Origin: Crambe crambe
Taxonomy: Eukaryota > Porifera > Demospongiae > Poecilosclerida > Crambeidae
DNA length: 64,000 bases
Direction: 5' to 3'
Assembly (NCBI GenBank): GCA_963924555.1
Contig: OZ004588.1
Span: forward strand, 6,235,205-6,299,204
The notes beneath the pieces were generated by a model. That model worked only from the letters and a program-made list of their open reading frames with translations, did not search any database and was not told where the DNA came from. The position numbers were made by a program, and so were the translations under genes. Shown piece by piece: positions 1 to 64,000 of this stretch (positions are counted from its first letter, which is position 1; every line of letters begins with the position of its first letter).

Positions 1-295
1 TTTTAATGGCACACGCGCAACACGGATTATGACAATTAACTCAATGGGTGTTTCCTATCCACCTACGGTTTCTAATATATGGATTGAGTGTATGCTCAAT
101 ATAGCATGCGTCTCGCAAGTGCAAGCTCGCACGTACACCAATGAGCATGCGCATTCCACCAATATAATATATATTTTTGCCTTGAATTTTTCCGCAATCT
201 GCCAAATTTATATTTCCGGCCTTTGTGGGAAGGGAAACTGCCACATTTTCAAAAGATGTAGTTAATTTTAAGGTATCAGAACCACTTCTTGCAAA

Positions 296-452
296 TGTGA
301 CAGTCGAGGGTAGAAATCAAATATTATTCTACTTTTGCAAAACAAAGTTTGAAAGGCAGAAATTATTATATAAAGCATTAGTCATGATAAAAGTAAACTT
401 TGACTAAAAAAATAATGTGAATAACATTTGATTTCTACCCTCGACTGTCACA
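296..452. mobile_element. 157-bp MITE, copy 1
   Basis: The ends are inverted copies of about 26 bp: the left end starts tgtgacagtcgagggtag and the right end is its reverse complement. The inside is AT-rich and non-coding. A second copy lies at 29551-29697 with related interior sequence (for example the 'ggcagaaa' and 'actttgacta' words), so this is a dispersed family. It is too short to encode a transposase, so it would be non-autonomous. The superfamily is not identifiable from the ends alone. Confidence 0.8.
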
Positions 453-3400
453 AATGCTTTATAGCCTTGGAACTACAGTATACTATATTACAGCTAGCAA
501 GTTTCACAAATAGATCATTAATTGATATCAAGATTCAAGGCTTGTGACTAAAGCTCCATTCATTCTGCATGTGTGTCACACAAATTCCCATCTCAATAAC
601 ATATCATGTACCCAAATACTCAACAGAAATGGACATAATATCACCAAAGAATTCAGGAGAAGGTTTGACCACAATTCAAGAAGGTATGTAAGAGCTGTGG
701 CTTCGGGGTATAGTTTGTAAGCTGGACATGTGGGAAATTGCTAAAGATGTGGTTAATTTGACAGCTGGTTATGTAAAGCTTTATGGTGGAGCCTGCACTT
801 TGAAAGAGGTCCCTACAAAGGACATGTGTTGCATACAGAATAAATAGTGGTATCAAAATCTACATACTTGAATTGCTTGAAAAGTGTACAGTGAAAATAA
901 TACATATTCATGATCACTACAAGACCACTGAATATTTGACACGATAAAAGGGACTCATTGAGTCTACATCATGTAAGCGCTAGAACGGCGATTGAAGTCG
1001 GTTAATGCCCTCAGCCTTGAGCAACACATTCCTAAAAATAGTGACTTTGTGCAATAACTTGGTACAGTGTGGACTCCATGTATCGTATAGCGGAAAATAA
1101 ATAATGCGCGTGTGTTGCACATGCATGCTGTACAGCTAGCTATTATCGTATATTATATGGTTCTCCAGTTGTGTGAGGGGCCATCACGTCTAAAAAAGCA
1201 TAGCTATGGACTCCAGTTCTTGGCGAGTGTAGAAGAGAGACCGACACAGTAGTGATCCTTATGCTGTTGCTGTTCTTAAGACAGCTGCAATTGTTGGCAA
1301 AGAATTTCAGCTGCTTGTTCTCTCTTTCTTTAGCTATAGTGATGGTGCTACTCCTCTGATTTACCCCAGGGAGGTCTATCAGTTTCCAAGCATTCTTTGA
1401 CTTTTTCTCCAGCAATCTTCACAGGATAAAGTGCTAAGCATCTTTGTCAATATTTCCAGCTATACGGTGTATACATGCTTGCAAAATATGAAATGAAAGA
1501 AGTCTTTTCTGGCCTAAACACAATAATCTAATCATTAATCTGGATCGAAGCACTGTAGCTATATCTACAGTGTTTAAAGTAGAATGAGGATTATGAAACC
1601 AAACTTGTGCAGTGCTTTAAGATAGCTAGCTAGCTAACTCGCTAGGTTGCAGTAAGCAGAAATTTAGCAGAGATACACTCTTCCAGAGCCCAAACTTTGT
1701 CAACAATATATAGCTATCAAGTCAAAGTCAGTGCCAAGGCAAGGCACACTTAGCCCTAGCCTTTCTACCCTAACCCTTTGTGCCTTTGTGTAGCCAAGCA
1801 TCAGCATTATAATTTATGGAACCAGTTGCTGACTCTCTGGATACTTAGTTTTCTTTTACATTGGGGACCGGGTGGGAAGAGAGCCTATATGTTTACTAAT
1901 TGGATAAACTACAAGTTAAAGAGCAGCATGTCTCAACTATTCTGGGCTAGCTATTATGTTAGTGGCTGAGAAGTTAGTAACATGGATAGTCAGCCGCTTT
2001 TAACAATTTGTTTGTTGTTGTTGTTGTTTTCATCTATGTGGCCACATGTAAACTTAGCTTCGACCACCTTCCCTCAAAAAAATTCGGAAGGGTCTGGTAG
2101 CTATATTGCATATTCAAATCTCACCAGAATTTGGAGGAACATGTGCATTACTAGGGCAATGTACAATATTTCAGTCACAGTGAGTGAGCGAGCAAGTATT
2201 CCTATAGGATTTTGTGCTGATAGCTATTCATTTGTGCTTTCAACTCTTTAGAAGATTTTGATGTGAGTTTTATATGTAAGTGGCAGGCAGCTGCATACAT
2301 AGAAAAATTGTAATGCTTACCTCAAAGCACTGGCTTAGATAAGCCTTGTCTAATGTGCCTGCTGCCCAAAAGACTGTTGAACTGATAGTCCATTTAGCTA
2401 TGCTTTGTAAGTGGCAGGCATAGAAGCTAAGTACTTACCACAAAGCACGTAGATATATCTAGTGCCTACAATCCACATAGATAAGCCTAGCCCTACTATC
2501 CACCACGCTATAAACAAAGCAATGTAGAAATCAATTACAATTGGGGCAAATGCACGCGCAGGGCGCTACTATTGCACGACACGTACGTACATATGTATGT
2601 ACGCCTGGGGCATTTTGGAGTGTAGACTTATATTTTACAATTTCAATGAGTCATGACCTGAGAGTCAGCTCGCTCGCTGCAATTATTTCATCATGGCTAT
2701 GGAGAATAATTTTTATATACACAATAGATCATAATGATATTCATAGTCCTCAATATATTGTTTGATATATGAGATTTGAATACACAACATACCAGACCCT
2801 TCCAGACCCTTCCAATTTTTTTGGAGGGGTGGGCACTAATGTAAACTAGGGTGCTCTGGCATACACAAATACACCACGAACCTGCTATGAAATTCACTAG
2901 AGGAGGAAAGTTTCAGCTGAATGCAACATGGGAATGAGCTCTTATGTTCTATTTATATTTTACTCCAGTATATTCTTGACTCCCAAAACACATGATCCAG
3001 GTTGAGAACCATTAGTATCACAAGTAAGGGAAAACTGTTTTTGAGGCTAGAACATGTCTAGAGCTAGCTGAGTAATAATTGGATATCATACATGCACATG
3101 CGTATTATTGGAAAATGGCTTCCAATAATTAAGTTAGTTGAGTATTGTGCTCTGTAGCTATTTAGTATCTTCTCTTTCGAGGATCGATGAGTAATTGTAA
3201 CTGGTAGAATTTGGAGGACTTATTCTGAAGTACTTGCTGTAGCTTGAGTGGTTCGCGAGATAATATGGTTGTCTAAGAAAAATAATAATAACAATAGAGA
3301 AGATGAATTTGGTGTGTTTTTATATCTTGTCAACTAGCATGCATTGAGATGAAGGAGAGATGAGCATGTCTTTAAAGGATTTCTGTGTGTTGTTGTAGTA

Positions 3401-3613
3401 AATAATAATCGTAATAATAGGCAGCAAGATACATAGAACTGAGATAGGATAGACTGAATAATTAACTCTAGTTACATTTCGTACATAGAATGTTCTAGAA
3501 CACTAGACACAATGACAAACCTCATGCTAACTATGCTCCACAAGACAGCATACACACGACATAGAATCTCTCTATACACTATACAATGTTATGTTTTATT
3601 GCACAGAAATTTT

Positions 3614-3660
3614 TTAGCCTCATACCCACCAAGAAAAAAAGAGACCGGGTACGAGGCTAA
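3614..3660. repeat. Short hairpin
   Basis: Arms of 14 nt (ttagcctcataccc and gggtacgaggctaa) pair with one mismatch around a 19-nt A-rich loop. It lies about 100 bp upstream of the first recognisable GBP-like exon. It could be a remnant of a foldback element; no function can be assigned. Confidence 0.6.
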
Positions 3661-3759
3661 GAAGATATATTCTGATTTATCTGGGGCTTTCTGTATGCAG
3701 TTATTATTGATGTAGCTATAGTTATGTAGCTACAAATAATGAACTTCAAAATTATGCAG

Positions 3760-6700
3760 GACTAAGAAAATTCCAAAAGCATAAACTTCTTGAAGATGGT
3801 AGAAGCAGTATAGTATTGGTCAGTGATAACGGTGGAAAGCTTGAAATCAACCCTGAAGCATGTGAAATGATTAAAAAAATCAAGAAACCTGTTGCTATTT
3901 TAAGCATTTGTGGAAAAGCAAGAACAGGAAAGTCATATTTCTTATCACGAGTACTGGAGACCAATGATGTGTTCGAAGCTAGTGATTCTGATGAAGTCTG
4001 CACTAGGGGCATACAAATGGCTACCACAACTTTAGCTTGTGAAGAATTTGAAGTAATATTACTCGACACTGAAGGTTCTGGTGCAGGAATGGTTAATGAA
4101 CAGAGACGCACGAATTTAGTCACTAAATACCTCGTTTTAACGACTTTGATAAGTTCGACTCTGATCTACAACACACAAGGTATCATCGATGCACAAAGTA
4201 TTCATGCACTCAGGTAAGTTGGACCAACATTGAATGGAGGTGTTATGCATGCCATCCACCCATCTGATTAGTAATCGATTTCTGTGAGCATAATCATCTG
4301 ATTTGGGTGAGCACATTTGGTGTTGGTGCTGGTACAGAGATCTATATCGTAGTCCTAATAATATTGCTTTTAGTAGACATGTAAGATCACTTGCACCTGC
4401 ATTAATTTTGTTCTCAGCTTAGTAAAACTTACAATTTTATTTTTTATAGTTGCTTCTCAAACTTATCAAGATTAATTCACTTGTGTAATGTGCCTATCAG
4501 CAAAAGTGAGTCTTGCAAGTACTTTTTTCCTGATTTTTTCTGGTTGATGCGTGATTGCAAAATAAAGCTCAGTGCTGGTCTTTCTCTTACTGACCACATT
4601 ATCAATAAATATCTCACTCCAAATGAGAGCGAACGTGAATCTGATGATGGACGATCACAACTTCTCACTCTCTTTCCTTCCTTTAAATGTCACATGGTAA
4701 ACCGTCCTGGTGGTGAAGAACCACATCTAACTCAAATTCCTAAGTTGGATGAAAGTTTTGATGCTGGAATAAAAGATGCCATTGAAATCTTGTGCAGCAA
4801 TATAAGCTGGAAAAAATGCATTGATCGTGATGATCCCCTTACAAGTGATCTTTACGTTAAGTTAGCTAAAGAATATATTGAAGCATTGAATACAGATAAT
4901 GGCATAACTGACTTAAGTGTTAGTTGGAAAGCAACATGTCATAATCGACTTGAGTCACTGTCTAAAGAGTTTGTTTGTGATTATAAGGAGAAAATGGAAG
5001 AAATAAAATTTCCAGTGGAAGAAAATGGTGTGAACACACAAGAAAAAAAAACCTTAAATGGAAAGCATTTCACTGTACTACATGATAAGTGGACAAAACT
5101 GAAAAAAGAGTGTGAATTTTTATTGCCAGGTAAAGAAACAACACATTCAAAAATTGAAAATGATATGAAGGAGAGAATTATGACTATATTTGAGTTGCTT
5201 AAACTAAGAAATCATGAAGCATCTAAAGATCATTGTTCACAAGTTTTTAACCGTCTTTATGATGCCCAGCATTTATTAAATCTTGAAGAGTTGAGGAAAC
5301 AATACATGGTTGAAGCTATAGGTCCTGCAAAAGATATTGTCTATGAAAAAGAAACCTCTCACATTCCAGGTCCACCAGTAGTTGAAAAATCAGAAATAGG
5401 TCAGAGAAAGGAAAAAACTGTTGTGCTAAAGTGGAACCAACCAAAAGTCAATCCTGATGCTGCCGAGAGTTATGAACTAGAAATAAAAGGGGCAAATGGA
5501 GACTCGTGGAAGAGGTTAAAGGACAATCTGCAGTCACCATTAAACATAACCAGTTCTGCATTCAAGGAAATGTTACCAAATCAAACTTACCAGATTCGTC
5601 TTCGAGGCTATAACAGAAGCATCAGAGGAATTGGGGAGTTTAGTAAGCCTTGTACAATCACTGTACCTTGTGGTGTACCAAGTAAGCCTTCAAGTCCTAC
5701 AATTCAAGTGTGCAAGGATGACCCTACAAAAGTGGAACTTTTTATCGCTAAACTACCAGAATTGAAGGAAAACGGAAAGCCAGTCAAAAAAATTATTATT
5801 CAAAAGTCAGATAACAAAAAAAAGAAATGGATCGACTGTAAAGAGAATGATTATAGCAGTCACAAACAATCAACTGCAATCGTCATGAAGTTAGATAACT
5901 ATGATCAGAAAATGACTCCACTTTATGAATATCGGGTCATCATGAAAAATGACATTGGTGACAGTGAACCTAGCTCACCAGTGGTCTTAGACCCTACTGA
6001 GATAATACCTGGACAAGTATTAAAGTTTAAGACTACTGAAGTTACCTGTGAGAGCATTTCACTTTCATGGGACGAGCCTGATGTAAATCCATCAGCTGTA
6101 CACATGTACCAAGTTGACTACAAAAAAAAAGGTGACAGAGACTACAAGAGTCTTAATAATATTCAAAAGTGTTCAGTGACAATACCTTCACTAAATCCTC
6201 GTACAAAATACACAATTGCAGTGATTGCTTTAAACTCTCGCAAATAACATGTACAAGCAATTTTATTATCTGATATCGAAACATTACTTGCTAAGCCAAT
6301 GAAACCACAACCACCTTCAATAGATGCTGGCCGTAAGTCAATTTCTGTTACTGTCAATTTGAACAAAAAAGAAGAACCAAGAAAAATTGTAATTTATCGA
6401 CATAAAAAAGATAAAAGCATTATATTGGATGAGCCTGAACACACTATTAGCATTCCACCTGAGCTATTAGCTGACACATCTGAAGTTAAACAAGTTGAAC
6501 ATGAAATGGATTATGAAGATCAAATTTACTTCATAAGTGTTCAATGTGAAAATGAAGTTGGTAGCACTTTAAGTGATTTAACACCTGTGAATCCTAGTCA
6601 TTGTACGATACCTGGCACACCATCTGATCTCAAACAAGAGACTGCAGAAGACGGAAACATCTTAAAGGTAGCATGGACTAAACCTAAAGAACGGGCAAGA

Positions 6701-7975
6701 CCAATTACTGTATATCGTGTAAAAATGAAGAAACATTCAGAAAGCAAATGGGGGCGTGAGCCAATTTCTACAACAGAAACGAGTGCTACATTCAAGCAAT
6801 TGAACTATAACACTGATTATGATATCCGAGTTTGTGCTTGTAATGGACACCTTGAAGGATCCAACAGTCCAACAATAACAATGAAAACAGGCTGTGGTGT
6901 TCCAGCGAAACCCTCACGCCCATTAGTAAGATTTGATGAAGTGTCAAATAATGTTATCTTCAAAACACAGCCAATTCCACCAGGAGATGAATATGGTTCT
7001 CCTATCACACACATCATAATTCAGCGCTTGAAAAAAAATGAGGAATGGGAAAGTATTTTGACTAAAACATACGAGCCTGATAACCTTGAATACAGGCTAC
7101 TGAATACATTAAATTTTGATTCTAATAGAGAATTATTTCGAATACAGCTACAGAATGATCAAGGGAAAAGTGAACCAAGTGATGTGTGTTCATTGAATTT
7201 CAATGACCTAGTACCAGGACAAGTAGAGGATTTGAACTGTGAAGATAAAACTAGCACTACCGTCAAACTTCATTGGAAAAAACCAATCAAATTCCGTGAA
7301 TTCGTGGTTGGTTATTGCATAAAAATGTCTGAACATCAAGGTGAGTTGAGGACTTTACAAACAGACTACAAAGACACTTCCATCACGATACCTGATCTTG
7401 CTATGAAAACTGATTACACTTTTGCAATATATGCTAAAGGCCAATTCGTTGATGGTGAACAAACAGAAATACCGGTTACAACAAATGAAGATTTCCCAGG
7501 ACCACTTAAGAAGCTTACTGCTTGTGCAAGATACTCTGATAGAATTAAAATTTGTTGGAGACCTCCAAAGGAATATTGCATGGCACTAGAGTTTTATGAA
7601 GTACAATGTAAGAACCAGTCAACAGGGAAAATTATAGAAAAGAAAATTAAAAAAAATGGCCATTCAACAGTTGTAAGGGGTCTGGACTCAAATACATCCT
7701 ATACTTTTCAAGTGACACCGAAAAATATATATGGCAACCACAAAGATTCTTCAATTGCAATTCTAAAGGATGTAAGCACTCGGTTCAGCACAGGTACAAG
7801 GATAGCACTTACTGTTTTGGCATCAGCTTTGACTCTTCCAGTATTAAATTTACCTACTGTGTCTAGAATGGCTCCAACATTAATTATGGGTGGAATAGGA
7901 ACTTATTTTGCTACAAATCAAAGTGAACATACAAATCAAAGTGAACATAGTAGTGATGAAGAATATACAGAATAG
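3760..7975 (+). CDS. GBP-like large GTPase with about eight fibronectin type III repeats (in-frame stop)
   Basis: Two exons are clear: 3760-4213 and 4450-7975, joined by a GT-AG intron (gtaagt donor). The first carries a guanylate-binding-protein G domain: P-loop GKARTGKS, the DTEG switch motif and, in the second exon, a base-recognition RD (FWLMRD). A GBP-like helical stretch follows, then repeated modules with WxxP and Y.I....N features (roughly 5370-7780) that read as eight FN3 domains. The C-terminus has two hydrophobic segments and an acidic tail, suggesting membrane association. GBPs are dynamin-like GTPases of cell-autonomous immunity; the FN3 fusion is not the vertebrate layout. The start is missing: the frame enters exon 3760 in phase 1 with no in-frame ATG upstream, so a 5' exon is unplaced. 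A TAA at 6245-6247 splits the frame within FN3 number 3, but the same frame continues open to 7975. It is either a recent pseudogene, a polymorphism or sequencing error, or a readthrough site. Confidence 0.85.
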
Positions 7976-9052
7976 TGTACACATAATTCTGTCATTCGCA
8001 TAATTTATATCTATACAAAACATAAGTTGTTTCATAGCTATAGGTCTATAGACCTTTGTTTTCACTTTCTGCTTCTATGTTAATCATGCATTGCTATAAT
8101 TTTTATCCACTCATTACTTTGTTTTGATCCTTTACACTTTTCAGTATCCTATTCTCACATGTAAATTTAAAATTTATAGCCATTCAGTTTTCATAGTAAC
8201 AAAGTAGGAAAATGATATCAGTGATATTGAATCAAGCTCATTTCAATAAGCTACACAAGATGATGTTTATTACAGCAAGAGGGGCAATTAATGGAACTAT
8301 AATATTATACTGCATGGGTCTATGCTGGTAGCTAGTCTCAACAAAATAATAATAGCAGAAAACATGTCCTGAGGGGATGGGTATAAATCCAGAGGTGCTC
8401 CACTGGAACAGTGGCTGCTGGTCAGAGGTGGGAACCACTCACCGCCACACACCAAATAGCTAACCCTAATCTGGTTACCTGCATTCAATTGAGTTTATTA
8501 TTCTATGGTCAAACTTCATTCATAAAATGCCTCCCCCCCCCACTGCATAGATATAGGAATGAAAAATGTGGAGAGGGGTTGGAGTGGAGTGGAGGGGGAG
8601 GAGGGAGTGGGAGGGGTGGAGTGGAGTGGAGGGGCCTCCCTTGTTCCTATGCTTGTATGTCCAGGAAATATATATATTAGCTCTTCAGAATTGGAGCATA
8701 ATCGAATCAGCAAGCAGTAGGGAAAAGAGGATTGTTAGTGTCCTTCCCTACAGCTACATCAAGCCACTAGATGGGTGGACACTATATATTAATTTTAGTG
8801 TCATTAGCTATAAAAACATTCAGTGAGTCCAGCATACATAATATTTGTAGAGGACATCCCCAACACTGGGATACAAGTGAAATTAGACTGATCCACTTGC
8901 AAGATGCAGTAGCATATTGGTAGCGATGTCAGGTCAAAAATCAAATCTTAATTATAGGATTCTAATTTTTGATATCTTTTTCTGCCAACTTAGAGAAACC
9001 AGGAGAATTTTTAAGCGCTGAAATCGGCCAAGCCGTTGCGGAGATACAGTCC
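7976..9052. other. Intergenic, no gene supported
   Basis: This is the 3' flank of the GBP-like gene. It contains a purine-rich patch at 8568-8632 made of 'ggagtgga' repeats and a C9 run near 8525. I see no coding exon or RNA gene. Confidence 0.5.
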
Positions 9053-9106
9053 TAGTCTGGCGTAGCGGCGACTTGGGTTGGTAAGGGTCGCCGCTACGCC
9101 AGACTA
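9053..9106. repeat. Perfect 20-bp hairpin
   Basis: tagtctggcgtagcggcgac at 9053-9072 is matched exactly by its reverse complement at 9087-9106, with a 14-nt loop. The GC-rich arms stand out from the AT-rich surroundings. The direct flanks 'acagtcc' (9047) and 'acagtcc' (9110) look like a target-site duplication, suggesting a tiny inserted foldback element. Confidence 0.75.
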
Positions 9107-9388
9107 ATACAGTCCTGCTGTTATTGAGTTTTGAACAAGTTCACGCATGCGCGGGCAAAACCATAGCGACGAAACTCATGAAAATCAGTCACATTCCAGA
9201 GCTCCACCACACAGCCCATGGCAACCAATCAGAACTTTCCACAACACTCCATATAAACCCATTCCCATACTGTTGCCATAGTACTAGACTGAGCAGTCGC
9301 AGCTGCAGCGCTATAGCACTGCGCAGGCAAAACAGCAGTATGCATTCCTGAGGTAACGCTGAAGTAGTGCGGTAAGAATCATAGATAC

Positions 9389-9661
9389 TACAGAGGTTTT
9401 ATTTAGGGAATCTTGCAAAATGCTGAGTGTGCATTCCCGCGCATGCTCAACTTTTGAGCCTCGAAAATCTCACTGGAGAAGGTGAATGGCATGCTAATAG
9501 GTTAGAACTTTACTAGAACAGTCACTAGCTAGCTCTTCAAAGCTTACTTCTCTAAAGTACTTTCCAAATCTGAGCACAATTTCAAAAATTCAAGCAGTGC
9601 GCATGCGTAGTGGTCCGAGGCCTGACGACCAATTTTTGCAAGATTCCCTAAAACCTCTGTA
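9389..9661. mobile_element. 273-bp MITE
   Basis: The left end reads tacagaggtttta...gggaatcttgcaaaa and the right end ttttgcaagattccctaaaacctctgta, an inverted repeat of about 28 bp broken by a 4-nt insertion (ttta) in the left arm. The inside has no open frame. The same 'aaaacctctgtataact' word recurs near 11932, at the other end of the repeat cluster, so the element family is dispersed or was split by later insertions. Confidence 0.7.
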
Positions 9662-10760
9662 TAACTAGGGTATGTTCGTGTAACATATTCAATTGGCGAG
9701 CGAAGCAGTTGGTGAAAGTCATTTGTACTTTGACTTACTAAGATATTGCAGCTGCATACATAGGAGGCTGTATAATGCTTACCACAAGCACTTAGAAAGC
9801 CAAGCGCCTACAATCCACTTAGCACCTCTATGACAAAATGCTGTAGAAAACAATAAGCTCAAGCTGTTTGTTCTAAGTGCTATGGGCATGTTTCATTTGT
9901 GGGGTCAAAGGTCAAACGAACGTGCGCATGCGTATTATTGGCGAGCGAAGCGAGCCTCTCTCTGGTCATGTCAACGGAAGCTCGAGATATATATTTATAT
10001 GTATACGTACGTCATAGCTAGCGGGCATAGTTAAAAATACGCATGCGCACGTTTGTTTGACCTTTGACCCCACAAATGAAACGTGCCCATAGCACTTAGA
10101 ACAAATAGCTAGAGCTTGTTGCTTTCTACAGCATTTTGTTATACAGGCGCTAAGTGGATTGTAGGCGCTAAGTGGATTGTAGGCGCATGGCTTTCTAAGT
10201 GCTTGTGGTAAACATTATACAGCCTCCTGTGTATGCAGCTGTGTATGCAGCTGCCACAACCACTGCAATATCTTAGCCCAATGAGTCAAATGCAAAGTAC
10301 AAATGACTTTCATCAACTGCTTCGCTCGCCGATTGAATATGTTACACGAACATACCCTAGTAGTTAGCTGAAGTATTTGGCGAGCGAAGCGAGCCTCTCT
10401 CTGGTCATGTAAACGGGAGCTCGAGATATATATATGTATACGTACGTCATGGCTAGCGGGCATAGTTAATAGTACGCATGCGCACGTTCGTTTGACCTTT
10501 GACCCCACAAATAAAACGTGCCCATAGCACTTAGAACAAGTGTAGCTAGAGCTTATTGCATGCTTTCTACAGCATTTTGTCACAGAGGCGCTAAGTGGAT
10601 TGTAGGCGCATGGCTTTCTAAGTGCTTATACAGCCTCCTGTGTATGGAGCTGCCACAACCACTGCAATATCTTAGGCTTAGTCAAAGTACAAATGACTTT
10701 CACCAACTGCTTCGCTCGCTCGCCGATTGAATATGTTACACGAACATACCCTAGTTAATT
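9662..10760. repeat. Nested large inverted and direct repeats
   Basis: The segment 9663-9933 (starting aactagggtatgttcgtg) is repeated in reverse complement at about 10034-10362, giving a roughly 300-bp imperfect foldback. A third copy in the same orientation as the second arm spans about 10379-10756. Shared words include cgcatgcg, tgacctttgacccc and gcgagcgaagc. No coding capacity is seen. It looks like a foldback element that later duplicated one arm. A related end, gctcgcttcgctcgcc, recurs near 11910. Confidence 0.75.
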
Positions 10761-10790
10761 ATGCCCGCTAGCTATTGACGTACGTATATA

Positions 10791-11510
10791 TATCAGAGAG
10801 TGCGTTAGCACTCTCTAAGTAGGGATGGCGGGTCAAAGGTCATAAGACAGTAATAAACTAAAAACTCTTCTTTCTCTTCTACCCTTATTCTACAGGTTCT
10901 CAGAAGTCTAGAGTGAATTATTACATCTACAAAGAAGAGAGGAGAATATTCCAAAACCAAAAATTCATTCGCTAACATAAGAAAAAAACGATGTCTAAAA
11001 TTGACTTTTGTTCTTTTTCTTTATCAGAGAGTGCGGTAGCACTCTCTATGTAGGGATGACTCGGACGGCCGCGCGCGCCGCCTATAGACTAATACTAAAG
11101 TGAAATTCTAGTTCTCCCACTTAGACCTAACAAAAGCTACTGTGAATGATTATCCAGCCTACTAGAGCCTACTACAATGTGCAGACCAAGTTTCAGGACC
11201 AGGGAGCTTACCGTTTCAGAAATACGGCAAGCAGGTAAATCGCTATATTCTTCTTCTTCTCTATTATTATTATCAGAGAGTGCGGTAGCACTCTGTATGT
11301 AGGGATGACTCGGACGGCCGCGCGCGCCGCCTATAGACTAATACTAAAGTGAAATTCTAGTTCTCCCACTTAGACCTAACAAAAGCTACTGTGAATGATT
11401 ATCCAGCCTACTAGAGCCTACTACAATGTGCAGACCAAGTTTCAGGACCAGGGAACTTACCGTTTCAGAAATACGGCAAGCAGGTAAATCGCTATATTCT
11501 TCTTCTTCTC
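10791..11510. repeat. Three tandem hairpin-headed repeat units
   Basis: Units start at 10791, 11022 and 11271, each with the 22-nt hairpin agagagtgc-ggta-gcactctct (gtta in the first). A fourth hairpin at 11511 closes the array. The units at 11022 and 11271 are near-identical copies of about 245 bp containing a GC-rich block (ggccgcgcgcgccgcc). The unit at 10791 has a different body that is repeated at 15442-15682. No coding potential is seen. Confidence 0.75.
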
Positions 11511-11850
11511 TATCAGAGAGTGCGGTAGCACTCTCTGATAGAGAAGAAGAATGAAGAATGAAAGATGAATGAAGAATGAATGAATGAATGAATGAAGAAA
11601 TGAATGAATGAATGAATGAATGAATGAATGAATGAATGAATGAAGAAATGAAGAATGAAGAATGAATGAAGAATGAAAGATATGAAAACAATCCCTACTT
11701 TTACAACTGCCATAGCTAGCTATAAGTAGTGGATGTAAATGTAGGGATTGTTTTCATACGAGGCTGCAGTACATTATATAGCCCAGCTAGATTTTAAGCT
11801 ATCCCTACTTAACCTTTTTATTTAGAAGAAATTTTTTGCATTCACTTGTA
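11511..11850. repeat. Hairpin, GAAT microsatellite and MITE end
   Basis: At 11510-11541 the family hairpin is fully palindromic (ctatcagagagtgc and its complement around ggta). It is followed by a (GAAT)n tract at about 11575-11680. From about 11735 to 11850 comes a segment ending in gaagaaattttttgcattc; its inverted copy lies at about 16031-16125, and the same end sequence closes the 16509-16873 hairpin element. Confidence 0.7.
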
Positions 11851-12023
11851 TATATATAAATATATATATAAATATATATCTCGAGCTCCCGTTGACATGA
11901 CCAGAGAGTGGCTCGCTTCGCTCGCCAATAAAACCTCTGTATAACTATGGTGGCCCTCAGTGTCATCCTGCGCGAGAATACCATTCCGAGAATCCGGGAT
12001 TGCTATCCCGTGAATCCGAGATA

Positions 12024-12105
12024 TTTTCCGAGAGTCCGGGAAGTTTTTCCGAGAGTCCGGGAGGTTTTTCCGAGAGTCCGGGAAATTTTTCCGAGAGTCC
12101 GGGTA
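12024..12105 (+). repeat. About 21-bp tandem minisatellite, four units
   Basis: Four head-to-tail copies of a unit built on ttttccgagagtccggga differ by one or two bases. They sit in the open frame that begins at ATG 11947, just upstream of the kinase's first solid exon, and would encode FPRVRE repeats. They may be translated or may be 5' UTR/repeat DNA. Confidence 0.7.
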
Positions 12106-12192
12106 GCCTCTGAGAGAATCCGATTCCGGGATCTAGCTAGCGCGCGCCTAGCTAGCGGATACACCCTTTACCAACTATCTGAGCTGCATGAT

Positions 12193-14264
12193 ATGAAGCG
12201 TCTTTCTACAACTGTATCTGAACCCAGCTCATCTAAGAATCCAAGATTCACTGAAAACCAGTTAGAAACTGAGAAATATGTTTCTATTCTACAGACCCTA
12301 AGGAAAGAAGAATTAATTTCTAAATTTTCAGAGGTAATTCCCACCTTGAAAGATATCATCAGTGGAAAGGTAGGTAGTTAGGTAGCTAAATACAAGTAGG
12401 TGGGTGATTGCATGAAGATCCCCCTCCCCCAGGTCCCCTCTTCTCTCCATGATGAATATATGACTGGATCCTGTGGAATGCGTAGTATGTCATCAGCTAT
12501 TAAATTTTAATGATAGTTAATTTTAATATTATTTAACAGATAAACTTCAGGGCAGGAGTAACACCATCTGTTGCCTTAAATTGGAGCAATATGAAGCAAT
12601 TATTGATTTGCTAGTAAAAAAATTTTGTGGTCCAAATTTCATGAAGGTTAGGGTAACTTGATAATAATGCTGTTTGTTTATATTATTAGTATCTTGAAAT
12701 ACAGTTATTCAGTTACACACTGAATGTTCTATATCCAGAAGGGCTTCAGCTTTTGATTATGAATATGTTTAACCTAAATAGGAACGAGGTATGTTTAATG
12801 GATGGCAAGTTTTACATAATATAATGGATTGGTTTGCAGGCTATGAAAGTGATGTATTGCTTTGTACCAAGAACATTACAGTTTGAAGCGAGTAACTCTG
12901 TTTGTGTGCACAATAATAACATTATTCATTATAGAGTTGCAGAAGTAGAAGAGTCAGCAAATCCCTTCCCTCTAGCTGGATTAGTGTTTCCCTTAGGAGA
13001 ACTTCTTGATGCTACAGACCAGAAAGATGAAAAGAACCTGTTGGGCCGTGGTGGGTATGGATCTGTTTACAGAGGTGTATTGAGGCACACCACAGTTGCC
13101 GTGAAATTTCTGAATGAGGTCCGTCAGAGCATAGCTGCAGAATATCTCTGTGAGTTTGAATTTGCAGGAGGGTCAGACGTCACTTGGAAGCCGAAGTATG
13201 GGAGCTGAAATGCTGAAAACTGAGCTGGCTGCATTGACGAAGTATGTGTTGTGAGTATGTCTAGTACTTGTTGCTTTAGCTGTATGTATTGTGTACTAGG
13301 TTTCGGCATCCCAACATAATACCCATTATGGGTTATTCAGTGTCACAAGACGTCATTGTATATGAATATGCTCCAGGCAGAAGCCTCTATTATCGGCTCC
13401 ATGAGGTACCTTATGGTTTTGTTTGTTGAGAGTCCACCACTCCCTATTGCACTACTCAGGTTACAGGTAATGTTCAATTGAAATGGAAAAACCGACTTCA
13501 GATTCTGAAGGGGACATGCTGTGGACTTCTGTATCTACATTCTGCAGACCATCCCATAGTGCACCAGGATATTAAGTCGTAAGTTTATTATTATAATCAT
13601 CCACAATAAGGGCTGCTTTGATAACAATTATATAGACAGAACATTCTGTTGGATGCTGTTGGCTGTCCTAAAATCACAGATTTTGGATTTGCTCTCGAGT
13701 TACCTGAAATTCTTGGTGATAGGAGGTCCATGTATACGGCAAAGGCCTTTGCAAGATCGGAGGGTTACTACCCAGGAGAACTTACTAGTGGGAAATATTC
13801 TGCAAAGAGTGATGTTTATAGCCTTGGTGTGGTACGTTTTGCTACAATGTATGTAACTCAATGATCCTTTTAGAGTTGATCTTGAAAGGTAATGCTCGAG
13901 ACCTTTACTGGACAGAAAGCATTCTCTGTGGACAGAAGTGATCCCAAGTTGGTATGTCACATGTGATTATGTCAATGATCGTCTACTTTAATATTTAAAA
14001 AAACCTGTAGGTCGACTGTCTAGAAGACGAACTCAAATCATTTGCAGCATTCAAGGAGTGCCAGGACCATAGAATAGAAGGATGCAGGGAAGATTGGGCA
14101 AACTTTCTCTTTGATCTAATTAACCGATCATTGAGTAGACACTCTAAGAGGCCCACTTCACTTGAAGTAAGTGACATCAAAATATTTGTGCACATTCAGA
14201 AAGATAATGTTATCTACAGGTAATGCAAGCTTGGGAAGCCACAGCCATGCAGGATGTGGACTAG
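12193..14264 (+). CDS. IRAK-like (TKL) serine/threonine kinase
   Basis: Eleven exons: 12193-12369, 12551-12646, 12750-12788, 12840-13118, 13168-13241, 13300-13405, 13460-13578, 13636-13831, 13889-13951, 14011-14166, 14220-14264, for 449 codons plus stop. The first three exons encode a region I cannot assign to a death domain. The kinase domain follows FPLGELLDATD: glycine loop GRGGYGSVY (about 173-181), VAVK lysine 193, HQDIK catalytic loop (D294), QNILLD, DFG (D312), and GYYPGE in place of APE. The length and the leading F.L.EL..AT motif match the IRAK/Pelle group, which relays Toll/IL-1 receptor-MyD88 signals in the cytosol. The catalytic loop has Gln instead of Arg (non-RD). An upstream in-frame ATG at 11947 would add 82 residues including the minisatellite; I prefer 12193 because the extra part is repeat-derived. 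Exon 12750-12788 is the least certain. Confidence 0.85.
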
Positions 14265-14354
14265 CTAGCTGCAATCAGATCAGTTTCATTTCCAACTCGG
14301 TTACATATTCATTGCTACTATGGTGTGCATCAAAAAGTGATGACATGTACAAAA

Positions 14355-15441
14355 TTAGTCAGCACAGTAATAACCTACAAGATGATCATATATATCTGAA
14401 ATGTTGGATACAGTAAATTCATCCTTAGTGATTCCATGTGCTCGGTGAAGAAAGTTAGCAGAGAGATACTCAAAATCTTCATCAAAAAATGGTGGTGGAT
14501 AGGATGCACGAGTCATAAAATGTTCCCATATGTCAACATCTAATGGACACAACTGGTCAGATGTACCTAATTGAATAACATTGAACTATTAAAGTAACTT
14601 GAAATTCCAAAGCTTACCAAACTCAGATGGCATCAAGTACAGATCATTTGGGATCCCATGAGGAGTTCCTGACTCATTTTGTGAGTATTCCACAAAGTTT
14701 GAAAGTCCAGCAGTTCTTTTTCCAAAATTGGAACCAATACATATGCCAGGCATTTTCTAAATAAAGCTTGAGATACAGTACACAACTAGTGACCATAATC
14801 CCACTTACCTGTGCATTATATTACTAGTATCAAATCTTCCAGTGGCTGATAAATCCTATAATTCTTGTAGCTGAAACACTTCTAAAAGAGAATGTAGCTG
14901 GTATACTCACTTTGCAAAAATTTATCCACCACTCAGTTTTTAAACGGCGAAAATAAGACCACCATGCTTCAATTTTCTACAGTGAGCTATTATTATGCAT
15001 CTATTTACTATAAAAACAGTACAAACATACCACATTGTGAACTGATGCCCCCGCTATTAAACTGTGGCTACCAGCCATAGCATCACCATGATTTAAGCAG
15101 AAAGCAATTTGTGCAGAGCCTGCATGTACATTCTCTGTCCCCTTGTCTACTCTCAGAATTTTGGGACAGCCTGTATAAGAATAAAACCAATGATTACCAC
15201 ATTAAATTTTTGTTAGATATTATCTGTACCAGCACACTTTTCAACAGCTTCCAAGTAGTAGACCAAGACCACATCAGGGCGGTGGTTACTGGGAGCCAGC
15301 TTAAGCCACAGTATTTTGCGTGAAAAGCTGAACAAGTGATAGAAATCATTGCTGAACCTTACAATACAATACTTACCCGTCGATACAGCCATGGATTGTG
15401 AATCCAAAATGATTAAGTTTCTCATATGCATCAAAGTGCCA
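14355..15441 (-). pseudogene. Integrase-core (rve-type) gene, truncated and frameshifted
   Basis: Minus-strand exons: about 15377-15441, 15230-15327, 15031-15170, 14911-14976, 14809-14855, 14618-14756, 14355-14566. Joined, they read WHFDAYEKL, then [15 protein letters not shown], then ILRVDKGTENVHAG, then KIEAWWSYFRRLKTEWW and LAYVLVPILEKELLDFQ. This is the integrase-catalytic-core family seen in many uncharacterised cnidarian, sponge and fish proteins; the Asp in HFD, the Asp in RVDKGTEN and the Glu in KIEAWW are candidate DDE residues. Two lesions are visible. The 5' end stops exactly where a hairpin-headed repeat begins (15442), so the N-terminal part is missing. In exon 14618-14756 the frame must shift after WNTHK to reach TPHGIPNDLYLMPSEFG. 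I call it a decaying pseudogene. It lies tail to tail with the kinase, 90 bp apart. Confidence 0.7.
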
Positions 15442-15715
15442 TATCAGAGAGTGCGGTAGCACTCTCTAAGTAGGGATGGCAGGTCAAAGTCCATAGGACA
15501 GTATAAACTAAAAACTCTTCTTTCTCTTCTACCCTTACTCTACAGGTTCTCAGAAGGCTACAGTGAATTATTATATCTACAAAGATCTAGAAGAGAGGAG
15601 AATGTTCAAAAGCCAAAAATTCATTCGCCAACATAAGAAAAAAACGAGTTCTAAAATTGACTTTTCGTTCTTTTTCTTTATAATCAGAGAGTGCGGTAGC
15701 ACTCTCTATGTAGGG
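15442..15715. repeat. Hairpin-headed repeat unit interrupting the integrase gene
   Basis: It begins with the family hairpin tatcagagagtgcggtagc and carries the same body as the unit at 10791-11021 (gtcaaag..cata.gacagta.taaactaaaaactc). It ends at a further hairpin starting 15683. It abuts the truncated 5' exon of the integrase gene. Confidence 0.75.
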
Positions 15716-15832
15716 TAGTCTGGTGAACCATCCCCGGCCACTTCCGCAACACTGGATGTATTGCATCACCAGCACGCGGTGATGCAATACATCCAGTGCT
15801 GCGGAAGTGGCCGGGGATGGTTCACCAGACTA
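15716..15832. repeat. 117-bp near-perfect palindrome
   Basis: The arms at 15716-15770 and 15778-15832 are 55 nt each and pair with a single mismatch around a 7-nt loop (agcacgc). The stem is GC-rich and starts tagtctggtgaaccatcc. It follows directly after the last agagagtgc hairpin. A transcript would fold into one long dsRNA stem, but it could equally be a foldback transposon. No coding potential. Confidence 0.9.
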
Positions 15833-16508
15833 CATGCCGTGTACATGTCATTTATATTGCTGTTGCTGTAAAGTTTTATATCAACAAAACTTAAATAGCT
15901 AAACAAATTCTTCAACCAGAGACACTGTATGTACCTACAAAAGAGGTTTATGTAGAGCTGGCTTTGTATAGTACTGTACTGTAGCCTCCCTCATTCAACT
16001 TCAAGCACTAAGAAAAAGGATAGAAAAAAGTGAGCATAAAAAATTTCTTCAAATAAAAAGGTTAAGTAGGGATAGCCTAAAATCTAGCTGGGCTATCTAT
16101 AATGTGCTGCAGCCTCGTATGAAAAAAATCTTCGCGATATTACCGCATAAAAGGGGTGGGGCAATTAATAGCAGTTCTCCTCATATAACACCTGCACAGG
16201 ATGTGGCCATTTGATGGCATCCACTATTATGATCACTACACCAAATGCATAAACTCCCCATACTCCTCCCTCAAGCAAGACATACGTACCATCTCAATAA
16301 TTATTTCAGTGATCACATAGCTATGTAACAATTAGCTAATGCTGTTCACTTTTTAAAATGTTCACTCCTTTCAGTACTCCATTACACTGCAGATGATCAT
16401 CCTTCAAACTCTCCTCCCTGAACAGAATGAAATACTGATCATTAGTTCAATCAAGGAAGCCTTTAGTGTCTATCAATTTTCATAATCACAAAGAAAAAGA
16501 ATGCAAAT
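15833..16508. other. Non-coding, MITE-derived sequence
   Basis: I see no gene. The section at about 16031-16125 is an inverted copy of 11735-11850 (shared words aagtagggata and gctgcagcctcgtatga). Confidence 0.55.
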
Positions 16509-16873
16509 AAGTGAATGCAAAAAATTTCTTCGAAATAAAAATGTGAAGTAGGGATGCTATTATAACTGCAGCTTCATTATGAAAATCAAGTACTGCAGCA
16601 TCGAAGCAGTATGGCCCAAAAATCTAGCTGGAATATGTATTATAACTGCATGCAAGAGAGTGAATTTAGTGAAGTGACCCTTACCCATCATCAAGTACAA
16701 GATACTATTCCTACTTCACTCCCATGGCCCATGCAGTTATAATACATATTCCAGCTAGATTTTTGGGCCATACTGCTTCGATGCTGCAGTACTTGATTTT
16801 CATAATGAAACTGCAGTTATAATAGCATCCCTACTTCACATTTTTATTTCGAAGAAATTTTTTGCATTCACTT
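16509..16873. mobile_element. 365-bp foldback element with 144-bp arms
   Basis: The left arm 16509-16652 (aagtgaatgcaaaaaatttc...) and the right arm 16730-16873 are equal in length and complementary with one visible mismatch (cagcttcatt versus cagtttcatt). A 77-nt spacer separates them. The end sequence recurs at about 11820-11848 and about 16030, so this belongs to a local family of foldback MITEs. It lies about 190 bp upstream of the RAG1-like start codon. Confidence 0.9.
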
Positions 16874-17064
16874 GTCTATGTAAGAATGGACATCCTGTCT
16901 AAACCACAATTATGTAGTTATGATAATCATAGTATCTTGAAGAGGAAGTTCAGCTCTTTCCGGTGATCTTGTAAAGATAAGGTGCCTACTTTTTTGGAGG
17001 TCAGTATTGGCTGACATAAAATTAATAAAAAATTATAAAAAACAAACATGTATAATTTAGGTTG

Positions 17065-20000
17065 ATGGCCTGGTTGCAGGATAGGTGTAGAGTGTGTGGG
17101 GGGAAACTCTCAAGGTACAAAGTGTCTTATGACTGCCACACCACTACCAACAAGGCAAAGCTGGCACAGATAGGGGTGATCACAGCAGATGATCGAATAG
17201 AGGTCCACCCACAGAGATTTTGCTACGGGTGTAATAATATCTGCAAAAGAACAGAGAAAGCCATTAAAGAGGGGAGGGACTATACACCTCGGCTAACGAA
17301 ATTCAAGTGGGAAGAGAGTGGTAGTGAGGCAGTTTTGAGCAGAGTGGGTCAAAAGCCCAAAAAAGCACCCATTGGGAGGCCATCGCACCTCATTGTTGAG
17401 CTAGTGGCATACATGAAAGAGGAGGCACCTCAAAGTGTACCACTAGCGTTTGCCCTCAGAGAGAGGCTGTCTCGCCACCCCTCCATGGATGGAGATCTCA
17501 AGTGTCTGGTGTGCCATCTGATGCTCGACAGGCCCTTACAGCTGACCATCTGCAAAACATTAATTTGTATGTTATGTTGTGTGAGGCACACATATAGATA
17601 CACTGACCTTCGGTGTCCATGTGGTGGAACGCACACCATTGATAGAACCTCTGTAGTTTCTGCACCAACAGTTGTTCAGAGGATGCTGAGAGACATTGCT
17701 TTTCCTTGCGAGAGATGCCAGCAAGCTGTTCCTGCAGGTATGTGCAAATAAAAACAACATAACACAACATCTTGTCACAAATATTTTACGTACTAGTGGG
17801 ATTTGAAGAGCATATTTGTGCTGCCCCACCTCCACACTCCCTGGAAGAGATCATGGCTACACCCCTAAATACCCCACTATCGAGGCAAGAAGACAAGCTA
17901 GCCACAACCCTTGTCAAAAGGAAGCTAGCGCAAGGAGACGGCATAATTCAATTTAGAACTGGAGGACAGGTATTAGTTCAAAAACCCACAATAACAAAAA
18001 CCGTCACTATGATTGTATTTAGCCTATCACCTTGGTAAAGGCCAGGAGCTGTCGAGTGCTGTCTTCTCAAGCCACACCAAAAACGGTACTTGCCCGCACA
18101 AAAGAGCTGAATCAGCACCGGGAGGTTCTCAGTGGGGGGGGGGGGGGGGGGGGGGGGGGGGAACAGGGTTTCCAGCTGGCCAAGGAAGTCAAGGCTTGCT
18201 CCCTAGAGGAGAGAGAGCAGATTCTCATGGAGCTCCAGAGTGGGATCAAGGTGGTCATACCCACTAGCCACGCCCTTGCCATGAAGGCAGATCTTGGCAT
18301 TCCATGGTCGAAGCTGAGAGCCATCAGGAGGTCTCTAAAAACATAAAAATTATTGTAGTGTAATGTAGACTCAATTAATACACAGGTGGTTCAAGGAGTG
18401 CCATGTATCCATGGCCAGTGAGAAACTGATGAGGAAGAGGGCTGGGGAAGTGATTGGGGATGGGGTGGTGGTTGAGAAAGTGGCTCTTACCTTCCCATTG
18501 AAAGATGGTAATGGTGGGGAAGAGGTGAAGATGAGGCCATTTGGGTATATCCCGGATCTGTGGGAGAAGGTGGAACAACTGCTGGAACAGAACGAGAGGT
18601 ACAGTAGCCATGAGTAATTCAATACACACTTCAAATTTGGATGTTATAACAGGCATGGACGCTTGAGTTGGCATGGGGGGAGGCTCCCAGAGGATGAAAT
18701 CTGGATAAAGATTGGGGAGGACAAAGGGGGTGGCACATTCAAGATGGCTGTCCAGATCGTGAATGTTTTATACCCCAATGCACCCAACAATACTTGTATC
18801 TTCTGCATATTTGAAGGGCCAGACAGTGTGACCAATCTAACAGTCATGGCACACAGGTTCCAGGAACAGGTTGATACCCTTGAGACCAAACAGTGGAAGT
18901 AAGCATGCAGCTAGTAAACAAAATTGGATTAGCTTAATCTCACAATTATAGGGGCAAGAAGATCAGAGTGGTCTACTGTGGAGACTACGAGCTCCTCTGT
19001 AGGTCATATGGCATCTCTGGAGCTAGTGGTAAACACCTGCTCCCTCCTAACAATTGATAAGACTTACACATCCATTCTCACAGGAAAACACTGCTGTTTG
19101 TGGTGCAATGTTGCTTCCGATAAGCTGAAGCTGGCACCATCAATGAGGGGACCAGTACAGCTAAGGTCTGACGCCACATTAGCTTGTGACTTGGCAGCAT
19201 TTAAGGCAGATGGTTCCAACATTAAGCGAGCCAAATTCTTCCATAATGTCATCAGGGAGCCTCTGTTCGCCATCAGTGTAGACAAGGCATGTTAAAAAGT
19301 ATCAGGAGTAACATTACTTACACATAATATAATTTGGTAGATTTGCCCACCAGGTCTACATATTACCTTGGGCATCTTCTTCAGGCTGTTCACCCTCCTA
19401 GAAGATGCTTGCCATGAACTTGATGTGCGTGGGCTCCTCCGAAATGTGGATGGTGGTGCTGCCTATGAAGCCTACGTCCAGTCCTATAGGAGGGAAGTGC
19501 AGCTGGCTGACAAGTGTAGGCAGGTTGAGTCAGCAATATCCATTCTGGACCAATTAGTCACCATCTTCACCCTCGCTACTACAAATGCTGCTACCCCTTC
19601 TCAATTGGCACAGTTGGGACAGCTTCAGAGTGCCATAACTGACAAGAGGAAAGAGTTGAATGATATGGTATGCAATTCAACATTAGTGTACCTATAATAA
19701 CAGTATTCACATCCAATAGAAAATAGAAAGGCAACAGCTTCAGAGTTCCCTGGCCAAAACTTTCAAGAAAGACGAGGGGCCATTTGTTCGAGCACTGGAT
19801 AAGGCCCTTCAGTCATTTCGTGTCCAGAGGCAGGCCTATTATAGTGGCACTTTTGTTGGCAACCATGTGCATGTCAGCTTGAAGGTATCTCATCTCTATT
19901 ATAATGCACAACTGAATCTTACAATATTCATAGGCCAAAAATATCGATACAATGTGTGCTTCAATGCTAAATCTAGCACAGGCCCACTGCCCTACTCTAG

Positions 20001-20519
20001 TTGCCGAGGCAACCACTCTCGTCATCAAATTCAAGGAGGCATTTAGGCTCTTTGCCCTGTGCCACAAGCTGTATGACAGTAATTATGTCACTGATGAGCA
20101 GATCACAGAATTGGGTAGGTCTAGTAGTGTATCTAAAGTGGTGCCTAGTCATGCATTACTCCTAACCAGGTGGTCACATAAAAGATTTCATGGCTTTCTA
20201 TCGGAAAGAGTTCCCACATGCCACAGTACTCCCAAAGATGCACATGCTTGAAGAGCATGTGCTTCCTTGGTTGAGGAAATTTCATGTGGGATTTGGGCTT
20301 CTTGGAGAGCAGGGCATAGAGAGCATACATGCCCATTTTAACCGGCTCAAGCGTACCTACACAAGTGTTCCTGAGGAGGTGGATAGACTTCGAACCCTCA
20401 TGACTGAACATCTGCTTCATATAGCACCAGAGCATGTGGCAGCCACTCCAGACATCAAGAGGACTTCAAGTTTGTTGCATCCAGATGGCAAAGAACTCGC
20501 TAAGGCAATTATCCCATAG
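17065..20519 (+). CDS. RAG1-like protein (N-terminal zinc region plus DDE-type core)
   Basis: Eleven exons: 17065-17737, 17797-17969, 18041-18330, 18386-18598, 18653-18898, 18952-19028, 19084-19286, 19341-19667, 19720-19884, 19934-20114, 20170-20519, giving 965 codons plus stop, close to vertebrate RAG1 (about 1,040). The N-terminus has CRVCG (C8, C11) and HPQRFCYGC (C53, C56), a RING-like block C147-C186 and C215/C218 with VGFEEH, in the order of RAG1's non-core region. The RING lacks its usual His (Thr165). The core matches RAG1 landmarks: D473 (GEDKGGG), D543 (CGDYELL), SGASGKHCCLWC (C562/C565), HMLEEH-type H874/H879, and E900 (GIES), mirroring RAG1 D600, D708, C727/C730, H937/H942, E962. 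RAG1 is the transposon-derived V(D)J recombinase; related mobile proteins are known in invertebrates. No RAG2-like gene and no CACAGTG-type terminal repeats are visible. The intron after 19286 uses a GC donor. A 28-G run lies in exon 3. Annotation as RAG1-related is by eye. Confidence 0.75.
18134..18161 (+). repeat. 28-nt poly-G run inside a coding exon
   Basis: An uninterrupted G homopolymer sits in exon 3 of the RAG1-like gene and reads as nine glycines; the frame before and after (REVLS / EQGFQLAKEV) is kept. Long G runs are unstable in replication and unreliable in sequencing, so the length is provisional. Confidence 0.9.
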
Positions 20520-22774
20520 CTAGACACGTGGTGGTTTGCATGAATCATAGACTATAGAGGTTCCAGAACATATATAGTCTATGCATGAATACTCAAGACC
20601 TCAGGAAATGAATCTGTGGTTGCTAGGTCGTCGCTATGGGTTAATACGTCACGCTTGTACTTTTCATGTTCAAAACTTAATTTCCATGTACCCGGAAGGC
20701 TTAACATCTGTGAGTTAACATTGTCACTATTCGATTTAATTATACGGAATTTGAAATAATTCTTAACGTAGTGGGCGGGACTTCTCTATTTAAATGAAAA
20801 TTGTGTGTCATCGATACTTTTGCGTATATCTCTGGATTGAAGCCACCAATTCACAAATTTGAAATACACAAATAAGAAATGGTGCACACTACAATATATT
20901 TGAATCTGATAGACAGAGAATGATTATTACCTAATTTTAGCAGCCTGGGTAGATCATTAAAATAGTTCTTTAAAGCCTCTTCACTCATGCTTATACTTAT
21001 GCCAGCATCAGCATAGATTGCTCCAAAACACAACACTTTGCTCAGCAGTAGTTAAAATTGTTGCCCTGCCCACTTTTTCACGATCATTAATTTTCTTAGG
21101 TCAATCCGCGAAAAAGTAAGCTGGTAAGAGCGATTTTGTGCACCGAACTACTCGTAGATAGAGGTAAAGAATATGTATGTTCGAGTTTTCATCTATTCAC
21201 AATTTTGATCATGCAATTATGACATTATTTTTGTAAGAAATGTACATAGTGCAAGCATAAAGCATAAAATATAGTGCTGATATTCAAATTCTACGCTATT
21301 TTTTACCCCTGGGAGCAACTTCTTCTCTAACAGCTTATCAAGAACTTGCGGATCTCCATTCTTGCACTGTTTACATAGAAAACTCTGTACACGTATCCGC
21401 CCACGCACAACTTCCGGTTTGACATCGCTAATATTGGTTCCTGCCTGCTGATCTATTGCCACAATATTTCCTGCACACACTGCCCCCTTAAAGTACCAGA
21501 ACAGTTCCTGTGAATAGGCTTGAGCCAATTGTGCTTAAAATATTGAGCTCTTTTTTTATTCCCTATTTTTATATTCCCTTGGATACTTCTATTATTCATC
21601 AGAAGAAAGTTATTATTCTAATATAATGCTGTTATTGTAGCATTGACATAGCTATTCATGAAATGAAAGAAAATACTCTAGTGGTTCACTTGGTTGGTTA
21701 TAGCTACTTGGTGTTTTTTTCCCTTTTTTCTCCAACCTAGCTAAAAGTCATGATAAATGCCAACATGTTTTGACAGCCATGCTTCTGTCATCTTCAGGGC
21801 TGAACAAAAATCCAAAAAATCAAAAATCTCAAAAAAGAATACTCATTCAGAAGCCCCTGATGAAGGTTTAACCAGCAAAATACTCATTATTCTCTTTAGG
21901 GGTAAATTATGCTGGCGCAATTGGCTCAAGCCTACCTGTGAACACACACCACTGCTCCAAAGTTCCGGAACAGTTCCTGCACACACAAATGCTAGAACAA
22001 TTCCTGCACACACGAAATGCCAGAACAGTTCCTGCACACACTGCCACTCAAAGTATCAAACATGTGATTGTGAGGAACCTCCCTATAGTCAGCTTTAGCT
22101 ACTGTAGGAAATAAAGAATTAGCTTTCACAAAATAAAAAATATATAAAAAAGTCTAGCAATGTTTCATATTATAAAATGCTTGGCATTGAAACGATATAA
22201 AATTATCACAGAAAATCCTAGCTCTTAGTTAACAGGATCTAATTACCAAATGAGTACAAACCACTCTACGAAAGATGCTTCAAGTTAATGAGACCTCACT
22301 AGTAACCCTCACAGAGATCTCCCTAGTCAATTTGATAGGTTTATTTCATCTTATTCATTGCATGTACCCTGGGACAAGTAGAGACAATAGGCCTATTTCA
22401 ATGCATCTCGATGACTGTGTTGACCCAAAGTGGCATTAAACAACAACAACAATAACAACAACAACAATGGGAATATTGAATATTGGTGGTCTTAGTGTTG
22501 AGATGATCCTACTTATAAAGTTTCATTACATGCACTGCACAATCATGGAATTTGTGTTAGCTACATTCTGTGAAGAATTCTATTTCGTATTTTCATAAAC
22601 AACTAACTGAATATTGTCTTGAAAGATTTTGTGCTTGGATCTGATATGTGAGGTCATGGACTGGTCCTGGTGTACTATTTGGTACAATATTGATTCCACC
22701 TAAGGGACAAAAATCAAAATTTTGAGAATATCCTACTACAGATCCACTTTGAATGCACACGAATACAGTGAAGT
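20520..22774. other. Intergenic, no gene supported
   Basis: I see no complete gene. A minus-strand open frame at 21217-21528 has plausible protein character (CKQCKNGDPQVLDKLLEKK) but no supported neighbours. The region 21470-21540 is partly repeated in reverse at 21916-22060 (gcaattggctcaagcct and gaacagttcctgcacacac words), the latter also in tandem. An (AAC)n tract lies at 22440-22468. Confidence 0.5.
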
Positions 22775-24666
22775 TCACTCAGGACAAATGGTGCAGTAGG
22801 TGGAGTTATCAGGATTGCAGCAACTTCCATTCTGTCTTAGGACTTTGTTGAAAGCACTGAGAGTGACTGGCTCCTCTATTCTTACTCTGTAATCTATTGG
22901 CCTAGTGGTGTGGCATATTTCTAGGAACTGCAATAGTATGCATAATGATGATTAATTAGGTAGCTAGGGCCAATAGTATTTAGGAACACTAATTTAGTTG
23001 TGGATTTCAAAAAGTGTTCCATAATGCCGCCCATTGTTCCATAACTATCTCCCCTAAATTATAATAGCTAGGTATCTATAGCTATACACTTACTATTGCC
23101 GTTACGATTCTTCTTTCAGTTTTCGCTCATGCGCGTGCGCCAACGATGCAACTCACTTGAGCTGAGTTGGTAAAGGGGATCTTCTGATTCCACTGCATTT
23201 AATATTTATGGCCACAACGTATATTGCTAGGTCAGGTTCTCACTCCATCTTCTACAAGTGTTTCACTGTTTCTAGTTGGCATATGCTTTTTCCCCTCCCA
23301 ATAATATTATGTCAGCCAATGCCAGAGTCACTTCTTTTTTTTTCACAGTTGCAGCTGGCCTATAGCTAACCCTACTCTGATCTTGCATGTTCCCTTTTCA
23401 CATGACCAAATTGATTCCATGCTGACCCTGCCCTGTACTCCTCTCATTAACCACATATGTTTGGGTCCTTAAAGTTATGGATCAAACTTCATTTGCTATT
23501 AGAAAAATAATGTTCCCTAAAAAGCACACATTAATTTGATAATAGCTAATACAAGTATAATATTAGAGTTCTGTGTGACCGTGTTCACTGCAGTATCCTA
23601 CAGAAGAAGCATGTCAAAACAATAACAACACAACAACAACAACAACAACAACAACAATTATGCGATAGCTCCAAGTATTAGCTAATTTTCTCAAACATGG
23701 TTTGATTTGGTCAAACTTCTGGCTATGTATTATGGAGAGAGAAATGGCCAAGAATGGGGACTATTGTGTATGGTAAAGGGTTAGAATGAGGACTATCGTG
23801 TATGGTAAAGGGTTATCAGGGGTACAAAGCATATGAGATTGCTCTATCATTTACTATTACCTCTCTCACCTGTGATATCTGTGCAAAGTTCAAGCTCCAG
23901 GTCTTCTTGTGAGAGTTCCTTCTCTTGCATGAGCTGCACAATGTCCTCTTCGTGCTCAGATACAAAGTAATCACACTGCAAGTCAGACATACGTACCGTG
24001 TAACCTCAAAGATGGTGTCCACATTAGAGAATAAGGGACTAGCTATGTATTAGCAGTATGGTTTGGTTCAAAGTCCTTAAAAGGGCTAGAGATGGTGCTA
24101 GTCTCACATATGCTTATCTGATCAAAGATATACAAACACACTACTTATTTCAAACATTCCTCCGTAAGATCAAAACAGCAAAGAGATTACACACATCTCC
24201 TGTGGCATGTTGGTAAATCAGAGCTGGAATGGCAGTTACACACATAGTATAGGTGGTCAGTACTGGTCACACCATAAGAGTAAATTGGTGTCAGTCCCTC
24301 TGATCTTGTAGTACATGTGGCATACTATTATAACCACAGACATTGCAAGTGCCACTGATATGGAAGCTGTGAGACAGTAGCACACTGCTAATGACTCCAT
24401 AATGATTATTATATTTGATAAAAATTTGATAACACATAACTGCCCCAAATCCACTGGAAGACTGCACACCGAAACTGATTGTCCCTCACCAGACACTAAA
24501 AGTTGAACTAGAGACCACAAAGTGAAATAAACAGACTTTTCATCTCATCCCACAAATATCAGTCTTGCTTATCTTCTTCAATAAACCAAGATAAACTTTA
24601 GTCCCATTACTGGGTTCTCTTTCAATACCAAAATCACACTGAATGGTATCATAATAACAAAGAAAT

Positions 24667-24727
<61 letters not shown>

Positions 24728-25388
24728 CTGATAGACAAAACAACAACAACAATAATAATAACGATAACTATAGCCTGGGGAAATTTCAACTTACAGCTGC
24801 ACGAAGTTGCTGTGTTCCCCCAGAACTGAAGTTGACGTTGGAAATGGTGATGGTCTCTCCTGCTCTGGAATTGATCCTCATGTAGCCCTTCTTCCCCGTC
24901 TTGGGGTCAGAGGTCTCACCGTAGTTCTGCATCAGGTCGCACACCTTCTCCAGCAGTTCTGAAACGTGGGCTTCACTCCCAGCATACTTAATCTCCTTTA
25001 TGCCATGTTGCTTCCCCTGTGAATCAACACGAAAGTTACCTGTCTGTAAAAAAAAGGCAGGCAAATGGTTTATTCTTATCCCTGACATTATACATTATTA
25101 AGAGCTAGACCATTCTTGAAGTTGCGTATCTACCTTATTAAGAGAAGATACATAATATTAACTCCTAGCCACCTACCTGTATCGTCTTATGCTGATCTTC
25201 CTTTGATACTGAGTACTTTATTTCATCTATGACTGCTTTACAAGCTGACAATAGAAAATAAATGATTTAGCCTTGAAGTGCCTTATGATCTCCTCACCTC
25301 CACAATAAGCTGTGTAGTCTCGTTTAGCCTCTGTGAGCGCACAGAACACAATCACAGCAAGGACCACCCGTAAAGCGGAGGAAAGCAT
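22775..25388 (-). CDS. CNPY2: Canopy-family saposin-like ER protein
   Basis: Five minus-strand exons: 25298-25388, 25177-25244, 24795-25043, 23870-23975, 22775-22920, for 219 codons plus stop. It begins with a hydrophobic signal peptide (MLSSALRVVLAVIVF...) then YCGACKAVIDEI, KTIQTGNFR, YAGSEAHVSELLEKVCDLM and GYMRINSR, the order found in CNPY2/MSAP. Its cysteines follow the saposin-like pattern, including ACK, KVCDLM, CDYF and the ELCTDITEIC end. CNPY proteins act in the ER lumen as chaperone-like partners of growth-factor and lipoprotein receptors. The last exon is joined across a 950-bp intron by frame and by ELCTDIT|EIC matching the family's LC....LC. Unlike CNPY2, the C-terminus has no HDEL-type retrieval signal but a Cys-rich tail (SCCNPDNSTYCTICPE). 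The start is 194 bp from the LMBR1-like start on the other strand. Confidence 0.88.
23633..23657. repeat. (AAC)n microsatellite
   Basis: An uninterrupted run of caacaacaac lies in the last intron of the Canopy gene, just outside exon 23870-23975. Confidence 0.9.
24667..24724. repeat. (CT)n microsatellite
   Basis: A pure CT repeat of about 58 nt lies in the third intron of the Canopy gene. Long CT/GA runs also occur in the BAZ2-like gene of this window. Confidence 0.95.
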
Positions 25389-25582
25389 CTTTTCTTTAAC
25401 TGCAGAAACTGAAATTATGCTAGAGAAACTTGCTTTTCACAGCAAATAAAATAATGGTAAAGATCATCAACTGTAGAAACAGCAATAAGAAGTAGATTTG
25501 GCTATAGAATTATGTTCGCGTAAGATGTGATCTTTACCATATTTTCTACTTGGAGTCTAACAGAGGAAGTGTGAAGTCGGTC
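25389..25582. promoter_or_regulatory. Probable bidirectional promoter, Canopy / LMBR1-like
   Basis: Only 194 bp separate the start codons of two divergently transcribed genes, so both promoters and both 5' UTRs must lie here unless there are unseen 5' exons. I see no clear TATA box. Inferred from gene layout alone. Confidence 0.6.
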
Positions 25583-28500
25583 ATGGACGTTACGAGGTCG
25601 AGTGTTCCTACCGCTTCTACACTAGAAGAGGACGAGATAAAGCAAAGAGAGTTCTATGCAAGTGTCAGAGAGACCATCGTAAGTAGCAAGTAGCCGGCCA
25701 GGACGCGTCCTTGGATACCATACGTTTCTGTTGTTTTTTTCCTTTAGATATCTCTCTTGCTTGTGGTTGTTCTCTATCTACTATCTTACTGGTTAGTTGC
25801 TAAATACAAGAGACACAGGACCAAAGAAGTGTGTTATGCAGGTAAGTCTTAGAGAAACTCTTAGACCAGTCCTTATCTATGAGTGTACCATACCATTGAT
25901 CACCAGTCATCTCCTAGGAGAATGTGTTTTGTGGACTAATCTCTAGACAGCGTTTCCCTTTTTTGGGGGTGTGCACCATAAATACATTGTGTGTATGTAT
26001 TGAGATGATAGGACTAGTTAATGAATACAATTATGCAGAGGCCTTGTTTGGGAGTGAAGCTGTACTAGGCAAGCTATTGTACATGACTGTGTTTTGAGTG
26101 CAGAAGCCCAAGAGTGGGAGTTACATTATAGGCTGCTAACTGCTGGTCCATTCGTTGGAAGCCAACTATGTTCTTTATTTACGAGCAGATCCCCCAAATA
26201 ATTTTAGTGATTCCTGATGTAATGAGCAAAATTACCTTGTTGATCAATTCTTCTGGCTGGCTGTAATCGTTGTACTGACATATTGTGTACTCTTTTATTA
26301 GGTGAAGAAGATGCTACAGTCTACAGAGTGGCGTAAGTTCTGCCTTTTCCCCCCTCCCTCCTTCCCCCTCCCACTCCCTCCCTCCTCTTCCCCTCCCACT
26401 CCCTCCCTCCTTCCCACTCCCTCCCTCCCTTTTTCCCCCTCCCCCTCCCTCCCTCTCTTGACTCCATTTCCCTGTCTCTTTCAGAACTTGGTTCTGTTCC
26501 TTTGCTGTGTGCATCAGCATTGGCTCTGCCCTCCTCCTTCCTCTGTCTATCATTGGTAACGAGGTGGTGGTCCACTATCCCAACAGTACTTACATCAAAT
26601 GGCTCAACACTTCACTCATCCAAGGTCAGATATACAGTTCCTAAGTAGAAATCAGCCACAACCTGGAGCTTAATTAAGTTAGAACATGCTTTGACAGGAA
26701 CTTTTGTTATGTGTTTTATAATGGTTGGACTAAATTTCAGCCTGAAGGGCACCCACTAGTGATCATGAGTTACATTAGTCTCAGGCTCTGGGTGAAACAT
26801 TTCTACTTCACTGAGAGCCTGGAAGTTATGTAAACAATATGATTTTCACTTGGGACTGTCTTAATGTACCATGCATGTTATACACAGATATCATTAGACA
26901 GAAGTGCTTGTGTGTCAATACATTACATAGTCATGGGTACATGTACGTATGGGTACACCATCTTTTCAGACAGATTGCAGTGTAGTTATCTTCTATAGAC
27001 GTGTATGTATGTATGTATGTATGTATGTAAAGGCATCTGATGTCCCTCTTCAGCTTATGTACAGCATGTGTTAGCCTTTACCACTAACACACACACACAT
27101 ACACACACACACAGTACATATAGGGTCAAAAAATTACTCTTGTGAAAAGAACAGGTTGTACGGTATCACAATAATATATCAGTGTACTTAAACATGGAAG
27201 TTTAACTAAGAGATCAAGTTTGCTTATTTGCCATGTACAGGGCTGTGGAATTAACCAGGATGATGGTATCATTTTTGTTCATTGTTTTTGTTTGTTTCTG
27301 CATGTGTAGGTTTGTGGAACCAAGTGTTTTTGGGCTGCAACATCTCCCTTTTCTTCCTGCTACCCTTTGCCTTCTTCTTCACCGAATCAGAGGGCCTGGT
27401 TGGCTCCAAGAAGGTGTGCGCCAATTAAAGTAAAATTCAGTGGAATTGACCCATATTCCTTGAATAACATACATATGGCCCAGACCTCTGCCACGCCATA
27501 TTAAGCAAATATGTTTTTTTCCCCTTCCTCCTCCACCTCTCAAAGTAACCTGTTTACTTGCTGTAGGGTCAACATAACCATGTGCAATAGGGAAATGCAA
27601 GCATTGTGGGGCAAGCATGCATGTCACAAAAGAAGCTGCAGCAATAGTATCTCATGTCCTTACCTAAAAGGAATGCTAAGTCACTTGATTGCTACCTATA
27701 ATACGGGTAAAAGTTTTTGCACAATTAAAATGTGAATAATATATAATTTCCTCGTTTAGTAAATAGGAAGATATGGATGTTTTAAAATTTTTATTTTTTA
27801 TGGGATAATCCTCCCTTAACAAACTCATGCACGAAATCCATACCCTCTGCAACAGCCGTTCATTTTATGAGTGATTAACCATTCCTTTTTGACAAATTAA
27901 TAACACTCATTTCCAAGAAATGGTCGGTTATTTCTAGCTCTGAATCCTCTTGCAGGGAGTGATGTCTAGAGTGTATGAGACCATCCTACTAGTGTTCTTA
28001 CTGATGGTGATGGTGGTAGTCATGGTGGCTGTCCTCACTTCTTCCTTCTCCTCAGAAGACAATCAGGTAGTACGTGCAAGCTACATAGAGTGTGTACATT
28101 CAGTTGGGGTTTGCTTTAGCTAAAATCTATTCTTTAAAGTCTGCTTGTGTTCAGTTTTCCTAATCTTAATTCAGCAGAGAGTGTTTAGCAAACACTTGAG
28201 TGAAAGTTGATGCTTAAGAAAAACATCTAAAAACAAAGAAACAAAAACATATTATCCTGTCACAGTACATACAGTACAGTAGTGATAAATATAAGGGAGG
28301 TACGTGACTATATTACCCCTCCTTCCCCCCCTCCCCCCTTAGTATTCATTCCAGTGGTGGCTCTCATATGTTCCCCTTCTCTACTCCCTGGTCTCTATGT
28401 TGGGTGTGGCCCTCCTGTCCGTGTGTACCCCACTTGGATTCTCTGCCCTCTTCACAGTCCTTGGAGAAGTCATCACCAGACCTATGGTATGTCAGTCACA

Positions 28501-28648
28501 GATTAGCTACCGAAAAAACAAACAAACAACAACAACAACAAAACATCTCAAGTCATAGGATTTGTGCAATCTCATTATTACCAGACCTGCAATCCTTAGG
28601 ACAGGGTCTTAAACTAGTGGTAAAAACAGCACAATGATGACGACGACG

Positions 28649-28682
<34 letters not shown>

Positions 28683-31053
28683 CTATAAACGAAAGTTATG
28701 TAGATGACATCAAGGGATGAGTACAGCTGAAACTTACCCAATGGTGACCTCAATTATCTATAATGCTAGTTGAAATAGCCCAACTTCAGTGTGCTTAACC
28801 AGTTGTTTTAGATGAACTTCTTCACTGTTAGATTCATGAGAATGTTGAAGAGAAGCTTGAGATATTGAAGTTTGAGGAGTCTGCCATTCAACGTCGCTCT
28901 GTGCTGCAGGGGGTAGGGGGTGTGGCAAGGGGAGGGGGGAGACTGGTCACTGAAGAAGGAGTCAACTTGGAACAGTTGCAGAAGACAAAAAAGGCCTTAG
29001 GTATTTGTCAGCATAATTGTTGTATATTTCAGTATATTCTTGTATACTTCAGTGTATATTTCAGTATATTCTTGTATACTTGAGTATATTCTTGTATACT
29101 TATGAACTCAGTATATTCTTGTATACAATGTGAAGGTAGGTGTCACTATATCTTTTCTCTCCTTGTGTCCACAGAGCGGCATCTCCACTCATCTCCATGG
29201 GAACGGAACTGTATGTATCCCTTGTGTTTCCTGTTCCTGGTGTCCATGACTCTCCTTGCCCTGGGGCTAGTGGCCATCAATATCCTCACCCTCATCATAT
29301 ACCCCACTGAAAACTTTTCCATACAGGTACGTGAATGCAGTGGATGAGGATAATACCAAATATTAGAGAATGGCTCACCCTTTACTATTAGAGAATTGAA
29401 TACCCTTTACCAAAATATTGGAGAATGTAGTGTAAATTGTCCCTAACTTCTATTCTAAAATGGTTGGGACTTTCTTCGAAGAAAGAAGAACTGTGGACTG
29501 CCTCACACACTTGGGACCGTGTCTTCTGTCCTTCATAGTGTTACTGTATATGTGACAGTCGAGGGTAGAAATCAAACTTTATTCATGCTTTCTACTTTTG
29601 AAAAAAAAAGTTCGAAAGGCAGAAAATTTTATTTTAAAGCATCAGTCATGACAAAAGTGGACTTTGACTAAAACGTGAATTACCCTCAACTGTCACATAT
29701 GCAAAGAGTATCCTTATTGGAAGTTCCAGTGAATCGCAGCATGTATATTCACTTGATGTAATACGTACCTGACTAGGAATATTTCCTTGGAATGGAAAGC
29801 ACCTCTCAGCTGGGGATATTGGGGGTGGGTCTGGAGGCGGGGCTGATTGTCTACTTCATCTGTGCCAGTGTGGTGGGCGTGTACAGCACCCCTCAGTTCC
29901 GCTGGGTCTTGCCAATACCCCACGACACACCTATGACCAAGGTGAGCAAAGACTCACTCTAGAGCCCCTCACAAATCATCACTAATCTAGCTGGAACATG
30001 ACAAGTTTTTCCAAAGAAGACTGTGTACAGTCAGTCATCTACCATCAAGTTATAGACCATTAATTAATGCACACCATGTATTTAGGTATCTGCTGTAAAA
30101 CTGGTTAATGGAAGTTTCCCTGGAACTTATATCCAGGAGTAAAACCATTGTGGGCAAGCCTGATGACCCAGATGGATGTGGTTAGGTGTTGCTTGCAGTG
30201 GGGGATCCAGAGCCTAAGTAACATTGCACTTAAAGCTAAATGCTACATGTATTAACCATAGAGCCTCATGACTAGACACTGAGACTGTGGCAAAATTCGT
30301 GATTTTGCAGCTGACCTAAATATGTGATGTGTGTTAATTAGAGATTATGTTTAGCTACAGAGTTGTAACAGCAAGTCTCATGGATTCCAATCAAAGCACC
30401 TTAGCATATTACATGGTTCACTGTCCTATCAACTGATTACCAATAATTGGTCGCTGAGGGTGTAATGTATAGCATAATGTTATTCTGCAGGTCATAGCTA
30501 ACTGTATTATCCTCCTGATGCTGAGTTCTGCCCTTCCACTTCTCTCAAGAACATTAGGTACATGCATGCATTAGCCTATCCATCCTTGGACTAAGCCATG
30601 GCAATATTATATTCCCTATGTATGTGAAGATGCTCCAATGAAACCTCTGAGTAAAGGACTCTTTGAGATCAGCCACTCTGTCCTTTGTAGAGAGGTTGTC
30701 CTTTTCTCGGAGGTTTAAAAAAAACTAATGGGAAAGGGACCCAAAAGAATGTCCCCTGTTGGGAGGTAGTCCTTTTGTTGGAAGGTCCTTTATCGGATGT
30801 GCCAATGTATTCAATTGAACACATGGTTGTCACCCTTACAGGAATCACCAATTTCAATCTGCTTGGCCACTTTGGGAATTTGGAATGGCTGAGGAACTCT
30901 TGGCTCCTTCTCTCCTACAACGTCCTCTTCCTTGTTGTCACAGCAACCATCCTGTCTCGAAGGGTCACAAGGTCGATAGTGAAGGAAGCCTCTTGGCTCT
31001 TGGGCTCAAAATTAATACATAGAACAGTCAAATTCAGTCAGAAAACCAAATAA
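25583..31053 (+). CDS. LMBR1L: LMBR1/LIMR-family multipass membrane protein
   Basis: Twelve exons: 25583-25678, 25748-25841, 26302-26332, 26485-26624, 27310-27413, 27956-28066, 28343-28486, 28832-29000, 29175-29326, 29777-29941, 30491-30557, 30842-31053, totalling 494 codons plus stop; human LMBR1L is about 490. Hallmarks in order: LLLPLSIIGNEV, YIKWLNTSLIQGLWN, FAFFFTESEG, RVYETILL, SVCTPLGFS, then a charged cytosolic loop, and LLSRTLG / FNLLGHFGNLEW. About nine hydrophobic segments are visible. LMBR1L (LIMR) is a plasma-membrane/ER protein, described as a lipocalin-1 receptor and as a Wnt/beta-catenin regulator acting in the ER. The third exon is only 31 bp. The loop exon 28832-29000 contains a Gly-rich stretch (GVGGVARGGG) not typical of the family. 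Whether it is orthologous to LMBR1 or LMBR1L cannot be settled here; a sponge probably has one ancestral gene. Confidence 0.92.
28639..28684. repeat. (ACG/AAC)n microsatellite
   Basis: gacgacgacgac passes into a long aacaac run inside an LMBR1-like intron. Confidence 0.9.
29551..29697. mobile_element. 147-bp MITE, copy 2
   Basis: The left end tgtgacagtcgagggtag matches the MITE at 296-452, and the right end taccctcaactgtcaca is a shortened, mutated inverted copy. It is inserted in the intron between the LMBR1-like exons 29175-29326 and 29777-29941. Confidence 0.8.
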
Positions 31054-31589
31054 ATGTAGCTACTTATTGTGTGTTCATTGCTGAGTTTTTCAACGAAGTT
31101 TATCACTTGCCTTTGAAAATTGCATGGGCTATTGCTTAAGTTTTAGTACTGCAATATTTTATACAGTGGTAATGAGGGTCAAAGGTCATATGCAACAGAA
31201 GCAGTACAGAGCTATATAGCTAGAGATTTTCAGGTTGGCTGACACAAATTTGCCGACAGTGCAGAATTAAATTCATGGTTGCTAAAAATAAGACCATTGC
31301 ATTAATTTTGTATGACTGAATTCAGTGGAATGGAATGGTGGAATGGAATGTGCACTGAAAATAATTGTCATAATTGTGACAATTAATTTTCGGTGTAACA
31401 GCAGGTTTGTTGAACTTCTGTGATATCACAACAGGTGATGGGTACCAGACTTTGACTGAGAGCTTGACAACAGAACCTGTGCATGAACCGATGCAAGTGA
31501 TCATCCATAGCTGGACGATGAGATGGGCGAGGATTCGCAGCTGCGAAGATTTTGATTTTGATTCAGATTCACTGCTGTTTAGTAGTGTA

Positions 31590-31740
31590 GCAGAGATGGA
31601 CTCGGATTCAGATGGGATAGCTGGCGATGGGCGAAGTTTCGTAGCCAGAGATGGACAAGAATTCACAGCCAGAGATGGATGAGAATTTGCAGCCAGAGAT
31701 GGATGAGCCAGAGATGGACGGAGCCAGACGGACGAAAAGT
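31590..31740. repeat. Minisatellite on agccagagatgga
   Basis: Four to five imperfect copies of agccagagatgga separated by variable 5-14 nt spacers. Open in one plus frame and one minus frame, but probably non-coding. Confidence 0.65.
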
Positions 31741-32463
31741 TGGAGACTGACAAAATGACTGCTGGGAAATGAAAGTCACTGGGTGGACTTCATCAGAATC
31801 CATAGCCACTGTCTCATTGGCATCATCTGAATCAGATCTATTATCTTGCAAAATATGGAATGGAATCCACCACTTCTTGTGAGGTGGATGTTTGCCACCT
31901 TTTCGTCCATGACCACTTGGCATTTGTGATGTCACAAGCTGGGCAATATTTTCTTTATCTTGAACCATTCCACAAACAATGGAAGATCCTTCTGAGAGTG
32001 TGCACAATTACACAGTGACTTCCAGTTTGTTAGTACAATTAGCATCACAAGCATATTGACCACTCCTTTTTGCTGATACAAGGTGGGGCTGGGAGCCAGA
32101 GTAGCTTTCAACTTTGTTTTACCACCAAATAGCATTAGACTATAGCTAGCTAGTCACAATCAAGGAATCTGATTGGTCCATTTGGTGAATTCTATTCACT
32201 TAGAATCACGCCTTATGGCACTTAGAATCACGCCTTATAGCACTTAGAATTCACTTGCCCTAGGTAAACCCGGTAAAGATGGTCATTCCAATTGGTCCAA
32301 TTCTAGCAACGCATCGCGCGCGGTGGCCACGGTTATTGTTTCTAGGTGCGCTCTGATTCATGTTTGTTGCATTTAAAAACCATGGTTATTGTTTCCAAGT
32401 GCGTGTTGAAGTAAGTTAAACAACTCCAGTGATTGGCTATAGTCTAAATAAGTTAGACACCTC

Positions 32464-32587
32464 GACCAACGGGATCTACGGTCTGTTTAGAAACCTTCGG
32501 GCCCTTAGTAGCGCCCTCGCTGCGCTCGGGACGCTACAGCCCAGGGCTCTCAGGTTTCTAAATAGACCGTAGATCCCTTGGTCTCGT
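32464..32587. repeat. Foldback with 33-bp arms
   Basis: The left arm gaccaacgggatctacggtc... and the right arm (ending ...tagatcccttggtc) pair over about 33 nt with one indel and one mismatch. The inside is itself GC-rich (ccctcgctgcgctcggga). It is a probable small foldback element. Confidence 0.75.
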
Positions 32588-34086
32588 TATCTAACTATTA
32601 TTTAGAGCCTTCTAAAGCCCATTCTAAGCTGTTCGGCCTTTGCCCAAATTCCATTCAGCATAGCAACCTGAGTAAGAACATCGGTTGAAAATGCATCTAC
32701 GTACCTGGACTGATAGACTACCAGGCAGCCACTATTGGGGCTGGTTCTTTTAGGGCCTTAAGCTCTCTGATAAACTGCTTTGACGCATTTTCCCTTGATC
32801 ATTCATCATTGTGCTCGGCAATGTAGGGAAAAAAGACTGATCTCCTTTACTGTTTCCATGCAGTAATTCTTTCAAATTAAAGTTTGGCACCATGGATCAA
32901 TGGTGGCACGTAATGCACAACGAAGCAATACTGGTGTGGTTTTTTTGTCCCCATCTGTGTAAGTATAGTGGTCTATAGCTATATGAATTATGTACATTGT
33001 AGCAGTTATAATGAATGATATTATTATGAACACTTTGATAGGCACCAACTCATGTTATATAAGCAGATTCTGATAAGACTGGAGAACAATTCCTGGTGAA
33101 CTTAAATCATGTAGCTATGTAGCTTTGTATACTGCCCTCTAATTTCTACCTTGGACTATTACAGCTTGGATCGATCAAAGGTTATACCAACCGCGACCAT
33201 GTATGTATGTATGCTAACACCCAAAGGGGTGCATGTTGTTGATTTAGAAAATACCATCAGAGTGATGTGGATCTCAATTAAACTTTTCTAAGTCACGTGA
33301 CTGACTTAGACAATTTTCTATATACGTATGTGTTGCATGTGACTAGAATCTCTAAATTGAGATATGCTCCTCTGGAATACTTATATACAGGAGCTGACCA
33401 AGCCTATCAATGATTATTAATCAGGCCACATCATCTAATCAAAATGTGGATCATGCAGTAGCGTAGGGAGAGCTCCATCCTTCAATGCATGATACTCTAG
33501 GCTTCCACACAGTGCTTGGGAGGAGTGGATTAAAATCTACCCCCCCCCCCCCCCCCCCCAGCCAGACAAAAAATCCTTGTTCCACCAAATAACTCATCAA
33601 AGATACGTAAAAGCAATCATTCTCCTAAAAAGCACGAAGTACTGTACATGAAGGTCACACCATTCAATTCCATTCCAGTAGTCCATTCCACCATCCCAAT
33701 CTATAGTCCATTCCACCATTCCATTTCACCATTCTATTCCAATAGTCCATTCTTCTATTCCAGTCCATTCCACTGAATTCAGACACCCGATATATTCTAC
33801 TATTACATCCTCCAAAATTGAGCTCAGACGTCTTAGTTTCAGAAATAATTAATTGAACAATTCAGAATGACTCCCCCAGTCATTCCTGCCATGCCTAAGG
33901 CATAAAATGATTTCACTTGTGGTCACAAAGGTAAACTTGATATAATTGGTAGATTATACCCTCCAAGAAGTCTCAGCATTTCCCGGTAATTCCTGCGCAT
34001 AAATGACTCTCCCCTAAGGCATAAAATGATCCCGCTTGGTGCCAGCCTGATCACAAAGGTAAACTTTTAATGACATTGGCCCAACT

Positions 34087-37000
34087 ATGAAGTGTATCTC
34101 CGATTTTCGGATAATATGTGCTGCAATTTTAACTCTCGCTTCAAGCCATGGCAGAACAAGCTGCAACACCATCAATTCAACTGTACTCTATACCATCTCC
34201 TCAGTGAACAGTTCAGTGTGTATTGGTGGTCAAAATGTAGGACTAACTGATACCTCCATCAAACTAGAGTACAGGGAAGTGTTTGATTGTGGGGCTAATA
34301 TGTCACTGAGTCAGTGGAAACAGGCTGCAGTAATCCCAGTGGAAGATAACGGAGTTCAAAATGTCACATTATCTTATCCTGAGGCTGTTCAGGGGATACA
34401 GCTGCGGCTGCTGCAATTGGAGCATGGTGGGGGAGGGTGCAACTGCTGGGAGGTGGAGGAGTTGGAGTTGGAGGAGTTGGAGTTCACATTTGGATCAGGT
34501 CAAACAGCTCCGATCTCGTTGATAAATAATGAGTAAGTATAGTGATGATGATGATGATGATGATGATAGCTAATAGCTAGATATAATTAGCTAGCTAGTG
34601 TTGTAACTGTCAGGGAACTATTATAGCTAGCAATGCATGGTTTCTGTTAAATTGCAGAAACATGACATGTGCAAGCAAAGGAAACCAGAAGAATCCATGG
34701 CTGTTCTGTGATGGCCTTGCCACTGTTGAGAGAGGAATGATCACCACACTCATTAACCTAACGACAAACGGAGAGGAGGCTTGTCCTGGAGACAGTGCAA
34801 TTGACCTCATCTCACCATTGGGTCCTTCTCCAACAAATTGCTCAAATGTGCTTCCAAGAATGTAAGTAATTGGATACCAACTAGTTATTGATAACACTTA
34901 ACTGCATCAGTGACACCTGTGCAACATAGTCATTAGTCATGGCTGAGCTGACTGGCTCTATACCCCGGGTGTTATGGATGTATACTAATGCTGTCATATT
35001 GCAGCAAGAATTTCTAGGGATCTATTTGAAGCTACTAATTCTATGTAGCTAATACACTTAGTTTTCTACATGCAGTGCCATATAAAATGAATGCATAGCT
35101 ACAACAGTGTAATGTAGAGATGTACATTTCCTGGAAATTTATGGTGTATAGTATAACACCATTCATCTGTGAGTGTTCATTTGCAATAACCATTACATTG
35201 CACTATAGCTGATTGCATATACTGCTGGCTAGACATGACTGAACACTAGGTGTCCTTGCTGCAATACGAATTATAGACAGCATTAGTATATACATGAGTT
35301 CCATATACTGCTGGTTAAACATTATCCTGCATACTGTAATTATTAAGGTCAAAGGTTCCAGTCCAAGTCACACACTCCCATCTAAAACTCTAAGTAGACA
35401 CAGAATAGTTGACTTCATTATTATAGCTAAATGTTATATGATATTCAACTTGAAGTAATAGTTATAGCATGCCTTCAGAGGGTCGTGTGTGGTAAAATAC
35501 ATACTGCCCGAGGTAAAGGCTTGTTTTACAGCCATCTGGTAATGTTTACGTAGCCAGCTACATCATCTGCTCGAAGGTAGCTATGCAACTGGCTGTATCT
35601 AGGCAACTCAATGACGTCTGTAAGGTTGCAGTGATTTTAGGCAAGCAGCTGCACTAGCTAGCTAGGTAGTAGCTAATACTGTAAAAAATAGTGTGCTATG
35701 GACGCTTTGGCTTTGGTGTGTGAAAAGTGTCCTAATACGGACACCAATGGTGTCCACAGCGCACTTTCATTCTTACAGTGATATCTGGGGATGTACTATA
35801 CGGATGTTGAGATCGAGAAGCTACCAACAATATCACCGCTCATAGAAGCTGAAACTGTTGAGAACCAATTTTGCATACAATGATGTGATCAGTTGACAGT
35901 CATGATGAGCACATGCACACCAGGTTGCTAACTAGCTAACCAGGTGTAGCTAGGTCTATAGGCACTGACTCAGGCTTGCAGTCAATGACCAGTGATCAAC
36001 AAACCAACTAAATCTTTTTTCAATATTTCTCATCATCCATAAATTTCCAGGGCTGATAATAGAAGTGTCTAGACAGGCAGGCCTAATACTGTTGTTACAT
36101 AGAGATGTACTATCACAAACCATAAAATTCAATAAGACATGTAATAGAAGTAGGCACTTCATATCAACTTTCTGGCACTCAAATAGGCTGTAAGTTATAT
36201 TATACTAATGGCTGTGGACCACAATAATTTAAGTGTGGAATAAAAAATTTGTCAGATGCCACCCACCCATCACCCATACATGGTACACTATGGGCAGCTA
36301 GCTAATACAATGAATCCACTAGAAGTGAGGTTTTGAAATTGGGTCCAGGTTTTATTATAGAACTTATTAGAAATAGCTAAAGTTTTTGCTTTATTTTGGG
36401 TGTGGTTAGTTTGGTAACACTTGGCAACTATACTTCATAAAGTAATAACTAAATGAATAATGATTTTTTTAAAGCTATATTGCTAAATTTGACGCATGTG
36501 TATTTCAATGTTTGAAGTCATTCTCCTGTGATGGATTTCAATGGAATGGCCTGACTATCCCTCCACAAAATCTCAGCCCCAAGGCTACTAGGGAAATGCA
36601 AGGATTGTGGGGCAAGCATGCATGCTCAGTTTACTCAAGGACATCACAGTAATAAACATAGCTATAATACAACAGTAGGAATCTCTCAGTCTACTCCCGA
36701 TCCTGGACTCTAGTGTAGGGCGAGCGCATAAAAATTTCAACATTTAGAGTCAGATATAAAGAAGGGCCAAAAGTTGATATGTCTAATCATGTGTGATTTC
36801 TGTCACAAGCTTACTTCTGTATATTAATGATTCTTTTCCCCTAATAGTGACATAGGTCTTCGTTGGGATGTGAACCGAATCGAGTGCCAAACAGTTTACG
36901 GTAAAGACGAGGGAGTTGAAATAGCAGTGCGTGCCATTAATTCAACTGATGGTGATGGTTCTTGGATCCCACTGAAAATTTTTTATAACGGACGAAGAAA

Positions 37001-40000
37001 TTCGAATGAGAACTGCAAGGGACTTAATTCAACCACAGAAAGAGTGAGAGGCTACGATGTACCAACTGTCGAATGCTCTAATAGATTTACAGATATCACA
37101 CTCTCTGTGTGTGGCGACAACCTTATGAGAGCAGATATTTTACAGTTTCGCTGGATGGGGTCCATCTTCTTAAGAAATGGATCGCCTCGGTTTTGGGGTG
37201 TAGACGCTATCCACTTGAACTTGAGAGAGGCTGATAAAAATACTACATTACTAAGTGATGGTTTTAATGGCAATAGCAATATCTTGACGCATGATGGCAA
37301 ATGCAATCCGAGTCATTGCAACTTAAAGTAAGTTATATGAACACACAGAAAATAGCAGTGGAACCCTCCCCCTCCCCCTCCCTCTGAAAATTATGAGGAC
37401 ACACCTCTCTTATCAGGACACATCTCTAATCAGGACACACCTCTCCAATCAGGACATACCTCTCTAATCAGGACACAACCCTCTAATTAGGACACACCTC
37501 TCTAATCAGGACACACCTCTCTAATCAGGACATACCTCTCTAATCAGGATACAACACTCTAATCAGGACACACCTCTCTAATCAGGACATAGTCCTCTAA
37601 TCAAGGCATGCCTCTAATCAGGACACACCTCTCTAATCAGGACACACCTCTCTAATCAGGACACACCTCTCTAATCAGGACATACCTCTCTAATCAGGAC
37701 CACTTCACAATATCATTTGTTTGTTTGTTTATTTCATTTGTAGTTCTACTTTATGGATGGAACCTAGAGGAGGAAGAAATGATTCCATATGTTTTCTATT
37801 TCTTTCTACTTACATATGGAGATACTTTGTATTTGGTGATCGTAGTGGTCGAGTCTATCCACCCAACACTGTATTCACTGGAATTCTTCCAACACAACTC
37901 ATTCCTCTTCATATAACATTCAACGACAGTGGAATTCAAGCCACTGACTCTCCCCCTACAAGTCAACCTTGTCCTTCATCCCGCTCAACTGGCCCTACTA
38001 CCACCACCCTATCAAATACAACAGCAACCTCTACCACCCCAACAACAGCTACCACTCCAACAACAGCTATCACTCCAACAACAGCTACCACTCCAACAAC
38101 AGCTACCACTCCTACCACAGCTATCATCCCAACAACAGCTACCACTCCTACCACAGCTATCATCCCAACAACAGCTATCACCCCAACAACAGCTATCATC
38201 CCGACAACACCTATCATCCCAACAACAGCTATCATCCCAACAACAGCTATCATCCCAACAACAGCTATCACCCCAACAACAGCTACCATTCCAACAGCTA
38301 CCACTCCAACAACAGCTACCACTCCAACAACAGCTACCACTCCTACCACAGCTATCATCCCAACAACAGCTACCACTCCTACCACAGCTATCATCCCGAC
38401 AACAGCTACCACTCCTATCACAGCTATCATCCCAACAACAGCTACCACTCCTACCACAGCTATCATCCCAACAACAGCTATCACCCCAACAACAGCTATC
38501 ATCCCAACAACAGCTACCACTCCTACCACAGCTATCATCCCAACAACAGCTATCACCCCAACAACAGCTATCATCCCGACAACACCTATCATCCCAACAA
38601 CAGCTATCATCCCAACAACAGCTATCACCCCAACAACAGCTACCACTCCTATCACAGCTATCATCCCAACAACAGCTACCACTCCAACAATAGCTACCAC
38701 TCCAACAACAGCTACCACTCCTACCACAGCTACCACCCTTACCACTCCTACCACTCCAACAACAGCTACCACTCCCACCACAGCTATCACCCCAACAGCA
38801 GAACAAAATGGAATAAGAAATGCAATCTCTAGAATACAGCAAACAGTACGTGTGTGCTACATATAAAGATAATGACTTCATCTGTCCATTGTAGACCACC
38901 CACAATAGGGCTGAAACCATGTCAGCTTCCTCTCAATTATCAGTCCAGAGCACTTTAGATTTATTGGCCCATAAATGCTTATGTACTCTTGTACATACTT
39001 TCTTTGTGATTACCTTGAGCATGCACACTCACCTCACAATGCTTGCATATTCAGATAACACGTGACAGCGAATTGCAGAGTATATTTGCTGAAGGAGTGA
39101 GTCAATTTCTGATCAATCTCTTTATCGCTGCTTGAATTTCTTCTTGCATATTAAAGGATCCACAGAATGCTATCAGTTCCCTCTCCATGTACACGCGTAG
39201 GGAACTTCTTAATGGATCAAGAACTGCTGCTAGTGTTTACATGCTTGGAGTTATCTTGAATCAACTCAATTCCACTGGTGAAAGACTGAATCAAACATTT
39301 ATTCAGGTATGCTACTAGCTAAACTTCAGCTAGTGAGAGAGCTAGCTATGAGGTTTTTTTGTTTCCAGAACTTTGTCGGAGTTACAGAACAAATCACAAG
39401 AAGGGGAATGGATGAGGTTGTCTTGGATGTTTCTTGTGCAAGATTGCAATCATAATATCCCTCTCTCTCCCTCTCGGTCTCTCTACTTCCTCTCCCCCAT
39501 TTCCCTCACAATACCCCCTCTTCCTCTTCCCTATTACCCATCCATCTCCCTCTATACCTATCCCTCTCCATCTCTCATTCCTGGCCACTTTGCCCACTCC
39601 ATCTCCCTCTCTCCATCTCTCTTTTCTCTACTCCCTCTCCCAACTTCTAACCCCCTTCCCTCTCCCTCCCTCCATCTCCCTCGCTGTGTATAGGTAGATA
39701 GTGGCATTATTGGGAGCACACTCCTAAGGATAGTGGACCAGTTTGCTTTGAATGTGTTACCAAACAATATCAAATTAACTAATAGAGCCATAGGTACATG
39801 CGTAAGTTGCTTGGCTACAGTCATAATTCTAGTGTGACTGAGTTGGGGTTGATTCTGAATGGCAGGGTAATTCCAGACAGTTCAACTATTTTTGAAACTT
39901 CTCTCAAAGCTGGAGGATGTGATACATCTTTCGAAATAGAGCTCATATTATTATGATGATAGAATACAAAACTCTGCAGTGGAATATAGAGCTCATAAGT

Positions 40001-42342
40001 CAGCAGTGTCAGGAATTTCCCCACCATGATTTCTTATACTACATTCAGCAGGTTTCCTCCTCCCCCCTCCCCCCCCATACTCAATAAGAGGCTCCTTCCA
40101 TTTCAGAGTGTATATCCTTCTACAGCTATCCAAACACAGCTATTACAACCAACAGATGAAGATAGAGTGACTGTCATTGATACAGTGAACTTCAATGATA
40201 GCCTCTTCTTTCCTCAGCAATTGTCTATTCAAATCCCAGCAGAGCTAATTCAAATGTTTACCAGCACCAACACAAGTGGCAGCGCAGTGAATGGAGTGAG
40301 AGCTATTTCTACAGTTTATCAAAATATCAATAACCTTTTCCCTCAGAGTAGGCCAGAAAAGAACGAGTGAGTCTCCTTATGATTAGAAACTGATTATATT
40401 GTGGTTGTTTTTGTCCTTCTTTGTAGTATTGGACTAGCATCTGGCATTGTGTCAACTGCCTTACAATGTGGCAATGGATTTTGTGAAACCAGTGAAATAA
40501 ACCTGATAAATCCTGTACTTATCACCATAGAACATTCAACAGAAGTAAAGGTTTGTCATTATTCATCCAGCTATAATGCGCCTACTTATTGACAGAGGTT
40601 TTTTCTTTCTTAGTCAAAGGTCAGTGTTGGAAATGTGTCCACAGTTTGCGTCTTTTGGGATTTCTCAGTTACTGAAAGGTAGTTAGTGTTAGAGAACCTC
40701 TACCAGATGATTGTTACAAATTGCTAACAGTTCACAAGGAGATGGTATTCTCAGTGCTGGGAGATGGTCTGACAGAGGATGTGTCAAGACCAACACTTCA
40801 AATTCCTCTGTGACAGTGTGCAAGTGTGACCACCTTACCCACTTTGCCATCCTGCTGAGTGCTCGACCTTTGAACATTACTCCGGCCGTCACTTTATCTC
40901 TTCAAGTCATTGGAAATGTGGGTGTGTCAGTCTCCCTGGTTGCCATGGCACTCACCATTATCACATTTGTTGCTATAAAGTATGATGCTACTTTAATTAT
41001 TTCAATACCACTAGGGACTTCCTCCTTTATGCAGGCCACTGCGTAACATACGAAGCTTTATCCACATCAACCTCTGCATCAGCCTCGGGATAGCTCAGCT
41101 CATCTTTGTGATTGGTGTAAATCGTTCTGACCCTACAAGTGACAGAGTCCCAGTCCACTGCCAGGTCATAGCTATCCTCCTCCACTACTTCTTCCTGGTG
41201 TCCTTCATGTGGATGCTGATGGAGGGTGTGATCTTATACATCATTCTCGTAAAAGTGTTTGTCACTAGAACAAAATACTACATGCTAGTATTCATGCTAG
41301 TCAGCTATGGTGTCCCCTTACTCTATATGGGTCTCTTGACTCTGCCACTGGGCTTTGCTCTGCCAACACAGCCAAATTATGGATACCGCACTGCGTAAGC
41401 AGCAAAATAGCTACATAGCTAACAACCTAAGGCATTTTATATTTGACACTTGACTATACCTTTTGCAGCTGTTTCTTAAATCCTGGCACAAGTTTTATTT
41501 GGACTTTTATTGTTCCAGTAGTGGTAATTATTCTTGCCAATGTTGGATTATTCGTCATGGCTGCTGTCGTCATGTGGCGTCATAAGAAGAGACAAACTGG
41601 TGTCATGAACAAGAAGGACATCAAGTAGGAAAACTACGTCATTTCTAATGACATGTTCACAATATTGTTATAGGAAGTGGTTGGTTGCATTGGTACCACT
41701 GGTGGTGATCATGGGACTGACGTGGGTGTTTGGAGTACTGATAGTGCAGGTGAAGGCACTACTACCCTTTGCTTACATCTACACCATCATGGTGGCCTTC
41801 CAAGGACTCTTCATCTTCCTCCTCTTTGTCATCTTCCCCAAACAAGTCAGAGATGAGTGCACAAAGTGGTGGAGGACAAAGGCTCATGAATACTTTGGCA
41901 AGAATAAAGAAGCAACAAAGACTATTGTGAGTTCATGACTACCACACACAACATACAAAATACTAATTGAGATGATCCTTCCTAAAATAAACGAATTCCT
42001 GCTGATCTCCATTACCAGCCATAATATTATACTGGCTAAGTATCATTCACTATTTTTTCTTCTTCCTCTTCCTTGTATTATAATGTGCTGTTGTAGATAA
42101 CTGGACAGACCAGTAATTCAAAGACGAATGCCAACATAAATATCTCTGGGAGTGGTGGGTTCAAGTCGTGGAAGGTGGAAGAGGTGGTATTGGAATCAAA
42201 AGCTGAGCTCTCACTGGTTAAAGAAAACCCATATGCTGAAACATGTGTGTCAACAGAGGAAGACAGAAGAACAGAAGAAGGGAAAGAACTAGAACTCGAA
42301 TCAAAACTTCATAATACAAGCCCAAGAGAGAGGGAGACTTAG
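34087..42342 (+). CDS. Adhesion GPCR with mucin-like stalk (tandem copy A)
   Basis: Sixteen exons: 34087-34532, 34658-34861, 36848-37327, 37744-38845, 39055-39096, 39157-39306, 39369-39437, 39694-39793, 40126-40366, 40427-40550, 40614-40678, 40731-40979, 41035-41394, 41469-41624, 41674-41926, 42097-42342; 1,428 codons plus stop. A signal peptide is followed by a Cys-rich ectodomain with repeated halves (LRLLQLEHGG..CNCWELEE-type and VQFRWMGS...FW.VD) that vaguely recall reelin sub-repeats. Next come a Thr/Pro mucin-like stalk (about 465-730), a GAIN-like region, and a GPS: CVFWDF, W....GC, VCKCDHLTHF, cleavage expected at L1043/T1044. Seven membrane helices follow (HINLCISLGIAQLIFVIG, MWMLMEGVILY, GLTWVFGVLIV). 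The family self-cleaves at the GPS and signals through a tethered agonist. The tail is short and acidic. The exon 7 donor is GC (tgt|gcaaga), inferred because no GT donor keeps frame. Confidence 0.9.
37395..37700 (+). repeat. tctctaatcaggacacacc minisatellite, intron 3 of copy A
   Basis: About fifteen head-to-tail 17-19 bp units vary between 'acacacc', 'acatacc' and 'acaacac'. The homologous intron of copy B carries the same array (46545-47205), so it predates the gene duplication. Confidence 0.9.
38010..38800 (+). repeat. Coding Thr/Pro repeat array
   Basis: About 45 units of 15-18 bp built on acaacagctaccactcc and acaacagctatcatccc encode TTATTP / TTAIIP. Three forward and two reverse frames stay open through most of the array because the unit length is a multiple of three and lacks stops. 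In the receptor frame it is a mucin-type O-glycosylation stalk. Copy B has only a short unrelated Ser/Pro/Thr stretch at this place. Confidence 0.9.
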
Positions 42343-43039
42343 CTAAGTAGTATAATGTTGCTTATAATAGCATCATAATGAACAGAATAGTGTCTACGAA
42401 TGCTGATAACAATAATTAATAATCATACAGAATAACTTACCTGTGGTAGCTTAAGTTCCCAAACTCCATGAACATGAAGGGAGTCTGGATTAATCTAGCT
42501 AGCTATAGCTACTTACTCATCAGATGTGAGTCAAAGTTGCTCTCCAGACAAATCACTTCTCTCCTCCAATGATGTCAGCCAGTAATCATGATTGCAAAAT
42601 AGACACAGAATAGCTAGCTATATGCGTTCATTTACCTGATCATGTTAAAGATGAAGCAGACCTTGAGATGGTGGACACTGTCAGGAGACAAAGACTGGAA
42701 CTCAGAGAACACTTACCAGTAGTGACAAGCAGACAGACCAGTTTTCTAATGCATGCTCCAGTCGCTGAAATTATAACTGGGAACGTGGCTGTGTAGGAAG
42801 AGTTAGTTACTATCTATAGTGTGGCTGAAAATATGTAATTGCAGCATTAACTTTGTCTGGTCATATCATCTTGCTGTCCTTAGCCACAAATCAATTGCAA
42901 GCCTCCCCTTAGCCCTTAGAGCATGGCAAAAGGCAAACCCCCATTGGCCGCAGATGTGATATCGTCGCGGCAAACAAATTAATGGAAGATGGATCTACCA
43001 CGCATGCGCAGCAAAACATAACTCGTAGTCGACTCGTCC
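42343..43039. other. Spacer between tandem GPCR genes
   Basis: About 700 bp between the two receptor genes. It must contain the 3' UTR of copy A and the promoter of copy B unless transcription is linked. No gene or clear regulatory motif is seen. Confidence 0.5.
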
Positions 43040-43051
43040 ATGGATCCAGCT

Positions 43052-46000
43052 ATGAAGTGGATCTCCCGTATAATATGTGCTGCAACTTTAGCTCTCGTTT
43101 CAAACCATGGCCGAACGAGCTGCAATACCATCAATTCAACTGTACTCTATACTATCTCCTCAGTGAACAGTTTAGTGTGTATTGGTGGTCAAAAAGTAGG
43201 ACTAACTGATACCTCCATCAAACTAGAGTACAGGGAAGTGTTTGATTGTGGGGCTAATCTGTCACTGAGGCAGTGGAAACAGGCTGCAGTAATCCCAGTG
43301 GAAGATAATGGAGTTCAAAATGTCGTGATATCTTACCCTGAGGCAGTTCAGGGGATACAGCTGCGGCTGCTGCAATTGGAGCATGGTGGGGGAGGATGCA
43401 ACTGCTGGGAGCTGGAGGAGTTGGAGTTCACATTTGGATCAGGTCAAACAGCTCCGATCTCATTGATGAATAATGAGTAAGTATTTTTATATATATTCTT
43501 AAGGGTGGTCTGACCACCCTTAAGAATGTAAAAACTCAAATATAAACAATGGAACTGTCTTTTCCACGATTGTAGATATAGTAAAAGTGATGATGATGAT
43601 GATGATGATAGCTAATAGCTAGAATTGTTGATTTAATTAGCTAGCTAGTGTTGTAATGGGGGCTAGCAATGCATGGTTTCTGTTAAACTGCAGAAACATG
43701 ACATGTGCAAGCAAAGGAAACCAGAAGAATCCATGGCTGTTCTGTGATGGCCTTGCCACTGTTGAGAGAGGAATGATCACCACACTCATTAACCTAACGA
43801 CAAACGGAGAGGCTTGTCCTGGAGACAGTGCCATTAACCTCATCTCATCATTGGGTCCTTCTCCTACACGTTGCTTAAATGTGCTTCCAAGAATGTAAGT
43901 CATTGGATACCAACTATTGATAACACTTAACTGCATCAGTGACACCTGTGCAACATAGTCATTAGTCATGGCTGAGCTGACTGGCTTTATACCCAAGACC
44001 ACTATTTAAACTCTAAGTAGACACAGATAGCTAGGGGAGTGTGTAAAATGGTGGACTGGATCACTGGACTGGACTACTGGACTAACCTTTGATCTTAATA
44101 ATTGTAGCTACATATTTCAGGAGTATGGGGTGATAGCAGTATTATGGAACTATGTATATTAATGCTGTCCGTAACATTTATACATTATACTGTAACACTG
44201 TCGATCAATTCCTATTGCAGCAAGAATTTCTAGGGATCTATTTGAAGCTAATACACTTAGCTACACATGCAGTGCCATGTAAAATGAATGCATAGCTACA
44301 ACAGTGTAATGTAACAGTTACCAGAGATGTACATTTCCTGGAAATTTATGGTATAGCAACACCATTCATCTGTGAGTGTTAATTTGCAGTAACCATTACA
44401 TTGCACTATAGTTGTGATGTACTGCTGACTAGATATCACTGAACACTAGGCGTCCCTGCTGCAATACGAATTATAGACAGCATTAGTATACATGAGTTCC
44501 ATATACTGCTGGCTAAACATCAACTCTAGCATGCTAAGGTCAAAGGTTCCAGTCCAAGTCACACACTCCCATCTAAAACTCTAAGTAGACACAGAATAGT
44601 TGACTTCATAATTATAGCTAAATGTAATATGATATTCTATCTGAAGTAATAGTTATAGCATGCCTTCAGAGGGTCGTATGTGATAAAATACATACTGCCC
44701 GAGGTAAAGGCTTTTCTTACAGCCATCTGGTAATGTTTACGTAGCTAGTTACATCATCTGCTAGAAGGTAGCTATGCAACTGGCTGTATCTAGGCAACTC
44801 AATGATGTCTGTAAGGTTGCAGTGATTTTAGGCAAGCAGCTGCACTAGCTAGCTTGTAAAAATGAAGTGTGCTATGGACACTTTGATGTCCCAATACGGA
44901 CACCAATGGTGTCCACACACTTTCATTTTTACAGTATATCTGGGAATGTATACAGTATACGGATGTTGAGATCGAGAAGCTACCAACAATATCACTGCTC
45001 ATAGAAGCTTAAACTGTTGAGAACCAATTTTGCATACAATGATGTGATCAGTTGACACGTCATGATGAGCACATGCACACCAGGTTGCTAACTAGCTAAC
45101 CAGGTATAGCTAGGTCTATGCACAGACTCAGGCTTGCAGTCAATAAACAGTGATCAACAAACTAACTAAATCTTTTTTCAATATTTCTCACCATCCAAGG
45201 CTGATAATAGAAGTGTCTAGACAGGCAGGCCTAATACATTCTAGGAAACTGTTGTTACATAGAGATGTACTATCACAGAAATTCAATTAGACATGTAATA
45301 AAAGTAGGCACTTCATATCAACTTTCTGGCACTCAAATAGGCTGTAAGTCATATAATACTAATGGTTGTAGACCACAACAATTTAAGTGTGGAATAAAAA
45401 ATTCGTCGGATACCACCCACCCATCATCCATACATGCATGTATTGGTACACTATGGGCAGCTAGCTAATACAATGAATCAACTAGAAGTGAGGTTTTGAA
45501 ATTGGGTCGGATCAGGTTTTATTGTAGAACTTATTAGAAGTAGCTAAAGCTTTATTTTGGGTATTGTGTGTGTCAGTCGGTTTGGTAACACTTGGCAACT
45601 AATTTTAAAAAAGCTATATTGCTAAATTTGACGCATGTGTAATTCAATGTTTAAAGTCATTCCCCTGTGATGGATTTCAATGAAATGGCCTGACTATCCT
45701 TCCACAAAATCTCAGCCCCAAGGCTACTAGGGAAATGCAAGGCTTGTGGGGCAAGCATGCATGCTCAGTTTACCCAAGGTCATCACAGTAATAAACTCCG
45801 ATGTTAGAACATATAATACAACAGTAGGAATCTTTCAGTCTACTCCCGATCCCGGACTCTAGTGTAGGGCGAGTGCATAAAAATTTGAATGAGTTACAAC
45901 ATTTAGAGTCAGATATAAAGAAGGGCCAAAAGTTAATGTGTCTTGATTTCTGTCACAAGCTACTTTGATTCTTTCCCCCAATAGTGACATAGGTCTTAGT

Positions 46001-49000
46001 TGGGATATTAACCGAATTCAGTGCCCAACAGTTGAAGGTAAAGACGAGGGGGTCGAAATAGCAGTGCGTGCCATTAATTCAACTGATGAAGATGATGGTG
46101 ATGGTTCTTGGATCCCACTGAAAATTTTTTACAATGGACGAACAAATTCAAGTGAGAACTGCAAGGGACTTAATTCAACCACAGAAAGAGTGAGAGGCTA
46201 CGATGTACCGACTGTCGAATGCTCTAATAGATTTACAGACATCACACTCTCTGTGTGTGGCGACAACCTTATGAGAGCAGATGCTGTACAGTTTCGCTGG
46301 ATGGGGTCCATCTTCTTAAGAAATGGATCGTCTCGGTTTTGGGATGTGGACTCTATCCGCTTGAACTTGAGAGAGGCTGATAAAAATACTACATTACTAA
46401 ATGACGACTTTAATGGCAATAGCAATATCTTGATGGATAATGACAAATGCAATCCGAGTCATTGCAACTTAAAGTAAGTTATATGAACACACAGAAAATA
46501 GCAGTGGAACCCTCCCCCTCCCCCTCCCCCTGAAAATTATGAGGACACACCTCTCTTATCAGGACACATCTCTAATCAGGACACACCTCTAATCAGGACA
46601 TACCTCTCTAATCAGAATCTCTAATTAGGACATACCTCTCTAATCAGGACACAGCCCTCTAATCAGGACATACCTCTCTAATCAGGACACAACACTCTAA
46701 TCAGGACACACCTCTCTAATCAGGACACAACACTCTAATCAGGACACACCTCTCTAATCAGCAGTGGCGGATCTAGAAAAATGAAAAGGGAGTTTCAGCT
46801 ATTCCCAAGCGTGCGGAAAATTTGTCTGACCACGCCCACTTTTTGTTTATACATTAGTGTAAGCTTCAGCTAGCTAGCCGTTTCTGGACGACTGAATTGA
46901 ATTAAGGCTCTTTGAAAAGACTCTGAGTACAGACAGGTGGGTATTAAAATAGCGCGCGCTATAGACTGGCCATCTATCGCGCGCGCTAGCGTAGAGCAAA
47001 GGGGGTTTCAATGGAAACCACAGAAACCCCTCTAAATCCGCCACTGATCAGGACATATCTCTCTAATCAGGACACAACACTCTAATCAGGACACACCTCT
47101 CTAATCAGGACACAACACTCTAATCAGGACACACCTCTCTAATCAGGACATAGTCCTCTAATCAAGGCATGCCTCTAATCAGGACACACCTCTCTAATCA
47201 GGACCACTTCACAACATCATTTGTGTTTATTTCATTTGTAGTTCTGCTTTATGGATGGAACCTAGAGGAGGAAGAAATGATTCCACATGTTTTCGTTTTC
47301 TTTCTGACTCCCTAGGAAGAATGTTCGTATTTGGTGATCGTACTGGTCAAGTCTACCCACCCAACACTGTATTCACTGGAGTTCTCCTCACCCAATTCAT
47401 CCCTGTTGATATTGTATTCAATGAAAGTGAAGTTCAAACCACAAATTCCCCCCCTACTACTGCACCTTGTCCTACACCTACAAATCTTACTCCATTTTCA
47501 ACACGTCCTTCTCCAGCTCCTCCATCTTCTCTTCCAGCAATAACTCCTTCTCCAAGAACACCAGCCAATTTTACTCCAACATCAGAAACTCCTTCAGATT
47601 CTCCAAAAATAAGAAATGCGTTCTCTGAAATAAATAAAACAGTAAGTACATAATGAATCAGCTAGCTCCTGTGCTTGTAGATTGCTATGGGACAGATTTC
47701 ACTGGTTAACAGTATTAATGCTTAAGAGAGATAAATCGTTATGAAAGTCTCTTTAATGGCAGCAATTTACGTACCTAGCTATAGCTAGTTAGCTACCCAA
47801 TCTCTCCTAACTAGCCAGCTATTAAATAATTAATTGAACCGAGTGCAGTGAGCCCCACACTGGGGGACTGAGTACTATATAACTATCTTGTACATACATT
47901 CTTTGTGATTACCTTGAGCATACACACTCACCTCACAATGCTTGTATATTCAGATAACACGTGACAGAGAATTGCAGCGTATATTTGCTGAAGGAGTGAG
48001 TCAATTTCTGATCAATCTCTTTATCACTGCTTGAATTTCTTCCTGCATATTAAAGGATCCACAGAATGCTATCAGTTCCCTCTCCATGTACACGCGTAGG
48101 GAACTTCTTAATGGATCAAGAACTGCTGCTAGTGTTTACTTGCTTGGAGTTATCTTGAATCGATTCAATGCCACTGGTGAAAGACCGAATCAAACATTTA
48201 TTCAGGTATGCCACTAGCTAAAATTCAGCTAGTGAGAGAGCTAGCTAGCTATGAGGCTTTTTTGTTTCCAGAACTTTGTCGGAGTTACAGAACAAATCAT
48301 ACGAAGGGGAATGGATGAGGTTGTCTTGGATGTTTCTTGTGCAAGATTGCAATCATAATCTACTTCCTCTCCCACTCTCTCTTCCCCATTTCCTTCACCA
48401 TACCCCCTGTTCCTCTTCCCTACCACCCATCCCTCTCCCTCTATATCTGTCCCTCTCCATCTATCACTCCTGCAACCCCCTTACCTCACCTTTCCTCACT
48501 CCATCTCCCATCTCCCTCCCTTTCTCCATCTCTCTTTTCTCTACTCCCCAACTTCTAACCCCCTCCCCAGGGGCAGATCCAGGGTAGGGGTCCAGGGGGC
48601 CCAGACCCCCTCTTTTTTTTAATTTTGAAGTTGCATTTGTTGACAAGTTGTTAATAGGTTTATAATGCAGCACAAAAGACGATTATTCCAAACTTCCATA
48701 CTTTTTGGATTATTGACTATTAATCATTTTGTGTTTGTTCTCTAAAGGGATTCTAGCTTAACCACAGGAGGGGCATGTTGGACCCCCCCCCCCCCCCCCC
48801 CCCTTTCTAAATTGCTGGATCTGCCCCTACTCCCTCCATCTCCCTCTCTGTGTATAGGTAGATAGTGGCATTACTGGGAGCACACTCCTAAGAATAGTGG
48901 ACCAGTTTGCTTTGAATGTGTTACCAAACAATACCACATTAACTGATGGAGGTATAGGTAAGTTGCTCGTTGGCTACATAATTATGAGTTAATTTCAATC

Positions 49001-51431
49001 AGAAGGATTACCATATGGGATTGAAATAGCAGGGTAATTCCCAGACAGTTTTTGAAACTTCTGGGACTTTTTAGCTTGAAGTTGGAGGATATGATTTCAA
49101 AATACAGTTTGATGGTGATAGAAATTAAAAAAATGTGCTAGTGGAGCTCATAAGTCAGCAGTGTTTGCACTGTTCAAAATTACCATACTAGCGATACCCT
49201 GTGTATTCAATAACTATTTCAGGGTGCATGTATTATTCTTCCCGGCACAGCTATCCAAACACAGCTATTACAACCACCGGATGGTGAAGACAGAGTGACA
49301 GTCATTGATACAGTGAACTTCAACAATAGCCTCTTCTTTCCTGAGCAATTGTCTATTCAAATCCCAGCAGAGCTAATTCGAATGTTTACCAGCACCAACA
49401 CAAGTGGCAATGCAGTAAATGGAGTGAGGGCTATTTCTACAGTCTATCAGAATGTCAATAACCTTTTCCCTCAGAGTAGGCCAGAAAAGGACGAGTGAGT
49501 CTCCTTATAATTAGCAACTGATTGTATTGTTGTCATTCTTTGTAGTATTGGACTAGCATCTGGCATTGTGTCAACTGCCTTACAATGTGGCAAAGGATTT
49601 TGTGAAACCAGTGAAATAAACCTGATAAATCCTGTACTTATCACCATAGAACATTCAACAGAAGTAAAGGTTTGTCATTATTCATCCATCTATAATAAGG
49701 GCAGTCACTTATGAACCTTCTTTTCTTTCTTAGTTAAAGGTCAGTGTTGGAAACGTGTCCACAGTTTGCGTCTTTTGGGATTTCTCAGTTACTGAAAGGT
49801 ACGTAGCTAGTGTTAGAGAACCTCTACCAGATGATTGTTACAAATTGCTTACAGTTCACAAGGAGATGGTATTCTCAGTGCTGGGAGATGGTCTGACAGA
49901 GGATGTGTCAAGACCAACACTTCAAATTCCTCTGTGACAGTGTGTGAGTGTGACCACCTTACCCACTTTGCCATCCTGCTGAGTGCTCAACCTTTGAACA
50001 TTACTCCGGCCGTCACTTTATCTCTTCGAGTCATTGGATATGTGGGTGTGTCAGTCTCCCTGGTTGCCATGGCACTCACCATTATCACATTTGTTGCAAT
50101 GAAGTATGATGCTATTTTAATTCTTTCAATACCATGTACCACTAGGGACTTCTTCCTTTATGCAGGCCACTGCGTAACATACGAAGCTTTATCCACATCA
50201 ACCTCTGCATCAGCCTCGGGATAGCTCAGCTCATCTTTGTGATTGGTGTAAATCGTTCTGACCCTACAAGTGACAGAGTCCCAGTCCACTGCCAGGTCAT
50301 AGCTGTCCTCCTCCATTACTTCTTCCTGGTGTCCTTCATGTGGATGCTGATGGAGGGTGTGGTCTTGTACATCATTCTCATAAAAGTGTTTGTCACTAGG
50401 ACAAAATGCTACATGCTAGTATTCATGCTAGTCAGCTATGGTGTCCCCTTACTCTATATGGGTCTCTTGACTCTGCCACTGGGCTTTGCTCTGCCAACAC
50501 AGCCAAATTATGGATACTCCAGAGCGTAAGTAGCAATATAGCTACAGAGCTAGCAACCTATGTAAGGCATTTTATATTTGATACTTGACTATAGCTGTTT
50601 CGTAAATCCTGGCACAAGTTTTATTTGGACTTTTATTGTTCCGGTAATGGTAATCATTCTTGCCAATGTTGGATTATTCATCATGGCTGCTGTCGTCATG
50701 TGGCGTCATAAGAAGAGACAAACTGGTGCCATGAGCAAGAAGGACATCAAGTAAGAAAACTACAGTATTAATGATTCTATGTTCACAATATTGTTATAGG
50801 AAGTGGTTGGTTGCATTGGTACCACTGGTGGTGATCATGGGACTGACGTGGGTGTTTGGAGTACTGATAGTGCAGGTGAAGGCACTACTACCCTTTGCTT
50901 ACATCTACACCATCATGGTGGCCTTCCAAGGACTCTTCATCTTCCTCCTCTTTGTCATCTTCCCCAAACAAATCAGAGATGAGTACACAAAGTGGTGGAG
51001 GACAAAGACTCGTGAATACTGTGGCAAGAATAAAGAAGCAACAAAGACTATTGTGAGTACAAAATACTAATTGAGATGGTCCTGTATGGTAATCCTAAAC
51101 TAAACAAATTCCTGCAAATCTCCATTACCAGCCATAATATTATACTGGCTAAGTATCATTCATTCCTCATCCTTGTATTATAATGTAGATAACTGGACAG
51201 ACCAGTAATTCAAAGACGAATGCCGACACAAATGTCTCTGGGAGTGGTGGGTTCAAGTCATGGAAGGTGGAAGAGGTGGTACTGGAATCAAAAGGTGGGC
51301 TCTCACTGATCAAAGAAAACCCATATGCTGAAACATGTGTATCAACAGAGGAAGACAGAAGAACAGAAGAAGGGAAGGAACTGGAACTTGAATCAAAATC
51401 TGAGCTTCATAATATAAGTCCAAGATTTTAG
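43052..51431 (+). CDS. Adhesion GPCR (tandem copy B)
   Basis: Sixteen exons in one-to-one correspondence with copy A: 43052-43476, 43694-43894, 45985-46473, 47242-47641, 47954-47995, 48056-48205, 48272-48340, 48858-48957, 49251-49494, 49546-49669, 49734-49798, 49855-50103, 50166-50525, 50595-50750, 50800-51052, 51189-51431; 1,189 codons plus stop. ATG 43052 aligns with copy A's start and begins the signal peptide (MKWISRIICAATLALVS); an upstream in-frame ATG at 43040 would add four residues. The ectodomain, GPS (CVFWDF ... VCECDHLTHF, cleavage at L805/T806) and 7TM are almost identical to copy A. Differences: the stalk exon is 400 bp instead of 1,102, with a short Pro/Ser/Thr stretch; small in-frame codon indels; the last exon ends SPRF. 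Exon 7 again needs a GC donor. No lesion is seen, so both copies look functional. Long introns are also conserved, so duplication was genomic and fairly recent. Confidence 0.9.
43496..43526. repeat. 31-bp palindrome
   Basis: ttcttaagggtggtc is followed after one base by its exact reverse complement. It lies in the first intron of copy B and is absent at the matching place in copy A, so it may be the footprint of a small insertion. Confidence 0.8.
46545..47205 (+). repeat. tctctaatcaggacacacc minisatellite, intron 3 of copy B
   Basis: The same 17-19 bp array as in copy A, split into two blocks (46545-46761 and 47047-47205) by the MITE at 46762-47046. Confidence 0.9.
46762..47046. mobile_element. 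285-bp MITE inserted in the minisatellite
   Basis: The ends cagtggcggat and atccgccactg are inverted, and atcag flanks both sides as a likely 5-bp target duplication. The inside has no open frame of note and contains gcgcgcgctat-type GC blocks. It is absent from copy A, so it inserted after the gene duplication. Confidence 0.8.
48569..48828. mobile_element. 260-bp MITE in intron 7 of copy B
   Basis: aggggcagatccag at the left end is exactly inverted as ctggatctgcccct at the right. It contains a 21-C run. The matching intron in copy A lacks it. The ends resemble those of the element at 46762 (.ggggc.gatc.ag versus cagtggcggatctag), so they may be related. Confidence 0.8.
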
Positions 51432-52475
51432 CTAAGTTGCTAACTGTTGTGTGTTACCAAACTAAACATTAACTTTAGCTAGCTGTATGCAGGCCCTCCC
51501 TATAGCTAGGTACATGCTGAGCAAGAAAGTTGGAGTCAGTGCAATCACAATTGAACTTTCTGGCCATGTCCTCGGCCACTAAAGCTGGTCAGACCTGTAG
51601 CTAGGTAATTTTAGCTTGCACGCGCCATGAAAGAGCGGGAAATTCAAACAGATGACAGAGAAACTACTTTTCTCTTCTCACTTTTTTAAACTTTCTTTGA
51701 ATACTGGAACTACACGTACCGAAAGTAACTGTTCCTGTTTTTCCCTTCCTTTCTTCTCTGTAAGGTTTCACTCTTTCATAGGAAGTTAAGAAGGTATTAT
51801 TGAGGGTGGACAGCTGTGGCTGCTTGTTTTGTATCGAATATGCTAACCCCTGTCTGCATTGAAGTTAATCTAGTTGATGCAGCAGTAGCCACCATGGACC
51901 TAGCTATAGCTAGCAAGCAACGGTGGGAACTTCTTCTCAATGTGGACCATAAAAAAAAAGTGTACTACGTACAATCAACAACGTAATGCTAGATTATTAT
52001 TAAATGGTCTTGATAATGATGATTATAATTTTATTCTAGTGATGCAAGGAGGAAAAAAAAATTAATGAGATGATACAAAGTGATTCAAAAAATCAATGAT
52101 TAAAATAACTATAATTGTTGTTATGTATGGAAAAGAAGAAGAAAAAGAAAAAAAATGACCTATAGCCAGTTAATGTATAGCTAATAGATACATTAGCCTG
52201 GACTGCATAATGAAAAGAACTGTGTTAGTTTGATTCATTTACGGCAAGCAAAAAAAAATGAGTCAGAATGTGATGATTATAATAAGTACAATAATAATTG
52301 TCAGTTTATAGAAGACCTATTTGGTATGTAGCCATTATAAGTACAAGCTTGCAAGCTAATGGTACAGGTATATTGGATAGCTATAGTAATGAGATCCATC
52401 ACCATCGGACAACAATAAAAATGTAAACAAAAACAAAGAAACAAAAAACAAAACAAAAAAAAACAACAACCTGTT
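51432..52475. other. Intergenic, no gene supported
   Basis: About 1 kb of AT-rich sequence between the convergent GPCR copy B and BAZ2-like gene. It holds the two 3' UTRs. No coding exon or stable repeat is seen apart from A-rich tracts near 52425-52465. Confidence 0.55.

Positions 52476-64000
<11,525 letters not shown>

Follow-up and report, generated by a model that had tools for sequence, protein, structure and literature searches.

A spliced gene inside an interrupted element

The analysed window, a 64,000-nt stretch of the Crambe crambe genome, contains an eleven-exon gene on its forward strand (Table 1). Only one of the 12 splice combinations tried gave a single open frame through to the stop at 20519, predicting a protein of 971 aa across ten short introns of 49–59 bp each (nine GT-AG and one GC-AG). 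The first-pass annotation had likewise joined eleven exons into one frame, which stands, although its length of 965 residues does not. The frame is not a product of chance, because the spliced protein matches the Pfam family PF06918 (DUF1280; E 5.3e-13, above cut-off) and a search of the genome for related exons returned 107 matches at many loci. Intron positions seem to be common to several families, as judged by breaks in tblastn alignments.

The same genome carries five copies of this family (F1)—the window copy and four others, A to D, located on contigs C3 and C8—as well as further related families. The main pieces of copies A to D are 91–99% identical to the window copy, and the 3′ tail of the latter is about 82% identical, with gaps, to A, B, and D. 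Upstream, window positions 9123–9372 share 95% identity with the 5′ end of copy A, an end present at five places in the genome. The 8-bp sequence GTAAGAAT, which is single at the corresponding site in copies A to D, is double in the window copy, where it flanks the insertion. Looking for terminal repeats within the window by itself was unhelpful (10 matches, versus 3–8 in five shuffles, and no duplication of 4 bp or more; 8 matches with wider limits, run without a control); the true 5′ end, 7.5 kb distant, was located by comparison of copies. Described at first pass as intact, the locus is so in its reading frame but not as an element, given the damaged 5′ end, the 7.5-kb insertion, and the lost 3′ stretch. 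The interval 17065..20519 is only part of the element, whose 5′ end lies at about 9114–9371 and whose 3′ end lies at 20712.

Table 1. Positions of the element, its gene, and predicted functional residues within the window
Feature	Position	Strand	Remarks
5′ terminal piece, F1	9114..9371	+	terminal CAC lost; extra short deletion inside terminal repeat
8-bp duplication GTAAGAAT, left copy	9372..9379		second copy at 16880-16887
7.5-kb insertion splitting the window copy	9380..16879		missing in copies A-D, uninterrupted there
Main body of F1 element (assigned to Chapaev), terminus ...GTG	16880..20712	+	matches to four other copies
Predicted transposase gene	17065..20519	+	971 aa, 11 exons; splice test and translation
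Exons 1-6	17065-17737, 17797-17969, 18023-18330, 18386-18598, 18653-18898, 18952-19028	+	
Exons 7-11	19084-19286, 19341-19667, 19720-19884, 19934-20114, 20170-20519	+	
Chapa/RAG1-N zinc motifs (CRVCG ... HPQRFCYGC), aa 5-60	17077..17244	+	aligns to mouse RAG1 138-226
RING-like finger, aa 147-186	17503..17622	+	best PDB match of family profile is RAG1
C2H2 finger after RING, aa 215-230	17707..17813	+	split by intron 1
First predicted catalytic Asp, D479	18720..18722	+	invariant in the 6 members of core alignment A2
Second predicted catalytic Asp, D549	18983..18985	+	invariant in A2; aligns with RAG1 D708
Predicted zinc pair C568-x-x-C571, C(2)C motif	19095..19106	+	invariant in A2
Predicted zinc pair H880-x4-H885, H(4)H motif	20241..20258	+	cross-family row comparison
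Predicted catalytic Glu, E906	20319..20321	+	cross-family rows; aligns with RAG1 E962
Deletion junction	20463..20464		about 207-289 bp held by A-D missing; C-terminus changed past residue 953
3′ target-site duplication AGTT	20713..20716		5′ partner decayed to AGT at 9111-9113

The catalytic core is of Chapaev type

We assigned the element by Pfam profile, motifs, ends, and duplications, as these are described for Chapaev. DUF1280 has been identified with Chapaev transposases (PMC3985635), and the hallmarks given for the superfamily are CAC/GTG ends, a 3–4 bp duplication, and the C(2)C, LH, and H(4)H motifs (PMC4079192). PF06918 was recovered in all six families scanned and at 23 places in the genome, every one above the cut-off. 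The three motifs, together with the D, D, and E, are all found in the family rows and alignment A2, and D479, D549, C568/C571, H880/H885, and E906 are retained in the other families wherever the rows cover them in frame (in row F5, D479 falls out of frame; the F3_C1 row misreads D549, which its sister F3_C3 keeps; the part running from D549 to the histidine pair is missing in F8; F7 and F5 end before E906). These are the seven residues that the first-pass annotation had named, each six positions further along. With the PF06918 core, CAC...GTG termini, a duplication of 3–4 bp, the motifs, and a Chapa finger plus RING all found, the locus is almost certainly one copy of a multi-copy DNA transposon of the Chapaev superfamily, and the gene its transposase rather than a RAG1 gene. 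When the core was used to search viral contigs, the 8 pattern matches included no relative.

The single gene of the element encodes a transposase whose N half is of RAG1 type, with Chapa zinc fingers, RING, and C2H2, and whose DDE core is that of Chapaev. Judging by the families involved, transposase molecules would bind the CAC-ended terminal repeats, the metal site formed by D479, D549, and E906 would cleave at CAC, and the element would insert by cut-and-paste, duplicating 4 bp at the target. Its C2/H2 zinc site is probably structural, and the RING may mediate dimerisation and act as a ubiquitin ligase, as it does in RAG1. The window copy is stranded: its frame is open, but its usable 5′ end is lost and its body is split by a later insertion, so that it could act in trans at best.

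The N half is homologous to the non-core half of RAG1

RAG1 is the enzyme that generates antibody and T-cell receptor diversity. When a seven-family profile of the N half was compared with PDB chains, RAG1 ranked first (E 1.9e-18), covering mouse RAG1 in two stretches, residues 138–226 and 238–383, with the Chapa part of the profile resting on four of the seven rows. Matches to individual Pfam families were fainter: PF12560 (RAG1_imp_bd) scored E 7.8e-4, under the cut-off, on a 77-aa piece of F1 and, with E allowed up to 1, matched four of the seven members (best 2.6e-5), and zf-C3HC4 matched two of the seven at the same limit. The motifs read at first pass—C8xxC11-G, H48-P-x-x-F-C53-x-x-C56, a RING block whose cysteines span 147 to 186, and C215-x-x-C218...H230—are all present, with C215, C218, and H230 invariant in the N-half alignment (A1). 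The zinc motifs, RING, and C2H2 finger thus stand in the same order as in RAG1, and the homology of this half that the first-pass annotation had asserted is borne out; N-terminal zinc motifs followed by RING-C2H2 are also what is expected of RAG1-like (RAG1L) proteins. The RING region of RAG1 scored 50–55 bits against these families' profiles, where left-out families scored 55–84. In a RING-C2H2 tree, RAG1 fell beside F2, F4, and F8; the tree lacks an outgroup, its branches are long and none is fully supported, so we claim no nesting of RAG1 from it.

The core is not recognisable as RAG1

The core itself had been read as RAG1 at first pass, with profile searches named as the check, and this reading fails: the searches place it in another DDE superfamily (PF06918/Chapaev) without a RAG1 match, one of the two outcomes that the annotation had itself listed as refuting it. 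Run against PDB chains with a limit of E 10, the core profile (A2) retrieved neither RAG1 nor Transib, although the library contains 17 such sequences, and PF12940 gave nothing on the F1 protein with limits of E 1 and E 10, a search in which HMMER filters drop most weak matches. Direct alignment of A2 with the mouse RAG1 core piece (residues 620–1007) by hhalign returned a probability of 0.1%, and in a leave-one-out comparison this piece scored about −2 bits, versus 503–761 for member families; because it starts at residue 620, past D600, D479 lies outside that comparison. On the whole genome, PF12940 gave 0 matches, but none of 14 control genomes gave one either, and the core piece of mouse RAG1 also gave 0, with no positive control, so neither search is proof that RAG1L is absent.

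D549 and C568 are 19 residues apart, as are D708 and C727 of RAG1, and forced registers ranked 1 of 351 (D549), 1 of 368 (E906), and 2 of 365. On this point the first-pass reading is supported: the second Asp and the Glu, like the C2/H2 residues, occupy the relative places they have in RAG1. Block by block, shuffles reached the score of the gapped alignment to RAG1 in 0/60 (D2-CxxC), 2/60 (D1), and 54/60 (H4H-E) cases, and that of the ungapped alignment in 10/400, 29/400, and 343/400, respectively. Whole-block similarity between this core and that of RAG1 is weak and in part negative, and only the forced-register ranks speak for equivalence.

Element ends and target-site duplications

CAC...GTG termini were found in F1 copies A to D and in families F2 and F3; the window copy has lost its 5′ CAC. 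Perfect 4-bp duplications flank all four of the other F1 copies (AGGT, ATCC, AATC, and ACTT), two F2 copies (ACCC and GAGG), and two F3 copies (ACCT, and CTAG, whose length is ambiguous inside a CTAGCTAG repeat), that is, 8 copies across three families, one ambiguous. No matching duplication was seen in F2 copies C12, C1, and C20, in which either the 5′ end is altered or the ends lie 9–15 kb apart and perhaps belong to different copies; the remaining F2 copies were each read at one usable end, and the third F3 copy has no 3′ end.

The F1 ends are asymmetric. Besides the CAC terminus, the two ends share a 16-bp block, set at 20 nt in one of them and at 30 nt in the other, and this longest shared word outside the terminal repeat (16 nt) was reached by 0 of 2000 shuffles; with copies A to D near-identical, the asymmetry counts as one case. 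A comparable RSS-like arrangement was not seen in F2 (longest shared word 5 nt, matched by 1810 of 2000 shuffles) or F3 (6 nt, 520 of 2000). With both words at shuffle level, we reject for now the idea that such asymmetry is a general Chapaev trait. F3 also has a 10-nt word in opposite orientation, noted without a shuffle control.

Alternative readings

Three other accounts of the locus deserve weighing. That it is a true RAG1-like transposon or gene (of RAG1L, ProtoRAG, or Transib type), a deep-branching RAG1 homologous over its whole length, draws on the homologous N half and on the RAG1-like register of the D2-CxxC, H4H, and E residues, but neither a recognisable RAG1L/Transib core nor a 5-bp duplication was found—the profile search, hhalign, and bit scores all speak against the former, and the duplications are of 4 bp—and we consider it highly improbable. 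An element like the Aplysia transposon N-RAG-TP also shares an N half of like kind, and N-RAG-TP is described as purely RAG1 N-terminal-like sequence (PMC8355894); the full DDE core in the same F1 frame, with core parts in six more families, makes this unlikely, though both readings could hold together should N-RAG-TP prove to be a Chapaev element.

Domestication, in which a former Chapaev transposase was kept as a host gene after end loss, is compatible with a Chapaev origin. The window copy is the only one of the five F1 copies open throughout, free of frame-breaking exon changes; its 5′ end is disabled, and its exon 3 has 21 extra nt, a multiple of three. Set against this are a very young family, a C-terminus altered by deletion, and three private coding substitutions, all non-synonymous and one adjoining D479, a number too small to give much test power. 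Across the five copies, 30 private coding changes are non-synonymous and 14 synonymous (68%, versus 72–77% expected without constraint), and the window copy shows no sign of purifying selection. We therefore regard domestication as very unlikely.

Relation to known systems and to the origin of RAG1

Kapitonov and Jurka (PMC4411706) describe Chapaev transposons that carry a Chapa domain and, in two subgroups, a RING. The element shares with these the Chapa finger, RING, DUF1280-type DDE core, C(2)C/LH/H(4)H motifs, CAC...GTG ends, and 4-bp duplications, and differs in occurring in a genome that the first-pass annotation read as a probable sponge, in its ten short introns, at positions seemingly common to families, and in the bipartite 20/30-nt asymmetric end of F1. 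Chapaev3 has the same core motifs and a Chapa domain (PMC4411706), but its duplications are reported as 3-bp TWA (PMC4079192) rather than 4 bp. RAG1 and RAG1L (TransibSU, ProtoRAG) share the order of N-half zinc motifs and RING-C2H2 and the relative places of the second Asp, Glu, and zinc residues, but their core similarity is undetectable by sequence and Transib/ProtoRAG duplications are given as 5 bp (PMC8355894, PMC8289069). Aplysia N-RAG-TP is likewise a mobile element bearing an N half of RAG1 type, but it is described as N half only, in contrast to the DDE core carried here.

Two published accounts address the non-core half of RAG1: descent from one old fused ancestor, followed by losses (PMC4411706), or the fusion of two transposons (PMC8355894). 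The former, put forward in 2015 on the evidence of Chapaev elements, sets the fusion in an old common ancestor; the Chapa domain of these elements was reported from lancelet and sea anemone (PMC4411706). Of the first-pass claim that both halves were joined outside Bilateria, what survives is an N half of RAG1 type joined to a DDE core; a RAG1 core does not, and the fusion had already been proposed. The F1 element is a relative that helps to explain the origin of RAG1. At least seven divergent Chapaev families occur in this genome. Among them the core is the better conserved, with identity of 40–58% (residues 456–800, six families) versus 19–49% for RING-C2H2 (seven families), yet RAG1 is recognisable in the N half only. 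The contrast between the RING and core scores of RAG1, which is new here, points to domain exchange. We tentatively raise the possibility that the halves of RAG1 have different ancestries, the N half having been swapped between Chapaev-type and Transib-type elements after the cores diverged rather than inherited from one fused ancestor, and that some Chapaev elements independently possess RSS-like ends. Discordance between N half and core is directly testable with wider sampling.

The pairing of 12 and 23 is the rule of V(D)J recombination. The F1 offsets of 20 and 30 nt lie one helical turn apart, comparable to 12/23, and if these ends are functional, such geometry would not be unique to the RAG lineage; the asymmetry, seen in F1 but not in F2 or F3, is likewise new here.

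Gene model and family assignment

The 11-exon gene described in the first-pass annotation proved to be real: one of the 12 splice combinations tried gave an open frame of 971 residues, with introns of 49–59 bp each, and all of the residues originally singled out were found, shifted by +6—the putative catalytic D479, D549, and E906, and the zinc residues C568/C571 and H880/H885. Its reading as a RAG1-like gene requires correction, as the sole above-cut-off Pfam match of the whole protein was PF06918 (DUF1280; E 5.3e-13, residues 429–533), and PF12940 (RAG1) was matched neither by the whole protein to E 1 nor by protein pieces to E 10. A single-sequence search of the PDB likewise returned no match below E 0.068, with a RAG1 RING stretch at E 0.58. 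PMC3985635 identifies DUF1280 with Chapaev transposases and groups it with RAG1 in a single small clade among the RNase H-like folds; PMC7642931 counts DUF1280 domains in cnidarian genomes as well, including Nematostella and Hydra. Chapaev hallmarks, according to PMC4079192, are CAC...GTG ends, 3–4-bp duplications, and C(2)C, LH, and H(4)H motifs. The locus is almost certainly a Chapaev transposon whose N half is of the RAG1 type, a kind of element already known; its points of interest are the discordance between N half and core and the asymmetric ends of its family, F1. In the open-access papers searched, Repbase entries aside, none of the titles or abstracts listed for Chapaev with sponge or Amphimedon dealt with sponge Chapaev elements.

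Copies, termini, and related families

Searching the genome (143 Mb, 119 contigs; the window is C11:6235205–6299204) by DNA match recovered four further long F1 copies—A, B, and D on contig C3, and C on C8. Identity is 91–99% over their main pieces; in A, B, and D the 3′ tail is gapped and matches at about 82%. The 5′ end occurs at five genome places, the window among them. Defined by comparison among copies, the termini read CACTGCTGTTATT... (5′) and CACAGATGTTAAG... (3′, reverse complement), and perfect 4-bp duplications were found at all four of copies A–D (AGGT, ATCC, AATC, ACTT). Copy C carries an in-place inversion of about 154 bp of element sequence (C8 near 4986084–4986250, window-equivalent 18613–18766).

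Diverged relatives gave 107 matches in a tblastn-type search, and a PF06918 profile search of the genome gave 23, all above cut-off; those read were sorted by blastn likeness into families F2 to F8 (F5 and F8 partly read). Chapaev elements cluster strongly on contig C3, which makes up 9.7 of 143 Mb and carries 12 of the 23 PF06918 matches. The ends of F2 read CACGGGTGTTTTG, and two copies are flanked by duplications, ACCC and GAGG; its copies C12, C1, and C20 showed no duplication, with 5′ ends altered or two ends 9–15 kb apart, and the remaining copies offered one usable end each. In F3 the repeat is 18 bp long, CACAGCCGTTTCATTCCA, and two copies show duplications, CTAG and ACCT, the length of the former being ambiguous because it sits in a CTAGCTAG repeat; a third copy that was read is missing its 3′ end. 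In a query-anchored comparison (the first motif is out of frame in row F5, the second misread in row F3_C1), GGDKG, SGDYE, PGLH, H-x4-H, GEQGAES, and GASG-x-H-x-CLWC or CLFC were kept in most covering rows, with variants GEDKG, CGDYE, and GEQGIES in F1 and GEHGAES in F8. In several families, tblastn pieces break at similar residues (about 283, 386, 456, 539, 564, 632, 796, and 857), which suggests common intron positions.

Structure and constraint of the window copy

Features of the window
Feature	Position	Remarks
Adjoining long ORFs (two)	4406–7972	guanylate-binding-protein domain (E 8e-7), several fibronectin type III domains
5′ end of F1 copy	~9114–9371	away from gene; terminal CAC lost, terminal repeat partly deleted
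7.5-kb insertion	between 9380 and 16879	flanked by 8-bp duplication GTAAGAAT
Protein kinase piece in insertion	13625–13864	Pkinase, E 3.5e-9
Hairpin in insertion	within 15715–15833	near-perfect, 56-nt arms (98%), 7 nt between
Hairpin in insertion	within 16509–16873	near-perfect, 144-nt arms (99%), 77 nt between
Chapaev gene	17065–20519	11 exons
Run of 28 G	18134–18161	exon 3, glycine-coding
Deletion junction	20463/20464	~207–289 bp present in A–D
Strong GC skew	38001–40000	
864-aa ORF	57896–60487 (-)	WSD motif match E 3.9e-5, sub-threshold

The word GTAAGAAT is single at the corresponding place in copies A–D and doubled around the insertion of the window copy. This 8-bp target duplication is of hAT-like length, and the insertion, with its protein kinase pieces and long hairpins, is possibly a large element with a captured host gene. 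Near its 3′ end the window copy lacks sequence present in A–D, its C-terminus being replaced after residue 953, and its exon 3 is longer by 21 nt than that of each of A–D with the frame kept, the extra nucleotides most likely lying in the G run.

Among the five copies, only that of the window has exons free of frame-breaking changes. Private coding substitutions, counted only at positions aligned in at least three of A–D, numbered 3/0 (non-synonymous/synonymous) in the window copy, 11/6 in A, 1/3 in B, 12/3 in C, and 3/2 in D—in total 30 versus 14, or 68% non-synonymous, where 72–77% is expected without constraint. One of the three in the window copy adjoins D479. On these counts, a weak test for a single copy, we read it as a probably young, unconstrained transposon copy rather than a kept gene.

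Discordant affinities of the N half and the core

A profile of the N half from seven families (Chapa part from four of the seven rows) retrieved mouse RAG1 as the top PDB match (E 1.9e-18, stretches 138–226 and 238–383), followed by other RAG1 chains and then LNX (4.1e-10) and TRAF6 (3.7e-9). The Chapa fingers and RING-C2H2 block of these families are thus RAG1's. The core profile, from six families, instead matched no RAG1 or Transib chain to E 10 in the same PDB library, which contains 17 RAG1/RAG1L/Transib sequences, and hhalign of the core against mouse RAG1 620–1007 gave a probability of 0.1%. The first-pass proposal that core motifs mirror those of RAG1 stands as plausible remote kinship or shared fold: forced alignment ranked D549 on D708 first of 351 registers, E906 on E962 first of 368, and H880 on H937 second of 365, but unforced block scores were weak, being reached by shuffles in 10/400 (D2), 29/400 (D1), and 343/400 (H4H-E) cases ungapped, and in 0/60, 2/60, and 54/60 gapped.

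Leave-one-out profiles were scored for both halves. For RING-C2H2 (seven families), mouse RAG1 scored 49.8–55.4 bits and left-out families 55.4–84.2, F1 and RAG1 being tied at 55.4 and 55.3, although the score is partly generic to RING domains (LNX, 42.8 bits in the PDB search); for the core (six families), left-out families scored 503–761 bits and mouse RAG1 620–1007 about -2, a value from five of the six profiles, the sixth giving none. Family identity is 40–58% across core residues 456–800 versus 19–49% for RING-C2H2, so a jointly inherited fusion should have retained core likeness longer. Because RAG1 likeness is seen in the N half and not in the core, these comparisons favour a swap in which Chapaev-type and Transib-type elements exchanged the N half over a fused ancestor with losses, within the limits of a short cysteine-rich domain, a single RAG1 sequence, a comparison lacking an outgroup, and the chance that one core lineage changed in a burst. 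Such an exchange may be compared with the fusion of two transposons described in PMC8355894.

Asymmetric ends and other features

In F1, a 16-bp block, AATTAAGTTTTGAACA, is offset from the CAC by 20 nt at the 5′ end and by 30 nt at the 3′ end, a shared length reached by none of 2000 shuffles; the asymmetry counts as one case, since A–D are recent copies. The same word comparison found no comparable block pair at F2 and F3 ends. These offsets of 20/30 nt compare with spacers of 12/23 in the V(D)J recombination signal and 27/31 in ProtoRAG (PMC8289069).

Elsewhere in the window, the two adjoining ORFs are perhaps one gene with an uncommon domain combination, and the minus-strand ORF is one that we take to be perhaps a BAZ-kind chromatin-remodelling protein. 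GC skew reaches -0.445 in one 2-kb stretch, very strong relative to the rest of the window.
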